Positions 1-64,000 of a DNA stretch of 64,000 bases are shown here, one piece after another. Each line of letters starts with the position of its first letter. Within the stretch, counting starts at the first letter, position 1. The notes below the pieces were generated by a model. That model was not told the origin of the DNA. It made no database searches and worked only from the letters and a program-made list of their open reading frames with translations. Made by a program: the position numbers and the translations under genes. Origin of the DNA: Bacteroidales bacterium (GTDB lineage Bacteria > Bacteroidota > Bacteroidia > Bacteroidales > Lentimicrobiaceae); the NCBI GenBank assembly GCA_016788045.1, contig JAEUTG010000028.1:1-64000 (forward strand), written 5' to 3'.

Positions 1-6
1 GAACCG

Positions 7-55
7 ACCGAAGGGAGCCTGCCTGACTGCGTCAGACAGACAGGCTCACCGAAGG
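7..55. repeat. Short palindromic insertion flanked by an 8-bp direct repeat
   Basis: ACCGAAGG occurs at 7-14 and again at 48-55. Between the copies lies a 33-bp segment (15-47) whose ends are perfectly inverted (GAGCCTG / CAGGCTC) and whose centre is also largely self-complementary. This is the layout of a tiny palindromic element with a target-site duplication. It lies downstream of the minus-strand lipoprotein gene. A related GCCTGCCTG-containing segment lies at 8250-8276. The rest of 56-153 shows nothing I recognise. Confidence 0.5.
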
Positions 56-153
56 TAATCTCAAAAGCGATTCCAAAGTTTTCCGGACAATATTGTTTCC
101 AAATGCTTTATCAATAATATTTTCCTGCTTCGTGACCTAAATTCAAAGCAAAA

Positions 154-1134
154 TCAATCCTTCACACATCTCACCGATCTGCCATAACGCTTGTCCTCAA
201 GATATCTCCAGGTATCAAAGGCTCCGTAATCCATATACCTTATCCACGCATCGTTGTAGTTCTCCCCGGTTGAGCACCACCAGCCTCCTCCATAATTGAT
301 ATAAGTAAATATGCCGGCGTAGTCGCGATGCCCGCCCGGTAAGGCGGAGAATCCTGATTCATTGGTTGCATCCGCATTGGGTTCATGCCAATGAGTGATG
401 CCTGCTTCCTTCAGTTTTCCTCCGGCAATGGCATCACCGCCAACTGCTGCAGACAAGGTGCTCCATTCTTCATCCGATGCGACATGCCACCCTTCAGGTG
501 CAAGATTGCGGTTGTCGTTCACTGCAAACCAGTTGTACAATCTTCCGTAAACATCAGCATGGGCTGAACTGTGTTCATAATTGCAGTATGCACCTGAGGT
601 CAGATTTCCCCAGGCATCATTGTCAGTGATCAGTTCAACGGGTTCGCCGTTGCGGTAGTGGGTTACTTTCAGGTTTTCAACCAGCCAGACCTGATTGCCG
701 ATGGTAACCGTATGATATGGATTCCCATCAATATCAAAAACCATTTCATCGTTCCATGTCCTGAAACGCAGTTCCTGACCGTAGCCGGTTCCGGCACTGT
801 TGACGGCGTATGCCCTGAAATAATAAGGGGTATCAGGGTCAAGATCAGTGAGCGTGCAGGTAAACTGGTTCAGCCCTGTGTTGTCGGACAGTTTGTTGTC
901 GCTGGTTACCGGACCTGGAGAAGTACTCCAGCAGATGCCTCTTTCGGTGATGGCCGCCCCTCCGTCTTCAGTAACAATGGCTCCGGTAATCACAGACTGA
1001 ACCGAAAGGTATACTGCAGGAGTAGTAACAACGGTAGGTAAGGATGCCTTATCCTCTTCACAACTGTTTCCCACGATGAGTAAAAAACAACCCACCGCTG
1101 TTGAAATAAGATATTTCTGATTGAATCTTTTCAT
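154..1134 (-). CDS. Outer-surface lipoprotein with FISUMP domain
   Basis: A 326-residue predicted lipoprotein. The N-terminus has a charged start, a hydrophobic stretch and a lipobox-like VGNSC ending at Cys25, so it should be exported and lipidated. Residues about 35-125 resemble a fibronectin-III-like segment (ITERGICWSTS, then DLDPDTPYYFRAYAVNSAG), common in Bacteroidota surface proteins. Residues about 130-326 match the Fibrobacter succinogenes major paralogous (FISUMP) domain: VTIGNQVWLVENLKV near its start, YGRLYNWFAV, then APEGWHVASDEEW, a WW-CSTGEN block and the closing SVRCVKD. The family is widespread on Bacteroidota and Fibrobacter surfaces, but its biochemical role is unknown to me. 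It ends without a T9SS domain, consistent with lipid anchoring. It is followed downstream by a short palindromic element. Confidence 0.85.
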   Translation of the reverse strand: MKRFNQKYLISTAVGCFLLIVGNSCEEDKASLPTVVTTPAVYLSVQSVITGAIVTEDGGAAITERGICWSTSPGPVTSDNKLSDNTGLNQFTCTLTDLDPDTPYYFRAYAVNSAGTGYGQELRFRTWNDEMVFDIDGNPYHTVTIGNQVWLVENLKVTHYRNGEPVELITDNDAWGNLTSGAYCNYEHSSAHADVYGRLYNWFAVNDNRNLAPEGWHVASDEEWSTLSAAVGGDAIAGGKLKEAGITHWHEPNADATNESGFSALPGGHRDYAGIFTYINYGGGWWCSTGENYNDAWIRYMDYGAFDTWRYLEDKRYGRSVRCVKD

Positions 1135-1343
1135 AATGATCCTTATTTAAGGTTAATAAATGATGATGGGTTGTAAGATCAGAACATAACCAATTGCAAG
1201 CCAGGAGGAGCAGTTTGTCGGTATTGCTGCAATTCAGCCGTACATCAGGTTAAACGAGTTCTTCCTTCAATAAATCAGGAAATGTCATGTTTTCAGGATA
1301 TCAGCCGGTCCATGGATAATTTCATGGCTATGATTCCGCTCTT

Positions 1344-3947
1344 TCACTTTATTCTGACCAGTTTCCTTGTCTCGGAATAACCATCCACGCTTAGCCTGTA
1401 ATAATATACCCCTGAACTCAGACCGGAAGTAATGATCCTTTCGGAGTAGGTTCCTTTTGGCAGGATCCCTTTATAAATGGTGGCAATGATCTCACCCTGA
1501 AGGTTGAAAATCTGCAGGGTTGTGTGTCCGCGGATGTTGCTTTCCCAGTTTATCTGAGTGCTTTCATTTGAAGGGTTCGGGATGTTCTGATAAAGCTTTA
1601 TTATCGGCACCGATCCAGCCAAAGGAGGTTTTTCAGCCGCCAGGGCTTTTTCATATTCCGGGAGTAATCCCCAGGCTTTCAGCAAGCCTGTATTCCCGGC
1701 TTGTTTATCAGATATTTTCAGGACCCACTCCCCTTCAGGATCGGTTCCGGCAAATGCCTCCAGCAGGTTGTCGGGACGATGATTCCCGGAGAATGGCGCA
1801 ACGCCGTTGGCGATGGTCATTGAAGCATCATCTGAGAAACGTGTCCACAGGAAATTATCTTCAGCTCCTCCTGACCGGCTGACCAGATTCAGGGATACCC
1901 CTTCATGGATCAGCGTAATTTCCAGATCACCGACACCGGAATGTATCAGGGAGTCGAGCATCACCTCAAGCCCGGTCAACTGATACCCCCCCTTCTCAAT
2001 CCATGGAAAATCAACAGTTAAGGTATCCGAAACCGAATGCTCGTCCTGAACTGCCTTGTTCAGCCCATGGCGGAGGAAGGTTCCGGGTTCATTCCAGAAA
2101 CCACCGTTTTCGGTGTGTTTGATGGTTCCGCCCCAGCCGGTGATCCAGCCGTTTTTCAGGTCGGTGAAGTATACCGAACAAAGGTAATTTCTCCGGATGC
2201 CGCTGTATTGCGGGAACCAGTGATAACCTCCATCAATGGTACGGAGCACAGTTCCGGCATCGCCCACTGCCCATCCGTTCTTATGATCTACGAAGAAGAC
2301 CGATTGCAGGGTCTCTCCGAAACCAGGAACAATCTCCTGCCAGGTAAGCCCACCGTCGTTCGATAGCATGATCACGCCGTAAACCCCTACAGCCCATCCG
2401 TGTAATTCATCAATGAAATATACCGACCTGAAATACCAGTTGTTGGTACCGTTGATAATGGCCCGCTGCCATACATCCCCACCATTGGTGGTATAAAGAA
2501 TGGATGAATCCATTCCTGCAGCCCAGCCTTTGTCAGGATTGATAAAAAACACATCGTTCAGGGGGTTCTTTGTAGGGTTTGTCTGCAATGTCCAGGTGTC
2601 TCCTCCATTGGTGGTACGGGCAAGTTGCCCCCACCAATCGGCACTGGCCACCCATCCATTGTTTTCGTCGAGGAAAAACACTTTCTCAACCGAGCCAACC
2701 ACCGGATTCGGCTGGCTGGTCCATGTCTGTCCACCGTTCACCGTATGCATAATCACACCCTCGGAGTAAGGAATACTGCTTTCACCAACAGCCCATCCTT
2801 CCATGGCATTGACAAAATCAACGCTGCTGAAGAATACGGGTTTATTCAGCTGGGTTTCCCATGTCTTTCCTCCATCAATGGTGTGAAGAATCAGCCCGTC
2901 GCGGTTACCTTCATCGTCCAGGCGTTGACTGCCGGCCACCCAACCGGTATCAGCACTGATAAAATCCACATCCATGAAATAATGGGTCGGACATTTGTTG
3001 AGCACTTCAAACTGAGCCTGAGTACTCTCTTCTTTTTTCAGCACCTGCCCGTACCAACCAACAGCATAAACCGCGTGCATGAGAGCCTGAAAGCTAACAT
3101 CATTCAACTGATACTGCGTCGGCGACTCCTTTTCGTTCCAGGTGGCGCCCCCATCGAGGGTTTCGAGGATATGGCCCTTATCGCCAACCGCATAAGTAGG
3201 ACCAGCAATCCCCCTGATTTCGATGGATCGCATATTGATAAATGGCGCCTGATACTCCTGAATCCAGGTCTGCCCGAGATCCTCAGAACTTACAATAGTT
3301 GACTGGTTACCGCAGGCACGGTAATCACCATTCGGGTCAACATCAATACTCAGAAGATTGTGGGAGGTGGGTGTTGAATGCGACTGCCAGGTCAGCCCGT
3401 TGTCTTTTGAGCTTATGATAAGTCCCTGATTGCCACACAGCCAGACTTCGTTGCAATCAATGATGTCGATGTCCCAGAAATTGGTGAACGGGCAGTAAAT
3501 ACTTTCCCATTTTTCACCAAATACATGACCTTTCAGGATAATACCGTCGCCACATATCCAGGGGCAGTTTCCTTCGGTGGCCACCACGGTGTATAGATCT
3601 TTATCTGTACCTGAACGTTGCTTTGACCAGGTAACACCCGCATCAGATGTGTGATAGATGGTTCCCCCTGCGCCTGCAATCCAGCCATGCTTATCAACTC
3701 CGGCCATATAAATGCAGTTGAGATCTGCGGAAGTCCCCAGATCAATAAGTTCCCAGTCGAGCCCTGAGTTATTGGTATGCATGAATACACCCTGATCGCC
3801 CACAGCCCAGCCGGCTGAACCACTCATGACGATGGAATTCAGGTCGTTGCCCTGAAGGTATGGATGTTGCCACTGCCAGCCCGCCTGTTGTGAATACAGG
3901 TCAGAATAAACAAACAGCAGGATGATCAGTCCGTAGAAACTTTTCAT
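1344..3947 (-). CDS. T9SS cargo: 14 Ycf48/BNR repeats, P-domain, sorting domain
   Basis: An 867-residue secreted protein. A signal peptide (MKSFYGLIILLFVYSDLYSQ) is followed by about 620 residues of roughly 40-residue repeats of the Ycf48/BNR beta-propeller type, each carrying a GWAVG-like turn and a T-DGG-TW-like motif. I count 14 units, enough for two seven-bladed propellers. Residues about 645-765 look like a proprotein-convertase P-domain (LTVDFPWIEKGGYQLTGLEV and later EGEWVLKISDKQAGNTG). The last 80 or so residues are a type A T9SS sorting domain (YQNIPNPSNESTQINW... GVYYYRLSVDG-ETRKLVRIK). It is probably moved across the outer membrane by T9SS. The substrate is unknown; the P-domain suggests a structural or adhesion role, since no protease domain is present. 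It lies next to a second 14-repeat protein. Confidence 0.85.
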   Translation of the reverse strand: MKSFYGLIILLFVYSDLYSQQAGWQWQHPYLQGNDLNSIVMSGSAGWAVGDQGVFMHTNNSGLDWELIDLGTSADLNCIYMAGVDKHGWIAGAGGTIYHTSDAGVTWSKQRSGTDKDLYTVVATEGNCPWICGDGIILKGHVFGEKWESIYCPFTNFWDIDIIDCNEVWLCGNQGLIISSKDNGLTWQSHSTPTSHNLLSIDVDPNGDYRACGNQSTIVSSEDLGQTWIQEYQAPFINMRSIEIRGIAGPTYAVGDKGHILETLDGGATWNEKESPTQYQLNDVSFQALMHAVYAVGWYGQVLKKEESTQAQFEVLNKCPTHYFMDVDFISADTGWVAGSQRLDDEGNRDGLILHTIDGGKTWETQLNKPVFFSSVDFVNAMEGWAVGESSIPYSEGVIMHTVNGGQTWTSQPNPVVGSVEKVFFLDENNGWVASADWWGQLARTTNGGDTWTLQTNPTKNPLNDVFFINPDKGWAAGMDSSILYTTNGGDVWQRAIINGTNNWYFRSVYFIDELHGWAVGVYGVIMLSNDGGLTWQEIVPGFGETLQSVFFVDHKNGWAVGDAGTVLRTIDGGYHWFPQYSGIRRNYLCSVYFTDLKNGWITGWGGTIKHTENGGFWNEPGTFLRHGLNKAVQDEHSVSDTLTVDFPWIEKGGYQLTGLEVMLDSLIHSGVGDLEITLIHEGVSLNLVSRSGGAEDNFLWTRFSDDASMTIANGVAPFSGNHRPDNLLEAFAGTDPEGEWVLKISDKQAGNTGLLKAWGLLPEYEKALAAEKPPLAGSVPIIKLYQNIPNPSNESTQINWESNIRGHTTLQIFNLQGEIIATIYKGILPKGTYSERIITSGLSSGVYYYRLSVDGYSETRKLVRIK

Positions 3948-3996
3948 AATGAATTTGCTATTAAGTTGATCGTTATCAACTACCTGACATGAATAA

Positions 3997-6108
3997 TCAC
4001 CGGGTTAAGACCATCAGCCTGGAAAACGATTTTCCGTTGACTGTAAGACAGCAGACATAAACGCCCGGAGTCAGGTTTTCTGCTTTGAAAACTGCCCGGT
4101 GACGCCCTGCCGGCCTGAATTCATCAATTAACGTTTTCACTGACATGCCCGAGAGGGAAAATACCTGCAGGATTGTGCGTCCGTTTTCCGGTGCATACCA
4201 GCACAAGGTTGTAGACTGGCAGAACGGATCTGGAGCGACCTGCAGGGAAATAGAGCTCTGATTATCAGAAATATCATAAGGATCAGCTACAGAAACCAGC
4301 CCGCCGGTTTCGGTCCGGAGTACGGTTCCGCCGTAACCAACCGCTACTGCTGTTAGTTCATCGGGCATGCAGACTGCATAAAGGTTATCGGTCAGTCCGT
4401 TTTCCTGAATTGTCCAGGTACTGCCTCCATTGGTTGTATTCAGAATAACGCACGCAATCTGCGATCCGGTCCAGCGATCACCAACGATCATCCCGTTGTT
4501 GATGGATGAAAACGAGACGCTGCGCAGTTCGGCAGAAACACCGGCTGTTTGAGGGGTCCAGGTCGTACCGCCATTGGTGGTGCGGAGGATGATCCCGTTT
4601 TCTCCTGTGACTGTTCCGAGGTTAGGGCCGATAAAAGAAACAGAGAGCAGTCTGCCGGTTGTACCGCTGTTCTGAGGAGTCCAGGTGGCTCCACCGTTGG
4701 TGGTGCGGAGAATGGTTCCGTTATCGCCGACCACAGTGCCGTTGCTGACATCAGAAAAAACCACACCGCGCAAAGCGGTGGTGGTTCCACTGTTCTGCAT
4801 CACCCAGTCCACACCCCCATTGGTGGTCCTGAGTATGGTTCCGCTAAAACCTACCGCTGTTCCGTTGTTAGCATCGCTGAACCATACGCCGCGCAAGGAT
4901 ACCGTTGTTCCGCTGTTCTGAAGTCCCCAGGTGGTACCACCATTTGTTGTCCGGAGGATGGTTCCGTTAAAACCTACTGCTGTTCCGCGATTGATATCGG
5001 AAAAGGATACACCCATCAGATCGTACACGGTGTTGCTTTGTTGTTCTGACCAGGTTTCACCTCCGTCGAGGGTTCGTTTAATCGCTCCGCCAACTCCTGT
5101 TACGGTTCCTATTTCCGCATTCACAAAGCAAGCTCCCATCAGGGTGCTGGTGAAACCCGAATTTACCTTTTGCCAGTTTATCCCGCCATCGGCTGTGCGG
5201 AGCAATGTACCATGATCACCAACCGCCACGCCGTTCTGGGCATCGCTAAAACTCAAACCGTTCAGCCAGTTCGTACACCCGCTCATCTGCGAAAACCAGC
5301 TTACACCCCCGTCCGTTGTCCGGTAAATACTTCCTCCGGCACCTGCTACGGTGGCGATTCCGTTGCCCGTATAACTGACAGATTCGAGTCTCATTCCGGT
5401 GGCACTGAATTTTTCCCAGGTAGTTCCACCGTTGGTTGTTCGGATGATGGTAAAATCAAGGCCAACCGCAATGCCGTGCTGGTCATCGCAGAATGATACG
5501 CCCAGCAGGCTGTTGGTTATCCCGGCTGATTGGGTTATCCAGGTTTGTCCACCGTCAACTGTCCGGCGAATGGTTCCGTTGTTCCCGACAATAGTCCCCG
5601 TATTGCTATCTGTAAAGCACACATCATACAGATCGTTGGAGGTGTAACCCTGTTGTTGTTCCCAGGTAAGCCCACCATCGGCAGTTCGTAAAATGGTTCC
5701 CAGCGACCCCACCACGGTGCCGTGGTTTTCATCGGTAAAACAAATACCCGACAGATCAGCTTCGGTTCCGCTGTTCAGGGGTGTCCAGCTGATGCCGCCG
5801 TCGGTTGTCCGCACAATAACACCCCCATCACCTGCAGCTGTTCCGTGACTTTCGTCTGAAAAGGAAACAGCGCGCAGTATGTTACTGACTCCGCATTGCT
5901 GTATCTGCCAGTTGATGCCGCCATCGGTGGTTTTCAGGATGGACCCGAATGCCCCGGCAGCCCAGCCTGTTGTAGTTGAAACGAAATCAATGCTGTTAAG
6001 TGCATTGCCCTGAGGCAAAGGATTCTGCCAGAACCAGCCGGACTCCTGTGCAACTACCAGCCGAAGGCAAAGAAAAAAGGGTAAAATCAGAAGACTTATT
6101 CTTTTCAT
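3997..6108 (-). CDS. T9SS cargo: double Ycf48-like propeller
   Basis: The reading frame opens at 6153, but the signal peptide MKRISLLILPFFLCLRLVVAQ begins at the internal ATG at 6108, giving 703 residues. Nearly the whole mature protein consists of Ycf48/BNR-type repeats of about 41 residues with consensus L-GVSFSD-N-GTAVG--GTILRTTNGG-TW---NSGT. I count 14. Repeats 9-12 are much more alike than the others, which suggests recent tandem duplication. The C-terminal 75 residues form a type A sorting domain (VAPDPFCQSTTLCWY ... GVYVCCLTVNGKSFSRLMVLTR). It is secreted and probably a surface-exposed beta-propeller with no recognisable catalytic residues. It is separated by 49 bp from the previous 14-repeat gene and may be co-transcribed with it, as this gene lies upstream. 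Confidence 0.85.
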   Translation of the reverse strand: MKRISLLILPFFLCLRLVVAQESGWFWQNPLPQGNALNSIDFVSTTTGWAAGAFGSILKTTDGGINWQIQQCGVSNILRAVSFSDESHGTAAGDGGVIVRTTDGGISWTPLNSGTEADLSGICFTDENHGTVVGSLGTILRTADGGLTWEQQQGYTSNDLYDVCFTDSNTGTIVGNNGTIRRTVDGGQTWITQSAGITNSLLGVSFCDDQHGIAVGLDFTIIRTTNGGTTWEKFSATGMRLESVSYTGNGIATVAGAGGSIYRTTDGGVSWFSQMSGCTNWLNGLSFSDAQNGVAVGDHGTLLRTADGGINWQKVNSGFTSTLMGACFVNAEIGTVTGVGGAIKRTLDGGETWSEQQSNTVYDLMGVSFSDINRGTAVGFNGTILRTTNGGTTWGLQNSGTTVSLRGVWFSDANNGTAVGFSGTILRTTNGGVDWVMQNSGTTTALRGVVFSDVSNGTVVGDNGTILRTTNGGATWTPQNSGTTGRLLSVSFIGPNLGTVTGENGIILRTTNGGTTWTPQTAGVSAELRSVSFSSINNGMIVGDRWTGSQIACVILNTTNGGSTWTIQENGLTDNLYAVCMPDELTAVAVGYGGTVLRTETGGLVSVADPYDISDNQSSISLQVAPDPFCQSTTLCWYAPENGRTILQVFSLSGMSVKTLIDEFRPAGRHRAVFKAENLTPGVYVCCLTVNGKSFSRLMVLTR

Positions 6109-6239
6109 TGTGTGGTTTATTATTCTGAAGTCTGTAAGGATGTTGGGAAGCATCGTGAAATCATCGCTTCGGAAGGACTTCGCAGCATTTCAACGGGCTT
6201 ATAAGGTTTTTTCACAATCTGGCTTTTGAAACAAAGGTT

Positions 6240-7295
6240 TCATCTGCAGATTACCAGTTTCCGGGAATCTGATCTGCCTGAAGCTTCCAGTTTTAAGGAA
6301 TATACGCCAGCTGGAATCTGAGAAACGTCAAGTGCATGTTTCTGAGTTCCGGCCGTCAATATTCCGGTATCGTGGTTTAAGATTTCTCTTCCTGACAGAT
6401 CGAGAACCTGCACTTTTAAACAGGTATTCCTGCTCAGGTTGAAACTGATCTCAACCCTGTCAGCTGCAGGATTGGGATAAACATCTGAAATCAGTGTGTT
6501 CGGCGACGGCAATACCGGTTTTACACCGACAGTTCCCTGCCGGCCAGAAACCTTCACCCCATTTGACCAGATGGTAGTCAGACCAAACTGATCTTCAAGA
6601 ATGGTTCCAAGGTGCACTTCAATCATTCCTTTTGTATAGAGGTTGAAGCTCCGGATGACAGAGGTATCAACACCCACAGGGGTATGGGATATTGACAGAT
6701 TATCCTGCTTTACTCTGATGCAGGGGTACTCTCCGCCCGGTATCTTCAGGTTACCAAATGCATCTACTACCGATTCGTTTTGAGAAATCACATAAACTTC
6801 AGGCATATAATAAGTTGAATCCCGCTCACTGATCCAGGTGGTTCCCACCTGAAGTGGTATTGCCGACTGCACGGCCGGAGGGTCCCAGGTCCAGAAAACT
6901 TCATATTCATCAGATTCGCCGTAAAGCAACAGGCGGTCGTTCTGCAGTTCTTTGTAGTTCCATGTATGCAGGGTATCGCCTTCGCCGAACCAGTACTTTT
7001 CGTACAATACAAAGTTTGAATTCGGGAAGTCGCCTGAAAATGGTGCCGAGGACGGTTCAATCACCTTTGATAAAGCCATATAGTCCATTGGCAAAGCAGT
7101 GATGTCCCAGGTCTGTGCAACGGAAGAAGCCTCTCCGACGAAGACTTCGTAGCCAGTTCCGTCATTTGGGGTTGAGCAGGTAACAAACACTGCATCCTGC
7201 AGGAACGCGGCCTGAAAATCCTGATACGTAATGCTGATCTGTGCATTGGAAACATTGCACATCATGGCCAGTAAGGCCGGCAATAGTTTTTTCAT
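6240..7295 (-). CDS. T9SS sorting-domain secreted protein of unknown function
   Basis: A 351-residue protein with a signal peptide (MKKLLPALLAMMCNVSNAQ) and a clear type A T9SS sorting domain at the end (LISDVYPNPAADRVEISFNL ... IPAGVYSLKLEASGRSDSRKLVICR). The middle (about residues 25-265) is a beta-rich globular region without a domain I recognise. It contains FPNSNFVLYEKYWFGEGDT and PLQVGTTWISERDSTY, a style seen in many Bacteroidota T9SS proteins of unknown function. A purine-rich GGAGG lies about 8 nt upstream of the ATG. It is the most upstream of the minus-strand secreted genes in this block and may head a transcription unit with the two 14-repeat proteins. Function unknown. Confidence 0.75.
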   Translation of the reverse strand: MKKLLPALLAMMCNVSNAQISITYQDFQAAFLQDAVFVTCSTPNDGTGYEVFVGEASSVAQTWDITALPMDYMALSKVIEPSSAPFSGDFPNSNFVLYEKYWFGEGDTLHTWNYKELQNDRLLLYGESDEYEVFWTWDPPAVQSAIPLQVGTTWISERDSTYYMPEVYVISQNESVVDAFGNLKIPGGEYPCIRVKQDNLSISHTPVGVDTSVIRSFNLYTKGMIEVHLGTILEDQFGLTTIWSNGVKVSGRQGTVGVKPVLPSPNTLISDVYPNPAADRVEISFNLSRNTCLKVQVLDLSGREILNHDTGILTAGTQKHALDVSQIPAGVYSLKLEASGRSDSRKLVICR

Positions 7296-7866
7296 AAATT
7301 TCCTCCAGATATTTTAAAATGAAACCAGAACAGTATCGTACTGCCGGCAATTCTGAATCACGGATATCCGGCTTTCAGTGAAGGAAGAAAATGAGTCTGA
7401 AGAATAAAACAATAAGACCAGGGAGAGTATAATGATCTGTTATTCTGATGCTTTTAAAACGACAAAAACAGCTTTCATTTCATCAGCATCTTCAGCGTTG
7501 GCAAAAGAGAAAATCAGCAATCAGGCCTGAATCAGGTAGTTAAAGGAGGCAAATGGCAAGCGGGCAATCCGGAATCCGGGAAAACCCGGAATCAGTGAAG
7601 TTGTTGGCTGGCTCAATCACAAAAAGATGATGTAAATATATAAAAAAGATTGCTGAAATCAAACATAATTTATCAGGGTTGAACCGGCAAGCAACAGGCA
7701 AGTTGTATTGCCGGGAATAAAAAATCCACAAGGCCTGTATTAAGCTGTCTTATTCCCGGAAAATCTTCAATCCGGATATTTATCAGCCGGTGCTGAATGG
7801 CATCAGGCATGTTCCGGAATTTTTAGCTTACTTTGCTTTATAAATTATCCACAAATCCAAAGCAAC
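7296..7866. other. Intergenic region between divergent genes
   Basis: About 570 bp separating a minus-strand secreted-protein gene from a plus-strand membrane-protein gene. It should hold both promoters. I see no convincing gene, RNA or strong hairpin. A minus-strand frame at 7540-7731 has no initiation context and no protein-like features, so I do not call it. Confidence 0.5.
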
Positions 7867-8247
7867 ATGAGTTCAATCCTTATTGCCGGAGTGATTATTG
7901 TAAATCTGGCCCTGATTTCGTATTCCATCGGGATCATAACTGAACAACGCAAAAGGGAGGTCAATACCTTTGTGCTGGGCTTTCTTACGGCTGGCGTGGT
8001 TTTTGACATTGCCGCCACCATCTGTATGGTGATAGGCTCATCCAACTCTTTTGCCACCGTGCATGGACTGATTGGCTATTCAGCCCTTGCCGTGATGACC
8101 CTGGATACCATTCTTCTCTGGAAAACCTGGCTCAGAAAACGCAGCACTACCCTGGTCAGCAGATCCCTCCACATGTATTCAAGGTATGCTTATTTATGGT
8201 GGGTAATTGCCTATATCACGGGAGCGCTCATTGTTTCACTGAAGTAA
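7867..8247 (+). CDS. Small four-helix membrane protein (TIGR03987/HsmA-like)
   Basis: A 126-residue inner-membrane protein with four hydrophobic segments (about 3-24, 38-58, 65-86 and 108-124). The N-terminus (MSSILIAGVIIVNLALISYSIGI, then TEQRKRE) and the block around HGLIGYSALAVMTLDTILLWKTW resemble the TIGR03987/HsmA-type family of small bacterial membrane proteins, whose function I do not know. It has a charged loop after helix 1 and a basic loop (KTWLRKRS) before helix 4. It stands alone with 92 bp to the next gene, which also encodes a membrane protein, and may be co-transcribed with it. The family call is from memory of the pattern and is moderate. Confidence 0.65.
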   Translation: MSSILIAGVIIVNLALISYSIGIITEQRKREVNTFVLGFLTAGVVFDIAATICMVIGSSNSFATVHGLIGYSALAVMTLDTILLWKTWLRKRSTTLVSRSLHMYSRYAYLWWVIAYITGALIVSLK

Positions 8248-8249
8248 AA

Positions 8250-8276
8250 GCCTGCCTGCCGACGCCAGAGCCTGGC
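8250..8276. repeat. GC-rich GCCTGCCTG repeat-like segment
   Basis: The intergenic segment begins GCCTGCCTGCCGACGCC and continues to AGCCTGGC, sharing its GCCTGCCTG start with the palindromic insert at 15-47. It lies just after a stop codon. It may be a degenerate copy of the same interspersed repeat; two copies in one window are suggestive only. Confidence 0.3.
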
Positions 8277-8339
8277 TGAACTTAAATGCCGGTCGTTTGT
8301 TTGTGGTGTATGGATTCTTTTTAGTTAGATCCGCCCTTC

Positions 8340-9086
8340 ATGAAAGAAATCAGTATTAACCGGAAACAGCAGCTTTACCTGATGTTATCGGCTATTTTTC
8401 TCACCAACGCCATTGTTGCAGAGTTTGCCGGCGTTAAGATTTTCTCTCTTGAGAAATTATTGGGGCTGATGCCTGCCCAACTTCCGTTCTTCGGGGGGCA
8501 GAAACTTGACTTTAACCTGAGTGTTGGTGTTGTGATCTGGCCGCTGGTATTTATTGTTTCCGACCTGATCAATGAATATTTTGGACGCGAAGGTGTCAGA
8601 AAAATAAGCTTTATCACAGCCGGAATGATTGCCTGGGCTTTCCTTATTGTACTGGCCGGTACCGGACTGCCCCCGGCCGATTTCTGGCTTGGACTGAATA
8701 ATACAGATCCTTCAGGAAATTCCTTTGATATAAATTATGCCTACACAAGCATCTTCAGGGCCGGAATGGGTATTATTATTGGCTCCCTGGCTGCTTTTCT
8801 GGTCAGCCAGTTAATTGATGCATACGCATTTCATTATCTGAAACGACTCACGGGAAGTAAAAAGCTATGGCTAAGGGCTACCGGGTCCACTGTTATCTCT
8901 CAGCTTATCGACAGTTTTGTGATTCTTTTCATTGCTTTCTACCTGTTGGGAAACTGGAGCTTCGATCAGGTGCTTAAGGTCGGACTTGTGCAGTACACCT
9001 ACAAGGTAGGCCTTGCCATCCTGCTTACCCCTTTGATATACATGGCACACTGGCTGATCGATCGGTACCTCGCAGCGAAAGATTGA
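8340..9086 (+). CDS. yhhQ: Queuosine precursor transporter, YhhQ/VUT family
   Basis: A 248-residue polytopic membrane protein of the YhhQ (VUT family, DUF165) type, which imports 7-deazaguanine precursors (preQ0/preQ1) for queuosine modification of tRNA. Family hallmarks visible are TNAIVAEFAGVKIF in the first helix, the conserved PLVFIVSDLINEYFGREGVRK segment at about residues 75-97, a large hydrophobic core, and LIDSFVILFIAFYLLG towards the C-terminus with the characteristic Q-ID-F pattern. Length agrees with the family, about 220-250. Bacteroidota often lack full de novo queuosine synthesis and use such salvage transporters. It is probably a separate unit or follows the small membrane protein. 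No queuosine enzyme gene is nearby. Confidence 0.85.
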   Translation: MKEISINRKQQLYLMLSAIFLTNAIVAEFAGVKIFSLEKLLGLMPAQLPFFGGQKLDFNLSVGVVIWPLVFIVSDLINEYFGREGVRKISFITAGMIAWAFLIVLAGTGLPPADFWLGLNNTDPSGNSFDINYAYTSIFRAGMGIIIGSLAAFLVSQLIDAYAFHYLKRLTGSKKLWLRATGSTVISQLIDSFVILFIAFYLLGNWSFDQVLKVGLVQYTYKVGLAILLTPLIYMAHWLIDRYLAAKD

Positions 9087-9196
9087 CAGTCACTTCAACC
9101 TCAGTTACCTCACATTTTGGCCTGAAATCACGTCATCAGATACCTGATTTAATTCGGGCCCTGCAGTCACCTCCTTTTTGCGGACAACGTCAGGGA

Positions 9197-9340
9197 TAAA
9201 ATCTCAATTCCATGATTCCGGACCCAACGACCGGTACATTCACCTTACTTAAACAAATGGAACCGATGAACCTCTCCAGGTTACCACCAGGTAAATTCTG
9301 CGTACTGTTGGATGAGAGGACTATTTTATCATTCAGCCAT
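9197..9340 (+). pseudogene. Remnant of a T9SS type A sorting domain
   Basis: A short plus-strand frame opening after a stop at 9197-9199 reads IPDPTTGTFTLLKQ followed by MNLSRLPPGKFCVLL. The first piece matches the start of T9SS type A sorting domains (usually YPNPTTGTFTL) and the second matches their end (usually NLSxLPAGIYFVxL). The roughly 40 residues normally between them are missing, and no parent gene precedes it. I read it as a decayed, internally deleted C-terminus of a lost secreted-protein gene. It overlaps the 3' end of nothing and stops within the tail of the convergent MarR gene region. Confidence 0.4.
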
Positions 9341-9806
9341 CCGTTTTTCCGTTGCTTCTGTTCTTCTCATCCGTCAGAAAAGCAATTACAGCATTGAGGC
9401 TCTCCTTGAGTTTCAGCAGATCATCAAGCTTCATTTCACTTTCTGCAAGACGTCTGGTCAATTCCTGAGGAATCCCCGAAGCCTTTTCCTGCAAGTCAAT
9501 TCCCTGCCCGGTAATTTTCACCAGCACTTTGCGCTCATCAGCCTGCGAACGTTGTCTGACTATCAGGCCCTGCTGCTCCATCCGTTTGAGCAAGGGAGTT
9601 ATGGTATTGGTATTCAGGATCAGCTTCTTTGCGATGTCGTTTACGGTAAGGTTGTCATTTTCCCACAACACCATCAGCACCAGGTACTGAGGATAGGTAA
9701 TGCCCAACTCATCAAGAAAAGGTTGATACTCCCGGGTTATCAGACGGGAAGCAGCATAAACAGGAAAACACAGCTGATTTTCCAGCTTGAGTTGTTCGTA
9801 GGCCAT
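9333..9806 (-). CDS. OhrR-like MarR-family peroxide-sensing regulator
   Basis: A 157-residue winged-helix repressor of the MarR family. The N-terminal LCFPVYAASRLITREYQPFLDELG followed by YPQYLVLMVLWE is typical of OhrR proteins. Cys13 sits in the position of the peroxide-reactive Cys of OhrR, and Tyr residues follow in the expected places. The recognition helix region is around NTNTITPLLKRMEQQGLI and the wing at RSQADERKVLVKIT. OhrR proteins respond to organic hydroperoxides by oxidation of that Cys and release their operators. The upstream neighbour encodes a glutathione-peroxidase-like enzyme, which fits peroxide control. A palindrome at 11153-11168 upstream of the group is a candidate target. 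No ohr gene is nearby. Confidence 0.85.
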   Translation of the reverse strand: MAYEQLKLENQLCFPVYAASRLITREYQPFLDELGITYPQYLVLMVLWENDNLTVNDIAKKLILNTNTITPLLKRMEQQGLIVRQRSQADERKVLVKITGQGIDLQEKASGIPQELTRRLAESEMKLDDLLKLKESLNAVIAFLTDEKNRSNGKTDG

Positions 9807-9904
9807 GACTGAGGAAACGAAGGATTAATTCACAATATTACAAAAAAGAGCTGAAAAACGCATAACACCCCTTACTCTGAAAGGGCCCTGTATTTCAATG
9901 ATAC

Positions 9905-10531
9905 TTACTTAAGTGCTTTCAGAAACTGCTCATCCAAAGGAGAAACTGATGGTCCGAAATAATGAGTAAGTACCCCATTTTCATCGACGATGTACTTCCC
10001 GAAATTCCAGTCGGGGGCATGATCATTCCAACCATTCAGTGTTTTGTTGGATAGCCAGTTGAAAACAGGTTGCTGATCGGGTTTCTTCAACACAGAACCT
10101 TTGCGGGCCAATGGAAAGGTCACACCGTAGTTTACCTGACAAAATTGCGCAATTTCATGGTCAGCAGCCTTTTCCTGTCCGGCAAAATCGTTGGATGGAA
10201 ACGCTATAATGTTAAACCGGTTTCCATATTTTTCGCTGAGTGACTGCAGCTCAGCATACTGACCTGTGTAACCGCAATCAGAAGCCGTATTCACGAGTAT
10301 GATTTTGCGCCCACGGAGTTCTGAAAACAGGATGGTTTTACCATTATTGAGCGTTACTGACAATTCGTATAACGATGTAAAGGGTTTAATATAGCCTGCA
10401 TTGTACAGCACAGTGCCGTTTTTGCCGCGCCTGCCCAGTTTGCGGATTATCGGATACATATTCCGGAGAAGTTTTTGCCTGAAGGACTCCCGCATTGATG
10501 GCAATACAGCCAACGTTTCATTATTCTTCAT
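9905..10531 (-). CDS. Glutathione-peroxidase-family thiol peroxidase
   Basis: A 208-residue peroxidase of the glutathione peroxidase family; most bacterial members are in practice thioredoxin-dependent and reduce H2O2 and lipid or organic hydroperoxides. The catalytic block NTASDCGYTGQY puts the peroxidatic Cys at residue 86. The second block is FPSNDFAGQE, with Ser replacing the common Cys, and the third is DWNFGKYIVDENG with the catalytic-tetrad Trp and Asn. A Cys in FCQVNYGVTFP could be the resolving residue. The protein has an unusual basic N-terminal extension of about 50 residues before the domain (containing RQKLLRNMYPIIRKLGRRGK), with no signal peptide. It lies between the DoxX gene and the OhrR-like gene, with gaps of about 86 and 98 bp. 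Confidence 0.85.
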   Translation of the reverse strand: MKNNETLAVLPSMRESFRQKLLRNMYPIIRKLGRRGKNGTVLYNAGYIKPFTSLYELSVTLNNGKTILFSELRGRKIILVNTASDCGYTGQYAELQSLSEKYGNRFNIIAFPSNDFAGQEKAADHEIAQFCQVNYGVTFPLARKGSVLKKPDQQPVFNWLSNKTLNGWNDHAPDWNFGKYIVDENGVLTHYFGPSVSPLDEQFLKALK

Positions 10532-10617
10532 GGTTAAATTGTTGATTGATTTATTTCGTCAGAATTCAGTGTAAAAAGTAGAGCCCGGGATTGCCAGGAA
10601 CAGATGGTTTCATCACT

Positions 10618-11091
10618 TCATGAAAGCTCAGCGGTACCTTTAATTGCCCTGAACTTTTGATATGCCCTGAAAGCTCCCGTTGACCATAATGCCCAGACAA
10701 CAAGCACCGGTTGAAAAAAGAGCCTGATCAGCCTCGCCTGATCGGTGTTCAGTCCGAATGCATCAATATGGTTTACGTATTGGGCTATGTTACCCGGGAA
10801 AATAAGGACAAAGAAAATTGCAGTCAGCCACCCGGTCAGAGCTTTCCAGCCAGGCAAGACGACAAGAGCAAGCCCAAGTATAATCTCAACTATACCCGAA
10901 AGCACTACGACCAGATCATCGGGTAACGGAACCCAATGGGGTACCTGCGCTACAAATTCCATCCGTGCGAAGGTGAGATGACTAAATCCGGCAAACAGCA
11001 GGTTGAAACCGAGAAAAATTCTTAAAACACTTTGTAACCAGTGGGTTCTTACACCGTAAGCCCAAATCCGGAAATCTGAAATCTGTTTCAT
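10618..11091 (-). CDS. DoxX-like membrane protein
   Basis: A 157-residue inner-membrane protein with four predicted helices (about 20-40, 58-80, 87-107 and 125-145) and the arrangement of the DoxX/DoxD-like family: LRIFLGFNLLFAGFSHL near the start, a short polar loop, then LSGIVEIILGLALVVLPGWKALTGWLTAIFF. DoxX-like proteins are found with oxidative-stress or thiol enzymes in many bacteria. It heads a minus-strand group with a glutathione-peroxidase-like enzyme and an OhrR-like repressor, suggesting a peroxide-defence unit. The upstream palindrome at 11153-11168 and a weak -7 box at 11133-11140 are placed to control it. Confidence 0.75.
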   Translation of the reverse strand: MKQISDFRIWAYGVRTHWLQSVLRIFLGFNLLFAGFSHLTFARMEFVAQVPHWVPLPDDLVVVLSGIVEIILGLALVVLPGWKALTGWLTAIFFVLIFPGNIAQYVNHIDAFGLNTDQARLIRLFFQPVLVVWALWSTGAFRAYQKFRAIKGTAELS

Positions 11092-11132
11092 TATTCAATT
11101 ATTTATCTTTTACGATTCTATCGTTCGCGATG

Positions 11133-11140
11133 CAATAATA
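11133..11140 (-). promoter_or_regulatory. Weak -7 box candidate for the DoxX group
   Basis: The minus strand reads TATTATTG, one base from the Bacteroidota TAnnTTTG consensus, 42 bp upstream of the DoxX ATG. The palindrome at 11153-11168 would overlap the -33 side of this promoter, which is good placement for a repressor. Confidence 0.35.
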
Positions 11141-11152
11141 CGACAATTTTTT

Positions 11153-11168
11153 ATATCGCAGGCGATAT
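11153..11168. promoter_or_regulatory. Palindromic operator candidate (MarR type)
   Basis: ATATCGC-AG-GCGATAT is a perfect 7-2-7 inverted repeat, the size expected for a MarR-family dimer. It lies 62 bp upstream of the DoxX ATG and also upstream of the divergent molybdopterin gene. The OhrR-like protein encoded two genes downstream of DoxX is the obvious candidate ligand; that link is inference. Confidence 0.5.
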
Positions 11169-11445
11169 TTATTTATTTTTCTTCGCTCTGTACCATCTGG
11201 AGAAATGCGTTGACCTATTTACCCTGTATTCTCTCTCTACAGCGAAACGGATTATTTCTTTGCTTTCCTGCAGCGGCCGGATTTATCAGAACGAAAAACC
11301 GGACTGTGGATCATTATTGAAGTTAAAGGAGGAACAAAATGGTGGAATGCAGTATTTTTTACCTTTGTTCCCCGGGAGCCAGGGCTTCATTTTATCAATT
11401 TCAGAATGGCTTAGCATTGATTTAATCAATCCAGATAACAAAACC

Positions 11446-13053
11446 ATGGACAACTCAACCCCCGGGCCCAGCCCTTCCGGATCATTCAGCAGTATCTGCC
11501 TTTTCTGTTCGGCAGGTTGCAGTCTTCAGCTTTCATATCACAACAACCAGATCAATGAAGTAAACAAACATCAGGGCCTGATAAACCCCGAAGGTTTCAT
11601 CTGTGACCGCCCCGGAAGCGGATACAGGGTACTGAACAGTCCTGGAAGGCTGACAACTCCGCTGCTGAAGAAAGAAGGTGTCTTCAGGCCGGTTTCGTGG
11701 GAGACAGCATTCGGGCTGCTGATTGAAAAGCTGAGTTCGGGCCAGCCGGGTGATAAAGCATTTTTTGCAGGTGCCCGTCTCACCAATGAAGAGCATTATC
11801 TTATCCAGAAACTTGCAAGGGCTGGTGTTAAGACCAACAACATCGGAAGCTTTCATTACCTCGGCAGAGGTACCAGCTATACCAGGCTTTCAAGGGCAAA
11901 CCTTCCCTTTGCAGAACTCGCAGAAACCACGAATGCCTATGTTTTCGGGAGCTCGGTCCTTCAATCAAATCCCCTGCCGGCAAATTACCTGATCGAAAAC
12001 AGGAAAAGCAACAAACTGAAAATAAGCCTGATAACAAACGATCCCGCTGCCATTACGAAGATATCGTCTGATCAGTCGCTGATCATTAAGTCGTACTATC
12101 ATTTTGTAAGGGCTTTGAATTATTACCTGGTAACAAACAACCTTGAGAACAAAGAATTTATCCGTGATCTGATCGGCAATTACGCTGCATACCGTGAATC
12201 CCTACTCCAGGAAGACCCTGAATCCCTTTTTAAACAAGCCGGGATAGAGAATCCGGAGATTGCTGCAGAATTCATTCTCGAATATCTCCACAACAAAAAA
12301 TCCGTGTTGGTTTTCTGTGAATCTGAATTGTCAGGACACGCCTGTGCAGAATTGTTTAACCTTGCCTGTCTGAGCGGCAAACACGGGAAAGACGGCAGCG
12401 GACTGATGCTGCTGAAAGAAAGCTGTAACAGTCACGGGCTGCACGATATGGGCGTTTTCTCCAACCTCGGACCCGGGGCTACCGATTGGCAGGATCCTTT
12501 TATGCGTAGTACTTTTGAATTCAACTGGGGCGTTGAAGGCATTCCTTCGGAACGGGGAAATACCTTCCATAAATTGCAGGAAGGAGCTTACCGGCAATTC
12601 TTCATTTTCGGTGAAGACCCGGTTGGCTGTGCCATCAACAAAGAAACGGCAGCCAACCTGATATCCGGGAAGGAATTTGTTATGGTGCAGGACTTTTTCC
12701 TCACCGAAACTGCCGCCCTGGCTGACCTTGTCCTTCCATCCACCCTTGCCCCGGAAACAGGCGGTACAGTGACCAACTGCCAGCGGGTAATTCAGAAAAT
12801 AAGTCATAAGATACCGTCCCCGGTGGATGTTCCCTCATGGAAGCAAATTGACCGTATGCTGAACGGACTGGGATTTCCGCTCTTCGATTCTGCTGATGAT
12901 GTTACCATGGAGATGGTATCGCTTTTGCCCAAATTCTGCACCAGCAGTAAACTGAGTCTGAGGATTACCGGAAGCGACAATTACAACCCTCTTTTCAGAC
13001 ACGGATGTAATTGCCTTGAAAAAATGGCTTCTGAAGAGCTGAAAGGGGATTAA
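11446..13053 (+). CDS. Stand-alone molybdopterin oxidoreductase (FdhA/NuoG-like core)
   Basis: The open frame runs from 11260, but family similarity starts near the ATG at 11446, giving 535 residues. A [4Fe-4S] motif C-x2-C-x3-C-x27-C (Cys18, 21, 25 and 53) precedes the molybdopterin domain, as in formate dehydrogenase alpha and NuoG. Later hallmarks are GKHGKDGSGLMLLKESCNSHGLHDMG and VLPSTLAPETGGTVTNCQRVIQ. Where formate dehydrogenases have Sec or Cys as Mo ligand (after NN-D-C in the family), this protein reads NNIGSFHYLGRGTSY, with no Cys. It also lacks the N-terminal ferredoxin domains of NuoG, and no partner flavoprotein gene is adjacent. It may be an electron-transfer subunit or bind cofactor non-catalytically. 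The upstream in-frame stretch 11260-11445 has no family signature; an AGGAGG at 11328-11333 makes an earlier start possible. Confidence 0.75.
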   Translation: MDNSTPGPSPSGSFSSICLFCSAGCSLQLSYHNNQINEVNKHQGLINPEGFICDRPGSGYRVLNSPGRLTTPLLKKEGVFRPVSWETAFGLLIEKLSSGQPGDKAFFAGARLTNEEHYLIQKLARAGVKTNNIGSFHYLGRGTSYTRLSRANLPFAELAETTNAYVFGSSVLQSNPLPANYLIENRKSNKLKISLITNDPAAITKISSDQSLIIKSYYHFVRALNYYLVTNNLENKEFIRDLIGNYAAYRESLLQEDPESLFKQAGIENPEIAAEFILEYLHNKKSVLVFCESELSGHACAELFNLACLSGKHGKDGSGLMLLKESCNSHGLHDMGVFSNLGPGATDWQDPFMRSTFEFNWGVEGIPSERGNTFHKLQEGAYRQFFIFGEDPVGCAINKETAANLISGKEFVMVQDFFLTETAALADLVLPSTLAPETGGTVTNCQRVIQKISHKIPSPVDVPSWKQIDRMLNGLGFPLFDSADDVTMEMVSLLPKFCTSSKLSLRITGSDNYNPLFRHGCNCLEKMASEELKGD

Positions 13054-13062
13054 AGAGAAAGC

Positions 13063-13668
13063 TCACCGGATGGCAAAACTCCCTGAAACAGCCGTATTGT
13101 CAGCAAAGGAAAGCATCAGGATATAAATACCCGCAGCCAGCCGTCCGGGTGGTATCTGAAGGCTGTTTCCTTCAACGGTGGTTTCGAGTACCCTTTTACC
13201 CGAACTGCTGTAAATAACAGCATCAGATTTCTTTCCAGGCACCTGTTTGAAAAACACTTTGGTATGCCCGGTATCGGTATTCAGGACTACAAAACCCTTG
13301 GTGCCGGTTGTGATGTGTTCAACACTGATGACACCTGTAAAACCAAAATTGCCTAGTTCAAGACGATAATGGTTAATCGCATTGGTTTTCGGAAGACTGT
13401 CGGTGAAGGTATAGGTGAAAGCTGTTTCGGGATTGCCGCAAATGCCGGGTACTTCACCGATCTGCTGAAAGGTATGTCCATCGGCAGATCGCTCAATGCG
13501 GGTTCCTTCGCAAAGGCTGCCGCTGCGGAAGGTCCACCGGAGCACCAGCTGCCTGTCCTGCTGATAGCCCGAAAAATCCTGCAAAAGGGCATGGGGCTGG
13601 GACATCACGGTGAACGGAAGAACCAGAAATAATAATAAGAATAATGTCAAGCGGGCTGCGGATTTCAT
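13063..13668 (-). CDS. Small secreted protein with T9SS-like C-terminus
   Basis: The frame opens at 13698, but the signal peptide MKSAARLTLFLLLFLVLPFTVMSQ starts at the ATG at 13668, giving 201 residues. The first half (DRQLVLRWTFRSGSLCEGTRIERSADGHTF and TYTFTDSLPKTNAINHYRLE) is a fibronectin-III-like domain of the kind often placed before T9SS sorting domains. The end (VVLNTDTGHTKVFFKQ ... LAAGIYILMLSFADNTAVSGSFAIR) is a sorting domain, though it lacks the usual YPNP start. It is probably exported by T9SS or retained as a small surface protein. It is convergent with the molybdopterin gene, with only 9 bp between their ends. Confidence 0.65.
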   Translation of the reverse strand: MKSAARLTLFLLLFLVLPFTVMSQPHALLQDFSGYQQDRQLVLRWTFRSGSLCEGTRIERSADGHTFQQIGEVPGICGNPETAFTYTFTDSLPKTNAINHYRLELGNFGFTGVISVEHITTGTKGFVVLNTDTGHTKVFFKQVPGKKSDAVIYSSSGKRVLETTVEGNSLQIPPGRLAAGIYILMLSFADNTAVSGSFAIR

Positions 13669-13804
13669 TTTTGCAAATGATTCAAGGTAATGTACCAATT
13701 AAACGCAGGATTACCTCCGTATGTTTTACAAAAATCAAAACAACAACGATTTTCCCGGCAGCTTCAGGAATAATCTCTCAGTGAAAAAAAAAGCGACCGG
13801 ATTG

Positions 13805-14524
13805 CTAAAGGAAAAATTTATCGTCCGACCATCTGGCCGGGTTGTTATGGAAGTAATCAGCGATGCGCCGGAATTCGGATCCATTCCGTATTATGTGATC
13901 ATGAAAGCGGGATTGCCAGCCGAAATCCGGCATAGTTTTCCTGATGTTAATGGTGCATATCCGTTTATATTGGTTGATGATTACGCCGATTGTGCCGGAA
14001 TGCCATTGCGGATTGTGCCCCCCGGATTTTTTGGATGATGCGGATGATGCGGATGATGCGGATGATGCGGATGATGCGGAGAGACGCCCAAATTGGGCGT
14101 CTGTACATTCCGCGCCGCCCGGCATTTCCCCGAATTCCGCGCCGCCTGGCATTTCCCCGAATTCCGCGCCGCCCGGCATTTCCCCGAATTCGGCGCCGCC
14201 CGGCATTTGTTCCCGGTCAGCATTTAAATCAGTAATTTGATGCGGATCGGAAGTTTGCCTGATGATCAGGATTCCATGCACATGGTTCGGCATTACGACA
14301 AAGGCATCCAGGTGCACGAATGCGAAATGTGCCGGTATTTCATGCCAGCGTTCATGTGCTATCTGCCCGGCATCAGATAATTTCATTTCACTGTAATGTA
14401 CGTCGCCGAAATAATAGCACCTGCCTTTTGTGCAGATCGTAATAAAATAAGCAGCTTCACGCCCATAATCCCACCATTGGGCACGTGCGGAAGGGATACG
14501 GTACTTATTTCGGAATTTATCCAT
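13805..14524 (-). CDS. REP-associated tyrosine transposase (Y1/HUH) with repeat insertion
   Basis: A 239-residue Y1 single-strand transposase related to IS200/IS605 TnpA and to REP-associated tyrosine transposases. The N-terminal part (AAYFITICTKGRCYYFGDV, then FVHLDAFVVMPNHVHGIL) holds the HUH-type His pair in NHVHG. The C-terminal part (IGVIINQYKRICTINIRK, then WQSRFHDHIIRNGSEFRRIADYFHNNPARW) contains the region of the catalytic Tyr, with YFHNNP as in this family. Between them (about residues 105-165) is a low-complexity insert encoded by tandem repeats at 14034-14214: four copies of an EMPGGAEFG-like unit and a Ser/Ala-rich stretch. Such expansions are unusual inside the domain and may sit in a surface loop. 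Such proteins mobilise or maintain palindromic repeats; a palindrome lies within the gene at 14082-14102. Confidence 0.85.
   Translation of the reverse strand: MDKFRNKYRIPSARAQWWDYGREAAYFITICTKGRCYYFGDVHYSEMKLSDAGQIAHERWHEIPAHFAFVHLDAFVVMPNHVHGILIIRQTSDPHQITDLNADREQMPGGAEFGEMPGGAEFGEMPGGAEFGEMPGGAECTDAQFGRLSASSASSASSASSASSKKSGGHNPQWHSGTIGVIINQYKRICTINIRKTMPDFGWQSRFHDHIIRNGSEFRRIADYFHNNPARWSDDKFFL
14034..14078. repeat. 9-bp tandem repeat, five copies, in transposase gene
   Basis: Five perfect head-to-tail copies of GATGATGCG on the plus strand. The unit is a multiple of three, so copy-number change keeps the transposase frame; it encodes the Ser/Ala-rich stretch of the insert. Confidence 0.95.
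14082..14102. repeat. 21-bp palindrome inside transposase gene
   Basis: AGACGCCCAA and TTGGGCGTCT are perfect 10-bp arms around one base. The palindrome lies exactly between the two tandem repeat arrays. It has the size of a REP-like hairpin, the type of DNA this transposase family binds. Confidence 0.8.
14107..14214. repeat. 27-bp tandem repeat, four copies, in transposase gene
   Basis: Four consecutive 27-bp units begin ATTCCGCGCCGCCCGGC. Unit 2 differs by one base, and unit 4 is diverged at its end. Each encodes nine residues (EMPGGAEFG-like) on the minus strand and keeps frame. Confidence 0.95.
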
Positions 14525-14673
14525 ATTCCGGGAAATTCAGCAAAAAGTAATGAAATCACTGATGTCCGGCAAAATGATGAGATTCTTCTCCTGCATTATG
14601 CGGGAATGCGAAGCGAAGAATCAATCTGATCATTTTTATATTTTTCCTGACAATAGTGCTTTGAAACCCAAAG

Positions 14674-15693
14674 TTAAAAAGATTTCTTCAGAATGCCAAT
14701 TGTACGATCCAGCATCTCATCCGTAAAACCGAGATGGGTAACAAACCGGATGGATTGTTTGTCAAAGGCAATGGCTTTAAGACCGAATTTATCAAATTCG
14801 TGAACAACTGCAGAAGCCGTTATTGAAGGTTTAACTTTGAATATCAATATATTGGTTTCAACCGGCATTACCTCATCCACCCATGATAAACGCTCCAGTT
14901 CCTGACCCATGGCTGCTGCCCTTGCGTGATCTTCTTCCAGTCTGGTAACATGATTGTCGAGGGCATAAATACAGGCAGCTGCCAGATAGCCAGCCTGTCG
15001 CATGGCTCCGCCAAACACCTTCCTGACCCGCCGCGCTTGTCTGATAAACTGCGCATCCCCCAGCAATACCGAACCAACCGGCGCTCCCAACCCTTTTGAG
15101 AAGCAAACGGAAAGACTGTCGAACATCCCTCCGCATGCGGCCGGGGATTGCTTTGTCACCGCGAGTGCATTGAAAATGCGGGCTCCGTCGAGGTGAAACT
15201 TCAGGTTGTGATCACGGCACAATTCCGCCATCCGCGCGAGTTCCGGATTATCGTATACTGCTCCACCACCTTTGTTCATGGTATTTTCAACAGCGACCAT
15301 GGCAGTGCGCGGGCGGTGGAGATCATCGGGATTGATGTGATCGGCAACATCCTGCGCTGTAATCATTCCCCTGGCGCCATCAAGCAGACAGACCGAAAGG
15401 CCTGAGTTACTCATGAGTCCTCCGGCCTCATAATAATAAAGGTGCGACAACTTATGAAGAATTACCTCCTCTCCATGACGGGCATGCACCCTTGCGGCTA
15501 TCTGGTTCGACATGGTTCCCGATGGACAGAAAAGGCCGGCCTCCTTACCAAATAAGGCGGCTGACTTCTCCTCGAGGGCATTTACAGTAGGGTCTTCGCC
15601 AAACACATCATCCCCAACCTTTGCCGAATGCATGGCTTCAAGCATAGCCTGGGTAGGTAGTGTTACGGTATCACTTCTGAGATCGATGATCAT
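14674..15693 (-). CDS. ltaE: Low-specificity L-threonine aldolase
   Basis: A 339-residue PLP enzyme of fold type I that cleaves L-threonine or L-allo-threonine to glycine and acetaldehyde. It starts with the family signature IDLRSDTVTLPT and GDDVFGEDPTVNALE. The central HLDGARIFNA carries the Asp that contacts the pyridine nitrogen, and FSKGLGAPVGS contains the PLP lysine at residue 200. The length is typical for the family. It acts in the cytoplasm in glycine/threonine metabolism. The acetaldehyde product could be reduced by the alcohol dehydrogenase at 27.1-28.3 kb, though nothing shows co-regulation. It has a good promoter at 15714-15743 and seems to be monocistronic. Confidence 0.9.
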   Translation of the reverse strand: MIIDLRSDTVTLPTQAMLEAMHSAKVGDDVFGEDPTVNALEEKSAALFGKEAGLFCPSGTMSNQIAARVHARHGEEVILHKLSHLYYYEAGGLMSNSGLSVCLLDGARGMITAQDVADHINPDDLHRPRTAMVAVENTMNKGGGAVYDNPELARMAELCRDHNLKFHLDGARIFNALAVTKQSPAACGGMFDSLSVCFSKGLGAPVGSVLLGDAQFIRQARRVRKVFGGAMRQAGYLAAACIYALDNHVTRLEEDHARAAAMGQELERLSWVDEVMPVETNILIFKVKPSITASAVVHEFDKFGLKAIAFDKQSIRFVTHLGFTDEMLDRTIGILKKSF

Positions 15694-15713
15694 AAAAGTT
15701 TATTTTTGATGTA

Positions 15714-15743
15714 CAAAGATAAAGGACTGTGATCATAAACAAA
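15714..15743 (-). promoter_or_regulatory. Promoter of ltaE (TTTG-N18-TATCTTTG)
   Basis: On the minus strand TTTG (15743-15740) is followed after 18 bp by TATCTTTG (15721-15714), matching the Bacteroidota primary sigma consensus of TTTG and TAnnTTTG. The box ends 20 bp upstream of the ltaE ATG. Confidence 0.7.
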
Positions 15744-16340
15744 TAGCGCATTGAACAATACGGATCAATAACATTTTGTCTGGAAAACAGGATGTTGGTC
15801 AGTTACAATTAAATGGAAATGTATTGAGCCTCCCGGACAGTTAACCAGGATACTGACCGGACCCACGGAGCCGGTCAGAACCGCACGCCCTGCATGTTCA
15901 CGGCGGTCAATAATCTATTGCCTTCCTTTTTTTTCCTTCTTCCGGCAACATTACCATATTCAGCGCACCCGGATGAAAACAGGGGATCGGAGTAGCGGTT
16001 TCCAGCAATTGCCAGGCATTAAACACGGCATTAACAGACGAGCTCAAATCAGATAGATGCAAAAACCTTTCACCTCTTCAGCAATAAGCTGAAACCCGAT
16101 AATATCCAAACAAGCAGCAAGAGGATAAACAAACTGTTCTCACTGATCGGAACTGGTAATGTCAGCATGGCAAAATCAAAACAGAATGCAACCATTCCCT
16201 ATTTCACTGATGCGTTAACATAATCAATTATTTATACAAAGGCGAAGATTGATGCGGGACACAGGAGGATTACACCCGTTACAGTAATTTTCCGGTGGAG
16301 TAAACTGTTCAAAAAGATGACACCCGGGGGGAATTATCCC
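15744..16340. other. Intergenic region between ltaE and sigma-54 activator
   Basis: About 600 bp without a convincing gene. It holds a hairpin with arms CTGACCGG (15853-15860) and CCGGTCAG (15871-15878) and no T-tract. The rest is AT-rich with no repeat, operator or RNA I can name. Confidence 0.5.
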
Positions 16341-16348
16341 TATTTTTG
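16341..16348 (+). promoter_or_regulatory. -7 promoter box of the sigma-54 activator gene
   Basis: TATTTTTG fits TAnnTTTG and lies 14 bp before the ATG at 16363, implying a very short leader. No clear -33 TTG is present at the usual spacing. Confidence 0.5.
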
Positions 16349-16362
16349 TAGAAAAACCGATT

Positions 16363-18270
16363 ATGTCAAGGCCAACCCGAAAGAAAGAAGACATCATCAG
16401 GGAATCACATGAGCGTAGCCGGCAGTACGGAGTTTCACCCGACAGAACAAAATCGCCGAACATACTAAAGGGTAGCAGAAAAGAAGATATCCTGAAATCG
16501 AATAAGGAGTTAATTATTGTGGCTGCCCCATTGCTCGACCTCTTGTATAATTTCGTGGCAGGATCGGGTTTTATCCTGATTCTCACAGATAAAGAAGGAT
16601 GCATACTCCGCATTTCAGGCGATCAGCCGACCATTGAAGCAGCCAACCAGATGCAGATTGTAGTGGGAGCCTATCTCGACGAGAAGAGCGTTGGTACGAA
16701 CGCCATGGGAACTGCTATCCGGGAAGATATGCCAGTACAGGTTTCATCAACCGAACACTTCATCACCGCCTATCAGCAATGGACCTGTTCAGCAGCTCCT
16801 GTTCATGATGAAAAAGGCACCATTATAGGTACCATCAATCTTACCGGCCGACAGGAGTTGGTGCATCTGCACACCCTCGGACTCGTGGTTGCAGCTGTAA
16901 CCTCCATAGAAACCCGTTTGAAAAACAACCTGAATGAACAACGCCTTACCGAATCAGTCTGGTTTTTAAACACAGTGATGGATTCAATGTCGCTGGCTGT
17001 AATTTCGCTCAATGATAACGGCCAGATCAGATCGGCCAATAAAATGGCGCACAAGCTTTTAAAATATCCAAATGATCACCTTCAGGGTCTGATGATTGGC
17101 GGCATCCTGCCTGAATGGAAAAAACACTTTGAAATTGTCAGTAACCAGCAGATCATTCTCGATGAAGACACCTCACTGAACACTGCTGCCGGCAAGGAAT
17201 CATTCTGTATGAGCGCCTATCCTATTACCCTCCGCAGCGGACAGATTGACGGCATGGTAATCAGTTTCAGGGAGATGAAAAGAGTGTACAAAACAGTAAA
17301 CAAGTACACAGGTATGAATGCGCGTTATTCTTTTGAAGATCTGATCGGCGAAAGTGATGAAATAAAAAGAATTGCCGAATATGCCCGGGCGGTTGCCAAC
17401 AGCCCTTCAACTGTTTTGATTTCCGGTGAAAGCGGCACGGGAAAAGAAATAATAGCCCAGTCAATGCACAACTATTCCAACCGGGCTGAAAACAGTTTCG
17501 TTGCTTTAAACTGCGGTGCAATTTCTCCCGGACTGATCGAAAGTGAGCTATTCGGCTACGACGAAGGCGCATTTACCGGTGCTCATAAAGGAGGCAGACC
17601 CGGTAAGTTCGAACTGGCTCATGGAGGAACCCTGTTTCTTGATGAAATCGGTGAAATGCCCCCCGATATGCAGGTAAAGCTGCTCAGGGCAATTCAGGAA
17701 AGCGCTGTAACCCGCGTTGGCGGCAATAAGCTGATCCCCGTTGATGTTAGGATAATTGCAGCGACCAATAAAAATCTGAAGGAAGAGATTGACAAAGGGA
17801 GATTCAGGAGTGATCTTTTTTATCGCCTCAGTGTAATTCCGGTATATATTCCGCCTCTTCGAGACCGCCGTGAGGATATCCCCTTGCTGATACGCTATTT
17901 CCTGAACCTTAAGTCAGTGAGGCTGAAGAAAAATGTTCCGGAAATCAGCAAACAATTGTTTACTTCGCTTATACAATATCACTGGCCTGGAAATATCAGG
18001 GAACTGGAAAATTTCATTGAGAAATACGTTAACCTGGATGGCGACCTTTCCTTCGATCCTGCTTCAATGAAGGACGAGAATGCCCTGTCCTCAATTGCCG
18101 ACCCCACCGGCATTAAACAAAAACCGGCAATTTTCAGCCTTGCCGATACCGAGAAGCAGGCCATAGCCAATGCTTTGGGTCATTTCTCAAACAACATCAG
18201 CAGGACAGCCATGGCATTAGGCATCAGCCGCAATGCTTTGTATGAGAAAATAAAAAGGCACGGTCTTTAA
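16363..18270 (+). CDS. AcoR-like sigma-54 dependent activator (GAF-PAS-AAA+-HTH)
   Basis: A 635-residue bacterial enhancer-binding protein. Residues about 50-190 form an AcoR-type GAF domain, with the signature DEKSVGTNAMGTAI at 106-119 followed by EHF. A PAS-like segment follows (about 200-310: LNTVMDSMSLAVISLNDNGQI). The AAA+ domain carries Walker A GESGTGKE (355-362), the sigma-54-contacting GAFTGA loop (402-407), the Walker B region TLFLDEIGEMP, and RVIAATNK-like and FRSDLFYRL motifs. The C-terminus (about 605-635, ISRTAMALGISRNALYEKIKRHGL) is a Fis-type HTH. It activates transcription at -24/-12 promoters in response to a small molecule or redox cue sensed by GAF/PAS. AcoR relatives control acetoin, alcohol or glycol catabolism, so the alcohol dehydrogenase at 27.1-28.3 kb, which has a near-match -24/-12 element, is a plausible target. 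It is a single gene, convergent with the carboxylase operon. Confidence 0.92.
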   Translation: MSRPTRKKEDIIRESHERSRQYGVSPDRTKSPNILKGSRKEDILKSNKELIIVAAPLLDLLYNFVAGSGFILILTDKEGCILRISGDQPTIEAANQMQIVVGAYLDEKSVGTNAMGTAIREDMPVQVSSTEHFITAYQQWTCSAAPVHDEKGTIIGTINLTGRQELVHLHTLGLVVAAVTSIETRLKNNLNEQRLTESVWFLNTVMDSMSLAVISLNDNGQIRSANKMAHKLLKYPNDHLQGLMIGGILPEWKKHFEIVSNQQIILDEDTSLNTAAGKESFCMSAYPITLRSGQIDGMVISFREMKRVYKTVNKYTGMNARYSFEDLIGESDEIKRIAEYARAVANSPSTVLISGESGTGKEIIAQSMHNYSNRAENSFVALNCGAISPGLIESELFGYDEGAFTGAHKGGRPGKFELAHGGTLFLDEIGEMPPDMQVKLLRAIQESAVTRVGGNKLIPVDVRIIAATNKNLKEEIDKGRFRSDLFYRLSVIPVYIPPLRDRREDIPLLIRYFLNLKSVRLKKNVPEISKQLFTSLIQYHWPGNIRELENFIEKYVNLDGDLSFDPASMKDENALSSIADPTGIKQKPAIFSLADTEKQAIANALGHFSNNISRTAMALGISRNALYEKIKRHGL

Positions 18271-18320
18271 TCAGCCGGGAATAGACAGGCATTCAGCTCA
18301 GTATTCGCAAAATAACAGGA

Positions 18321-18389
18321 AGACTGTTCCGGTATGTTCCAAACCTGACCGGTTGAATACCATCAGTGGAGCTATAGCCGGAACAGTCT
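18321..18389. repeat. 12-bp perfect inverted repeat between convergent genes
   Basis: AGACTGTTCCGG (18321-18332) and CCGGAACAGTCT (18378-18389) are exact reverse complements separated by 45 bp. They lie between the ends of the sigma-54 activator gene and the carboxyltransferase gene, so the pair may form a long-loop bidirectional transcription end. There is only a very short T run. Confidence 0.5.
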
Positions 18390-18407
18390 TTCCGGGAAAT
18401 GCTGCCG

Positions 18408-20327
18408 TTAATCAGCCCTGACCAAAGGGTCCAGTACCAACAGGACATCATTTTTTGAAACAGAGTCACCGGGCTTGAAATTCACACAACTTACAATGCC
18501 ATCAACCGGAGCTTTCAGGTTGTTCATCATTTTCATAGCCTCAATTACTACCACCGTATCACCCGCTTTCACGGCATCACCAGTTTTACTGCGGTATTCA
18601 ACCAACATACCGGGAATTGGTGCAAGCATTGACCCCGAAGCAGGATCACTATTCCCGGGGGCTTCAATCTTTCTGGGGTTACGCGTACGACCATTCTTGC
18701 CGAACATACCGGGAATAGCCACACTGAATCGCTCCCCGTCAACAAAAACCTCCAGTTCACGCATTTTTCGGTTATCTTTTCTGGCAGTAAGTTCGCCTGA
18801 TAAGGCTCCGGAAATAAGATCCTGTTCTCGTTTTACATCCTCCATTGTCTTCGGACTGACCTCTGCGGGAGGTTGTTCCAATCCGTATTTCCACCTGAGA
18901 AACCGCTTGCCGGTAACCGGATAAAGGGCAACAATGAGTTCATCATCTTTATCTTTTGCCAGACTGGCTGCCTCAGTAACTAAGGCAGGCATTTCAGGCT
19001 CAAGGATACTGCCAGGCCTGCATTCAATATGCTGATTGCCACGCGGATATCCTTCGAGTGCTTTTTTGCGGATCTCTTCGTTCACCGGCATGGTTGTTTT
19101 CCCGTACAGACCATAGCATAAATCCTTCACCTGTTCGGTGATTTTGGAGTATTCTCCTTCGTAGGAATCGAATAAAACATTGTTAACTGTCTGCACTCCG
19201 ACAATCTGACTGGTGGGAGTCACCAGCGGAATCTGGCCTAAGTCCTTTCTGACCCTGGGTAAAAGCCTGAAAACCTCTTCAAGTTTATCAAGGGCATTCA
19301 TTTGCTTTAACTGATTCACCAGATTTGAAAGCATACCTCCGGGTGTCTGATGAAGGATCACATCTGTGTCGATAATGGAATATCTGGGATTGTTGTCAAG
19401 ATGCCGGTATTTAGGAATAAACTCTTCCATCCTGGCACTGATTTTTGACAACTTTCTAATGTCTAAACCGGTATCGCGGTTGGTTCCCAGCAGGGATATT
19501 ACCAATGGCTCAATGGCGGCATGCGATGTACGGTAGGCAAACGGAGACATTGCGGTATCAACGATATCAATTCCGGCTTCAATGGCTTTAAAAATAGCCA
19601 GGTCCCCCATTCCGGATGTAAAGTGCGTGTGCAGGTTAAGCGGAATATCTGTGATTTTTTTTAGTTCCCTGACGAGATTATAAATATCGTAGGGTGCAAT
19701 CAGGCCGGCCATATCTTTGATACAGATCGAGTCAACGCCGAAATCGATCAGCTCTTTGGCTTTATTGATGTAGTATTCCTGATTGTAAATTTCGCCACCC
19801 AATCTGGGTTCAGTAAGGGTATAGCAGATGGTTCCCTGAAAATGCCTTTTATTCTGTTTAACGATTTTGGCTGCCGTTTCAAAGTTGCGAAAGTCATTCA
19901 GCGCATCAAAACATCTGAAAATATCCATACCGTTATCACAGGCCCGCTGAACAAAGGCTTCGACCACATCGTCGGCATAATTGCGGTAGCCCACAACATT
20001 CTGCCCCCGCAGCAACATGAAGAAAGGAGTTTTCGGCATGTATTTCTTCAGTGTTCTGAGCCGTTCCCAGGGATCTTCATTAAGATATCGGTGCATGGTA
20101 TCGAATGTAGCTCCTCCCCAGGTTTCAATGGCATGAAATCCGGCTTCGTCCATCATTGCAGCCACTGAGATCAGGTCTTCGGTACGTCCTCTGGTAGCAA
20201 AGAGAGACTGGTGTCCATCGCGCAGGCTCACATCCTGGATTTTAACCGGATTTTTAGCCGCAGGCCTGTCGGGATTATAATGCATAGGCGTCATTTCCAG
20301 TACGCCGTGTTTATCGGAATGTGTCAT
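18408..20327 (-). CDS. Biotin-dependent pyruvate/oxaloacetate carboxyltransferase (5S + biotin carrier)
   Basis: A 639-residue protein combining a DRE-TIM carboxyltransferase domain with a biotin carrier. The N-terminal half has IQDVSLRDGHQSLFATR (metal-binding Asp), CIKDMAGL (carbamylated Lys) and LHTHFTSG (two metal-binding His), as in oxaloacetate decarboxylase alpha, pyruvate carboxylase B and transcarboxylase 5S. The C-terminal 75 residues form a biotinyl domain, with the biotin Lys at 599 in EAMKMM. It transfers CO2 between oxaloacetate/pyruvate and biotin. In the same operon lie an acyl-CoA carboxyltransferase and a 57-residue ORF, but no biotin carboxylase and no sodium-pump beta subunit. 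The set therefore resembles a methylmalonyl-CoA:pyruvate transcarboxylase with 5S and 1.3S fused. Annotation as oxaloacetate decarboxylase alpha (OadA) or pyruvate carboxylase B is the alternative. Confidence 0.88.
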   Translation of the reverse strand: MTHSDKHGVLEMTPMHYNPDRPAAKNPVKIQDVSLRDGHQSLFATRGRTEDLISVAAMMDEAGFHAIETWGGATFDTMHRYLNEDPWERLRTLKKYMPKTPFFMLLRGQNVVGYRNYADDVVEAFVQRACDNGMDIFRCFDALNDFRNFETAAKIVKQNKRHFQGTICYTLTEPRLGGEIYNQEYYINKAKELIDFGVDSICIKDMAGLIAPYDIYNLVRELKKITDIPLNLHTHFTSGMGDLAIFKAIEAGIDIVDTAMSPFAYRTSHAAIEPLVISLLGTNRDTGLDIRKLSKISARMEEFIPKYRHLDNNPRYSIIDTDVILHQTPGGMLSNLVNQLKQMNALDKLEEVFRLLPRVRKDLGQIPLVTPTSQIVGVQTVNNVLFDSYEGEYSKITEQVKDLCYGLYGKTTMPVNEEIRKKALEGYPRGNQHIECRPGSILEPEMPALVTEAASLAKDKDDELIVALYPVTGKRFLRWKYGLEQPPAEVSPKTMEDVKREQDLISGALSGELTARKDNRKMRELEVFVDGERFSVAIPGMFGKNGRTRNPRKIEAPGNSDPASGSMLAPIPGMLVEYRSKTGDAVKAGDTVVVIEAMKMMNNLKAPVDGIVSCVNFKPGDSVSKNDVLLVLDPLVRAD

Positions 20328-20347
20328 TTCATTTAATGGTTTTAATG

Positions 20348-20521
20348 TTAAAATCTTGTGATTTTCAATTTTCGCTGCACGTACTGACGGTCATTAACCG
20401 CAAGTCGCAAACCCATTCTTCTCCAGGCTGAAACGGGCTTTTCTCCAATGGAAGCTTCATTATTCATCACCAGGCTGACAGCAATAGCCGCAGCATACAT
20501 TTTCTTGTCCCTGTGGTTCAT
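20348..20521 (-). CDS. 57-residue ORF inside the carboxyltransferase operon
   Basis: A small frame I translated from the sequence: ATG at 20521, stop TAA at 20348-20350. It lies 7 bp after the stop of the acyl-CoA carboxyltransferase gene and 20 bp before the ATG of the biotin protein, which is tight operon spacing. The peptide begins MNHRDKKMYAAAIAVSLVM, contains PVSAWRRMGLRLAVNDRQ and ends in a basic tail. There is an alanine-rich helix, then a Trp-Arg motif, with no true membrane span. This recalls the tiny accessory subunits (epsilon or delta) that help assemble acyl-CoA carboxylases and decarboxylases. I infer an assembly or linker subunit joining the two carboxyltransferases; no homology can be proved here. 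Confidence 0.7.
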   Translation of the reverse strand: MNHRDKKMYAAAIAVSLVMNNEASIGEKPVSAWRRMGLRLAVNDRQYVQRKLKITRF

Positions 20522-20528
20522 TTTTCAG

Positions 20529-22085
20529 TTATTGAGGAATATTTCCATGTTTTTTTGGCGGAAGCATATCAACCTTTGATACCATCACTTCCAAAGCATC
20601 AATTAATCGCTGACGGGTTTCCTGTGGCAGGATTACCTCGTCGATGTAACCACGGCTGGCTGCGAGATAGGGAACATTGAAAGCATTTTCGTACTCGTCG
20701 ATTTTTTCACGTGTTTTAGCTTCCTTATCAGATGCCTCTTTGATTTCCTTTCGATATCCCGAAAGAACCTCAACCGCTCCCTTTGCACCCATCACCGCGA
20801 TTTCAGCGGTTGGCCAGGCAAAAACCATATCAGAACCAAGCTGTTTAGAGCTCATGGCCAGATAAGATCCGCCGTAATCTTTCCGGATTATAACGGTGAA
20901 CTTCGGAACAGTTGCTTCTGAGTAACTCCACAGCAACTTGGCTCCATGCCTGATAATTCCGGCCCACTCCTGATTTACACCCGGCAGATATCCCGGAACA
21001 TCGACAAATGTGATGACAGGAATGTTGAATGCATCACAGGTACGTATAAAACGGCTGATTTTATCTGAAGCATCAATATCTAGGCAGCCGGCCAGTACCA
21101 TTGGCTGATTGGCAACTATACCCACCGAACGGTTGTTGAGACGTGCAAAGCCAACGATGCAATTTCCGGCGAAGAGTGAGTGTACTTCGAAAAACTCCCC
21201 TGCATCCACCACCTCATGAATGATAGCCTTCATATCGTAAGGCACTTTCGGGTCATCTGGAATAATGGTATCGAGTTCAGGGCAGAGCCGGGCAGGATCA
21301 TCTTCCATTTCGATATGCGGAGCCTGGCTCATATTGTTATCAGGCAAATAATCAAGCAGTTCGCGAATGTGCTCTATGGTATCTTTATCGTTTTCACAGG
21401 CAAAATGAGCATTCCCGCTTTTCGAATTGTGAACCAGGGCACCACCCAGTTCCTCAAAATTGGTTTCTTCACCGGTAACGGTTTTGATCACATAAGGGCT
21501 GGTAATAAACATATGGCTGGTTTTCCTGACCATGAAAACAAAATCGGTCATGGCTGGAGAATACACCGCACCACCGGCGCATGGGCCCATAATGGCGGAG
21601 ATCTGCGGGATAACACCGGAAGCTCTGGAGTTTCTGAAAAAAATATCGCCATATCCCTTCAGGGCATCCACCCCTTCTTCAACCCGGGCGCCGCCCGAGT
21701 CGTTGAGTCCAACCACAGGCAGCCCCGCTTTAAGCGCCAGGTCCATCACTTTGCAAATCTTTGCGGCATGCATCTCGCCCAGCGACCCCCCGCTGGAGGT
21801 AAAATCCTGCGAAAATGCAAAAACAGCCCGCCCATTGACCAATCCGTGACCGGTGATCACCCCGTCGGAAACGATCTCCACCTTTTCCATTCCGAAATTG
21901 ACCGAACGGTGCGACACAAAAGTGTCGATTTCACGGAAGCTCCCTTCATCAAACAACAGTTCCAGCCTTTCCCGCGCGGAGAGTTTACCCTTCTCGTGCT
22001 GTTTATCGATGCGTTCCTTTCCACCCATCTGAGTAACTTTTTCCCTTTTCGCCTTCAGTAAGGCAATCTTGTCAGCAACATTCAT
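20529..22085 (-). CDS. mmdA: Acyl-CoA carboxyltransferase (MmdA / transcarboxylase 12S / PccB type)
   Basis: A 518-residue crotonase-fold carboxyltransferase with N- and C-terminal halves. Hallmarks: KGKLSARERLELLFDEGSF near the start, FSQDFTSSGGSLGEMHAAKI, LNDSGGARVEEGV, IMGPCAGGAVYSPAMTDF with its oxyanion-hole glycines, and VPGYLPGVNQEWAGIIRHGAKLL in the second half. It carries CO2 between biotin and propionyl-CoA/methylmalonyl-CoA. In propionate-forming Bacteroidota this enzyme takes CO2 off (S)-methylmalonyl-CoA. Length fits the family. It is the first gene of a three-gene set with the 57-residue ORF and the biotin/oxaloacetate enzyme. A 47-bp gap separates it from the phosphatase gene upstream, so read-through from the redox cassette is possible. 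Confidence 0.9.
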   Translation of the reverse strand: MNVADKIALLKAKREKVTQMGGKERIDKQHEKGKLSARERLELLFDEGSFREIDTFVSHRSVNFGMEKVEIVSDGVITGHGLVNGRAVFAFSQDFTSSGGSLGEMHAAKICKVMDLALKAGLPVVGLNDSGGARVEEGVDALKGYGDIFFRNSRASGVIPQISAIMGPCAGGAVYSPAMTDFVFMVRKTSHMFITSPYVIKTVTGEETNFEELGGALVHNSKSGNAHFACENDKDTIEHIRELLDYLPDNNMSQAPHIEMEDDPARLCPELDTIIPDDPKVPYDMKAIIHEVVDAGEFFEVHSLFAGNCIVGFARLNNRSVGIVANQPMVLAGCLDIDASDKISRFIRTCDAFNIPVITFVDVPGYLPGVNQEWAGIIRHGAKLLWSYSEATVPKFTVIIRKDYGGSYLAMSSKQLGSDMVFAWPTAEIAVMGAKGAVEVLSGYRKEIKEASDKEAKTREKIDEYENAFNVPYLAASRGYIDEVILPQETRQRLIDALEVMVSKVDMLPPKKHGNIPQ

Positions 22086-22132
22086 TACATTTGTATTTAA
22101 AGTTTAAAAAATCTTTTTAACTTCAGCAGGGA

Positions 22133-23320
22133 TCAGATAAAGTCCAGGTGCACATCTTTCAGATATCTTTCTTCAAGCAACTGCTTGATTTTTTTTACAA
22201 CATTTCTCCTGATTTCCAGCTCAACGGGCAGGCTGGGGTCCTGATGCGCTTCGTTGATACGGGTACCAGCCAGCAGGTATATCTGATCGTTGTTGAGCAG
22301 CAGCCTCAGCAGCGATGAAGCGGCATCCCTGCCTTCCAGGGGCAGTGAAACCCCCTCTTCGAGCCAGGTCGATACTCTGCCTAGGGTAAGTACGCCTTCC
22401 GTTACGAGATCAAAGCCCTTCATGCACGAAACGGGAGGAATACCATCCGAAATGGTTTCAAGACTTACTTCTATCTCACGGTGGGTTTCACGGGCAACAA
22501 TCTCAGCCGTTGTGCCCCCACATAACACCTTTTGCCCTGAAAACGACTCAGCAATCATGGCGAGCCGGTGGTCATCGCTGTTGTGATACGGAGGTCCCGA
22601 ACAAAGCAGCAGGCGGCGCGGTCTCCTGAAATAAATAACCACGCAGGAAGTATCATCATTGGCGGAGTAGATGTCGTTGGCATGCGCCCGCTCCACCAAC
22701 CTGCCCGACAGATCGGCAGCAGAAATTCCCGGCTCCTGCTGCAGCACATGGCAAACCCACTCACCAATTGCTGCCACATCCCAGCCAAAGGGATACATGG
22801 AAGTCCCGATTCCTGACTGGCTTACGCCATCACTTAGCAGAATTACCCGGTCTTCGCGCCTCGCCTGAAAAGTACTGCAGGCAAGTTCGCGCCTGAGGCT
22901 TGCCCTGCGGTTTATCACGAGCTTTGTTTCGTTGGTTTTCAACACTTTGCGATCTCTAATCACCAACGGATCCGGATTATCGAAATTAACGATGCGGGTT
23001 TCACCGTCGGCATCACTGTCAACTATGGTAAATGTCGCATAACTGATTTTTCTTTCTTTGTCAACCGGCAGGGTATCGAGGATGGTTCGGGCCGTGCGTT
23101 CGGAAGGATATCTTTCCATGGTAAAGTTGAGTCCCATGGTAGCAGTGAGCGTAGCAAGCACATTGGCCCGTACACCGCTGCCCAACCCGTCGCTCAGTAC
23201 GGTGATGATGCGGTTTTCCTCCTGAATTTTACGCGACAGAAATACATCTCCGCAAATGGCTTCACCCTTTTTGCAGAGCTGCCGCGAAGCAATTTCCATG
23301 TAAAATTCAATGCCGTTCAT
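22133..23320 (-). CDS. SpoIIE-type PP2C serine phosphatase linked to sensory hydrogenase
   Basis: A 395-residue cytoplasmic protein with a SpoIIE/PP2C-like phosphatase domain in residues about 1-230. The metal-binding acidic residues are visible: CGDVF, VLSDGLGSG, VILLSDGVSQSG and NDDTSCVVIYF. The remaining 165 residues (RRPRRLLLCSGPPYHNSDDHRLA onward) form a second domain that I do not recognise. Phosphatases of this type neighbour sensory [FeFe]-hydrogenases in other anaerobes and are thought to be the signalling output. Here it starts 3 bp after the hydrogenase stop codon, so the two are surely translated together. No kinase or anti-sigma partner is adjacent, so its substrate is unknown. 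It ends the five-gene redox cassette. Confidence 0.85.
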   Translation of the reverse strand: MNGIEFYMEIASRQLCKKGEAICGDVFLSRKIQEENRIITVLSDGLGSGVRANVLATLTATMGLNFTMERYPSERTARTILDTLPVDKERKISYATFTIVDSDADGETRIVNFDNPDPLVIRDRKVLKTNETKLVINRRASLRRELACSTFQARREDRVILLSDGVSQSGIGTSMYPFGWDVAAIGEWVCHVLQQEPGISAADLSGRLVERAHANDIYSANDDTSCVVIYFRRPRRLLLCSGPPYHNSDDHRLAMIAESFSGQKVLCGGTTAEIVARETHREIEVSLETISDGIPPVSCMKGFDLVTEGVLTLGRVSTWLEEGVSLPLEGRDAASSLLRLLLNNDQIYLLAGTRINEAHQDPSLPVELEIRRNVVKKIKQLLEERYLKDVHLDFI

Positions 23321-23323
23321 CGC

Positions 23324-25048
23324 TCAGAACTTTTCCTGTTCAGTTACAAGGGCATTCAACATAGCTTCGGTACGGGCTGCATTTTCGCCGAGCAGAAAAG
23401 CCACTTTCTGCACAGTGCCCATATTTTCGCGCACCACCTGCCTGATGCGTCGGACCACCTGTTCCTGCATCACTTCGGGCTGGTGCAGATCCTGTATGAT
23501 ACCGCAAACAATACGGTGCCGCTGAATGGTGAAAACGGAAAGGTTCATCAGCCTGCCTTCTTCATCTATATTTTTGTCAATCAGGTCATTGCCCGATGAA
23601 AGCACATTCAGAAATACCTTGTGGTTGCTGATCATTTTCCTGAGGTCGGCGCCCTGAAGACCCGGTCTCAGGTCCCAAAGGGCCGGAAGGTCGTTTCCGG
23701 CCAATCCGGCAAAAGCTTTGTTGCTTTCTATCACATGCAGGCTGTCATCGACCAGCACAACCCCGTAAGGCATACGCTGCAATAATACACTGGCCTTATC
23801 GGACGCTACCCGCCGCATATAGGAAACACACATCTGCCGTTCTGCCATATCGCTGAGCATGGCGATGGCAAAATCGCGGCAACTGTTGTATCCACAACCT
23901 CCGCAGTTCAGTTCATCGGCCCTGGAGGCTTTTCCGACGGTACGCAACGCATCCTGGATGTCGGATTCGCTGTACCTGCGCTTGTGCACCGGTTGACTGA
24001 CAGTGCAGAAAGCAGAGTGGATGACCGGAAAATCAGCAGATAAATCGGTTCCAGAAACTCCTGTTTTCACCATCTTTCGGTAATTCTCTATTTTCAGATT
24101 CTTGACAACGGTTCCGTTCTGCGAGGAGAACCCGGGGCCATTGATACAGCCACCGTCGCACACCAGCAGTTCGAGAAAAAGCCTTGTATTGCTCTGAAGT
24201 GTCGAAATTCCATCAAGAGCTGCCCGGATATTCTGCATGCCTGAGATATGCATATAACTGATATCCGGCAAATTGGCTGCATTCCTCAGGGTTGTTGTCA
24301 TCCCGCCGTCGAGCGGATACAGGGCACCGTCGGTTGCGCTGAAGGGTACAAACTGCACCGGTCCGTTCATCCTGACAAGACCAGGCATGATTCCCTCCTC
24401 TTCAAACCAGGCCCTCAGGTCTTTAAAAGTCAGCGCGGCATCTATCAGGGAATTGAAATCGTCGGATTCATTCTTTTTAGCCACACAGGGGCCGATAAAA
24501 ACAACCCGGATGTCTTCGCCAAACCACTGGCGGAGCATTGCTGCATGAGCCATAAGGGGTGAATGCAGTCCTGCTATGTTTGAGGTGAGTTCCGGCCTGT
24601 ACTTGCGTATGTAATCCACCGCCGAGGGACAAGCGGAGCTGATAAGTATACCGGGAGGTGCCTGCTTAAGCAAACGGGAGGTTTCAGCAGTGACCCGTTC
24701 GGCACCCAACGCGGTTTCGGAAACACCGGCAAAACCCAGCATCTTTAGGGCACCGATCAGCTCATTCACCGGAAAGGCAGTAAACTCAGCCACAAAAGAA
24801 GGGGCCAGTGAAACATAAACCGGCCTGTCGCGTCTGAGCATGCGTTTAACCCGCGACACATCGTCGCGTACCTTTTTGGCACCTGATGGACAGATAAGGG
24901 TGCAGCTACCGCAAAAAATGCAGAGTTCACGCACGATGGAAGCCCTGTCTGATGCTATCCGGATCGCTTTTACCGGACATTCCCTGATGCACTTGTAGCA
25001 ATCCTGGCAATTATTGGTTTCCGTATATACCGGCTGCATCCTGTCCAT
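23324..25048 (-). CDS. Sensory [FeFe]-hydrogenase with PAS domain (HydS/HfsB-like)
   Basis: A 574-residue multidomain iron-sulfur protein. N-terminal: two [4Fe-4S] ferredoxin motifs (Cys14, 17, 20, 24 and Cys43, 46, 49, 53). Middle (about 75-345): the H-cluster domain, with all four cubane-binding Cys kept: Cys140 in ISSACP, Cys188 in GPCVAKK, and Cys297/Cys301 in VCDGGCINGPG. The proton-relay Cys of catalytic enzymes (first C of TSCCP) is Ala139, as in sensory hydrogenases of group C. Then comes a further cluster motif (Cys382, 385, 390, 407; NCGGCGYNSC). Residues about 425-520 form a PAS domain (MPYGVVLVDDSLHVIESNKAF). It should sense H2 or redox state rather than turn over H2 fast, and signal to the adjacent phosphatase. 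It follows the ferredoxin gene by 14 bp. No HydE/F/G maturase genes lie in this window. Confidence 0.88.
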   Translation of the reverse strand: MDRMQPVYTETNNCQDCYKCIRECPVKAIRIASDRASIVRELCIFCGSCTLICPSGAKKVRDDVSRVKRMLRRDRPVYVSLAPSFVAEFTAFPVNELIGALKMLGFAGVSETALGAERVTAETSRLLKQAPPGILISSACPSAVDYIRKYRPELTSNIAGLHSPLMAHAAMLRQWFGEDIRVVFIGPCVAKKNESDDFNSLIDAALTFKDLRAWFEEEGIMPGLVRMNGPVQFVPFSATDGALYPLDGGMTTTLRNAANLPDISYMHISGMQNIRAALDGISTLQSNTRLFLELLVCDGGCINGPGFSSQNGTVVKNLKIENYRKMVKTGVSGTDLSADFPVIHSAFCTVSQPVHKRRYSESDIQDALRTVGKASRADELNCGGCGYNSCRDFAIAMLSDMAERQMCVSYMRRVASDKASVLLQRMPYGVVLVDDSLHVIESNKAFAGLAGNDLPALWDLRPGLQGADLRKMISNHKVFLNVLSSGNDLIDKNIDEEGRLMNLSVFTIQRHRIVCGIIQDLHQPEVMQEQVVRRIRQVVRENMGTVQKVAFLLGENAARTEAMLNALVTEQEKF

Positions 25049-25062
25049 TTCACTGCTATTTT

Positions 25063-25320
25063 TCAGGCATGAACGCCGCTGATAGCGGTTTTAAGAATAT
25101 TGATCACGTTGACCGGATGTACATCCTGATACACATGATCGTTGATGATCAGCACAGGACCTTTGCTGCACAAACCTGAGCAGAGCTGGCCTTTGAAATT
25201 GACTTCGGCTTCAAGTCTGCGATCATTCAGCCATGCTTTGATAAGTTCAACACTCACCCTGTTTCCCCTTGAATAGCATGAACTTCCCATGCAGATGGTA
25301 ATTTGGATTTTCGGTTTCAT
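25063..25320 (-). CDS. Thioredoxin-like [2Fe-2S] ferredoxin (NuoE-like)
   Basis: An 85-residue cytoplasmic electron carrier. The four cluster ligands are Cys10 and Cys15 (C-x4-C in ICMGSSC) and Cys47 and Cys51 (C-x3-C in LCSGLC), the spacing of thioredoxin-like [2Fe-2S] ferredoxins and of the C-terminal half of NuoE/HydC. It lacks the N-terminal helical half of NuoE. Its ATG overlaps the stop of the Rex-like gene by 4 bp, implying coupled translation, and the sensory hydrogenase gene follows after 14 bp. It probably carries electrons between the hydrogenase and a redox partner such as the flavin-reductase-like protein of the same operon. Confidence 0.88.
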   Translation of the reverse strand: MKPKIQITICMGSSCYSRGNRVSVELIKAWLNDRRLEAEVNFKGQLCSGLCSKGPVLIINDHVYQDVHPVNVINILKTAISGVHA

Positions 25321-26102
25321 ATCCGGATGTTATTATCAGGAAATTGGCAATGCGGTTGATTTCTTAACCGGTAAACAATACGTTCATAGGCAGCAGCAAT
25401 ATCCTGCCCAGGGTTGGTTTGTTCCACAAAAATCCCGGGGTCCGGATCAATAACACAGGAGGTAAAATTCCAGATGGCTTTCATGCCAGCACCGGCCAGC
25501 AGATCGGCTACATGGGAAGCCTCGCCGGCCGGAGTGGCAATGATTCCCAAACTGACACGCAACCGGGCTGCCAGAGGGATTATCTTGTCGGGCGACATCA
25601 CCCTGATGGAACCAATCTGGCTGCCGAATTTGCGGTAGTCCGTATCAAAAGCTGCCACTATCTTGAGGCTGGTTTGTCCGAGATTCTCCTTCAGCAACAA
25701 TGAAGTGCCCAGTTTCCCGGCTCCGACAAGGAATGATTCCGTTTCGTTGTAATACCCCAGAATCTGCTCCAGGGCTGCCATTAGCGGAGAGATATGAACA
25801 GCCTTCTGTCTGGCAAGCAGCAGCCCCTGACCCATCAGATCCTCTTCAACCTGATTACACGGCATTCCGGTTTCAGCGGCTATTGATTCAACAGAAAGGT
25901 CAGTCCGGCCTCTCAACCGCATCAACCTCAGATAGGACAAATACAACCCATACCTCCTGATCTCTGTAATTTCAAGATTACCGGTTGCAGGATTAAACCC
26001 GCCGGTGGATTCGCAGGTTTCACAGCCAGAAAATGATGCAGTTGAAACAAAATCCATCCGATGAAGCGATAAATACCGTGAATTTGAACTTTTAGATTCC
26101 AA
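25317..26102 (-). CDS. Rex-like redox-sensing protein with altered DNA-binding domain
   Basis: A 261-residue relative of Rex, the NADH/NAD+-sensing repressor. Residues about 48-115 correspond to the winged helix (RRYGLYLSYLRLMRLRG, then SVESIAAETGMPCNQVEEDL), and residues 122 onward to the Rossmann domain, with FLVGAGKLGTSLL as the nucleotide loop and IVAAFDTDYRKFGSQIG after it. A domain-swap-like C-terminus follows. Two oddities: an extra N-terminal stretch of about 45 residues with CETC (Cys27, Cys30), and a recognition helix reading VEEDL where Rex has V-R-K-D-L, with the usual glycine-rich wing (YGxxGxGY) missing. DNA contacts may therefore differ or be lost. It sits in a cassette with a sensory hydrogenase. 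Twin Rex-sized operators upstream of the nearby alcohol dehydrogenase make a regulatory role attractive. An alternative start is Met16. Confidence 0.8.
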   Translation of the reverse strand: MESKSSNSRYLSLHRMDFVSTASFSGCETCESTGGFNPATGNLEITEIRRYGLYLSYLRLMRLRGRTDLSVESIAAETGMPCNQVEEDLMGQGLLLARQKAVHISPLMAALEQILGYYNETESFLVGAGKLGTSLLLKENLGQTSLKIVAAFDTDYRKFGSQIGSIRVMSPDKIIPLAARLRVSLGIIATPAGEASHVADLLAGAGMKAIWNFTSCVIDPDPGIFVEQTNPGQDIAAAYERIVYRLRNQPHCQFPDNNIRI

Positions 26103-26114
26103 AACCTTTGATTT

Positions 26115-27002
26115 TTATGCCTGTTTCGACATGGGCTTTTCCGGGCTTTTGCCAGAAATTTTTCTGGCTTTGATGGCACCTGAAGAGTCTTTCACAGATG
26201 CCATGCTGATACTTGACCGGCTGATGGCATGCCTGAAATCGACCTGAAGTGCATCGAATTCAGGACCCTGGGTTGCAACATCCAGCGACTCGTTGCCTAC
26301 ATCCAGCCTGAACCCGTTGAGGCCCGCAGCAGATAGTAACTCAACGAATCCGGCAGTCGCCGGAATTCCATGATTCAGAGCAAAGTCTGCCACCTGCTTC
26401 ATCATTTTCAGTGGACCAAACGTGGTAATCAGGCTATATGCCTTCACCTGGTCGCGGGGAAGTAATTCGAGTAACTGAGTAACCGATCCTTGGAATCCGA
26501 CACTACCATCGTCGGTGGCCAGATAAACTCTCCGGCAAATTTTTTCAAACTGGTCCCTGAAAAGCAGCGAGGCTTTTGTGGTGGCAGTCAGTAAAACATC
26601 GGTTTTAACCCCGATATTATACAGCCATTCTATCTGCATCAGGGCTGAAGCAACTCCCAAACCTCCTGCTACAAACAGGAGTTCCGAGTTTATCAGCTCC
26701 CGGTCATTGCAATCGGTCAGCAACGATGGCCTGCCGTGAGGGCCAGTCATTCCGTCGAAAATAAAAATCTCAGGGTTGTTTACCATTAATGCTGTGGCCT
26801 CATCAACAACCTTCACCAGCAAACCTAGGGCTCCGGTGGCAGGATTTACCCTTATAACAGGAAGGGATACAGACCGGCTACGGGCAGTTGGTTTAACATT
26901 CACATATTGGCCCGGCAACAGATCCAGTGCAATACGGGGTGCGAATACTTCGATGAGGGCAATATCGTTGGCGGGTTTTTTTCGGCTGATGACGGTGAAC
27001 AT
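26115..27002 (-). CDS. Flavin reductase-like protein (PyrK/SudB/NfnA type) lacking Fe-S cysteines
   Basis: A 295-residue protein of the ferredoxin-NADP reductase fold, in the subgroup of PyrK, sulfide dehydrogenase beta and NfnA. It shows LLPGQYVNVKP, a TGPHGRP motif, the NAD-binding LFVAGGLGVASALMQIEWL and the late YLATDDGSVGFQGSVTQLL and ITTFGPLKMMKQVAD blocks typical of that group. The C-terminal part normally carries four Cys for a [2Fe-2S] cluster (in GMCGxCR and FxCVDGPEF). Here the matching region reads SAAGLNGFR and LDVATQGPEFDALQVDF with no Cys. The FAD-binding Arg-Ser pattern is also shifted. It may bind NAD(P)H and flavin but not the cluster, hinting at sensing rather than electron transfer. 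A 25-residue Ser/Lys-rich tail is extra. It is the first gene of the redox cassette, just after the alcohol dehydrogenase terminator. Confidence 0.8.
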   Translation of the reverse strand: MFTVISRKKPANDIALIEVFAPRIALDLLPGQYVNVKPTARSRSVSLPVIRVNPATGALGLLVKVVDEATALMVNNPEIFIFDGMTGPHGRPSLLTDCNDRELINSELLFVAGGLGVASALMQIEWLYNIGVKTDVLLTATTKASLLFRDQFEKICRRVYLATDDGSVGFQGSVTQLLELLPRDQVKAYSLITTFGPLKMMKQVADFALNHGIPATAGFVELLSAAGLNGFRLDVGNESLDVATQGPEFDALQVDFRHAISRSSISMASVKDSSGAIKARKISGKSPEKPMSKQA

Positions 27003-27021
27003 AGTTTCCTCAATTTTTCAG

Positions 27022-27055
27022 AAAAAAACCGGCAGGAGACAGGGGCTCCTGCCGG
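27022..27055 (-). terminator. Rho-independent terminator of the alcohol dehydrogenase gene
   Basis: Perfect 10-bp stem CCGGCAGGAG (27029-27038) / CTCCTGCCGG (27046-27055) with a 7-nt loop, followed on the minus strand by seven T. It isolates adh from the redox cassette starting at 27002. Confidence 0.88.
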
Positions 27056-27094
27056 TAGTAAACACACACAAGAGAAATTATTGCAGTACTTTTA

Positions 27095-28261
27095 TCATAG
27101 GGTTACTTTATTGCCATAAAAAGCAGCAGTATATAGGGTCTTGAATTCATTCACGCCTGTTTCGCGGGGATTGCATCCGGTGCAGGCATCCGATACGGCA
27201 TTGGCCGAAATCCGGTCAACATTACCCAAAAACATTTCTTCTGCAATCCCATATTCTCGCAAGCTCTGCGGAATATTCAGCTGATCATTCAAACCGGTGC
27301 AGAAATCGCGGAAGGCATCTGCTAGTTCGTTCGTTGTGGTTCCATGGAGATCAATAGAACGGGCAATCTCAGCGTAGCGGTCAGCGCAAACCCTGCGATT
27401 GAAGTCTATTACGACCGGAAGGTAAATCGCGTTCAGACATCCGTGAGGGACATGAAATACTGCCCCTGACTTATGAGCCATGCTGTGAACAATACCAAGT
27501 AACGCATTTGAGAATGCCATTCCGGCAAGACACTGCGCGATGTGCATATTATCGCGGGCAGTTTTATCTCCGTTGTATGAGCGGACAAGGTTTTCCTTTA
27601 TCATCTGTATGGCTTTGATTGCCAGTGGATCTGAAAAATCTGAACGATTCACAGCCACATATGCCTCGGTGGCATGAGCGAGTGCATCCATGCCGGTAAA
27701 GGCTACCAATTCCGGAGGCATTGTATATGCAAGTTCAGGGTCAACAATTGCAATATCCGGAGTAATCTCAAAGTCGGCAAGCGGATACTTGATCTGGGTG
27801 CTGTAATCAGTTATAACTGAAAAAGCCGTTACTTCCGTAGCTGTTCCGCTTGTTGACGGAATGGCAACAAACCTTGCCTTATTGCGAAGAGCCGGTATAT
27901 TAAATGGTTTGGCAATTTCTTCAAAGGTTGCTTCCGGATGTTCATAAAATATCCACATTGCTTTTGCGGCATCAATCGGAGACCCCCCCCCGATGGAAAC
28001 AATCCAGTCAGGCTGAAACCTGTGCATGGCTTCTGCGCCCCTCATTACGGTTTCAACCGATGGGTCGGGTTCAACACCATCAAATACCTGGGTTTCCATA
28101 CCCGCCTCATGAAGGTAGTTCTTAACCCTGTCTAAAAATCCGAATTTTTTCATCGATCCGCCACCAATGACGATGATGGCCTTTTTACCTTTAAGATTTC
28201 TGAGTTCGGCGAGAGCATCTTTTCCAAAATACAGATCGCGGGGAAGCGTGAAACGTGCCAT
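27095..28261 (-). CDS. Iron-containing alcohol dehydrogenase (butanol/ethanol type)
   Basis: A 388-residue group III Fe-dependent alcohol dehydrogenase, cytoplasmic, interconverting aldehydes and alcohols with NAD(P)H. Hallmarks: IVSIGGGSPIDAAKAMW (the nucleotide-binding GGGS motif), PSTSGTATEVTAFSVI, the metal-ligand Asp in VDPELAYTMP, His in GMDALAHATEAY, and the two further His in GIVHSMAHKSGAVFHVPHG. Length is normal. In a fermenter it would dispose of NADH as ethanol or a longer alcohol. It is monocistronic, with its own terminator at 27022-27055. Upstream lie twin palindromes at 28349-28386 and a near-match sigma-54 element at 28298-28313, with no good housekeeping -7 box, so expression looks controlled by redox and by an activator. 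Confidence 0.92.
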   Translation of the reverse strand: MARFTLPRDLYFGKDALAELRNLKGKKAIIVIGGGSMKKFGFLDRVKNYLHEAGMETQVFDGVEPDPSVETVMRGAEAMHRFQPDWIVSIGGGSPIDAAKAMWIFYEHPEATFEEIAKPFNIPALRNKARFVAIPSTSGTATEVTAFSVITDYSTQIKYPLADFEITPDIAIVDPELAYTMPPELVAFTGMDALAHATEAYVAVNRSDFSDPLAIKAIQMIKENLVRSYNGDKTARDNMHIAQCLAGMAFSNALLGIVHSMAHKSGAVFHVPHGCLNAIYLPVVIDFNRRVCADRYAEIARSIDLHGTTTNELADAFRDFCTGLNDQLNIPQSLREYGIAEEMFLGNVDRISANAVSDACTGCNPRETGVNEFKTLYTAAFYGNKVTL

Positions 28262-28297
28262 AGTTTGCTTAAGATTAGGTTAATGTTGCACCCGGAT

Positions 28298-28313
28298 GTC
28301 AATCATCATGCCA
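28298..28313 (-). promoter_or_regulatory. Candidate sigma-54 promoter of the alcohol dehydrogenase gene
   Basis: The minus strand reads TGGCATGATGATTGAC, close to TGGCACR-N4-TTGCW with correct spacing, ending 36 bp before the ATG. The C of the -12 GC is A here, a serious mismatch, so this is tentative. An AcoR-like sigma-54 activator is encoded at 16363-18270. Confidence 0.3.
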
Positions 28314-28348
28314 TAAGTTATATATATTTGATTATCATGTTTTTATAA

Positions 28349-28386
28349 ATGTTATCGAAATAACAATATTGTTATCCGAATAACAA
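28349..28386. promoter_or_regulatory. Twin Rex/CRP-size operators upstream of alcohol dehydrogenase
   Basis: Two palindromes of 18 bp: ATGTTAT-CGAA-ATAACAA (28349-28366, one mismatch) and TTGTTAT-CCGA-ATAACAA (28369-28386, perfect 7-bp arms). Their centres are 20 bp apart, about two helical turns, so two dimers would sit on one face. Arm length and 4-bp spacer fit Rex sites (TTGTGAA-N4-TTCACAA or TTGTTAA-N4-TTAACAA); a CRP/FNR-family site is the alternative. Confidence 0.6.
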
Positions 28387-28418
28387 TTGTCGTCTTTTTG
28401 AGCACAATCGCTGCCAAT

Positions 28419-28448
28419 ATTCAGGACACTGTCTCCATTCAGGACACT
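28419..28448. repeat. Direct repeat ATTCAGGACACT
   Basis: ATTCAGGACACT occurs at 28419-28430 and again at 28437-28448, 18 bp apart, in the long intergenic region between the alcohol dehydrogenase and C10 peptidase genes. It may be a tandem regulator site. The rest of 28450-28800 is AT-rich and holds nothing else I recognise. Confidence 0.5.
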
Positions 28449-28803
28449 TAGTAAGAAATTGATGCCGTTTTGGTGACACCAATAGCCGTTAATTATTGCG
28501 ATCCCAGCCTGTCTGCATAAGCATTCATGCAGCAGATAAATTAAGTATAAGTGATATATAAATACAAAATATATAAACTAATTCATACAAATAAAATTGT
28601 TTATAATTACCTTCGGACAATTGAATAGTAACAGCCAAAAGAAAGATATGGATAAATCAGGTTTCAGGAAACGATTCAGATTAACGAACATAGTTGTGAC
28701 CGGGTAAATTTTCTTCAGTATATCAAATACATGACAAGCCAACAGGACATAAATAAATTCTCCTTAACCATGCCGGCTATGCTGTTTATTTCAGCGGATT
28801 TGC

Positions 28804-28811
28804 TACTTTTG
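28804..28811 (+). promoter_or_regulatory. -7 promoter box of the C10 peptidase gene
   Basis: TACTTTTG fits TAnnTTTG and lies 48 bp before the ATG at 28860. No clear -33 TTG is present at usual spacing. Confidence 0.45.
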
Positions 28812-28859
28812 AAGATCTCATTATTCTGAATCAGTCATTGATCCGATAAAACAGGTAAA

Positions 28860-30968
28860 ATGAAAAAAAAAATAACAGTCCTGCTTTTTATCTGCACCTT
28901 TTTAACAGGCTATGCGCAACATGTTGATAAAACCGGGGCGGGAGACCTGGCACTGAACTTTATCCGGGAACGGATGCAGATGCATTCATCGTCAGGCAGA
29001 ACGGACATTATCATATCAGGTGTAGTAGAAATTTTTTCAGGGAACCGGACGGTCATGTACGCAGTAAATATCCGGGACGGAGGATTTGCCCTAGTCTCCT
29101 CCTCTGCTTACACATACCCGGTGCTAGGCTATAGCATGACCGGAAGTTATTCCGGCGAAAACGTTCCGGAAAGCCTGAATGCCTGGCTGCGGTATTACGG
29201 CAGGCAGATTGCATATGCTGATAAAGCCGGAGTAACTGCCCCGGAAATTGAAGCAGCATGGCAGAAACTGAAGCCAGGATCAGGCCCTGAAACTGCACCG
29301 CAGCAGTCAAGGTTGGTAGAGCCCCTCCTTCGCACCACCTGGGATCAGGGCAATTACTACAATGCAATGTGTCCGCCCGACGCCGGCGGCCCAGGCGGAC
29401 ATTGCTGGGCCGGTTGTGTAGCTACTGCCGTCGGACAGCTGATGTTTTACCATCGCTGGCCATTACAGGGCATCGGTGAATACAGTTACACCCATCCCGT
29501 TTATGGCGAACAGTATGCGAATTTCGGTGAAACCACCTATAACTGGAATGGCATGGAAACCGCGCTCTATGGCCCAAACAGTCACATTGCCCTGTTGCTT
29601 TATCAGCTGGGGGTTTCATTTGACATGGACTATGGCCCCAACGGCTCGGGCATGTGGAACCACAGTGCCGCAAACTCAATGCGCAATTATTTTAAATACG
29701 GACCGCAGACGCAATACATTTTCCGTGATACCACCACCATGAACTGGGATAGCATCCTGATAGCCAACCTCGATGCCCGCAAGCCACTTTATTACGCAGG
29801 CTGGGAAGGCGTAGGATCGTCTAACGGGCATGCCTTTGTCTGCGATGGATATGCACCCGACAATTTCTACCATTTCAACTGGGGCTGGAGCAGTTCCTAC
29901 GATGGCTATTTCCTGCTGACCGCTTTAAATCCGGGTGGTAGCAATTTTAACTTTGCCCAGGAGGTCATCAAAGACATCTATCCTGACACCCTCAGCTATA
30001 ACTATCCGCAATTCTGCAACGGGCCCGACACACTTCCCTTTATTGCCGGCAGTTTCAGCGATGGAAGCAATATGGTGGATTACCAGAATAATGCCGATTG
30101 TTTCTGGTTGATACAACCCGATGAACCCGATTTTGACTCCATCACTTCGGTTAATCTTGACTTCCCGTTGCTCGACCTGAATACCGGCGACAGAATCCGC
30201 ATATACCAGGGCACAGATACCACTGGAGTCCTTCTTGCAGAGATAACCGGAAATGAAACACCTCCTACCCTTGTTGTACCTCATCATGCCGCACTGGTAA
30301 GGTTTACTTCCGATGCCGGGCTGAATGCGGGTGGTTTTCTGGCCTCTTTCAAAAGCATTCTGCCATTATACTGCACAGGAACCACGACATTCAACGAAGC
30401 TTCAGGCATTTTTGAAGACGGCAGCGGCGATAAGCTCTACAACAACAGCGCAATCTGCAAATGGAAGATTATTCCTGAAGAACTGGTACCGCTTAACCTG
30501 ATTGTTGAATCGTTCAGCACTGAGCCTGAAAATGACGAGCTACGCATTTATGATCTGGGAACCCAGCAACTCGTCGCCAGCCTTTCGGGCGACACCCTGC
30601 CGCCACCCATTCTGGTCCCGGGGGGCAAAGCTTACCTGATGTTTATCACAAACAGAGAAATTACCGGTGAAGGCTGGACCATACGATGGGAACCGGCCGA
30701 CCCTACAGGGCTGGCTGATTTACAAGACAACATACGGAAGATATACCCTATACCCGCCCTTGAAACCTTGTTTGTTGAGTGCCGGGAACCCCTGAAGGAT
30801 GGAACAATGCTTTATACCGTTGATGGGAATGGAAGAATTTCCAGGCCTCCATTTACCGTTTCAGGCAAAACAATCAGGATTGATACCCGCAATCTGCACA
30901 CCGGATTGTACCTGCTGAGAATCTCCGATGGAGAAATGCAGATGAACGGCAAATTCTTGATAAAGTGA
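28860..30968 (+). CDS. Secreted C10-family cysteine peptidase (streptopain-like), T9SS cargo
   Basis: A 702-residue secreted protease. Signal peptide MKKKITVLLFICTFLTGYAQ; residues about 22-140 are a Spi-like propeptide (DGGFALVSSSAYTYPVLGYS is typical of SpeB/PrtT propeptides). The catalytic domain (about 150-380) has the C10 motif HCWAGCVATAVGQLMFYH, with the nucleophile Cys186, and NGHAFVCDGY with the catalytic His324, then FHFNWGWSSSYDGYFLL. After it lie two CUB-like beta domains (about 400-620; QNNADCFWLIQPDEPD and NNSAICKWKIIPEEL), which may bind substrate. The last 70 residues are a T9SS sorting domain (IYPIPALETLFVE ... GLYLLRISDGEMQMNGKFLIK). It is expected to be exported, self-processed and surface-attached or released. 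Single gene, convergent with an IS-derived gene. Confidence 0.9.
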   Translation: MKKKITVLLFICTFLTGYAQHVDKTGAGDLALNFIRERMQMHSSSGRTDIIISGVVEIFSGNRTVMYAVNIRDGGFALVSSSAYTYPVLGYSMTGSYSGENVPESLNAWLRYYGRQIAYADKAGVTAPEIEAAWQKLKPGSGPETAPQQSRLVEPLLRTTWDQGNYYNAMCPPDAGGPGGHCWAGCVATAVGQLMFYHRWPLQGIGEYSYTHPVYGEQYANFGETTYNWNGMETALYGPNSHIALLLYQLGVSFDMDYGPNGSGMWNHSAANSMRNYFKYGPQTQYIFRDTTTMNWDSILIANLDARKPLYYAGWEGVGSSNGHAFVCDGYAPDNFYHFNWGWSSSYDGYFLLTALNPGGSNFNFAQEVIKDIYPDTLSYNYPQFCNGPDTLPFIAGSFSDGSNMVDYQNNADCFWLIQPDEPDFDSITSVNLDFPLLDLNTGDRIRIYQGTDTTGVLLAEITGNETPPTLVVPHHAALVRFTSDAGLNAGGFLASFKSILPLYCTGTTTFNEASGIFEDGSGDKLYNNSAICKWKIIPEELVPLNLIVESFSTEPENDELRIYDLGTQQLVASLSGDTLPPPILVPGGKAYLMFITNREITGEGWTIRWEPADPTGLADLQDNIRKIYPIPALETLFVECREPLKDGTMLYTVDGNGRISRPPFTVSGKTIRIDTRNLHTGLYLLRISDGEMQMNGKFLIK

Positions 30969-30999
30969 ATTGGCTGAACTGCCATTCCGGTTAGAGGGA

Positions 31000-31428
31000 T
31001 CAGGAATGCGACTTATTCATTGAAAAATCATACAATTCAAGTCCGGTGCCCTCTTCCAGGCATTCCATGATGCGCTTTTTAAACTTCCAGCAGGTCATTT
31101 GCCGGGTTTCAAGCCTTCGCGACAATTCGTAGCTGGATATTCCGGGCGAACTGCAGACCATCCACACAATTTCGAATGCATCCGTGATCGGAATCCGGCA
31201 ACGGTGAAAAATGGTATGTGCCGTGGCTGACTCATCAGTCTTGCAACGGGTGCAACGACGCGAATGGGGCGTTTTTCCTGAACAGTAATTGGTATTGCCA
31301 CATTTACGGCAAATGTAGCCATCCCGCCATTTCTCATCAGCAATTACCGAAAGACAAGAATCAGCATCAGAAAAACGATCGGAGAAAGCCGAAGAATCAA
31401 GCGATTTGAAAAAATGCGATAAGCTCAT
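31000..31428 (-). CDS. Orphan IS1595-type zinc-ribbon protein
   Basis: A 142-residue protein equal to the N-terminal module of IS1595-family transposases. It has a four-Cys zinc ribbon (ICRKCGNTNYCSG, then RRCTRCKTDESATAHTIFHRCRIP) followed by the helix-turn-helix-like segment SYELSRRLETRQMTCWKFKKRIMECL. The DDE catalytic domain that should follow is absent. The frame stops about 20 residues after the helix, and the DNA beyond codes for nothing similar. So it is either a truncated transposase remnant or a free-standing DNA-binding protein that has been kept. The intact frame of this stand-alone module argues for the second. No inverted repeats flank it. It is convergent with the C10 peptidase gene. 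Confidence 0.75.
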   Translation of the reverse strand: MSLSHFFKSLDSSAFSDRFSDADSCLSVIADEKWRDGYICRKCGNTNYCSGKTPHSRRCTRCKTDESATAHTIFHRCRIPITDAFEIVWMVCSSPGISSYELSRRLETRQMTCWKFKKRIMECLEEGTGLELYDFSMNKSHS

Positions 31429-31542
31429 ATTAATCTACTGTTTTTCAATAGGTTGAATAACAGAACGAAAGTAATTGAAAATATTTCCGGCACAAAATTA
31501 AAAAAATTAGTGATACTTATGCGATTTAAAATAAAATAACTT

Positions 31543-31550
31543 TATCTTTG
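31543..31550 (+). promoter_or_regulatory. -7 promoter box of the thioredoxin-like lipoprotein gene
   Basis: TATCTTTG, an exact TAnnTTTG match followed by GC, lies 37 bp before the ATG at 31588. Confidence 0.6.
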
Positions 31551-31587
31551 CAGCGAAATTAATCTTGAACCCTAACCACAAATTTAT

Positions 31588-32115
31588 ATGAGCACTAAAA
31601 TTTTCACCATCCTGCTGATTGCGAGCATTGGACTTATCGGTTGCGGATCGTCAAACGGCAGCAACGACAAATCGAAAGATGCCGGGAATTCAGCAGCCTC
31701 TGCAACTACCGGCGGTAATGAAGAAGAAGGGAAAGTTATTCAGATGAACAAAGCCATGTTCATTGAAAAAGTCTTCAACTATGAACAAAATCCGAATGAA
31801 TGGAAATTCCGCGGAGACAAACCGTGTATTATTGATTTTTACGCCGACTGGTGTGGCCCCTGCAAGAAAGTAGCTCCGGTAATGGCTGAACTTGCAGCGC
31901 AATACAAGGATCAGATCGTCATTTACAAGGTAAATACAGATCAGGAGCGGGAACTCGCCCAGATATTCAACATCCGCAGCATCCCTTCCATTCTCTATTG
32001 TCCGGCACAGGGACAGCCACAGATGACCATGGGTGCTTTGCCAAAGGCTGAGTTTGAGAAGATGATCAAAGAAATCCTGCTCGCCCCGGCAGCGGCTCCC
32101 GCAACACAGAACTAA
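31588..32115 (+). CDS. Thioredoxin-fold lipoprotein
   Basis: A 175-residue exported thioredoxin. The signal sequence ends in the lipobox LIGC (Cys19), followed by a Ser/Asn/Gly-rich tether to about residue 50. The thioredoxin fold follows, with DFYADWCGPCKKVAPVM carrying the WCGPC active site and SIPSILYCPAQGQPQMTMG with the cis-Pro. It should face the periplasm, attached to a membrane, and reduce or oxidise disulfides there. It is a close paralogue of the next gene (cytosolic thioredoxin), with the same F-Y-A-D-W-C-G-P-C-K and SIPS motifs; the two arose by duplication, one gaining the lipoprotein signal. The gap between them is 32 bp, so they are co-transcribed. Confidence 0.9.
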   Translation: MSTKIFTILLIASIGLIGCGSSNGSNDKSKDAGNSAASATTGGNEEEGKVIQMNKAMFIEKVFNYEQNPNEWKFRGDKPCIIDFYADWCGPCKKVAPVMAELAAQYKDQIVIYKVNTDQERELAQIFNIRSIPSILYCPAQGQPQMTMGALPKAEFEKMIKEILLAPAAAPATQN

Positions 32116-32147
32116 CATAAAGATTTACATTTTTAACAAACCGCATA

Positions 32148-32510
32148 ATGGAACATTTAACATTGGAAACTTTCAAGGCTAAAGTATTTGACTTTGAAAA
32201 AAATCAGGATTGGAAATTCGAAGGCAAACTGCCCTGCATCATAGATTTTTATGCCGATTGGTGCGGCCCCTGCAAGATGGTTGCCCCTATTCTTGAAGAA
32301 TTATCAAAAGAGTACGAAGGCAAGATCAACATTTACAAGGTAGATACTGAAGTCGAACAGGAGCTCTCTCAGGTGTTTGGCATCAGAAGCATCCCAAGCA
32401 TGTTGTTCTGTCCTGCTGAAGGTCAGCCCCGTATGGCACAGGGTGCACTGCCGAAAAGCTCACTCATTCAGGCCATCGACGATGTATTGCTGAATCCGAA
32501 AGCCAACTGA
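32148..32510 (+). CDS. trxA: Thioredoxin
   Basis: A 120-residue cytoplasmic thioredoxin, general disulfide reductase. The active site is in DFYADWCGPCKMVAPILEEL, with WCGPC; the cis-Pro loop is GIRSIPSMLFCPAEGQP. It carries a short N-terminal extension (MEHLTLETFKAKVFDFEKNQ) common in Bacteroidota thioredoxins. No signal peptide. It follows its lipoprotein paralogue and is followed by a strong terminator (32539-32568). It may supply reductant to peroxidases such as the glutathione-peroxidase-like enzyme at 9.9-10.5 kb. Confidence 0.92.
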   Translation: MEHLTLETFKAKVFDFEKNQDWKFEGKLPCIIDFYADWCGPCKMVAPILEELSKEYEGKINIYKVDTEVEQELSQVFGIRSIPSMLFCPAEGQPRMAQGALPKSSLIQAIDDVLLNPKAN

Positions 32511-32538
32511 AACTGTTGTTGATTTTAATTTTCCTGCA

Positions 32539-32568
32539 GAAGCCCGGCACTCCCGGGCTTCTTTGTTT
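32539..32568 (+). terminator. Rho-independent terminator after the thioredoxin pair
   Basis: Perfect 9-bp stem GAAGCCCGG (32539-32547) / CCGGGCTTC (32553-32561) with a 5-nt loop, followed by TTTGTTT. Confidence 0.85.
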
Positions 32569-32569
32569 C

Positions 32570-32577
32570 TATCTTTG
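32570..32577 (+). promoter_or_regulatory. -7 promoter box of the WbqC-like gene
   Basis: TATCTTTG directly follows the terminator. Transcription would begin about 32584, downstream of the first possible ATG at 32580, and supports the start at 32598. Confidence 0.6.
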
Positions 32578-32597
32578 CAGTGCGTAATGATTCTCTC

Positions 32598-33248
32598 ATG
32601 CATAAACTGCCCGAAGTGCTGCTGCCCCTCGCCTGCCTGCCCGATGTGGAGTATTTTGTGTGGCTCAGCAACACCTCACAAGCCCGGCTTGAGATTCATG
32701 AAACCTATCCGAAACAGACCTGCCGTACACGCTACAGAATTGCTTCAGCAGAAGGAACCCTGCAGCTGAGTGTGCCGGTTATCCGACAGGATGGGAACCA
32801 CACACCAACCAACCGGGTTTTGTTAGCCGGCACCGACTGGAACAGGATTCACTGGCGGGCCATAGAATCGGCCTACAACAAATCGCCCTTTTTTCTTTAC
32901 TATAAGGACGACTTTGAAGCCATATTTGCAGCCCCACCTTCCCTGCTGATGGAGTTCAACCTTAAGCTGCTGAAGCTTTGCTGCTCATTGTCAGGAATTA
33001 AAACCTCACTGAATTTAACCCTCAACTACGAAAAACAACCGGAAAACTGTCCTGACCTCAGACAAAAATTCATGCCGAAACACCCGGTGAACCAAAAGGA
33101 GTACATAAAACACTTTAAACCTTATATTCAGGTTTTCAGCGACCGCAATCCATTCATCCCCAACCTCAGTATCCTCGATGTGCTGTTTAACCTCGGGCCC
33201 GGCACAGCAGATTATTTAAGGCAGCATGAATTGACCGAAAGCAGTTGA
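32598..33248 (+). CDS. WbqC-like family protein
   Basis: A 216-residue cytoplasmic protein resembling the WbqC family, found near polysaccharide and nucleotide-sugar genes and of uncertain activity. Family traits: LPLACLPDVEYFVWL near the N-terminus, RTRYRIASAEGTLQLSVPV, the GTDWNRIHWRAIESAYNKSPFFLYYKDDF block, and the late RNPFIPNLSILDVLFNLGP. The frame could begin at 32580, but the -7 box at 32570-32577 makes the ATG at 32598 (MHKLPEVLL) the better start. It is alone, between the thioredoxin terminator and the convergent PgpH-type gene. Confidence 0.8.
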   Translation: MHKLPEVLLPLACLPDVEYFVWLSNTSQARLEIHETYPKQTCRTRYRIASAEGTLQLSVPVIRQDGNHTPTNRVLLAGTDWNRIHWRAIESAYNKSPFFLYYKDDFEAIFAAPPSLLMEFNLKLLKLCCSLSGIKTSLNLTLNYEKQPENCPDLRQKFMPKHPVNQKEYIKHFKPYIQVFSDRNPFIPNLSILDVLFNLGPGTADYLRQHELTESS

Positions 33249-33285
33249 TTGTTATCCTGAAGTCAGGATATTGTTCTGATGTTTA

Positions 33286-35361
33286 TCAGAGTGTCGGATA
33301 CTCTATCCGCACGTGATAAATGCTCATCAGCTTCTTTTTCAGAATCTTTTTAATTCGTGTGATGTCTTTAAGGGTCAGGTCAGAGTTTACAAACTGATTG
33401 GTTTCAATCTGACTGTCAATGATTTTATCTACCAGTTGTGCGATAGAGGCTGCGGTGGGCATTTTCATGCTGCGCGATGCGGCTTCCACCGAATCGGCCA
33501 TCATAAGTACCGAGGTCTCTTTCGAAAAAGGCACCGGTCCGGGATAACGGAAAACCGTGTCACTGATTTCCTCATCCGGGTTATCGATCCGCTGACGGTT
33601 ATAAAAATACTCTACCATCCGGTTGCCATGGTGCGTGCGGATAAAGTCGACCAGCACCTCCGGAAGCTTGTGCTTTTTGGCCTTTTCAATCCCTTTGATC
33701 ACGTGGCTGACAATAATGGATGCGCTTTCCTGATAACTGAGTTCATCGTGCGGATTGATACCAGACGACTGATTCTCAATAAAATACATTGGCATCTCAA
33801 TTTTACCTATGTCGTGATACAGGGCGCCGGCCCTCACCAGGAGTGTGTTGCCCCCAATCTCGTAAACGGCAGCTTCAGCAATATTGGCTACCTGCATGGA
33901 ATGCTGAAAGGTGCCAGGTGCGTACAACGACAATTCGCGCAACAAAGGCCTGTTGGTATCGGAAAGTTCCATCAGGGTAACATCGGTGACCAGGCCGAAC
34001 ACTTTTTCGAAAAGGAAAATGACCGGATAGGAAAAAAGGGTAAACATAGCGCTGCCTCCAAAAAGCAGCAGTCTATAGGATTCAAAATTCTCCAGGCTGC
34101 CATCCTGAATCAGCAGCATGCCGGTATAGATCGCCGAGTACGTAATAAAAACCGAAAGGGCGGTAATAAAAAACTGAGCCCTGCGGCGCAATTCAGCTAC
34201 ACTGATAATGGCAATAATACCTGTAATCAGCTGCAGAAAAATAAACTCAAACCCGTTGGGTACCATGAAGCCGGTTAGTACGAGGGTAACAATGTGCACG
34301 AAAAGAGCCAGACGGGTATCAAAGAAAACCCTGATCACGATTGGAACCAGACAAAAGGGCAGCAGGTTAAGCAGATCCGGCCGTGAAGTAAGGGTAGCCC
34401 CGGCAGCGGCCACCATCAGGCAGATGGTCAGCAGCAGGATGAGCAGTTTTTTGTTTTCAGCGAACACATCCTTCCTGAAGGATACCATAAACAGAATGAA
34501 GGCAATCATGGTGAGGGCAATCAGGAGCGACTGCCCGAGTAATACATTGCCATATTTAAAGTTGCTCCCCAGCCTGACTTCATAATCGGCTCTCAGGGAT
34601 TCAAGTATCTGAAATTTCTCTGCATTGATGAGTTCCCCTTTCTGAATGATTTTCTCCCCGCTCTGAACCATGCCCCGGGAGTTTGGGATTTCACTGATCA
34701 GGGCTTCCCGGGCACGGCGCGTATTCTCAGCATCAAACACTATGTTTTGCTTCAGTGAATTCAGCAAAAGCCCCCGCAGCATTTCTTTGTGTGGTGAATT
34801 GCTTTGGTTGATCTGCTGTGAAATAAACGCTTCAGCACTGCTGATGGTAAACAAACCAGCCAGTCTTACCCTGGAAGCTGCATTGCCATCGACCACAAAT
34901 ATTTCGAAATCAGGTGGCTTATTCTCTATTTCGTTGATTACGTTGACGATACCATGCGTGAACAAGGTATCCAATATGCTGAGAACTGTTTCCAGTTCTG
35001 CTTTCCTTACAGGATCATCCACTGCCTGACGCCCGAACCGGGCCACCCAGGCATTGTCGAAAGCGTTGATGAGGTAGTTGATCTGATGGTCGCTGACATG
35101 GTTGAGGCGTTTGAAATAGGGTCTGGCTTCCTTAAGAATGGCTTCCTGCTCAGCTTTGAGTTCAGATTCAGGCTTCAGAATAGCAAAGTCCACCGGTGAA
35201 ATCAGGTCATCATGCTGCCAGGTTTTCCCCCGCTGATATTCATACCGGAACTTCCCTTCGCGGGGAAATATCAAAATCAGCAGCCAGATAGCAATAGAAA
35301 AAAGGATAATCTTACCGGCGATATCATGCTGATCGCGAAGCCTGTAAAGAAGTTTTTTCAT
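33286..35361 (-). CDS. pgpH: PgpH-type 7TM-HD cyclic-di-AMP phosphodiesterase
   Basis: A 691-residue inner-membrane protein of the 7TMR-HD family; characterised members hydrolyse cyclic-di-AMP. An N-terminal helix (about 17-32) is followed by a roughly 240-residue extracytoplasmic domain (from EGKFRYEYQRGKTWQHDDLISPVDFAI), then seven hydrophobic segments (about 275-455) and a cytoplasmic HD domain. The domain shows FQHSMQVANIAEAAVYEIGGN, RAGALYHDIGKIEMP (the HD pair), SHVIKGIEKAKKHKLPEVLVDFIRTHHGN and MMADSVEAASRSM. Length fits the family (690-800). It tunes c-di-AMP and thus osmotic and cell-wall homeostasis; no cyclase gene is in this window. A single gene, transcribed divergently from the NlpC/P60 gene. 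Confidence 0.9.
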   Translation of the reverse strand: MKKLLYRLRDQHDIAGKIILFSIAIWLLILIFPREGKFRYEYQRGKTWQHDDLISPVDFAILKPESELKAEQEAILKEARPYFKRLNHVSDHQINYLINAFDNAWVARFGRQAVDDPVRKAELETVLSILDTLFTHGIVNVINEIENKPPDFEIFVVDGNAASRVRLAGLFTISSAEAFISQQINQSNSPHKEMLRGLLLNSLKQNIVFDAENTRRAREALISEIPNSRGMVQSGEKIIQKGELINAEKFQILESLRADYEVRLGSNFKYGNVLLGQSLLIALTMIAFILFMVSFRKDVFAENKKLLILLLTICLMVAAAGATLTSRPDLLNLLPFCLVPIVIRVFFDTRLALFVHIVTLVLTGFMVPNGFEFIFLQLITGIIAIISVAELRRRAQFFITALSVFITYSAIYTGMLLIQDGSLENFESYRLLLFGGSAMFTLFSYPVIFLFEKVFGLVTDVTLMELSDTNRPLLRELSLYAPGTFQHSMQVANIAEAAVYEIGGNTLLVRAGALYHDIGKIEMPMYFIENQSSGINPHDELSYQESASIIVSHVIKGIEKAKKHKLPEVLVDFIRTHHGNRMVEYFYNRQRIDNPDEEISDTVFRYPGPVPFSKETSVLMMADSVEAASRSMKMPTAASIAQLVDKIIDSQIETNQFVNSDLTLKDITRIKKILKKKLMSIYHVRIEYPTL

Positions 35362-35583
35362 ACCCTGCAGACAGAAGTGAGCATTATACTGTAAACAACG
35401 AATATACGAAAAGATTCAACCAGCCAGGAAGGCCTGAAAAGCAAGTGTTTTTTTCAGTAAAAGTAATTAAGCAGATCAGGTACTTCTGCCGGGCGTTTAA
35501 ACAACCTGCTTTAATCAAAAAAGTTTTCAACAAATTGGCCCGGACTGTTAATTACTTATTCTTTTCCAGCGTTAAATATTCAA

Positions 35584-35591
35584 TATATTTG
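35584..35591 (+). promoter_or_regulatory. -7 promoter box of the NlpC/P60 gene
   Basis: TATATTTG, followed by GC, fits TAnnTTTG and lies 25 bp before the ATG at 35617. Confidence 0.6.
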
Positions 35592-35616
35592 CGCAAAACA
35601 ACAGCCTTTACTTACA

Positions 35617-36396
35617 ATGACAGGCGGAATCTGCTACCTTTCAATTGTTCCGGTCAGATCAGAGCCCTCTGATCGGTCGGAGATGGTAAATCAACTGCTG
35701 TTCGGCGATTTGCTTGAGGTACTTGAAGTATCAGGCAACTGGATCCGGATACGCACCTGGCACGATGCTTATGAAGGCTGGTGTGACAGGAAGCAGATTC
35801 AGCTGCTCACCGACGAAACCATTGAGATTCTGAAGGGAAGCAGCCTGCAGGTTGTAACCGACATTACGGCCACTTTATCTACCAAAGGCCGTCCTTCCAT
35901 CATTGTTGCAGCTGGTAGTTCGTTGTTTTCTTTATCAAACGGACTGATCGCCGGTCCGGGAGGAGATTATCACCTGACCGAAGGCAATGCAGAATTACCG
36001 GTTTGCGGGAGCTATGAGGAAATCTCAGAAACAGCTTCCATGTATCTCAACGCCCCTTATTTATGGGGCGGGAAGTCACCATTTGGCATCGACTGCTCGG
36101 GTCTGGTGCAGGTGGTTTTCAAAATGAAGGGAATAAACCTTAAACGGGATGCGTCACAACAGGCCACCCAGGGACGGCTTATCAGCCTGATTGAAGAGTC
36201 GAGGGCCGGGGATGTTGCCTTTTTCGACAACGAAGAAGGCAATATCATCCATACCGGCATCATCACCGGAATGGGTAGTATTATCCATGCTTCCGGGTCG
36301 GTAAGGATAGACCCGCTCGATCACCATGGTATTTACAACAGAGTTGAAGGGAAATACTCACACAAGCTACGGATTATCAGGCGCTTTACCGAATAG
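35617..36396 (+). CDS. NlpC/P60 peptidoglycan endopeptidase with SH3 domain
   Basis: A 259-residue cysteine peptidase, probably a gamma-D-glutamyl-L-diamino acid endopeptidase (YkfC-like) that trims murein peptides. The N-terminus (about 5-65) is a bacterial SH3 domain (CYLSIVPVRSEPSDRSEMVNQLLFGDLLEVLEVSGNW in style). The C-terminal NlpC/P60 domain has nucleophile Cys160 in FGIDCSGLVQ, a catalytic His at 212 in IIHTGIITG, and His224 in IIHASG. There is no signal peptide, so it works in the cytoplasm on recycled muropeptides, as known for Bacteroidota homologues. It is preceded by a good -7 box and stands alone. Confidence 0.9.
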   Translation: MTGGICYLSIVPVRSEPSDRSEMVNQLLFGDLLEVLEVSGNWIRIRTWHDAYEGWCDRKQIQLLTDETIEILKGSSLQVVTDITATLSTKGRPSIIVAAGSSLFSLSNGLIAGPGGDYHLTEGNAELPVCGSYEEISETASMYLNAPYLWGGKSPFGIDCSGLVQVVFKMKGINLKRDASQQATQGRLISLIEESRAGDVAFFDNEEGNIIHTGIITGMGSIIHASGSVRIDPLDHHGIYNRVEGKYSHKLRIIRRFTE

Positions 36397-36489
36397 CAGT
36401 ATACAATGCCGGATAATTACCACTGTTTTTGCTACCCAGAATTAATGTTTTCTTAACATCAGCAAAACCTCGCATACCATGCTTAAAGC

Positions 36490-36497
36490 TAATTTTG
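36490..36497 (+). promoter_or_regulatory. -7 promoter box of the Oar-like receptor gene
   Basis: TAATTTTG, followed by CG, fits TAnnTTTG. It lies 93 bp before the ATG at 36591, leaving a long A/C-rich leader typical of highly expressed outer-membrane genes of this phylum. Confidence 0.5.
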
Positions 36498-36590
36498 CGG
36501 CAAATTTTCAAAACAGGAAAAAACAGAAATAGTCTATAAATTAACCCAAACAATCACCAACAAAATCAGCATTAACCTAAACAACAAACC

Positions 36591-39500
36591 ATGAGAAAAA
36601 CAAACCAATTGATTCACAGACTCAGAAAGCAGTTGATACTTGCAATTGCTTTCATGATGAGTGTAACCCTTGCTGTGGGGCAGGTTACAACTTCGGGGAT
36701 GAACGGAAGAATTACCGACTCCAAAGGTGAAACCTTACCAGGTGCAACAATCGTTGCAGTTCATGTTCCATCAGGAACTCAGTATGGTTCGATCTCCAAT
36801 CAGGAAGGTCGCTTCGTAATCAACAACATGCGTATCGGGGGTCCTTATAAGGTAACTGTTACCTTTGTTGGTTATAAGGAGCAGGTTGTTAATGACATCA
36901 ACCTCAGTCTGGGTACCACTGCAAACCTCAACTTTCAGTTAACTGAAGCCACATCAACCCTGAGTGGTGTGGAAATTGTTTCTGACCGTAACGATGTTTT
37001 CAGTTCAGATCGTACCGGAGCAGCAGCATCTTTCAATATCACAAAACTAAGCACTCTCCCAACCATCGGACGTACAGTTAACGACATCTTAACTTACAAT
37101 GCTTACGGTAACGGAAGGTCATTTGCCGGACAGGATGCCCGTTTCAACAATTTCACGATTGACGGCTCAGTATTCAACAACGGATTCGGTCTTGGCAGCT
37201 CTGCCCAGGCAGGTGGTCGTACAGGAACAACAGCTGTTTCAATTGATGCTCTTGAGGAAATTCAGCTGAACATTGCTCCTTTCGATGTTCGTCAGTCAGG
37301 TTTTGCCGGTGCCAGCATCAATGCTGTAACCCGTGCAGGTACTAACGCTTTCCACGGAACAGCTTACTTTATCATGCGCAATGACAACCTTGCAGGTTCA
37401 AAAGCCGATGGCAAAGACATAGGAAACGTAAACATTGATGAAAAAACCTACGGATTAAGTGTTGGTGGTCCGATCATTAAAAACAAACTGTTCTTCTTTC
37501 TGAATGCTGAAAAATTCAACAGCAGTGTTCCTGCCCTTGACTGGTCACTCAACAAGCCCGGCGCTACCGGAAATGTCAGCCGTACTACCCTTGCTGATAT
37601 GCAGGATCTTGCGAGTTTCATGAAAACCAATTTCAACCGCGACCTCGGAGCACTTGACGGATACAATAATGATGTAAACAGTCAGAAATTCCTCATTCGT
37701 CTCGATTATAACATCAGCAAGGAACACAAACTGTCACTTCGTTATTCACACCACGATTCAGATGCCGATCAGCGTATCAGCGACAGCAACAGTTCGAACA
37801 CTGCCGGTGCCGGAAACCGCACCAACAGGGCCGATGCTATCTCTCCGCAAAACACCGGCTACATCATCCAGGACAACACCCGTTCACTGGCACTCGAACT
37901 CAGTTCAACTTTCGGATCGAAAATTTCCAATAACTTCATTGTTACTTACAACAAGCAGCTTGAAGACAGGGACTATCTTACGGATGTTTTCCCAACCATC
38001 GACATCCTGTCGGCTGAAGGAGAAGCTACTTATACTTCAATTGGTTTCGATCCTTTCACCCCCAACAACAAGTTGAATTATTCAACCCTGAATTTCACCG
38101 ATAACCTTACCTATTATTCCGGAAAACACACAATCACAGTTGGGGCTTCTTATGAGTTCTATAAGTCGAACAACGTATTCTTCCCGGCTTCAAACGGCGT
38201 TTACGTATACAACTCTATCGCTGATTTCAAACTGGCTGCGCTCGATTACATCAACAATCCGACCAATCCGGTTTCTCCGGTTACCGTTGCCCGTTATAAC
38301 CTCCGTTATTCACGTATCCCGGGTGGTGCTGAACCACTGCAGGTACTGAAAGTTTCAACCTACAGTGCCTATATTCAGGATGAATATCAGGTAAACAACA
38401 ATCTGGTTGTCACCGGTGGTCTCAGGGCTGACATTTTCGACTACAACGATGGTACCGCTGAAGAGTTCTACAATCCGGTAATCGACACCCTGGTGTTTAA
38501 AGATGAAAACAACGAGGATTATCATCTCAGCACAGGTGCCTTCCCGAAAACAAAGGTTTTGCTTTCACCCAGAATCGGTTTTAACTACGACATCAAAGGT
38601 GACAAAACCATGCAGCTTCGCGGAGGATCAGGAATTTTTGTTTCACGTATTCCCCAGGTTCTTGTTTCGAATCAGCTTGGCAACAACGGGATCAACACTG
38701 GTCTGATCAGCAAAACCAATACCACCGACTATCCGTTCAGAATTAGCCCGGTTGAATTCCTTCCGGAAACAACCCCGGACATTACAACACTTCCGGCTTA
38801 TGTTATCAATGCAACAGACGAGAACCTCAAATACCCTACCATATGGAAAACCAACCTGGCACTCGACTATAAACTACCGTATGGTCTGATTGCAACCGCT
38901 GAGGTTATCTTCAACAAAACTATCCAGGGCCTGAGGTACATCGATGCCAACCTGAAAGCTCCGGATCGCAATTTTACAGGACCGGATGACCGTGACAGAT
39001 TCCCGGCTTCAGGTGTTTCAGGAAGCGGCGTCAATGCAGCCAGATTCTACAATACCAGGGTTACCAATGCCTTTGTGCTTAAAAATACCACCGAAGGATA
39101 CTCCTACACCCTTACCGGTAAACTTGAAAAAACAGCTACCAAGGGATTGGGTGGTTTTATTGCCTATACCTATGGCGTTGCCAAAGACATCCAGTCTGTG
39201 GGAAGTACAGTACAGGCAAACATGCCAACCGTTGATGGTCAGAACTACCTCGCTTTGTCATTTGCTGACAATGACCTGAAGCACAGAATCATTGGTTACG
39301 TCAACTACCGCCTCGATTATGGCAAGAAAGTCGGAGGTGCTACCATCTTTACCCTGGGTCTTGTTTCGAACAGTGGAAGTAAGATTTCTTATGTTTATGG
39401 TTCTGACCTGAATGGTGACGGACAGACCGCCAATGACCTGATTTACATCCCGAACAGTGCAAGCGAACTCACCTTTGCCGATATTACATCGGGTGAGAAC

Positions 39501-39935
39501 GTTCTTTTCACAGCCGCTGAGCAGCAGGCCGCTTTTGACAAATACATCGACAACAACGAATACCTCAAGAGCCGCCGTGGTGATTATGCAGAACGTAACG
39601 GTGACCAGTTCCCCTGGTTAACCCGCCTCAACCTTTCGGTTGTTCAGGAGTTCTACTTCAAAGCCGGTAAAAACGGCATGAAAAACACCCTGCAGGTAAG
39701 ACTTGATGTACTGAATGTTGGCAACCTGCTCAACGATGCATGGGGTGTTGGTAATGTAAGTACCACCACTTCACCGCTCACCATCGCCGGCATTGATTCA
39801 GAAGGCCGTCCTTCATACAAACTCCGCACTCAGGTAATCGATGGCGAAACAGTTCTTCTGCGTGATTCATTCAGCAAGAGCATCACCATTGACAATGTAT
39901 GGCAGGCTCAGATTGGTGTACGCTACATTTTCTAA
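36591..39935 (+). CDS. Oar-like TonB-dependent outer-membrane receptor
   Basis: A 1114-residue outer-membrane protein. A signal peptide ends near residue 30 ([11 protein letters not shown]). Residues about 35-120 are a carboxypeptidase-regulatory-like domain ([26 protein letters not shown], then [20 protein letters not shown]), followed by a TonB plug domain (about 125-270; [19 protein letters not shown] and later [14 protein letters not shown]) and a large beta-barrel ending in Phe (QIGVRYIF), the usual outer-membrane signal. This matches the Oar subgroup of TonB-dependent transporters, involved in uptake or in adhesion/development in Bacteroidota and Myxococcus. No SusD gene follows, so it is not a standard polysaccharide-utilisation pair. 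Codon use with many favoured codons and the strong following terminator suggest high expression. Substrate unknown. Confidence 0.92.
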
Positions 39936-39955
39936 CATTAGCTGATTACTCAAAA

Positions 39956-39989
39956 GCATCCGGTCATTACTGCCGGATGCTTTTTTTTT
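39956..39989 (+). terminator. Rho-independent terminator of the Oar-like receptor gene
   Basis: Stem GCATCCGG (39956-39963) / CCGGATGC (39973-39980) and nine T. It ends 19 bp before the GDPD ATG. Confidence 0.9.
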
Positions 39990-40007
39990 CAAAAATGAAT
40001 TCCGCAA

Positions 40008-40919
40008 ATGGCCATTAAATCATTCGTTGTTCTGTTTTTCCTGTTTTTGACCTCAACCTCCGGCAACACCCAGACCTCAGGCAAGTCAGAAGCAGGCAGT
40101 ACATCAGACAACAGATTCGTACTACTTGCTGCACACCGTGGAGGTTTTGACTCAGACCTTCCGGAAAACAGCCTGGCTTTGTTCAACTTCACCTGCAGCA
40201 ATACCGCTTTAAAACCAGTCATTCTTGAACTGGATATCAGGGCAAGTAAATCGGGGTCCCTATACCTGATGCATGATGAGACACTCGAAAGAACAACCAG
40301 CGGAAGAGGCTGTATTGCTGAATCAGATGATGATTACCTGAATTCACTATTGCTCAGAGACAGAAACAGCCAGCTGACCAATCAGAAAATCCCTCTGCTT
40401 TCACAGGTCCTTCAAGAGTATAAAGACAAAGAGGTAATCCTTATGCTGGATGTTAAAGGTAACATTCACAGGGAAGTAACCGAAATGCTGAAAATAACAG
40501 GGATGGAAGCGCAGTGCATCATGCTGACCTTCAAACCTGAAATTACAAAGTCATGCTTTACAGCCTCCTCAAAAATGAAGATTTCAGCATTGGTACGCAA
40601 CCCAGAAGACTGGGCCAGTGTTAGAAACCTGAGTATTCCGGCCAATCAATTGATTGTGTATTTTGATAAGAATATCAGTGACTCGCTGTTGTCAGAAATC
40701 GGAAGCATGGGAATCCTTCTGATGACCGATATGAACGAATCACTGACCAATCATGGTAAACCATTTTCTGCTGAAATATACAGTGAACTAATCAAAAGAA
40801 AGAAAACAGACATTCTGATTACGGACTTTCCGGCAGCAGTTTCACAGATGATCGTATCAAAATATGAAAAGCCACAATCAATACCGGCAGAAGTATTAAA
40901 TCAACCAAAATTAAAATAA
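40008..40919 (+). CDS. Exported glycerophosphodiester phosphodiesterase
   Basis: A 303-residue exported enzyme of the GDPD family, hydrolysing glycerophosphodiesters to glycerol-3-phosphate and alcohols. Signal peptide MAIKSFVVLFFLFLTSTSGNTQ. The TIM-barrel active site shows AAHRGGFDSDLPENSLALF (HR plus metal-binding E-N), ILELDIRASKSG (E-x-D) and LYLMHDETLERTTSGRG (catalytic His-Asp). Later strands carry VILMLDVKGN and a C-terminal TDFPAAV. Its stop overlaps the ATG of the next phosphodiesterase gene by one base (TAATG), so the two are translationally coupled and probably scavenge phosphate or phospholipid fragments together in the periplasm. It starts only 19 bp after a strong terminator and thus needs a promoter in that gap or read-through. 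Confidence 0.9.
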   Translation: MAIKSFVVLFFLFLTSTSGNTQTSGKSEAGSTSDNRFVLLAAHRGGFDSDLPENSLALFNFTCSNTALKPVILELDIRASKSGSLYLMHDETLERTTSGRGCIAESDDDYLNSLLLRDRNSQLTNQKIPLLSQVLQEYKDKEVILMLDVKGNIHREVTEMLKITGMEAQCIMLTFKPEITKSCFTASSKMKISALVRNPEDWASVRNLSIPANQLIVYFDKNISDSLLSEIGSMGILLMTDMNESLTNHGKPFSAEIYSELIKRKKTDILITDFPAAVSQMIVSKYEKPQSIPAEVLNQPKLK

Positions 40920-42151
40920 TGTCATTTAAAGAAACCGCTGTCGCATCAGCCCTGCTGATCATTTTTCAGCTCAGCTTTGCTCAGAATCTTTTTTCACAGA
41001 AAACCGGGCATCAAACCACGGTTATCCTCTCCCTCGATGGCTTCCGGTGGGATTATCCCGAAAAAACAAATACGCCGGGCCTTAACAGGATTGCAAAGGA
41101 AGGGGTGAAAGCGGTTTCTCTGATACCTTCTTTTCCTTCAAAGACCTTTCCGAATCATTACACTATTGCCACAGGCCTCTTCCCCGATCATCACGGTCTG
41201 GTAAACAACTCTTTTTACGATTCAGTTTACGACCTCTCCTATGCCATTGGCAAATCCTCTGCGCGGAAGAATCCTGCGTTTTACGGCGGAGAGCCAATCT
41301 GGATTACCGCAATGAAGCAGGGATTGAAAACCGCCTCTTTTTTCTGGGTTGGCAGCGATGTACCCATTCAAGGCATGCATCCTGATTACTGGAAGATGTA
41401 CGATGGGAAAGTGCCGTTTTCTGACCGGAACGACACCATCATCAAATGGCTCAGTTTGCCCGACTCCCTCAGGCCCCGACTTATTCTGGCCTATTACCAC
41501 GAACCCGATGCCATCGGGCACGAGTTTGGCCCCGATCATCCGGAAACGTTCAGGGTAGTCCGTACCATCGACAGCCTTACCGGCTCTCTTTACGACAGAA
41601 TAAGAAAGCTGGTCGATTCAGATAACATCAACTTTATCGTGGTTTCCGATCATGGAATGGGTGAAATCTCCTCTGAAAGGAACATTGTCCTCAGAGACTT
41701 TATCCCGGAATCATGGCCGGTTAAAATCGAAGGTGGAAATCCCAACTTTAACCTGTATGCCGAAGGGGCATGGATTGATTCTGCATACCTTTCACTCAGA
41801 AAAACCAAACACCTCAGGGTGTGGAAACCATCCGAAGTCCCCGGATACCTGAATTACGGTTCCCATTACAGAACCGGAAACATCATTGTGGTAGCTGATT
41901 CCGCATGGAGTGTGACGCTGAAAAAACCCGGGAAGCCTTTTACGGGCGGCACCCACGGCTACGACTTCCGGAATACCGATGTACATGCCATTTTTTATGC
42001 TTCAGGACCTGCTTTCAAAGAAAATTACATTCATCCTTCCTTTCAGAACATTCACATCTATCCGCTGCTGGCTCACCTGCTTGGAATCAGCCCTGCTCAG
42101 ACCGATGGTGAATTCAGTCAGGTTGAAACCATGCTGAAGCCACAGAAATAA
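40919..42151 (+). CDS. Alkaline phosphatase-superfamily nucleotide pyrophosphatase/phosphodiesterase (NPP)
   Basis: A 410-residue exported enzyme of the NPP family. The signal segment (about 1-30) is followed by VILSLDGFRWDY (first metal Asp), then FPSKTFPNHYTIATGLFPDHHGLV containing the nucleophile Thr in KTFPN. Further metal ligands are in YYHEPDAIGHEFGPDHPET (Asp and His) and VVSDHGMGEIS (Asp-His), and the closing His is in GGTHGYDFRNTDVHAIFYASGPAF. It hydrolyses nucleotide or phospholipid-type phosphodiesters in the periplasm. Coupled to the GDPD gene (1-bp overlap), so a joint role in phosphodiester scavenging is likely. The length fits bacterial NPPs. Confidence 0.9.
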   Translation: MSFKETAVASALLIIFQLSFAQNLFSQKTGHQTTVILSLDGFRWDYPEKTNTPGLNRIAKEGVKAVSLIPSFPSKTFPNHYTIATGLFPDHHGLVNNSFYDSVYDLSYAIGKSSARKNPAFYGGEPIWITAMKQGLKTASFFWVGSDVPIQGMHPDYWKMYDGKVPFSDRNDTIIKWLSLPDSLRPRLILAYYHEPDAIGHEFGPDHPETFRVVRTIDSLTGSLYDRIRKLVDSDNINFIVVSDHGMGEISSERNIVLRDFIPESWPVKIEGGNPNFNLYAEGAWIDSAYLSLRKTKHLRVWKPSEVPGYLNYGSHYRTGNIIVVADSAWSVTLKKPGKPFTGGTHGYDFRNTDVHAIFYASGPAFKENYIHPSFQNIHIYPLLAHLLGISPAQTDGEFSQVETMLKPQK

Positions 42152-42494
42152 TCCAATGTTACCCTGATTTATCGAAAAGGGGTCCTGCCAGTTACCTCCC
42201 TCAGCAGCAGATTCAGGCTGCTCTGCAATTCATTTGAAATGTATTCTTCCATCAGCGTGATTTCAGCAGCGTTCTCATTCAGGCAGAAGGCAGTGGCAAT
42301 CCCCTGAAAAGCTTTTGTCTGACTACCGTGAACAGAAAACGCACAAATCTGCCGTTTCCGATCCAAATACTGCTGGAATCTTTATAACAAACAGAACAAT
42401 TTGCCTGTGTTCGTGTTACTTAAATTCAACTTCCCGATTAAAAACAGAATTCCCGTATTGATAGACTGCATTATTCACCAAACCCTCAATAAAT
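42152..42494. other. Intergenic region, possible gene remnant
   Basis: About 340 bp between the NPP gene and the metallo-hydrolase gene. On the minus strand 42169-42366 there is a 65-codon open frame (ending in LLLREVTGRTPFR) with protein-like composition but no promoter box, no family match and no partner; it may be a remnant. No terminator or operator is visible. Confidence 0.4.
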
Positions 42495-43343
42495 ATGAAA
42501 CGCCTGTTCTTTACCCTTATTCTGTTTTACACGGTGACACAACTGTCCGCCCAGCTATTATTCAATTCGCCGAACCTGGCTGCCCCAGCCGGACAAACAG
42601 CCCGGATTGAAGTAACCTACATCGCAAATTCAGGATTTCTGCTGGCTTCCGGTGATGTAAGAATTCTGTTGGATGCACTTTATCTTAACGGGGATATCTG
42701 GGAGACTCCCGAGCCAAAGGTACAGAAAGCCATGATAAAAGGACTTGCCCCTTTTCAGAACATCAGCCATATGCTGGTTTCCCATTATCATGCCGATCAC
42801 TTTGACGCCTCCCTGGCTTCAAGGTTTCTGATCAACAACCCAAAGGCCCTGCTCATCACCAACCCTCAGACAGATTCGGTGCTCAACAGGATTTACCGCC
42901 AGGACCCGGAACTGAAAAGGGAATCACAGGTAAAAATACTGAAAGCTGACTTGTTTGGCAGTGATGTCTACAAAAAAGACAACCTGAAAGTTACCACCTA
43001 TGTTCAGCGCCACATGGGTATCGAAGACTACAAGGTAGAAAATCTCAGCTTCCTCATCGAAATGGGTGGAAAGAAAATTCTTCACATCGGTGACGCGGCC
43101 TACACAGAAGAAAATTTTGCCGGTTTCGGTCTGGAGAAAGAGAAAATAGACATTGCCTTCATCCACTACTGGTTTCTGCTCGATTGCGAAGGAAGGCGGA
43201 TAATAGATAATTACATCAAACCTCAGAAGATTGTGGTTACCCACATCCCTTACGATGAGCTTCGCCGCAATTACAAAAGAATAAAAGAATATTACCCGGA
43301 TGTAGAGGTTTTTCTTAACCACCTGGAAAAGAAAATCTACTAA
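42495..43343 (+). CDS. Exported metallo-beta-lactamase-fold hydrolase
   Basis: A 282-residue exported protein: signal peptide MKRLFFTLILFYTVTQLSAQ, then an MBL fold. The metal motif is SHYHADHFDASL (H-x-H-x-D-H), preceded by VTYIANSGFLLASGDVRILLDAL as in UlaG/L-ascorbate-lactonase-like MBL proteins. HIGDAAYTEENFAGF supplies the bridging Asp, and HIPYDEL near the end may supply the last His. No classical beta-lactamase features; the UlaG-like subgroup hydrolyses lactones or phosphodiesters. The natural substrate is unknown. It is followed by its own terminator (43411-43438). Confidence 0.85.
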   Translation: MKRLFFTLILFYTVTQLSAQLLFNSPNLAAPAGQTARIEVTYIANSGFLLASGDVRILLDALYLNGDIWETPEPKVQKAMIKGLAPFQNISHMLVSHYHADHFDASLASRFLINNPKALLITNPQTDSVLNRIYRQDPELKRESQVKILKADLFGSDVYKKDNLKVTTYVQRHMGIEDYKVENLSFLIEMGGKKILHIGDAAYTEENFAGFGLEKEKIDIAFIHYWFLLDCEGRRIIDNYIKPQKIVVTHIPYDELRRNYKRIKEYYPDVEVFLNHLEKKIY

Positions 43344-43410
43344 CCCCAATTCCCCGGAATTATCGCTTCGCGAACAATACAACGCTGTTTACTCCGTTAA
43401 GGCTGGAGCT

Positions 43411-43438
43411 CACTGATGTTTCCCATCAGTGTGGTTTT
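43411..43438 (+). terminator. Rho-independent terminator of the metallo-hydrolase gene
   Basis: Stem CACTGATG (43411-43418) / CATCAGTG (43424-43431), 5-nt loop, followed by TGGTTTTT. Confidence 0.8.
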
Positions 43439-43443
43439 TCTGT

Positions 43444-43451
43444 TAAATTTG
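43444..43451 (+). promoter_or_regulatory. -7 promoter box of the M23 peptidase gene
   Basis: TAAATTTG, followed by CC, fits TAnnTTTG and lies 43 bp before the ATG at 43495. The open frame begins earlier at a TTG (43480), but ATG starts at 43495 or 43513 are preferable. Confidence 0.5.
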
Positions 43452-43494
43452 CCTGCAATAACTGATTAACCTTCAGCGGTTGGTCAGTTTTTGT

Positions 43495-44784
43495 ATGCAC
43501 AAATTCAACCTGATGAAACGATTTACCAAAAAAAGAATCATTGAAGCCTTAGCCATTGTCATTGTTGCTGTTTTACTGGTATTTACCCTCGATTTTTACC
43601 TTTCAGCACTGAACAAACCGCTCCCCGATGAGGTATATGTTCCGGAACCTAAAATAGAGTATGGCATCGTAGTCGATTCTTTCTTTGTAGTGAAAGATGT
43701 GGTTAAATCCAATGAAAACCTTTCATCGATACTATTGAAGTACAATACATCGATGATTGCTGTTGAACGGCTGGTAACAAAGGCAGCAGGAATCTTTGAT
43801 GTGAGAAAAATACGGGCCGGCAACAAATACACCGTTTTGTGTTCAAACGACAGTCTCCGGAAAGCCGAGTTCTTTATTTATGAAACCAACCCTACAGAAT
43901 ATGTGGTTTTCGAAACCGGCGATTCACTGCATGTGCATCTTGGGCAGAAAGAGGTTGAGGTCAGAATCAGGACTGCCACCAATACCATCAGTTCTTCCTT
44001 ATGGAATGCCATGAATGAGATCGGCGCCAGCCCCAATGTAACTGTAGCCCTTTCAGAGATCTATGCATGGACCATTGATTTTTACTCTATTCAGAAGGGC
44101 GACAATTTCACAGCCATTTACGAAGAACTGATTGTTGACGGGGAAACGATCGGGATGGGAAACATTCTCTCTGCCCGTTTTAACCATGCCGGGAAAGACA
44201 ATTACGCTTTCCGCTTTATTCAGGACAACAATCCTGACTATTTCGATGAGAAGGGTCAGAGCCTCCGCAGGGCGTTTCTGAAGGCTCCTTTGAAATTCTC
44301 CAGAATCAGCTCACATTTCTCAAACAGCCGCCTTCATCCTGTACTCCGCATCAGAAGGCCGCATCACGGGGTCGATTATGCTGCCCCTAAAGGCACCCCT
44401 GTGCATTCGATAGGCAATGGTACAGTAATTGAGGTCCGTTATGCCGGTGGTGCCGGCCGCATGGTTAAAATCAGGCACAATGCTGTTTATACAACCGCCT
44501 ACCTTCATCTCAGCGGTTATGCCAAAGGGATCAGCAAAGGAGCACATGTTCAGCAGGGACAAGTAATCGGGTACGTTGGAAGTTCAGGGCTCTCCACAGG
44601 GCCACACCTCGATTTCAGGTTCTATAAAAACGGAACTCCTGTCGACCCGCTGAAAGTTGAATCTCCTCCGGCATTACCGGTAAAGAAAGAACTGGCCGAC
44701 AGTTTCAACCTTGTCAAACTTCATCAGGGCCGAAAACTGGATTCAATCAGTATGCCGGTTAAAAATATCCTGAAACCAATCTGA
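43495..44784 (+). CDS. Membrane-anchored M23 murein peptidase with Asp at a zinc site
   Basis: A protein of about 429 residues counted from the ATG at 43495 (423 if MKRFTKKR at 43513 is used). A single N-terminal transmembrane helix (IIEALAIVIVAVLLVFTLDFYL) anchors it in the inner membrane, facing the periplasm. A LysM/OapA-like region (about 45-250) precedes the M23 domain, which reads RPHHGVDYAAPKGTPV (H-x3-D zinc pair), then YLHLSGYAKG. The last motif, usually HLH, reads TGPHLDFRF, so the usual third zinc ligand His is Asp. Some Bacteroidota M23 proteins share this form and may use Asp as ligand. It should cleave peptide cross-links in murein or act as regulator. Confidence 0.85.
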   Translation: MHKFNLMKRFTKKRIIEALAIVIVAVLLVFTLDFYLSALNKPLPDEVYVPEPKIEYGIVVDSFFVVKDVVKSNENLSSILLKYNTSMIAVERLVTKAAGIFDVRKIRAGNKYTVLCSNDSLRKAEFFIYETNPTEYVVFETGDSLHVHLGQKEVEVRIRTATNTISSSLWNAMNEIGASPNVTVALSEIYAWTIDFYSIQKGDNFTAIYEELIVDGETIGMGNILSARFNHAGKDNYAFRFIQDNNPDYFDEKGQSLRRAFLKAPLKFSRISSHFSNSRLHPVLRIRRPHHGVDYAAPKGTPVHSIGNGTVIEVRYAGGAGRMVKIRHNAVYTTAYLHLSGYAKGISKGAHVQQGQVIGYVGSSGLSTGPHLDFRFYKNGTPVDPLKVESPPALPVKKELADSFNLVKLHQGRKLDSISMPVKNILKPI

Positions 44785-44806
44785 ACGTATCTGTTCCTGG
44801 TGTTTG

Positions 44807-46291
44807 TTACCTGATGATCAGTTTTTTGACAGTGACTGTATGATTGGGCAAATAAACAGATCCGACATATACTCCAGAAGGTATATTGCTGATATTTAAT
44901 TCATTAACCCCAGAATGCACCTCGAATGAGCGGATCATCCTGCCGGATACATCCGAAATCCTGAATTCAAGGGACTCCGTAAGAAAATCAGGCAATTCAA
45001 CATAAATACTGCGGTTTGAAGGATTCGGGTAAACCAAAAAACCTGCATCCGTTGGAAGCTGTACAGCAAGCCCGGTGGGTTCAGAGACCGAAAGCCTGCC
45101 TATGTAAGGACGTTTACCGGAACCTGTGTAGGTAAGTGTAAATTCATCGTTAAAATTCAGATCCCCTGAATGTACATGCGCGATCATAAAACCATCGCTG
45201 CTTGTACTGATCTGCCCTGAATAGAGATCCGAAAGCCCTGCAACACTCAGTTCATCAATCAGGTTAAGGCTTTCATCGAAAAGTATCACCTCATGAATGT
45301 CGTTCCCGAAATCATTGCTTGCATAAAATCCCAACATCCCGGGAGCCAGCACCATATCAGGATATAGCGTAACTGCAGTTGTAAAAAAAGGAATCTCCGC
45401 TTCCCTGATCATTTGTCCTTCGGCGCTGAATCGCTTAACAACATTGACGATGTTAAACGGGGGTTCCAGCACTGAAAAACAGGCATAAACACCCGCATCC
45501 CCGGCTTCGATGCGACCGTCACGGTTGTTGATGGTGGTGTCAACCGAGGCCCATTCTGCAATAAAGTTGCTGTCGAGTGCAAGTACAAAGGCTGCATGCT
45601 CAATGGCCGGTGCATGAATTACAACATCATCAACCACCAGGCTGTCGGATCCGTTGAAAGCTCCGTTCAGGTAGACCCTGTCATTATAGAAGGCAATATC
45701 TGTGATGTTTGTTGAATGTCCGGTAATTTCTTTACTTTTCAGTACACTTCCATCCGCATCGAGCAGTTGTATGAAATTACCGATGTTCGACACTCCCTTG
45801 AGGTTTACAGCCACTTGCCCGGCCTCACCTGACACAAGATTGGCCCCGGCCCCGTTGCGGGTTGCATCAGTGGCAATCCAGAGCAGCGAGCCGGCAGTAT
45901 CGGTCTTGATCATAAACATATGATAAGCCGGTATTCCATAACTTGCACCATCATAGGTAAATAAGCCGTTCGACTGACCGACTATCCAGAGAGCCCCTCC
46001 GGAATAAACCACATCACCAATCTGTACCTGACCGCTGAAGAACCGGGTCCATAGCGCCGCACCTCCTGAATTGGCCTTCAGCAGATAACAGTTCCCGGTA
46101 TAAGGGAGAGACTGTGAAGCTTCATGAACACCCGCGATGTAAGCATTGTTGCTTTCGTCAACAGTAAGGGCAGCAACCTCATTGCTGTTGGTGATGTTGT
46201 ATGACATCGCCCAATCAAACTGCTGAGCAGAGGATCCGGTTACGAGGAATAACAGAAACGATACTAAAGGGAGAGTAAAATATTTTATCAT
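44807..46291 (-). CDS. T9SS cargo with SBBP-like repeats
   Basis: A 494-residue secreted protein. Signal peptide MIKYFTLPLVSFLLFLVTGSSAQ; mature residues about 25-400 have beta-propeller-like repeats resembling SBBP (DWAMSYNITNSNEVAALTVDESNNAYIAGVH, then GGALWIVGQSNG, and LKGVSNIGNFIQLLDADGSVLKSKEITGHSTNITDIAFYNDRVYLNGAF style). The last 75 residues are a type A T9SS sorting domain (FLVYPNPSNRSIYVELPDF ... GVYVGSVYLPNHTVTVKKLIIR). Probably extracellular and structural; no catalytic residues noted. It lies alone between the convergent M23 gene and the sialidase-like gene cluster. Confidence 0.8.
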   Translation of the reverse strand: MIKYFTLPLVSFLLFLVTGSSAQQFDWAMSYNITNSNEVAALTVDESNNAYIAGVHEASQSLPYTGNCYLLKANSGGAALWTRFFSGQVQIGDVVYSGGALWIVGQSNGLFTYDGASYGIPAYHMFMIKTDTAGSLLWIATDATRNGAGANLVSGEAGQVAVNLKGVSNIGNFIQLLDADGSVLKSKEITGHSTNITDIAFYNDRVYLNGAFNGSDSLVVDDVVIHAPAIEHAAFVLALDSNFIAEWASVDTTINNRDGRIEAGDAGVYACFSVLEPPFNIVNVVKRFSAEGQMIREAEIPFFTTAVTLYPDMVLAPGMLGFYASNDFGNDIHEVILFDESLNLIDELSVAGLSDLYSGQISTSSDGFMIAHVHSGDLNFNDEFTLTYTGSGKRPYIGRLSVSEPTGLAVQLPTDAGFLVYPNPSNRSIYVELPDFLTESLEFRISDVSGRMIRSFEVHSGVNELNISNIPSGVYVGSVYLPNHTVTVKKLIIR

Positions 46292-46432
46292 GGCTGCAGG
46301 ATTTCAGTAAAACACATTCATCACTGAAAAGAACACCGGAGTATCCGGGAATGTTCATAATTAGAGATGTATGCCTTCTCCGGCATACGGCCGGTTGCTG
46401 ACACCCTGAAGCGGTTATACCAACCGGTGCAT

Positions 46433-46463
46433 AAAAAAAGGGGATACTGAACCCAGTATCCCC
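46433..46463 (-). terminator. Rho-independent terminator of the first sialidase-like gene
   Basis: Perfect 10-bp stem GGGGATACTG (46440-46449) / CAGTATCCCC (46454-46463) with a 4-nt loop, then seven T on the minus strand. Confidence 0.9.
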
Positions 46464-46484
46464 TGAAAAAATCCGGTAATAAGA

Positions 46485-48332
46485 TTATTCTACCACCATC
46501 TTGCGGGTGATCCGCTCTCCATTGACGATTACCGAATAGGTGTAGATGCCCGGCACCAGCTGTCTGGCTGAAATCTTCAGCAGGTTGCTGCCTGAATTGT
46601 ATGAAGCAGTTGGTAAAGTATAAACCACCCTGCCAGTCATATCGTTCACTTCAAGGCTTACCATTGATTTTTTTTCAAGGGTAAGTTCAATGGTTGTGGT
46701 TCCGCTGAATGGGTTGGGATAATTCTGTGATAAGGTGAAAGCTGCAGCAGGCTGAATCCTGTTACTTACGATGTCGCTCTTGTCAACGGCATTGTAGTAA
46801 ATGATGTTGTCACCGGGGGCATCTTCATCACCACGGATGGCAAGACCCGGTTCGTTGTCGGCCTGATAAATCAGGTGTAACTGATCGCTGGTTCGTCCGG
46901 CGAGACTGGGAAACACACATTCATCAAGCAGATGGATGATGTCGCCGGTAAGGTCGGTGAAATCACCCCAGGTAGTACCGCCATCAGGCGAGCTACGGGC
47001 CCAGATGTGCCTGTATTGCTGGGCACCATTGTCGTATCCTTCGGTAAGTCCTGAATAAACCAGGAAGACTTTGTTGTCTTCATCAACGGTTATCTGCGGC
47101 ATGCTTGAAGGGCTTACATAGTACTTCCCAATATTTGATATATCAAATCCGATAAAGTCGAGTTCGCCATTGTTATTGAGGTCCTGCATCCAAGCAATCA
47201 GATTACCGGTTTCAAACAGTGCATCCGGATCAAGCTGGTAATGGTCACCACCGGTCCATGTTGACAAATTTTCGTTCCAGTAAGCAACACCGTCTACAAA
47301 CGGGAACCAGCTCGGGGCGGTGGCACCTTCTTCCATCATGGCACGGTTTACACCAAAGGCGAGGTGAAGCTTCCCATCGCGGTCAAAGGCAATGTGAGCA
47401 GCTCCATCGGGGCAGTAGAAAGTATCGGTGGCCTCGGTTCCGTTCCACAAGGGATAAGGATGTTCCCAAACGGTGATTTTCTCCCACGATTCACCGTTAT
47501 CCGGTGATTTCATAATAAACAGGTCAGACCAGTTGTCGCAGACCACGAAAGCAATGGTATCACCTTTGGGTTCAGCCCAGGAGTAGGTGTCTCCGCTGAA
47601 ACCGGTGTACTCGTCAGAAGTCATGCCAGGCAGAATCTGGTGTTGCTTGTCCCAGGTCTGACCACCGTCGGACGAACGGTAGTAAAGCATGGCCAGGTCA
47701 AGATTTTCGTAAGCCACATAGGTCATAGCCAGAAGATGGATATACTGATGGTTTTCTCCGCTGCTGACCATACGTGGCCAGGAGATATCTACAGCACCGG
47801 CAGGGCCTGCAAGAATAGACTGAGTCCAGGCTCCGGTTCCACGGGTATCGCGGCGGCTGACAACCAGTCCGGCGGTATTGTGGTGAGCAATAACCAGTTC
47901 TCCATCTCCCTGAGGAGCATAGGTAGGCCAGCCGGTACGCTGTGTTTCAATGCGGGCGGTCGGAGCAGGACCCCAGTCAGCACCATTGAAGTAGTTGTAA
48001 CCGGTTCCACGATCAGCATAACCGGCAGTGTTGATACCCCTGGTCCAGACACCGGCCATGGTACCGTCTTCGTAACGGTAGAAACGGTTAGCCGGAGCCG
48101 AAGTATTGGATTGCAGATCGTAAAAGGTGTTCCCGATTTCTGATTCATAAATTCCACGGCCTGACCTCACATAGGGGTTCGCCGGTTGCTCAACCGGGTT
48201 CACTGCCTCACGCACCGCTTTCATGTCGGGAATTGCGATGTTTCTGAGTTGTTTCGACATGGGGGTATACTCCTGTGCAACAGCACCAACACCCATCCAT
48301 AACATGAGCACTAAGGGTAAAAGTCTTTTCAT
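46485..48332 (-). CDS. Sialidase/BNR-like T9SS cargo, copy 1
   Basis: A 615-residue secreted protein: signal peptide MKRLLPLVLMLWMGVGAVAQ; about 500 residues of sialidase-type beta-propeller with BNR/Asp-box motifs (SSDGGQTWDKQ, SPDNGESWEKI, SPDGGTTWGDF); and a type A sorting domain (LSQNYPNPFSGTTTIELTLEKK ... GIYTYSVIVNGERITRKMVVE). It is a close paralogue of the next gene upstream (48468-50330): both share GIYESEIGNTFYDLQSN-type starts, ADRGTGYNYFNG and the HLLDECVFPS block near the end. A true sialidase would show an Arg triad and a Tyr/Glu pair, which I could not place, so the activity is uncertain. It has its own promoter and terminator. Confidence 0.85.
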   Translation of the reverse strand: MKRLLPLVLMLWMGVGAVAQEYTPMSKQLRNIAIPDMKAVREAVNPVEQPANPYVRSGRGIYESEIGNTFYDLQSNTSAPANRFYRYEDGTMAGVWTRGINTAGYADRGTGYNYFNGADWGPAPTARIETQRTGWPTYAPQGDGELVIAHHNTAGLVVSRRDTRGTGAWTQSILAGPAGAVDISWPRMVSSGENHQYIHLLAMTYVAYENLDLAMLYYRSSDGGQTWDKQHQILPGMTSDEYTGFSGDTYSWAEPKGDTIAFVVCDNWSDLFIMKSPDNGESWEKITVWEHPYPLWNGTEATDTFYCPDGAAHIAFDRDGKLHLAFGVNRAMMEEGATAPSWFPFVDGVAYWNENLSTWTGGDHYQLDPDALFETGNLIAWMQDLNNNGELDFIGFDISNIGKYYVSPSSMPQITVDEDNKVFLVYSGLTEGYDNGAQQYRHIWARSSPDGGTTWGDFTDLTGDIIHLLDECVFPSLAGRTSDQLHLIYQADNEPGLAIRGDEDAPGDNIIYYNAVDKSDIVSNRIQPAAAFTLSQNYPNPFSGTTTIELTLEKKSMVSLEVNDMTGRVVYTLPTASYNSGSNLLKISARQLVPGIYTYSVIVNGERITRKMVVE

Positions 48333-48372
48333 TGCCTTATTTTTAATTAAACATTCTGTTTTCTGATTCTTA

Positions 48373-48402
48373 CAAAAATAGTAAACTATGGGGTTTAAAC
48401 AA
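48373..48402 (-). promoter_or_regulatory. Promoter of sialidase-like gene copy 1 (TTG-N19-TATTTTTG)
   Basis: On the minus strand TTG (48402-48400) is followed after 19 bp by TATTTTTG (48380-48373), matching both Bacteroidota elements with ideal spacing. It lies 40 bp before the ATG at 48332. Confidence 0.75.
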
Positions 48403-48414
48403 GAGAATATAAAT

Positions 48415-48444
48415 AAAAAAAAGGCAACCGGAGTGCGGTTACCT
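48415..48444 (-). terminator. Rho-independent terminator of the second sialidase-like gene
   Basis: Stem AGGCAACCG (48422-48430) / CGGTTACCT (48436-48444), one mispair, 5-nt loop, followed by a T run on the minus strand. It lies just 13 bp before the next promoter. Confidence 0.8.
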
Positions 48445-48467
48445 TTTTACAGGAAATGCTTTATTGG

Positions 48468-50330
48468 TTAAAGCACTGTCATTTTTCCGGTTGATGATTT
48501 CTCACCGGCTTTAACAGTGTAGAAATAGATACCGGTGTTAAGGCCAGCACTGTTGAGTTCAATGCGGTGGGTTCCTTCGCTCATGTGGCCATAAGATTTC
48601 GAAGTAACTTTCTGACCAGTGATGGAGTAAACATCAACACTTACTTCAGAATTACCGGCAAGGGTAACATTTACTGCAGTGGTTCCGTTGAACGGGTTAG
48701 GATAGTTCTGTGAAACAACCATTTCCTTAACCTTTGCTTCATGTTCGTTTACACCTACAGGGAACGTTGCTTCCATATAGTAAATAACATTTTCGCCAGG
48801 AGTATCTTCATCTCCACGAACAGCAAGACCGGGCTCAGAGTCAGCCTGGTAAATCAATCTGACGGTCTCTCCATCGAGAACGTTTGCTACAGAAGGGAAT
48901 ACACATTCGTCAAGTATGTGAAGGATGTCCTCTGATAGGTGAATAAAATCACCCCATGTTGTTCCACCATCAGGTGAAAAACGGCCCCAGAGGTGTTTGT
49001 ACTGTTGAGATCCATTATCATAGCCTTCAGTAGTAGAAGCAAACACTACGGCTATTTGGTTGTACTCACCAATAACAATTTGAGGCATACTCGTAGGTGA
49101 AAGCTCATAATTTCCGATACAGGCAGTCTCAAAACAAATAAAATCCAATGCGCCATTCTCGTTGAGATCAAGCATGTAGCCCAATAGATTCCCCATTTCA
49201 AAAACATTGTCTGGATTCAGGATGTTAACTTGATCTCCTCCAGTGAATGTCTCCATATCTTCATTCCAGTATGCAAGGCCGTCAACAAACGGAAACCAGC
49301 TGCCTTGAGTGTCATAAAATGCTCTATTTATTCCAAAGACAACATGGAGTTTGTTGTTGTTATCGAATGCTGCATGGCCTGCACCATCAGGACAATAGAT
49401 CGTATCAACAGATGGGGTATTATTCCACATAGGGATCGGGTGTTCCCAGATCACGATTTTTTCCCAGGTTTCGCCATTGTCATTGGATTTCATGGCAAAC
49501 ATATCTGTCCAGTTATCGGTAAGCAGGAAAGCCACATTGTCACCATTAGCACTTAGCGAGTAAGAATCACCTCCGAACTTTACATAATAATCGGCGCCCA
49601 TACCTTCGAGCACCTCAGGGGTTGTCCAGGTTGCACCTCCGTCCATCGAGCGGGTATAAACCACAGCACCGTCCTGGTTGTTGTAAACAGTACCACCATT
49701 ACCTGTTGGAGCAGTCAGTGCGAATACATGTAGGTACATATTGTCGGGCCCGCTGGCAACCATGCGGGGCCACAGGAGTCCTGATGCACCTGCAGGGGGT
49801 GCAATCACGGTTTCTGTCCAGGCACCGGTTCCCTTGGTATCACGTTTTACAAAATTCAGACCAGCAGTTCCGGAAACGTGCGATACGAAAGCTTCACCGT
49901 TGGGGCCACAGGCGCAATAGGCCGGCCAGCCTGCGCGGGCGGTTTCTACCCGGTTGGTTGGGGCCGGGCCCCAGCTTGTGCCATTGAAGTAGTTGTAACC
50001 GGTTCCCCTGTCAGCATAAGCTGTCGGGCCTGTTCCACGGGTCCAGGTTGCACCAATAGTACCATCACCGAACATTTGTAGACGGTTCGAGGGGCTTGAA
50101 GCATTTGACTGAAGGTCGTAAATAGTTCCCCCGATTTCAGCCTCAAAAGGAATAATCCTGGAATGAACGTAAGGATTCACGGTGGTCTGAAGGTTGGTGG
50201 TTTCGTCAATGGCTGCCATCTTCTGAACAGCAATATTCTTCATTGACTGCGGTACTTTTACCCGCGCCTGCTGGGCAAAAACAGCAGTGGTAACGAGCAA
50301 TGTAAATGCGAAGAGTACTAATTTTCTCAT
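48468..50330 (-). CDS. Sialidase/BNR-like T9SS cargo, copy 2
   Basis: The frame opens at 50369, but the -7 box at 50369-50376 and signal peptide MRKLVLFAFTLLVTTAVFAQ put the start at the ATG at 50330, giving 620 residues. It is a paralogue of copy 1 throughout: YVHSRIIPFEAEIGGTIYDLQSN, ADRGTGYNYFNGTSWGPAPTNR, MDGGATWTTPE, NDNGETWEKIVIWEHPIPMWN, DGGTTWGDF, and LDECVFPSVA. BNR/Asp-box motifs mark a beta-propeller. The C-terminal sorting domain begins QNYPNPFNGTTAVNVTL and ends GEKSSTGKMTVL. Probably surface-displayed. Two such neighbours plus a third related gene upstream suggest a duplicated module. The middle of the gene uses slightly different codons from its 3' half; this may be a sign of a later exchange. 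Confidence 0.85.
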   Translation of the reverse strand: MRKLVLFAFTLLVTTAVFAQQARVKVPQSMKNIAVQKMAAIDETTNLQTTVNPYVHSRIIPFEAEIGGTIYDLQSNASSPSNRLQMFGDGTIGATWTRGTGPTAYADRGTGYNYFNGTSWGPAPTNRVETARAGWPAYCACGPNGEAFVSHVSGTAGLNFVKRDTKGTGAWTETVIAPPAGASGLLWPRMVASGPDNMYLHVFALTAPTGNGGTVYNNQDGAVVYTRSMDGGATWTTPEVLEGMGADYYVKFGGDSYSLSANGDNVAFLLTDNWTDMFAMKSNDNGETWEKIVIWEHPIPMWNNTPSVDTIYCPDGAGHAAFDNNNKLHVVFGINRAFYDTQGSWFPFVDGLAYWNEDMETFTGGDQVNILNPDNVFEMGNLLGYMLDLNENGALDFICFETACIGNYELSPTSMPQIVIGEYNQIAVVFASTTEGYDNGSQQYKHLWGRFSPDGGTTWGDFIHLSEDILHILDECVFPSVANVLDGETVRLIYQADSEPGLAVRGDEDTPGENVIYYMEATFPVGVNEHEAKVKEMVVSQNYPNPFNGTTAVNVTLAGNSEVSVDVYSITGQKVTSKSYGHMSEGTHRIELNSAGLNTGIYFYTVKAGEKSSTGKMTVL

Positions 50331-50368
50331 TTGTATTTGGTTTTGGTGAAACAATAAATCTCTCACCA

Positions 50369-50376
50369 CAAAACTA
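50369..50376 (-). promoter_or_regulatory. -7 promoter box of sialidase-like gene copy 2
   Basis: The minus strand reads TAGTTTTG, fitting TAnnTTTG, 38 bp before the ATG at 50330. Confidence 0.55.
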
Positions 50377-50458
50377 TAAAAATATTCCTTTCATAAAAGT
50401 TTTTGACAAAAAAAGCAAAGGAAAATATGGCCAATGTGGTAGTTCTTATTTACAGAAT

Positions 50459-50486
50459 AAAAAAAGACCCACCATTCCGGTGAGTC
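50459..50486 (-). terminator. Rho-independent terminator of the third BNR-like gene
   Basis: Stem GACCCACC (50466-50473) / GGTGAGTC (50479-50486), one mispair, followed by T7 on the minus strand. Confidence 0.8.
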
Positions 50487-50515
50487 CTTTTAAAGATCAG
50501 TTCAGGTTGACAGAA

Positions 50516-52438
50516 TCAATGAACCATCATCTTCCTGGAAGCTTTTTCACCATTGGCGAAAACAGTGTAGGTGTAGATTCCGGGTTTAAATGTTTTGGCA
50601 TCAATGGTCAGGATGCATTTGCCGGCCTGATAAGTAGCAGCAGGAATTTCATAAACCTTCTGTCCGACAAGGTTATATACTTCAAGACTTACGCTTGATT
50701 TTTTAACCAGACTTACATCCACCTGTGAAGTTCCGGTGAAGGGGTTGGGATAATTCTGAGAAACTGCCAGCAGAGATACCGGAGCGTCAATATCAGGGGT
50801 GCTGATGTTGGTAAAATCAGCTTCGGTGAAACCAGGTCCGCTGAAGTACATATGGGAAACAGGGTCATTTTCGGTTGCACCGTTAACACTGGTTGAAACC
50901 GGGATATGGTAAACGGCGCCTTCTGTAAGCACATAATCCGATACATGCAACCAGAAATTGTCGCCCCAGTAATCTGACAATACAGTAACATTCACCGGAT
51001 CAGTATAATGCTGGTTGGTAACATCGTAACCCCAGATAAAGAGATCGGGCTGCATGTTGGTGGTAACACCGCCGCCCCAGAGGGTTGGATCGGTATCGGC
51101 CCAGGCAACAAAAACTTTCGATCCGTCGGCGTTGCGGCTCATGTTGATACGCTGGTCGAGTGATACGGTAAGATAGTCTTCCAAACCTTCTGAACGCAGT
51201 GAATCAACGAACTGTGCATTCCAGGTACCATCGCCGTTCATAAACAGGTCAAACACGAGCAACGGCTCTTCGGTGTAGAAGTAATTCAATGAATCGGGAT
51301 GGATGGAGTTGGTGCTTCTGATGAGACCGGCAATATGAAGGTTACCATACATGTCAACGGTAGCTCCGTTGTTGGTCTGGTTTTCAGGGGCAGCCCATTT
51401 GTTGTAGAAACGGGGAACTACCACATCGAAATCAGCCCTGGTTGGCCAGAGGTACTCATAGAAGGTGTTGATCTGTGAGAAATCAAAAGGCTCAATCTTG
51501 TCCCAGGAAACACCATGGTCGGTGGTTTTGTAAACAACCGGCCATTCAACACCGTAAGGATTGTATTCGGTATCGGCATCTACAGCTGTTCCAAAAAGAT
51601 AACCAACTGAACCGTCGGGTGAGAATACCATACGGGTGGCATCAATACGGCCGTCTTCAAGCAGATCAGGCCTTACCTCTACACGGGTGGTTTCCCAGTC
51701 TACCTGGTTGGTAGCATCGTTAAAAACACCGTTGAGTACTTCCCAGCCTTCGTGGGTATAGGCAGTTGAAGTTCCATTGAGACGGGCAGATGCAACATGA
51801 ATATTACCATCAGGTGTAGCAGTAAGACCAATATTGGTATGGTTCAGATAAACGGTCGGCTGATTGTTCTCAAAAACCGCAGCGTTGTCGGTTCCGCCAA
51901 TCCTGCAGCTGCCAAAGTACTGACCTTTCCAGCCTGCCGCATCCGTGAACGGACCGGCATAAATCGTAAACATGTTAGCAGGATCTGTATTCCCGGCAGG
52001 GTTGTACACCACTGTGCTCGGGTACCTGAAATTAAAACCTGCCTGGGGATTGATAACGAAGTTGGTGAAATTTGCACCATAATCGGTAGAATAGGCAATC
52101 CTCAGATCGTTACCCGTAGCTCCGAATGAACCTCCTGCGCGGTTACCGAATACCACCATATTTGCTTCAGGGATAGCCGAAACAACCCGCTGATCGGTGT
52201 TGAAGATTCCGAAAAGGTTGGATGAAGAAGAAACATTGGTTTTGAGCAGATCACCGCTCCTGTTAAGCAGCACTTCATATGAATTGCCTGCGTTCTGAGA
52301 AGCAGCTTCATTGGAATAGTTCAGGCCCAGGTCGGCTTTCCGCGGTTCAACCTTGTGAACCTTGTTTAAGTTTCGCTGCTGTGCCCCGGCAAAAAGACCT
52401 ACGCTTAAAGCCAGACTGAGTAGTAAAGACTTTTTCAT
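50516..52438 (-). CDS. BNR-like T9SS cargo, third family member
   Basis: A 640-residue secreted protein: signal peptide MKKSLLLSLALSVGLFAGAQ; a central beta-propeller-like region (GSFGATGNDLRIAYSTDYGANFTNF, VYKTTDHGVSWDKIEPFDFSQ) related to but much more divergent than the next two genes; and a type A sorting domain (VSQNYPNPFTGTSQVDVSLVKKSSVSLEVYNLVGQ ... GIYTYTVFANGEKASRKMMVH). The sorting domain is nearly the same as in copy 1, while the N-terminal part differs, as if the C-termini had been shared or exchanged. Function unknown; it should be exported by T9SS. Confidence 0.85.
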   Translation of the reverse strand: MKKSLLLSLALSVGLFAGAQQRNLNKVHKVEPRKADLGLNYSNEAASQNAGNSYEVLLNRSGDLLKTNVSSSSNLFGIFNTDQRVVSAIPEANMVVFGNRAGGSFGATGNDLRIAYSTDYGANFTNFVINPQAGFNFRYPSTVVYNPAGNTDPANMFTIYAGPFTDAAGWKGQYFGSCRIGGTDNAAVFENNQPTVYLNHTNIGLTATPDGNIHVASARLNGTSTAYTHEGWEVLNGVFNDATNQVDWETTRVEVRPDLLEDGRIDATRMVFSPDGSVGYLFGTAVDADTEYNPYGVEWPVVYKTTDHGVSWDKIEPFDFSQINTFYEYLWPTRADFDVVVPRFYNKWAAPENQTNNGATVDMYGNLHIAGLIRSTNSIHPDSLNYFYTEEPLLVFDLFMNGDGTWNAQFVDSLRSEGLEDYLTVSLDQRINMSRNADGSKVFVAWADTDPTLWGGGVTTNMQPDLFIWGYDVTNQHYTDPVNVTVLSDYWGDNFWLHVSDYVLTEGAVYHIPVSTSVNGATENDPVSHMYFSGPGFTEADFTNISTPDIDAPVSLLAVSQNYPNPFTGTSQVDVSLVKKSSVSLEVYNLVGQKVYEIPAATYQAGKCILTIDAKTFKPGIYTYTVFANGEKASRKMMVH

Positions 52439-52505
52439 GATGAGATTGAGTTTAAAAAATGGGATGATTAGGTTAATTTGGTGTAAATTGGTAGCTCTCT
52501 CAATG

Positions 52506-52513
52506 CAAAGTTA
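52506..52513 (-). promoter_or_regulatory. -7 promoter box of the third BNR-like gene
   Basis: The minus strand reads TAACTTTG, followed by C, fitting TAnnTTTG. It lies 67 bp before the ATG at 52438. Confidence 0.55.
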
Positions 52514-52660
52514 CTATAAAAGAAAAGTGAAACTGCACGAAAAGGAAATTCTTTTCAAATTTTAGTGGCATGCAATTATTTCGATGTATGCATACAATCA
52601 AGGTGTTACACGATTATAGATAGGGTGCGGAAAATAAAAAACCAGAAAACGTGCAGTGTT

Positions 52661-53851
52661 TCAGGATTTAAGTGCACTTTGCCTGGTGTCGCGCGGAATG
52701 GTGGTAGCCCGCTGCGATTTGTCAGATTCATTAAACAGGCAGCGATAGGTGATGTGCCTTTTTGCAAAATAACCGCCCACGGACTCATGCAGCTGGCGCA
52801 TTTTCGGATTAAAATCGCCTACCCACGACAACTCGATTTCCTTGTAATTGGGCCTCTTCTTCATCACTTTCTCCATATGCCAGAAGATGGCTGACTCAAT
52901 ACCCGATTTCTGGAATTTCGGACGAATGCCCATCACTGTTATGCGGCAGCGGGTAAATATATCTTTCTTTCTCAGATACCAGAACTTCAGTTTTCCGAAA
53001 AAGCTGATTTTCCCCCTGAAATACTTTAATATCTCGTTGGCATCGGGAATCATTACCAGAAATGCAATCGGCACCTCGTCGTGATAAGCAAACCAGATAA
53101 ATTCATCCACCATAATGGGCTTGAGTTCCTCCAGAGATTTCAGCAACACACCGGTTTCGATGGGGGTGAAATTCTCATGAAACTGCCAGGCATCGTCATA
53201 AATCTCCTTGAAATCATTGAGAAACCTTTCACTCTGCTTCCAATCGAAGTGCCTGAATGAATAGCCGGGTCGTTGCCTGACCCAGTCTGCAATTTTCCAG
53301 AAACGTTCAGGAAAGGGCCTGGTGAGGTCGAGATGGTTGGTAACCTGCTCAAAATAGGGTTTAAACCCGTATGCTTCGAAGAACTCTTTGTAATAAGGGA
53401 AGTTGTAATTCATTCCAAAACTGGGATGGGTGTAACCTTCAACCAGCAATCCCCAGAAGTTGTCATTTTCTCCGAAGTTTACCGGTCCGTCCATGGCTTC
53501 CATACCCCGGTCGGCCAGCCACTCCCTGCAACGGTCAAACATCAGGAAAGCGGCATTCCGGTCATTGATACACTCGAAAAAACCCATGCCCCCGGTAGGC
53601 TGATCAAAATTATACGCCTTTTTTTTATTGATAAACGCGGCTACCCTGCCAATGATCTCCCCTCCATCGCTGTAAAGAACCCAGCGGATAGCTTCCCCAT
53701 GCGTGAAAAAAATGTTTTCAGCCGGATTAAAGACAGTCTCAACCATATTATCCGGAGGACAAACCCATACATGATCATCTTTATAAATAATACGGGCACA
53801 TTCAAGAAAATCGGTTGCAAGCTTTTTGCTCTTGACTTCAATCAGCTTCAT
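52661..53851 (-). CDS. GNAT-fold protein conserved in Bacteroidota
   Basis: The frame opens at 53914; the ATG at 53851 (MKLIEVKSKKLATDFLECARIIYKDD) fits the family better, giving 396 residues. N-terminal residues about 1-200 contain VWVCPPDNMVETVFNP, GEIIGRVAAFINKK, and DGPVNFGENDNFWGLLVEGYTHPSFGMNYN, a run typical of a large uncharacterised Bacteroidota family with N-acetyltransferase-like fold. The C-terminal part has VMGIRPKFQKSGIESAIFWHMEKVM, a GNAT-like acetyl-CoA loop, and ELSWVGDFNPKMRQLHESVGG-Y at the end. Cytoplasmic; substrate unknown. The tail (SDKSQRATTIPRDTRQSALKS) is unlikely to be structured. It stands alone, divergent from the Lpt permease gene. Confidence 0.8.
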   Translation of the reverse strand: MKLIEVKSKKLATDFLECARIIYKDDHVWVCPPDNMVETVFNPAENIFFTHGEAIRWVLYSDGGEIIGRVAAFINKKKAYNFDQPTGGMGFFECINDRNAAFLMFDRCREWLADRGMEAMDGPVNFGENDNFWGLLVEGYTHPSFGMNYNFPYYKEFFEAYGFKPYFEQVTNHLDLTRPFPERFWKIADWVRQRPGYSFRHFDWKQSERFLNDFKEIYDDAWQFHENFTPIETGVLLKSLEELKPIMVDEFIWFAYHDEVPIAFLVMIPDANEILKYFRGKISFFGKLKFWYLRKKDIFTRCRITVMGIRPKFQKSGIESAIFWHMEKVMKKRPNYKEIELSWVGDFNPKMRQLHESVGGYFAKRHITYRCLFNESDKSQRATTIPRDTRQSALKS

Positions 53852-53989
53852 AACAATCAGTGTTAAATTATCATGCAAATGTAGGCAGTTTGAATCAGAG
53901 ATAACACGCAACAATCAACAATAAAGCAACAAATGCAGGGCCATATCCATCACAGTTCAGCAAAATGGCTCAGGCTACCAACATTTGCT

Positions 53990-53997
53990 TATTTTTG
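53990..53997 (+). promoter_or_regulatory. -7 promoter box of the Lpt permease gene
   Basis: TATTTTTG, followed by CT, fits TAnnTTTG and lies 20 bp before the GTG at 54018. A TTG start at 53985 would lie upstream of the transcript, so the GTG is preferred. Confidence 0.6.
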
Positions 53998-54017
53998 CTG
54001 CATCAATAACCTCAATT

Positions 54018-55484
54018 GTGAAGCGCTTATACCTTCTATTACTCAGATCGTATCTCGGACCGCTGATTCTGACTTTTTTCATCGCCCTGTTTATCCTGGT
54101 GATGCAGTTTTTATGGAAATACATCGACGATCTGGTAGGTAAGGGGCTTCAATGGCATGTCATCGGCCAGCTGCTGTTTTATGCCTCAGCAACCTTTGTC
54201 CCCCTGGCACTTCCACTGTCCATCCTTTTGTCATCACTCATGACTTTCGGCAATCTCGGTGAACGATACGAACTGGTAGCCATCAAGTCGGCCGGAATTT
54301 CGCTCAGCACCGTTATGCGGCCACTGGTTGTGCTTTCAATCGTAATCAGCATTTTTGCCTTCTTTTTTTCAAACAATGTGCTTCCTGTTGCAAACCTTAA
54401 GTTCAAATCGATCCTGTATGATGTCAGGCAGCAGAAACTTGCCCTGAATATCAGGGAAGGTATCTTTTACAACGGGATTGATGGCTATGTGATGAGAATC
54501 GGCACCAAAGACAAGGATGGCACTGGAATTAAAGATGTAATGATTTACGACCATTCATCCAGAATGGGCAATACCACGGTTACCCGGGCTGATTCGGGCA
54601 GGATGATCCAGAGTGCCGACGGGAGCCTCCTCGAATTGTATCTTTTTAACGGATACAACTACGATGAGAGTGCCGACAAGCGCAATGATCTCAAAAGACC
54701 CTTTCAGAGGACATATTTCAAGGAGCAGTACCAGAAGTTTGACCTCTCGCAGTTCAAACTGATGCGCACCAATGAAGCGCTTTTCAGAAATCACTACCAG
54801 ATGCTGAACCTGAAACAGCTGACAACCTCGGAGGATTCACTGAAAAAAGAGATCGGCAACCGCCGCGAGGGGCTGCATCGCAGCATCTCGATGAGCTATT
54901 ACCACAACAGGCAACTTGATTCAGGCAGCATCAGCCTCAGGGCATCAGACACTGCCCTGGCCAGATACCGCATGGCTGCCCTGCAGAATCTTCCGAAAGA
55001 TGAAAGGATAAAAGTATATGATGCTGCCATCAGTTCAGCGCGCAATGCCCGCAACAATGTGGATTATGTGCGCAACGATCTGAAAGAGCGTGAAACCCTG
55101 CTTTACAAGCATGAAGTTGAATGGCACCGTAAGTTCACCCTCTCCTTTGCCTGTCTGGTCCTGTTTTTTATCGGGGCACCGCTCGGGGCCATCATCCGGA
55201 AAGGCGGGCTCGGATTACCACTGGTGATTTCCATCGTATTTTTTGTCATTTACCATGTTATATCCATGACCGGCGAAAAATCAGTAAAGGCCGGGCAGAT
55301 GGAGCCCCTCATGGGGATGTGGCTTTCTTCAGCAGTGCTGCTGCCGCTGGGGGTTATCCTCACGATGAAGGCGACTTCCGATTCACCGCTCTTTGATCCT
55401 GATGTCTGGAAAAGGTTTTTCCTTAGCCGCTTCAGCAGGAAACAGGCAACAGACACGTCAAACCAAAATGCCAGGGAAGAATGA
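54018..55484 (+). CDS. LptF/LptG-family lipopolysaccharide export permease
   Basis: A 488-residue inner-membrane permease of the YjgP/YjgQ (LptF/LptG) family that, with the LptB ATPase, moves lipopolysaccharide to the periplasm. The GTG start is chosen because VKRLYLLLLRSYLGPLILTFFIALFILVMQFLWKYIDDLVGKGL begins as these proteins do and the -7 box lies just upstream. Six hydrophobic helices (three N-terminal about 15-115, three C-terminal about 375-460) flank a large periplasmic beta-jellyroll domain (about 125-370). FGNLGERYELVAIKSAGIS is the family's coupling-helix motif, and GAPLGAIIRKGGLGLPLV is the C-terminal one. It overlaps the next gene (glycosyltransferase) by 4 bp (ATGA). Confidence 0.9.
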   Translation: MKRLYLLLLRSYLGPLILTFFIALFILVMQFLWKYIDDLVGKGLQWHVIGQLLFYASATFVPLALPLSILLSSLMTFGNLGERYELVAIKSAGISLSTVMRPLVVLSIVISIFAFFFSNNVLPVANLKFKSILYDVRQQKLALNIREGIFYNGIDGYVMRIGTKDKDGTGIKDVMIYDHSSRMGNTTVTRADSGRMIQSADGSLLELYLFNGYNYDESADKRNDLKRPFQRTYFKEQYQKFDLSQFKLMRTNEALFRNHYQMLNLKQLTTSEDSLKKEIGNRREGLHRSISMSYYHNRQLDSGSISLRASDTALARYRMAALQNLPKDERIKVYDAAISSARNARNNVDYVRNDLKERETLLYKHEVEWHRKFTLSFACLVLFFIGAPLGAIIRKGGLGLPLVISIVFFVIYHVISMTGEKSVKAGQMEPLMGMWLSSAVLLPLGVILTMKATSDSPLFDPDVWKRFFLSRFSRKQATDTSNQNAREE

Positions 55485-56683
55485 ACATTCTGTTGCTTTG
55501 TAACAAATCGCCCTGGCCCCCGAAAGAAGGCGGCCCCATCGCCATGAATGCCATGGTTACCGGATTGATGCAGGCAGGTCACCTGGTAAAGGTATTGGCC
55601 ATTAACAGCAACAAGTACAATATTCCTGAAGACTCAATTCCGACTGAATACCGCCGCAGTACCCGTTTTGAAACTGTATATATTGACCTGTCGGTGAAGC
55701 CCTGGCCAGCGTTTCTCAACCTGTTTACAGGCCGGTCGTACCATGTGGAAAGATTTATTTCTGAAGATTTCAGCAGCACACTGATCAGTGTACTGAAGAC
55801 TGAAAAATTCGACATTATTCAGTTTGAAACCCTGTTTACAACGCCCTATCTGCCTCTGATAAAAAAGTATTCATCAGCCAGGCTGGTGCTGAGGGCACAC
55901 AACATTGAGCACCTGATCTGGAAAAGGGTCGCTTCCAAAAGCAGAAACCCCCTGAAAAGACTCTACCTTACCCATCTCTGGAAAACACTCAGAAAATATG
56001 AGTTTGAGACGTTGAATCAGGTGGATGGGATCGTTGCCATCACCGGCAAGGATGCCGAAAGTTTCAGAAAAATGGCTTCGCATACGCCTGTTACGGGCAT
56101 TCCCTTCGGCATAGATACCGGAAAGGCCGTTACGGTTATTGCGGTAGCCAGGCCGCCGGCAACGTTATTCCACATTGGTGCCATGAACTGGATTCCGAAC
56201 CAGGAGGGAATCCGGTGGTTCCTCCAGAAAGTATGGCCTGTTCTGGTAAAGAAATATCCGGACCTGACATTCCACCTTGCCGGACGTGAAATGCCTGCCT
56301 GGCTCAAAAACCTGAAAATGAAAGGCGTTGTCGTTGATGGAGAAGTTCCTGACGCTGCCCGCTATATGGAGAACCACAGTATAATGGTAGTTCCGCTTTT
56401 TTCAGGCAGCGGCATCCGGATCAAAATCGTGGAAGGAATGCTGGCCGGTAAAGCCATTGTAACCACAGCCATCGGCGCTGAAGGGATTGATTGCAGCAAC
56501 GGCGATAACATACTCATTGCCGGAGACCGTGATGCTTTTGTTGAAAAAATCGGATTGCTTCTGGAAAATCCATCGCTCATACCAGAAATAGGTAGCAGAG
56601 CTCAGAAGACTGTTATCAGAAACCATGATAACCGGCAGCTGATGAGGAAAATTTCTGACTTTTACAGAGATATTCTTCATTAA
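55481..56683 (+). CDS. GT4-type glycosyltransferase
   Basis: A 400-residue glycosyltransferase of the GT-B fold. N-terminal Rossmann segment (MNILLLCNKSPWPPKEGGPIAMNAMVTGLMQAGHLVKVLAI), a conserved LVLRAHNIEHLIWKRV block, and a C-terminal nucleotide-sugar domain with LFHIGAMNWIPNQEGIRWFL, FHLAGREMP, and the E-x7-E-type motif around GSGIRIKIVEGMLAGKAIVTTAIGAEGI. Acceptor and sugar are unknown. Translation is coupled to the LptF/LptG permease (4-bp overlap), which suggests work on lipopolysaccharide or a surface glycan. The next gene is another glycosyltransferase with its own promoter. Confidence 0.88.
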   Translation: MNILLLCNKSPWPPKEGGPIAMNAMVTGLMQAGHLVKVLAINSNKYNIPEDSIPTEYRRSTRFETVYIDLSVKPWPAFLNLFTGRSYHVERFISEDFSSTLISVLKTEKFDIIQFETLFTTPYLPLIKKYSSARLVLRAHNIEHLIWKRVASKSRNPLKRLYLTHLWKTLRKYEFETLNQVDGIVAITGKDAESFRKMASHTPVTGIPFGIDTGKAVTVIAVARPPATLFHIGAMNWIPNQEGIRWFLQKVWPVLVKKYPDLTFHLAGREMPAWLKNLKMKGVVVDGEVPDAARYMENHSIMVVPLFSGSGIRIKIVEGMLAGKAIVTTAIGAEGIDCSNGDNILIAGDRDAFVEKIGLLLENPSLIPEIGSRAQKTVIRNHDNRQLMRKISDFYRDILH

Positions 56684-56693
56684 GCTATTTTTT

Positions 56694-56701
56694 TACCTTT
56701 G
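56694..56701 (+). promoter_or_regulatory. -7 promoter box of the second glycosyltransferase gene
   Basis: TACCTTTG, followed by CAG, fits TAnnTTTG and lies 50 bp before the ATG at 56752. Confidence 0.6.
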
Positions 56702-56751
56702 CAGTTACCGACTACAGCATAACAGTCCAACCAAACCCTGCAACAGTCATA

Positions 56752-57936
56752 ATGAAACTTCTGGTGATCCTGCCCCGTTTTCCTTACCCCATTGAAAAGG
56801 GTGATAAATTGCGTGCCTACCACCAGATCAGGCTTCTTTCGAAATCGTTCGACATATTGCTGGTTGCCATCAGCCACCGACGGGTCAGCAAAGAGCACCT
56901 AGAAAAAGTAAAACCCTATTGCAAGTCCATTATCATTGTGCGGCAGAACTGGCTTTCGGCAGCATGGAATTTACTGGTTGCTCTCTTCAGAGGATGGCCG
57001 CTTCAGGCGGGGTATTACTACAGCAGCCGCAACCAAAGGACCATCGACCGGCTCATCAGCAAAGAAAAACCCGGACATATCTATTGTCAGCTACTCCGGA
57101 CTGCTGCCTATGCCAGAAACTTCAAAGGGCCGAAAACGCTCGACTATCAGGATGTATTCTCAAAAGGCATCGAACGACGGATACCCACGGCCAGCCTGCT
57201 GATGAAACCGCTGCTGAAATTTGAATACAAAAGGCTGCTGAAATATGAAAAACAGCTTTTCAGTCAGTTCGACAACAAAACCATCATTTCGAAACCCGAC
57301 AGAGACTTTATCAATCATCCCGACAAGGAAAAAATAGAGATTATACCCAATGGCGTTGACCGGAAGTATTTTAATCCCGGAAAGGGTGTGATTACGCATG
57401 AACTGATTTTTACCGGCAATATGGGTTACCCGCCCAATGTAGATTGTGCCGAATATCTGGTGAATAAAGTTTTACCGCTGATTCACAGGAAATTTCCTGA
57501 AGCCAGGCTGATGCTGGCCGGGGCCTCGCCTCATGCCCGGGTAAAATCGCTGGCTTCCGGCAAGGTTACCGTCACCGGTTGGGTTGATGACATCCGCTCG
57601 TGCTATTCAAGTGCCATGATATTTATGGCACCGATGCAGATAGGAACCGGTCTTCAGAATAAACTGCTTGAAGCCATGTCGATGCGTCTGCCATGCATCA
57701 CTTCCTCCCTGTGCAATGCTGCATTGGGTGCAGGTGATGGTAGCGAGATTCTGGTAGGCGATACCCCGAAACAGGTTGCTGACCACGCAATAGCTCTGCT
57801 TTCTGACCCTGAATTGAGGCAAAAGGTTGCTGAAAACGGCTTTTTCTTCAGCCGGAGGAACTACAGCTGGGAAAGCGCCAATGAGAAACTATCATCCCTC
57901 ATTTCCGGAACTGACAAATCGAAATCAGCACTTTAA
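56752..57936 (+). CDS. GT4-type glycosyltransferase (TIGR03087-like)
   Basis: A 394-residue GT-B glycosyltransferase. MKLLVILPRFPYPIEKGDKLRAYHQIRLLSK at the start and HIYCQLLRTAAYARNFKGPKTLDYQDVFSKGIERR resemble the TIGR03087 sugar-transferase group, associated with exopolysaccharide systems. The C-terminal domain has IEIIPNGVDRKYFNP, LIFTGNMGYPPNVDCAEYLV, LMLAGASPHARVKSLAS and a sugar-nucleotide motif in GTGLQNKLLEAMSMRLPCITSS. Donor and acceptor unknown. It follows another glycosyltransferase and an Lpt permease, so a role in surface glycan building is plausible. Confidence 0.88.
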   Translation: MKLLVILPRFPYPIEKGDKLRAYHQIRLLSKSFDILLVAISHRRVSKEHLEKVKPYCKSIIIVRQNWLSAAWNLLVALFRGWPLQAGYYYSSRNQRTIDRLISKEKPGHIYCQLLRTAAYARNFKGPKTLDYQDVFSKGIERRIPTASLLMKPLLKFEYKRLLKYEKQLFSQFDNKTIISKPDRDFINHPDKEKIEIIPNGVDRKYFNPGKGVITHELIFTGNMGYPPNVDCAEYLVNKVLPLIHRKFPEARLMLAGASPHARVKSLASGKVTVTGWVDDIRSCYSSAMIFMAPMQIGTGLQNKLLEAMSMRLPCITSSLCNAALGAGDGSEILVGDTPKQVADHAIALLSDPELRQKVAENGFFFSRRNYSWESANEKLSSLISGTDKSKSAL

Positions 57937-57994
57937 CACTCATTACAACACCCCGGAAATTAAATTCGCAGGTTACAAACCGATAATTTATACA

Positions 57995-58002
57995 TAAATT
58001 TG
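57995..58002 (+). promoter_or_regulatory. -7 promoter box of the TPR histidine kinase gene
   Basis: TAAATTTG fits TAnnTTTG and lies 15 bp before the ATG at 58018; a TTA lies at the -33 position. Confidence 0.5.
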
Positions 58003-58017
58003 ACCACATTTAACTGA

Positions 58018-60207
58018 ATGATGAACAGAATCCTCGCAAGGTTATCGCTCCTTTTTGTGCTTTTTTCAGGTACCGGTATTCAGTTACACGGAACTGAAAC
58101 GGAGAGAACCGGCAAAGAGGACATCAGGCAGTTGAATGTTCTGGTTTCACAGATGCTCTCGCAGTCGCCCGATAAGGCTCTCGCTCTGGGTATTGAAGCG
58201 CTGAAAAAGGCGAATGAAACCCTCGAAAGAAGCAATTCACAGGAAAACAAGAAACACAAAGCCGATGCCCTGAAAAATTTAGGCATCGCCCATTACTACC
58301 TCTCCAATTTCCGTCAGTCACTCGAGTATTATGAACAGGCACTGCTGATTTACCGGCAGATTAAAAACAACGATGGAATCGGTTCAACCCTCAACAATTC
58401 AGGACTGATTCTTGAAATCCAGGGTGACTATTCCGGATCGTTGAAAAGATACAATGAAGCGGCCGAGATTTTCTCAAAAACCGGCGATGAAAATAAACTA
58501 GCCCTTTCGTTTACCAACCTGGGCAACGCCTATTACAACCTTGGCCGTTTCGACAAAGCCCTTGATTACCTGAGCCAGGCACTTAAGATAAATGAAGCCA
58601 CTGGTGACAGCACCAGTTTAGCAAAGTCTTACAACAATATTGGCAATGTTTTCCTGAGTCTCAAAGATTTCAAGGTTGCCATTGACTACTACCAACGGGC
58701 TGAACTTATCAACAAACGGCAGAAAAACCTGAAAAGCCTTTCAACCAGCTACAGTAACCTGGGCATTGCCATGCAATCGATGGGCAAATATGATCAGGCC
58801 CTTGACTATAACCGCCTTTCAATCGAAACAGCCCGCAGTGTAAACGACCAGACGGGAATTATCTCGAGCCTGCTCAACATCGGTAATATCTATCAGGAAA
58901 CAGGAGATTACAGCCAGTCCCTGATTAACTACAGGGAAGCATTAAGGCTTTCAAACAACAATTACGATGGATACCTGCACGCCTCCATTCTTACAAGCCT
59001 CGGATCACTGAGAATCAAGCAGCATGAGTATGATGAAGCCATCTCAGAACTGGTAGAAGCACTCAAATTCGCCGAAAAATCAGGTTCGGCTATCCTCCTG
59101 CAGAATATTTACGCCAACCTGGCCGATGCCTGGGAAGCAAAAGGGGATTACAAAAGGGCATTTGAATACCTGACCAAACACAAATCGAGTTCCGACAGCA
59201 TTTACAATCAGGAGAGCAACGAACGCCTCAACCGCCTGAGGGTCAGTTTTGAATCGGAACAGACCGAACGTGACAACCAGTTACTGAGGCAGCAGAACAT
59301 CTTCAGCCAGCTGGCCCTGAAAAGACAGCAAATCATCAGAAACCTGTTGATTGCCATCTCTGTAATCATCATTGTTTCGCTGTTCTTCCTCTATTCCCTG
59401 TACCAGGGAAGGAAGAAAAAAAGCGAGTTGCTTGCTCAGCGTACCGAACAGATTCTCAGACAAAAGGAGGAACTCGGACTATTGTACAAAGAACAGTACA
59501 AGCAGAATGAAACGAAAAATAAATTCTTCAGCATCATTGCGCACGACCTGAAATCACCCTTCCAGTCTATTCTCGGATTTTCAGAACTTCTCAGCACTGA
59601 ATATGAGTACCTTACGGAGGAACAAAGAAAAGAAGCCGCGACCAACATTCTCAGTGTCTCGAACGACACTTACCGCCTGATTGAGAACCTTCTTGAATGG
59701 GGCCGTACCCAGACAGGTGCTGTAAAAGCTGCTTTCAGGTCGTTCAATGTCAAAGACCTGGTTGCAGAAACGCTTCCCTTGTTTCAGGCTCCCCTGAAAA
59801 AGAAAAGCATTGAGTTCAGCTATGATCTTCCTGCGCTGATTCAGGCCTGGGCCGATTATGATATGATCATGGCTGTATTCCGCAACATTGTATCAAATGC
59901 AATAAAATTCACCCCGGTGGGTGGCCGTATACATATAAAGCTCAGCCAGACCTCCGAGTTGGTTATCCTCAGTGTTACCGACACCGGAACCGGAATGGAG
60001 CCTGAAATTCTCGAACGGCTGTTTACCTTCGACCCCAAAGTGCAGCGGGCAGGAACCATGGGTGAACGGGGTACCGGGTTAGGCCTCGCACTCTGCCTCG
60101 AATTTATGGAACTCAATCACGGGAAAATCAAGGTTGAAAGTACGCCCGGCAAAGGAAGTACCTTTATGATAATGATGCAGCCTGTCAGCCGCAGAGCGGC
60201 AGATTAG
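58018..60207 (+). CDS. TPR-containing sensor histidine kinase
   Basis: A 729-residue membrane histidine kinase. Signal segment (about 1-22), then a periplasmic array of TPR repeats (about 40-400), including IAHYYLSNFRQSLEYYEQALLIY, NLGNAYYNLGRFDKALDYLSQALKI and NIGNVFLSLKDFKVAIDYYQRAE. A transmembrane helix (about 440-463, IIRNLLIAISVIIIVSLFFLYSLY) and a short coiled coil lead to the kinase core: H-box FFSIIAHDLKSPFQSILGF (His509), N-box NIVSNAIKFTP, G1 VTDTGTGM and G2 GTGLGLALCLEF. It lacks a receiver domain, and no response regulator is adjacent, so its partner is elsewhere. The long periplasmic TPR array suggests it senses a protein or envelope state. Confidence 0.9.
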   Translation: MMNRILARLSLLFVLFSGTGIQLHGTETERTGKEDIRQLNVLVSQMLSQSPDKALALGIEALKKANETLERSNSQENKKHKADALKNLGIAHYYLSNFRQSLEYYEQALLIYRQIKNNDGIGSTLNNSGLILEIQGDYSGSLKRYNEAAEIFSKTGDENKLALSFTNLGNAYYNLGRFDKALDYLSQALKINEATGDSTSLAKSYNNIGNVFLSLKDFKVAIDYYQRAELINKRQKNLKSLSTSYSNLGIAMQSMGKYDQALDYNRLSIETARSVNDQTGIISSLLNIGNIYQETGDYSQSLINYREALRLSNNNYDGYLHASILTSLGSLRIKQHEYDEAISELVEALKFAEKSGSAILLQNIYANLADAWEAKGDYKRAFEYLTKHKSSSDSIYNQESNERLNRLRVSFESEQTERDNQLLRQQNIFSQLALKRQQIIRNLLIAISVIIIVSLFFLYSLYQGRKKKSELLAQRTEQILRQKEELGLLYKEQYKQNETKNKFFSIIAHDLKSPFQSILGFSELLSTEYEYLTEEQRKEAATNILSVSNDTYRLIENLLEWGRTQTGAVKAAFRSFNVKDLVAETLPLFQAPLKKKSIEFSYDLPALIQAWADYDMIMAVFRNIVSNAIKFTPVGGRIHIKLSQTSELVILSVTDTGTGMEPEILERLFTFDPKVQRAGTMGERGTGLGLALCLEFMELNHGKIKVESTPGKGSTFMIMMQPVSRRAAD

Positions 60208-60271
60208 GACCCCGTGTTGCCTGCTGAATTCCTTCTTCCCATACCCTTCTGAAATTTTAACACAATTTGCG

Positions 60272-60279
60272 TATGTTTG
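60272..60279 (+). promoter_or_regulatory. -7 promoter box of ettA
   Basis: TATGTTTG, followed by CG, fits TAnnTTTG and lies 17 bp before the ATG at 60297. Confidence 0.55.
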
Positions 60280-60296
60280 CGTAAAGAATTTCAGAC

Positions 60297-61973
60297 ATGG
60301 CAGACGATAAAAAAATTATCTTTTCAATGGTGGGTGTTGGAAAAACAGTTCCGGTAAACCGCCAGATTATCAAAGACATTTACCTTTCATTTTACTATGG
60401 AGCCAAAATCGGCATCATCGGTCTGAACGGATCCGGGAAGTCGACCCTGCTTAAAATCATTGCTGGTGTTGATAAAGCCTTCACCGGTGATGTTGTTTTC
60501 TCTCCCGGGTATTCTGTGGGGCTACTGGAGCAGGAACCTTTGCTCGACAACAGCAAAACAGTGCGCGAAATCGTTGAAGAAGGGGTTTCGGAAACCGTGA
60601 AGCTGCTGAAAGACTATGAGGCGGTTAACAACCGATTTGCAGAGCCGCTGAGCGACGATGAAATGAATGCGCTGATTGAAGAACAGGGCAGGCTTACTGA
60701 ACTGCTTGACCAGCACAATGCCTGGGAGCTCGACACCAGGCTTGAAAGGGCCATGGATGCCCTGCGCTGCCCTGATCCGGATCAGCAGGTTCAGCACCTC
60801 TCTGGCGGTGAACGCCGACGCGTAGCCCTCTGCCGGCTTTTACTGCAGGAGCCTGACATCCTTCTGCTTGATGAGCCCACCAACCATCTGGATGCTGAAA
60901 GCATCGACTGGCTCGAACAGCACCTGAGGCAATACAAAGGCACGGTGATCGCGGTTACCCACGACCGTTATTTCCTTGACAATGTTGCAGGCTGGATACT
61001 CGAACTCGACCGCGGCGAAGGCATCCCCTGGAAAGGAAACTATACCTCATGGCTTGAACAGAAATCCAACCGCCTTGCCATGGAAGAGAAATCGGAAAGC
61101 AAACGCCGCAAAACCCTGGAACGCGAGCTGGAATGGGTCAGAATGGCTCCCAAAGCCCGTCATGCCAAATCAAAAGCCAGGCTGGCTGCCTACGAACGCA
61201 TGATGAGTGAAGATACCCGTCAGAAAGAAGAACGGCTTGAAATTTTCATTCCCAATGGCCCTCGTCTGGGTAACAGAGTGATTGAAGCCATCAACATCTC
61301 CAAAGCCTATGGCGACAAATTGCTGTTCGAGAACCTGAGTTTCAGTCTGCCCCCTGCCGGAATTGTAGGCATTATCGGGCCCAACGGAGCCGGGAAAACC
61401 ACACTGTTCAGAATGATCATGGGACTCGAGAATGCAGATTCCGGAGAGTTCTCCGTCGGAGAAACCGTTAAGCTCGGGTACATCGATCAGGCTCACAACG
61501 AAATAGACCCTGAAAAGTCGGTATGGGAAGTCATCTCCGAAGGCAATGAGAACCTTCAGCTCGGGGGAAAACTCTTTAATTCAAGGGCCTATGTGGCACG
61601 ATTTAACTTCAGCGGAGCCGATCAGGGCAAAAAGGCCGGCGTTCTCTCCGGCGGGGAACGTAACCGCATGCACATGGCACTTACCCTGCGTTCTGAAGCC
61701 AATGTGCTGCTACTCGATGAACCAACCAACGATATTGATGTAAATACCCTGAGAGCACTGGAGGAAGGACTCGAGAACTTTGCCGGTTGCGCGGTAATCA
61801 TCTCACACGACCGCTGGTTCCTCGACCGGGTGGCCACCCATATCCTTGCCTTTGAAGGCGATTCCCAGGTCAGTTTCTTTGAAGGTGGTTACTCGGAATA
61901 CGAAGAAAACCGGAAGAAAAAAATGGGCGATGTGATCCCGCAACGCCTGCGGTATAAAAAACTAAAAGCCTGA
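60297..61973 (+). CDS. ettA: Energy-dependent translational throttle protein EttA (ABC-F)
   Basis: A 558-residue cytoplasmic ABC-F ATPase with two nucleotide-binding domains. Domain 1: Walker A GLNGSGKST, signature LSGGERRRVALCRLLLQEPDILLLDEPTNHLD. Linker (about 245-330) with the P-site tRNA-interaction region (ERELEWVRMAPKARHAKSKARLAAYE). Domain 2: GPNGAGKTT, LSGGERNRMHMALTL, LLLDEPTNDIDV. EttA binds the ribosomal E site and gates the first translation steps according to ATP level. The short arm (VARFNFSGADQGKKAGVLSGG) is also typical. Length matches the known family (about 555). The SatD-like gene starts 3 bp after the stop codon, so the two are co-transcribed. Confidence 0.95.
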   Translation: MADDKKIIFSMVGVGKTVPVNRQIIKDIYLSFYYGAKIGIIGLNGSGKSTLLKIIAGVDKAFTGDVVFSPGYSVGLLEQEPLLDNSKTVREIVEEGVSETVKLLKDYEAVNNRFAEPLSDDEMNALIEEQGRLTELLDQHNAWELDTRLERAMDALRCPDPDQQVQHLSGGERRRVALCRLLLQEPDILLLDEPTNHLDAESIDWLEQHLRQYKGTVIAVTHDRYFLDNVAGWILELDRGEGIPWKGNYTSWLEQKSNRLAMEEKSESKRRKTLERELEWVRMAPKARHAKSKARLAAYERMMSEDTRQKEERLEIFIPNGPRLGNRVIEAINISKAYGDKLLFENLSFSLPPAGIVGIIGPNGAGKTTLFRMIMGLENADSGEFSVGETVKLGYIDQAHNEIDPEKSVWEVISEGNENLQLGGKLFNSRAYVARFNFSGADQGKKAGVLSGGERNRMHMALTLRSEANVLLLDEPTNDIDVNTLRALEEGLENFAGCAVIISHDRWFLDRVATHILAFEGDSQVSFFEGGYSEYEENRKKKMGDVIPQRLRYKKLKA

Positions 61974-61975
61974 CG

Positions 61976-62647
61976 ATGGAGCCAGTATATGCGGTGCTTA
62001 CCGGTGATATCAGGAATTCAACCCGCATGCCGGAAACTGACCAGGCCCGCTTGCCCCAGGCCCTGAAGCTCATCTTCAGCAACCTCAGTGATCAGCTGAG
62101 GAATAAAGGCTCACAGCTTGAGTCAAGTATCTTCAGGGGCGACAGTTTTCAGCTCGTAACAGATCCCATTGCTGCCATTGATGTTGCCCTGGGCATCAGG
62201 GCCGGCTTGCGTGCTGCGTTCCCGGCAAAAGCCGGTACTGCCATCGATTGCCGCATCGCCATCGGGATAGGAACTGTCAGAAACATGCGTGAAAACATTA
62301 CAGAAAGCTCTGGCGAAGCCTTCCTGGTCTCAGGCAGACTGCTCGAAAATATGGGAAAAACATTTCTGATGCGGATTGAAACACCGCACACAGAAGCAAC
62401 ACAGCAGCTGAATATTCTTCTGGCACTCTGCGATGTGATCGTCAAACGCTGGACTTACCGCCAGGCTCTGCTTGTCCCGGATCTGATCAACGATGCTACC
62501 CAGACCGGCATCGCGGCAACCTCAGGAACCTCCCAGGCTGCTGTTGCATCCAAAATCAACGCCATGGGGTGGCAGGCTATTTCGCAGTTCAGGGCGCATT
62601 ACACTGAAATTTGCAGACTAAATAACTGGAGAATTATAAACCCATAA
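61976..62647 (+). CDS. SatD-like protein with C-terminal HTH
   Basis: A 223-residue cytoplasmic protein similar to the SatD family. The N-terminus (PVYAVLTGDIRNSTRMPETDQARLPQALK) and the SSIFRGDSFQLVTDPIAAIDVALGIRAGL block match SatD-type proteins, which often sit beside a DUF3307 membrane protein as here. Residues about 160-205 (WTYRQALLVPDLINDATQTGIAATSGTSQAAVASKINAMGW) look like a helix-turn-helix, so it may bind DNA. A strong palindrome lies 15 bp after its stop, upstream of the DUF3307 gene, and is a natural target. It is coupled to ettA by a 2-bp gap. The biochemical role of SatD is unknown to me. Confidence 0.75.
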   Translation: MEPVYAVLTGDIRNSTRMPETDQARLPQALKLIFSNLSDQLRNKGSQLESSIFRGDSFQLVTDPIAAIDVALGIRAGLRAAFPAKAGTAIDCRIAIGIGTVRNMRENITESSGEAFLVSGRLLENMGKTFLMRIETPHTEATQQLNILLALCDVIVKRWTYRQALLVPDLINDATQTGIAATSGTSQAAVASKINAMGWQAISQFRAHYTEICRLNNWRIINP

Positions 62648-62661
62648 CATTATATTAAATC

Positions 62662-62685
62662 ATTATAACCAAATATGGTTATAAT
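62662..62685. promoter_or_regulatory. 24-bp palindrome between satD-like and DUF3307 genes
   Basis: ATTATAACCA (62662-62671) and TGGTTATAAT (62676-62685) are perfect 10-bp arms around AATA. A further GTTATAAT half-site follows at 62691-62698. No T-tract, so it looks like an operator rather than a terminator. The SatD-like protein's HTH is the likely ligand (inference). Confidence 0.6.
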
Positions 62686-62766
62686 TGAGGGTTATAATAT
62701 CCTGGAGATATAATCGCTTAATTCCGGACAAAGGTTTTTAACCGAAAAAAACATGTACTGAAAAGT

Positions 62767-63516
62767 ATGACGCCCGAATCCATCTTTCTCAGCGAACCTG
62801 TCATCCTGTTTATCCGGCTGCTGATTGCACACCTGGCCGGTGATTTCGTACTCCAGAAAAAGTCCTGGATTGTCAGCCGCTCGGCACAGAAATGGAGATC
62901 GGGTTATCTGTATGCCAATGCTGCCATCGTAGCACTGTTGTCGTGGGGGTTGTCGGGCTATCCTTCTCAGTGGCTGATACCCTTGCTTATATTTGTTGTG
63001 CATGCAGTGATTGACACCCTGAAATCCTATGCACCCGACAAACCCGTAGTGTTTGCACTGGATCAGGCCGGTCACCTGCTGGCTACCGTTTTTGTTACCT
63101 GGCTCTATGTTCAATGGGAAAATACACCTGTAACGGCTCCGGTGCTTTACAACAACCTGACTCTATGGACTTATACAGCCTCTTACCTGATGGTAATGTG
63201 GCCCATGGGGATTGTCATTTCCCTGATGACCCGCAAATGGCAGGCCGATAGCGAGCAGATCGCCGGATTACCTGATGCAGGGAAATACATCGGCATGCTG
63301 GAACGTATCCTGATCCTGACCTTTATCTTTGCGGGCGAATTTTCTGCCATCGGATTTCTGGTGGCAGCCAAATCGGTGCTGCGGTTTGGCGACATCCGCG
63401 AAAGCGGGAACCGGAAAAACACCGAGTACATTTTAATTGGCACCATGTTAAGTTTCACTGCAGCCATCCTGACCGGAATACTGGCAAAATGGCTGCTCAA
63501 TCTACCGGTTGTATGA
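62767..63516 (+). CDS. DUF3307 membrane protein
   Basis: A 249-residue inner-membrane protein with about six hydrophobic helices. The N-terminal half has LFIRLLIAHLAGDFVLQKKSWIVSR, a hallmark of DUF3307 proteins, and LLIFVVHAVIDTLKSYAPD with an Asp-rich second segment. Later come FALDQAGHLLATVFVTWLY and ERILILTFIFAGEFSAIGFLVAAKS. Charged residues in the membrane helices (H-x3-D, H-x3-D) hint at transport or metal binding, but function is unknown. Often adjacent to SatD. Its stop overlaps the next ATG (ATGA at 63513-63516), so the cupin gene is translated with it. Palindrome at 62662-62685 lies 82 bp upstream. Confidence 0.82.
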   Translation: MTPESIFLSEPVILFIRLLIAHLAGDFVLQKKSWIVSRSAQKWRSGYLYANAAIVALLSWGLSGYPSQWLIPLLIFVVHAVIDTLKSYAPDKPVVFALDQAGHLLATVFVTWLYVQWENTPVTAPVLYNNLTLWTYTASYLMVMWPMGIVISLMTRKWQADSEQIAGLPDAGKYIGMLERILILTFIFAGEFSAIGFLVAAKSVLRFGDIRESGNRKNTEYILIGTMLSFTAAILTGILAKWLLNLPVV

Positions 63517-63992
63517 TAAAAATCGATGATGAACTGCTGGATGAGGTTACCCGCAAAGCCCGGGTTTCGCCACGACTGAGGATGAATTACAATTTTCATT
63601 ATGGGCCCGGCGACACCTTGCAGCGGATGCTGAATGCCATGGAGCCTGGCACATACCTGAGGCCACACAAACACGAAGATCCGGATAAAAGGGAAGCATT
63701 TTTTGCCCTGCGTGGCAGTCTTTGCATCTTACAGTTCAACGATTCAGGTGAAATTATCGACCATACCATCCTCGATGCGCGAAAAGGCAGTTATGGCGCT
63801 GAAATACCCGAGCGTACCTGGCACAGCATTATTGCCCTCGAAACAGGTTCTGTCGCTTATGAAGTTAAAGACGGACCGTATGTCCCCATCACCGATAAGA
63901 ATTTCGCCAGCTGGGCCCCTGCTGAAGGGAGCCCGGAGGTGAAAGCCTATCTTGAAGGGCTCATTGCGGCTTTAGGGCTGAAAATTGGCTGA
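63513..63992 (+). CDS. WbuC-like cupin metalloprotein
   Basis: A 159-residue single-cupin protein. The ATG at 63513 overlaps the preceding stop codon and gives MIKIDDELLDEVTRKARVSPRLRMNYNFH, the start of WbuC-family proteins; an earlier start at 63489 has no support. The cupin metal motifs are TYLRPHKHEDPDKREAFFALRGSLCILQF (H-x-H and E) and PERTWHSIIALETGSVAYEVKDGPY (last His). WbuC is found in polysaccharide and lipopolysaccharide gene sets, with unknown reaction. Here it forms a unit with the DUF3307 membrane protein. Confidence 0.85.
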   Translation: MIKIDDELLDEVTRKARVSPRLRMNYNFHYGPGDTLQRMLNAMEPGTYLRPHKHEDPDKREAFFALRGSLCILQFNDSGEIIDHTILDARKGSYGAEIPERTWHSIIALETGSVAYEVKDGPYVPITDKNFASWAPAEGSPEVKAYLEGLIAALGLKIG

Positions 63993-64000
63993 AAATTTAT

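Follow-up and report, generated by a model that had tools for sequence, protein, structure and literature searches.

A candidate hydrogen- and redox-sensing island for fermentation control beside an alcohol dehydrogenase gene of Bacteroidales

It has long been asked how fermenting bacteria divide their electrons among H2 and reduced products. Sensory hydrogenases are believed to have a part in this split, and we know of no signalling partners of these proteins. The locus described here lies in a window of 64,000 nucleotides (the whole stretch of DNA analysed) and raises the question in a concrete form: what could unite a hydrogen sensor, a phosphatase and two altered NAD(H)-fold proteins behind an alcohol dehydrogenase gene? 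We propose that the locus as a whole may be an H2/redox-sensing island controlling fermentation, a reading to which we assign a probability of about 0.5.

A conserved cassette around a sensory hydrogenase

Downstream of the gene of an iron-containing alcohol dehydrogenase (adh), the minus strand carries nfnA', rex', a [2Fe-2S] ferredoxin gene, hydS and a SpoIIE-type phosphatase gene (positions 22133-27002; Table 1). As a sequence-only reading of the window had stated, the five genes are tightly packed, with gaps of 3-14 bp or a 4-bp overlap in the window's list of open reading frames. That reading was to fall if relatives lacked the gene order; the order is common to 8/8 genomes of the genus, a count which takes in those with complete contigs at the locus. 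Outside the genus, larger variants of the island occur in other families, the fullest of which (L160, one genome) has the order sigma54 activator-adh-nfnA-nfnB-rex'-fd-hydS-spoIIE-fd-group B hydrogenase. Both nfnB and the group B hydrogenase (503.9 bits against TIGR04105 in L093) are found in the islands of relatives and are absent from the window locus, where the 47 bp separating the spoIIE-type gene from a pccB-like gene leave no group B hydrogenase between them.

Table 1. Features of the locus and the evidence for their assignment (positions in the window)
Feature	Position	Strand	Evidence
Sigma54-dependent activator, GAF-PAS-AAA-Fis HTH, DhaR-like	16363..18270	+	Pfam; PRK11388 399 bits, cut-off 551
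SpoIIE/PP2C-type phosphatase, 395 aa	22133..23320	-	PF07228 45 bits, E=1.1e-11
HydS, sensory [FeFe]-hydrogenase	23324..25048	-	PF02906 152 bits, Fer4 pair, C-terminal FeS domain PF04060, PAS-like C-terminus
Thioredoxin-like [2Fe-2S] ferredoxin (HydC/NuoE C-terminal type)	25063..25320	-	PF01257
Rex' (Rex-fold protein)	25317..26102	-	NF003994 140.5 bits, cut-off 130
NfnA' (NfnA/SudB-fold protein)	26115..27002	-	PRK06222 147 bits, cut-off 220
Intrinsic-terminator-like hairpin between adh and nfnA'	27028..27056	-	in 8/8 genus copies
Iron-containing alcohol dehydrogenase	27095..28261	-	PF00465/PF25137
Sigma54-type -24/-12 element TGGCATGATGATTGAC	28298..28313	-	TGGCAY-N5-TTG conserved upstream of adh
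Rex-type operator, promoter-proximal copy, core TGTTATTTCGATAACA on minus strand	28348..28367	.	conserved pair, published Rex motif match
Rex-type operator, promoter-distal copy, ATTGTTATTCGGATAACAAT on minus strand	28368..28387	.	conserved pair, published Rex motif match
Tandem enhancer-like sites TGTCCTGAATGGAGACA and TGTCCTGAATATTGGCA, probable activator sites	28412..28446	-	upstream repeat conservation

Judged by its motifs, HydS is a sensory [FeFe]-hydrogenase of the group C type. In its H-domain an alanine replaces the proton-relay cysteine (SSACP, versus TSCCP in the paralogue HydA48 and in the group B enzyme of relatives), and the C-terminal part contains the cluster motif Cx2Cx4Cx16C (CGGCGYNSCRDFAIAMLSDMAERQMC). 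The PAS-like end gives a weak Pfam match (PAS_8, E=0.15); a PAS domain is supported by the match of a paralogue from the same genome (E=0.004) and by the cluster motif. Among solved structures, its nearest homologues are [FeFe]-hydrogenases as well. Of the hfs-type arrangement, in which hydS lies beside both a SpoIIE-type gene and a group B hydrogenase gene, the window has the hydS-spoIIE pair. The proposed HydS-phosphatase sensor module is supported.

In the phosphatase, the motif residues D44/G45, D164/G165 and D222/D223 are invariant (21 homologues), and the putative metal-ligand aspartates of SpoIIE/PP2C phosphatases (D44, D164, D222/D223) are thus kept; its C-terminal domain is conserved, with no match in Pfam. 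The ferredoxin retains four cysteines and matches HydC (7q4v) and 2auv in the PDB. The earlier suggestion that each member of the cassette looks like a sensor version of a metabolic or regulatory protein therefore does not hold for all of them, the ferredoxin having its four cysteines and the phosphatase its PP2C-type motif residues.

The adh control region

Upstream of adh are twin palindromes (28350-28365 and 28370-28385), the second of which extends to ATTGTTA-N6-TAACAAT at 28368-28387, the motif reported for Rex of Thermoanaerobacter (T. ethanolicus; PMC5886521). The pair lies 20 bp apart at the same place in 8/8 genus copies, and TGTTA-N6-TAACA is present in 11 of the 14 regions upstream of adh, as compared with 0.03 expected from shuffles; the palindromes are therefore not due to chance, and the proposal of twin palindromes of Rex size at adh holds. 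Further sites of this kind lie at an OadA/PycB-like gene, in front of cydA, and in the interval from hydABC to fd2-hydS2. Across the whole genome, TGTTAT-N4-ATAACA with one mismatch shows no excess over the reversed pattern (20 versus 19); only close pairs and conservation are informative for this operator.

The region also contains a sigma54-type promoter element, TGGCAY-N5-TTG, in 13/14 adh upstream regions (shuffles, mean 0.06). Its -12 part reads TTGG, TTGA or TTGT, the consensus C of TTGC being absent (consensus TGGCAY-N5-TTGCW). The enhancer-like repeat TGTC[AC]T[AG]A-N5-7-ACA was detected in 11/14 upstream regions (shuffles, mean 0.02). Judging from sequence, the linked DhaR-like activator is the probable regulator of this promoter; its orthologues are encoded at the island in L051, L101, L157, L160, L164 and L166, and also in the genus loci L203, L204 and L207. 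The twin palindromes were considered as the activator's enhancer, because TGT-N10-ACA fits both kinds of site. This assignment was set aside: in G699, G665 and G702 the palindrome comes after the -12 element, where transcription probably starts, and most copies have the separate tandem repeat TGTC[AC]T.. further upstream.

The hairpin behind adh has folding z-scores of -4.3 to -7.2. The promoter, activator gene, enhancer-like sites and terminator, as well as the link to hfsABCD discussed below, are additions to the sequence-only reading.

Two NAD(H)-fold proteins that have lost DNA-contact or cofactor motifs

Rex' resembles the Rex family of NADH-responsive repressors in its two-domain fold, its score above the family cut-off and its NAD-domain motifs (GAGKLG, AAFD and NF; CoA_binding PF02629, 46.8 bits), so that its first description as a Rex-like protein was apt. 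Unlike that family, it has a poorly conserved N-terminal extension of about 45 aa, coexists with a canonical Rex (Rex1) and lacks the DNA-contact motifs, which we scored as the recognition helix Q-V-x-K/R-D-L and the wing G-x-x-x-x-G-Y. In 8/8 genus copies a QVEEDL-like sequence replaces the QVRKD-type helix, and no wing motif is left; the two motifs together occur in no hydS-linked Rex', versus 29 HydABC-linked/other and Rex1 sequences with both. The DNA-binding half is relaxed: mean identity in the DNA-binding and NAD halves is 60% and 79% for Rex', the opposite of the pattern in Rex1 of the same genomes (93% and 83%), and PF06971 gives 18 bits (cut-off 27) for Rex' against 50 bits for Rex1. 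Rex' thus probably can no longer bind DNA. Its start codon is TTG, where relatives use ATG at the same place. The hydS-linked Rex' of L153, L155, L165 and L166, from other families, has lost GxGxxG too, and NAD(H) sensing therefore cannot be the general role of Rex'.

NfnA' shares its fold and NAD-side motifs (GGxG, DGS, GPxxMM, GPEF) with NfnA/SudB, the NADH subunit of the NfnAB transhydrogenase (PDB 5jca, 4ylf). It differs in having neither [2Fe-2S] ligands nor the RxPLT-type FAD motif in 8/8 genus copies, whereas the island NfnA of other families has both and scores 393-398 bits with PRK06222, well above NfnA'; a degenerate NfnA-like protein without Fe-S cysteines had been correctly recognised. 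It also differs in lacking its NfnB partner, which is not in the cassette; the best NfnB-like matches that the genus offers reach 36-41% identity and belong to longer frames at other places. NfnA' sequences form one clade on a long stem, and a phylum-wide search gave 2/395 at E<=1e-30, the second of which retains the NfnA cysteines. The predicted structure keeps the fold (pLDDT 86; best PDB match NfnI, 5jca_S).

Both proteins might be decaying, functionless remnants of an nfnA-nfnB-rex insertion, which would suit the missing nfnB, the lost cofactor and DNA-contact motifs, and their status as the fastest-evolving members of the cassette. We consider this unlikely in view of frames intact in eight genomes, a dN/dS of 0.12-0.25 for NfnA', a near-invariant NAD domain in Rex' and the confidently predicted folds of the two proteins. 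There is still less to recommend Rex' as a DNA-binding repressor with altered contacts, controlling adh and its own cassette via the twin operators. The family score, the Rex-like operators and a helical DNA-binding-domain fold still present in the structure prediction agree with such a role; the lost motifs, the relaxed DNA-binding half with its low PF06971 score, and the ordinary Rex with the opposite pattern argue against it, and islands that lack Rex' (L152, L154) still have the operator. The claim that Rex' is the ligand of the adh operators was therefore rejected as the most likely assignment. Just as improbable is an NfnA' that is still an enzyme, binds flavin in another way and passes NADH electrons to the ferredoxin and HydS, giving the hydrogenase a direct reading of the NADH couple: the reductase fold closest to NfnI and the ferredoxin gene within the cassette fit it, but the FAD motif, the Fe-S cysteines (8/8 copies) and nfnB are all missing.

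A proposed mechanism and its relation to known systems

The fd-hydS-spoIIE core resembles the hfsABCD operon of Thermoanaerobacterium saccharolyticum, which, together with RaHydS (Ruminococcus albus) and TmHydS (Thermotoga maritima), is the closest known system. In this operon a group B hydrogenase and a protein of the sporulation type accompany a sensory PAS [FeFe]-hydrogenase, and deletion of its hydS-type gene hfsB raises the adhE transcript and ethanol, with flux directed towards ethanol (PMC5707799, PMC5886521, PMC8924675); the operon has a predicted Rex site upstream, and the published description of its products is iron hydrogenases and a sporulation protein (PMC5886521). The window locus differs in belonging to Bacteroidales, in its position behind adh, in the Rex' and NfnA' genes placed in front (nfnAB in relatives), in lacking the group B hydrogenase, and in an adh with a sigma54-type promoter and linked activator. 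AdhR-type control in Clostridium combines a -24/-12 promoter at adh with TGT-N10-12-ACA sites upstream of it and an enhancer-binding activator of its own (PMC6615313, PMC7017808), and the window adh has candidate counterparts of these three elements; unlike that system, it has a DhaR-like GAF-PAS activator, in Bacteroidales, and Rex-type operators. What is new is that a cofactor-less NfnA and a Rex lacking the DNA-contact motifs are embedded beside the fd-hydS-spoIIE core; our literature search, in which subscription journals were little covered, found no paper on this gene combination.

In the reading we prefer, HydS would sense H2 via a slow H-cluster; its C-terminal Fe-S and PAS-like domains would relay the state to the SpoIIE-type phosphatase, and this enzyme would then alter the phosphorylation of a target protein. 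At its own promoter, adh would be controlled by the sigma54 activator acting from the far-upstream tandem sites, with Rex1 occupying the twin ATTGTTA-N6-TAACAAT operators at low NADH. Transcription of the cassette is probably read-through of the terminator behind adh, and the sensor genes would therefore share the control of adh and be expressed less strongly. Rex' and NfnA' would descend from rex and nfnA of such islands; having lost DNA-contact and redox-cofactor motifs respectively, they keep their pyridine-nucleotide folds and may now serve as protein-protein subunits, most likely supplying an NAD(H) input to HydS-Fd-SpoIIE. It is possible, though we put this forward only tentatively, that a single complex contains HydS, SpoIIE, the ferredoxin, Rex' and NfnA'; the last two would report NAD(H), HydS would report H2, and the phosphatase output would integrate both.

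Because the arrangement is conserved in relatives, the island of these fermenting Bacteroidales probably has a part in directing spare electrons to either hydrogen or alcohol. Beside an alcohol gene it brings together a putative H2 sensor, a phosphatase, Rex operators, a sigma54 activator and NAD(H)-fold proteins released from their former tasks, and thereby offers candidates together with natural variants that differ in the presence of nfnB, rex' and the group B hydrogenase. It is also a case of Rex repurposing, the resulting protein being probably unable to bind DNA. If the five proteins do form a complex, the island would encode a protein-level comparator of H2 and NADH, made from a repressor and a subunit of a bifurcating enzyme.

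Gene content and order of the cassette

The five minus-strand genes and the adjoining adh lie as the sequence-only reading had placed them, an observation that is better supported than its author knew. The genes are separated by 3 bp (spoIIE/hydS), 14 bp (hydS/fd), 12 bp (rex'/nfnA') and 92 bp (nfnA'/adh), with a 4-bp overlap of fd and rex'. The NfnA/SudB-like protein, NfnA', scores below the cut-off of its own family. The draft genome, 4.7 Mb in size, has the window as its contig C34 and contains seven H-domain matches.

In the genome collection, the named near relatives comprise Lentimicrobium sp. and metagenome assemblies of Bacteroidales. The sensory hydrogenase HydS was detected (E<=1e-80) in 10 of 19 genus genomes; two of these contigs are broken inside hydS, leaving eight loci, the window included, for comparison of gene order. 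The order adh-nfnA'-rex'-fd-hydS-spoIIE is identical in all eight. An extra hydrogenase ORF, identified in one case as group B [FeFe], follows spoIIE in the other seven, and in the window spoIIE is separated from the pccB-like gene by 47 bp only. The literature searched yielded no description of a hydS cassette of this kind that includes relatives of Rex or NfnA. Group C sensory hydrogenases have been assigned by their PAS domain and the loss of the proton-relay cysteine, and direct physiological evidence for them is scarce (PMC8924675).

Judged by its sequence, the C-terminal part of the phosphatase is an unnamed domain, which perhaps contacts HydS.

Features of the cassette, its genome and related islands
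Feature	Position	Description
spoIIE product		SpoIIE-type phosphatase (Pfam/NCBIfam)
hydS product		[FeFe] hydrogenase, C-terminal FeS domain (Pfam/NCBIfam)
fd product		thioredoxin-like [2Fe-2S] ferredoxin (Pfam/NCBIfam)
rex' product		Rex family member (Pfam/NCBIfam)
adh product		iron alcohol dehydrogenase (Pfam/NCBIfam)
activator	16363-18270	GAF, PAS, AAA, Fis-type HTH
spoIIE/pccB-like interval	22085-22133	lacks the group B type hydrogenase gene present here in 7 relatives
phosphatase C-terminal part	22136-22639	no Pfam match; GT..N.AHQDP.LPVELEIRR strictly conserved (21 homologues from hydS loci)
hydrogenase fusion, own genome	L008:6784-8802	fusion of a sensory-type [FeFe]-hydrogenase and a histidine-kinase-like domain; canonical rex, hydABC and two response-regulator-like genes nearby
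second module, own genome	L008:13226-16595	fd-hydS(PAS)-spoIIE, divergent from hydABC operon; Rex-like site pair between them 17 bp apart
OadA/PycB-like gene, own genome	L147:4437-4517	three Rex-like sites, close pairs among them
cydA-like gene, own genome	L148:4179	single exact Rex-like site upstream
island L160		adh-nfnA-nfnB-rex-fd-hydS-spoIIE-fd-group B
islands L051, L097		nfnA-nfnB-rex-fd-hydS; spoIIE seen in L051
island L154		adh-nfnA-nfnB-fd-hydS-spoIIE-fd-group B
island L164		adh with fused nfnAB
islands L101, L153, L155, L165		rex-fd-hydS-spoIIE
island L166		adh-rex-fd-hydS-spoIIE
island L152		adh-fd-hydS-spoIIE-group B

Divergence of Rex' and NfnA'

Rex', the Rex variant of the cassette, has probably been released from DNA binding. 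The main evidence, drawn from sequence comparison, is that its pattern of conservation is the reverse of that of Rex1, the canonical Rex of the genome, which 17 of the 19 genus genomes carry (80-88% identity). In the eight genomes that carry both, mean pairwise identity is 93.5% in the DNA-binding half and 82.7% in the NAD half of Rex1, against 59.5% and 79.5%, respectively, in Rex'. Rex' departs from the solved Rex structure 3wg9 in both its recognition helix (QVEEDL) and its wing. Among 46 aligned Rex sequences, K/R-D and a G-Y wing are present in Rex1 and in all HydABC-linked and other Rex except one row (L073, of unclear context, which shares its family with the hydS-linked L051 and L097), and no hydS-linked Rex has both DNA-contact motifs together. 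Most hydS-linked Rex' group together in a quick tree, where support is moderate and branches are long. The fold of solved Rex structures is recovered in the Rex' model (pLDDT 82), whose single chain has its domains arranged differently. The GxGxxG nucleotide motif is also lost in four hydS-linked Rex of other families (L153, L155, L165, L166).

All eight NfnA' copies of the genus lack the cysteines of DGTGMCGACR...FTCVDG (here AGLNG-FRLD...VATQG) and the ERIPLT FAD motif, and most of the NAD-side motifs (GG.G, DGS, GP..MM, GPEF) are retained in most or all of them. The copies group as a single clade (100/100), whose stem measures about 2 changes per column; it is placed among Bacteroidales NfnA with neighbours that the tree leaves unresolved. 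Because dN/dS is 0.12-0.25 (pairs where dS was computable), nfnA' is constrained, though fast-evolving. The best PDB match of its AlphaFold model (pLDDT 86) is NfnI. We propose that Rex' and NfnA' may share a role connected with NAD(H).

Island variants outside the genus

Variants of the island were seen outside the genus, within the same order (see the table). The simplest reading is that of a modular island from which nfnB would have been lost in the lineage of the window, with trees that do not prove the direction of change.

The adh promoter and Rex-like sites

The earlier outline of sensor, phosphatase and adh holds; its proposal that the Rex-like protein of the cassette acts on the twin palindromes of adh is probably wrong. 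Three motifs recur in 14 adh upstream regions, of which the eight genus sequences are related and so non-independent: TGGCAY-N5-T[TG]G near the start codon (14/14, 13 with TTG; shuffles 0.06), TGTC[AC]T[AG]A-N5-7-ACA further upstream, often in tandem (11/14; shuffles 0.02), and TGTTA-N6-TAACA (11/14; shuffles 0.03). The distal palindrome of the window, ATTGTTA-N6-TAACAAT, is identical to the Rex motif published for T. ethanolicus; in T. saccharolyticum, adhE has two sites of this kind and hfsABCD one (PMC5886521). In the latter species, deletion of hfsB raised adhE transcript and ethanol; the authors weighed Rex as a link, and the expression data gave no simple fit (PMC5707799).

Six outgroup loci carry an orthologue of the activator (45-58% identity) at the island; in L157, L160, L164 and L166 it lies immediately upstream of adh. 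The promoter layout is the same as in clostridial AdhR-type regulons (PMC6615313). A strong hairpin with a T-rich stretch behind it lies in the adh/nfnA' interval; every one of the eight copies retains it, with changes in the stem sequences.

In the same genome, the region between hydABC and fd2-hydS2-spoIIE2 likewise has Rex-like sites in close pairs. Together, the sites at the cydA-like and OadA/PycB-like genes suggest, at the level of sequence, a Rex regulon that would cover respiration and carboxylation.
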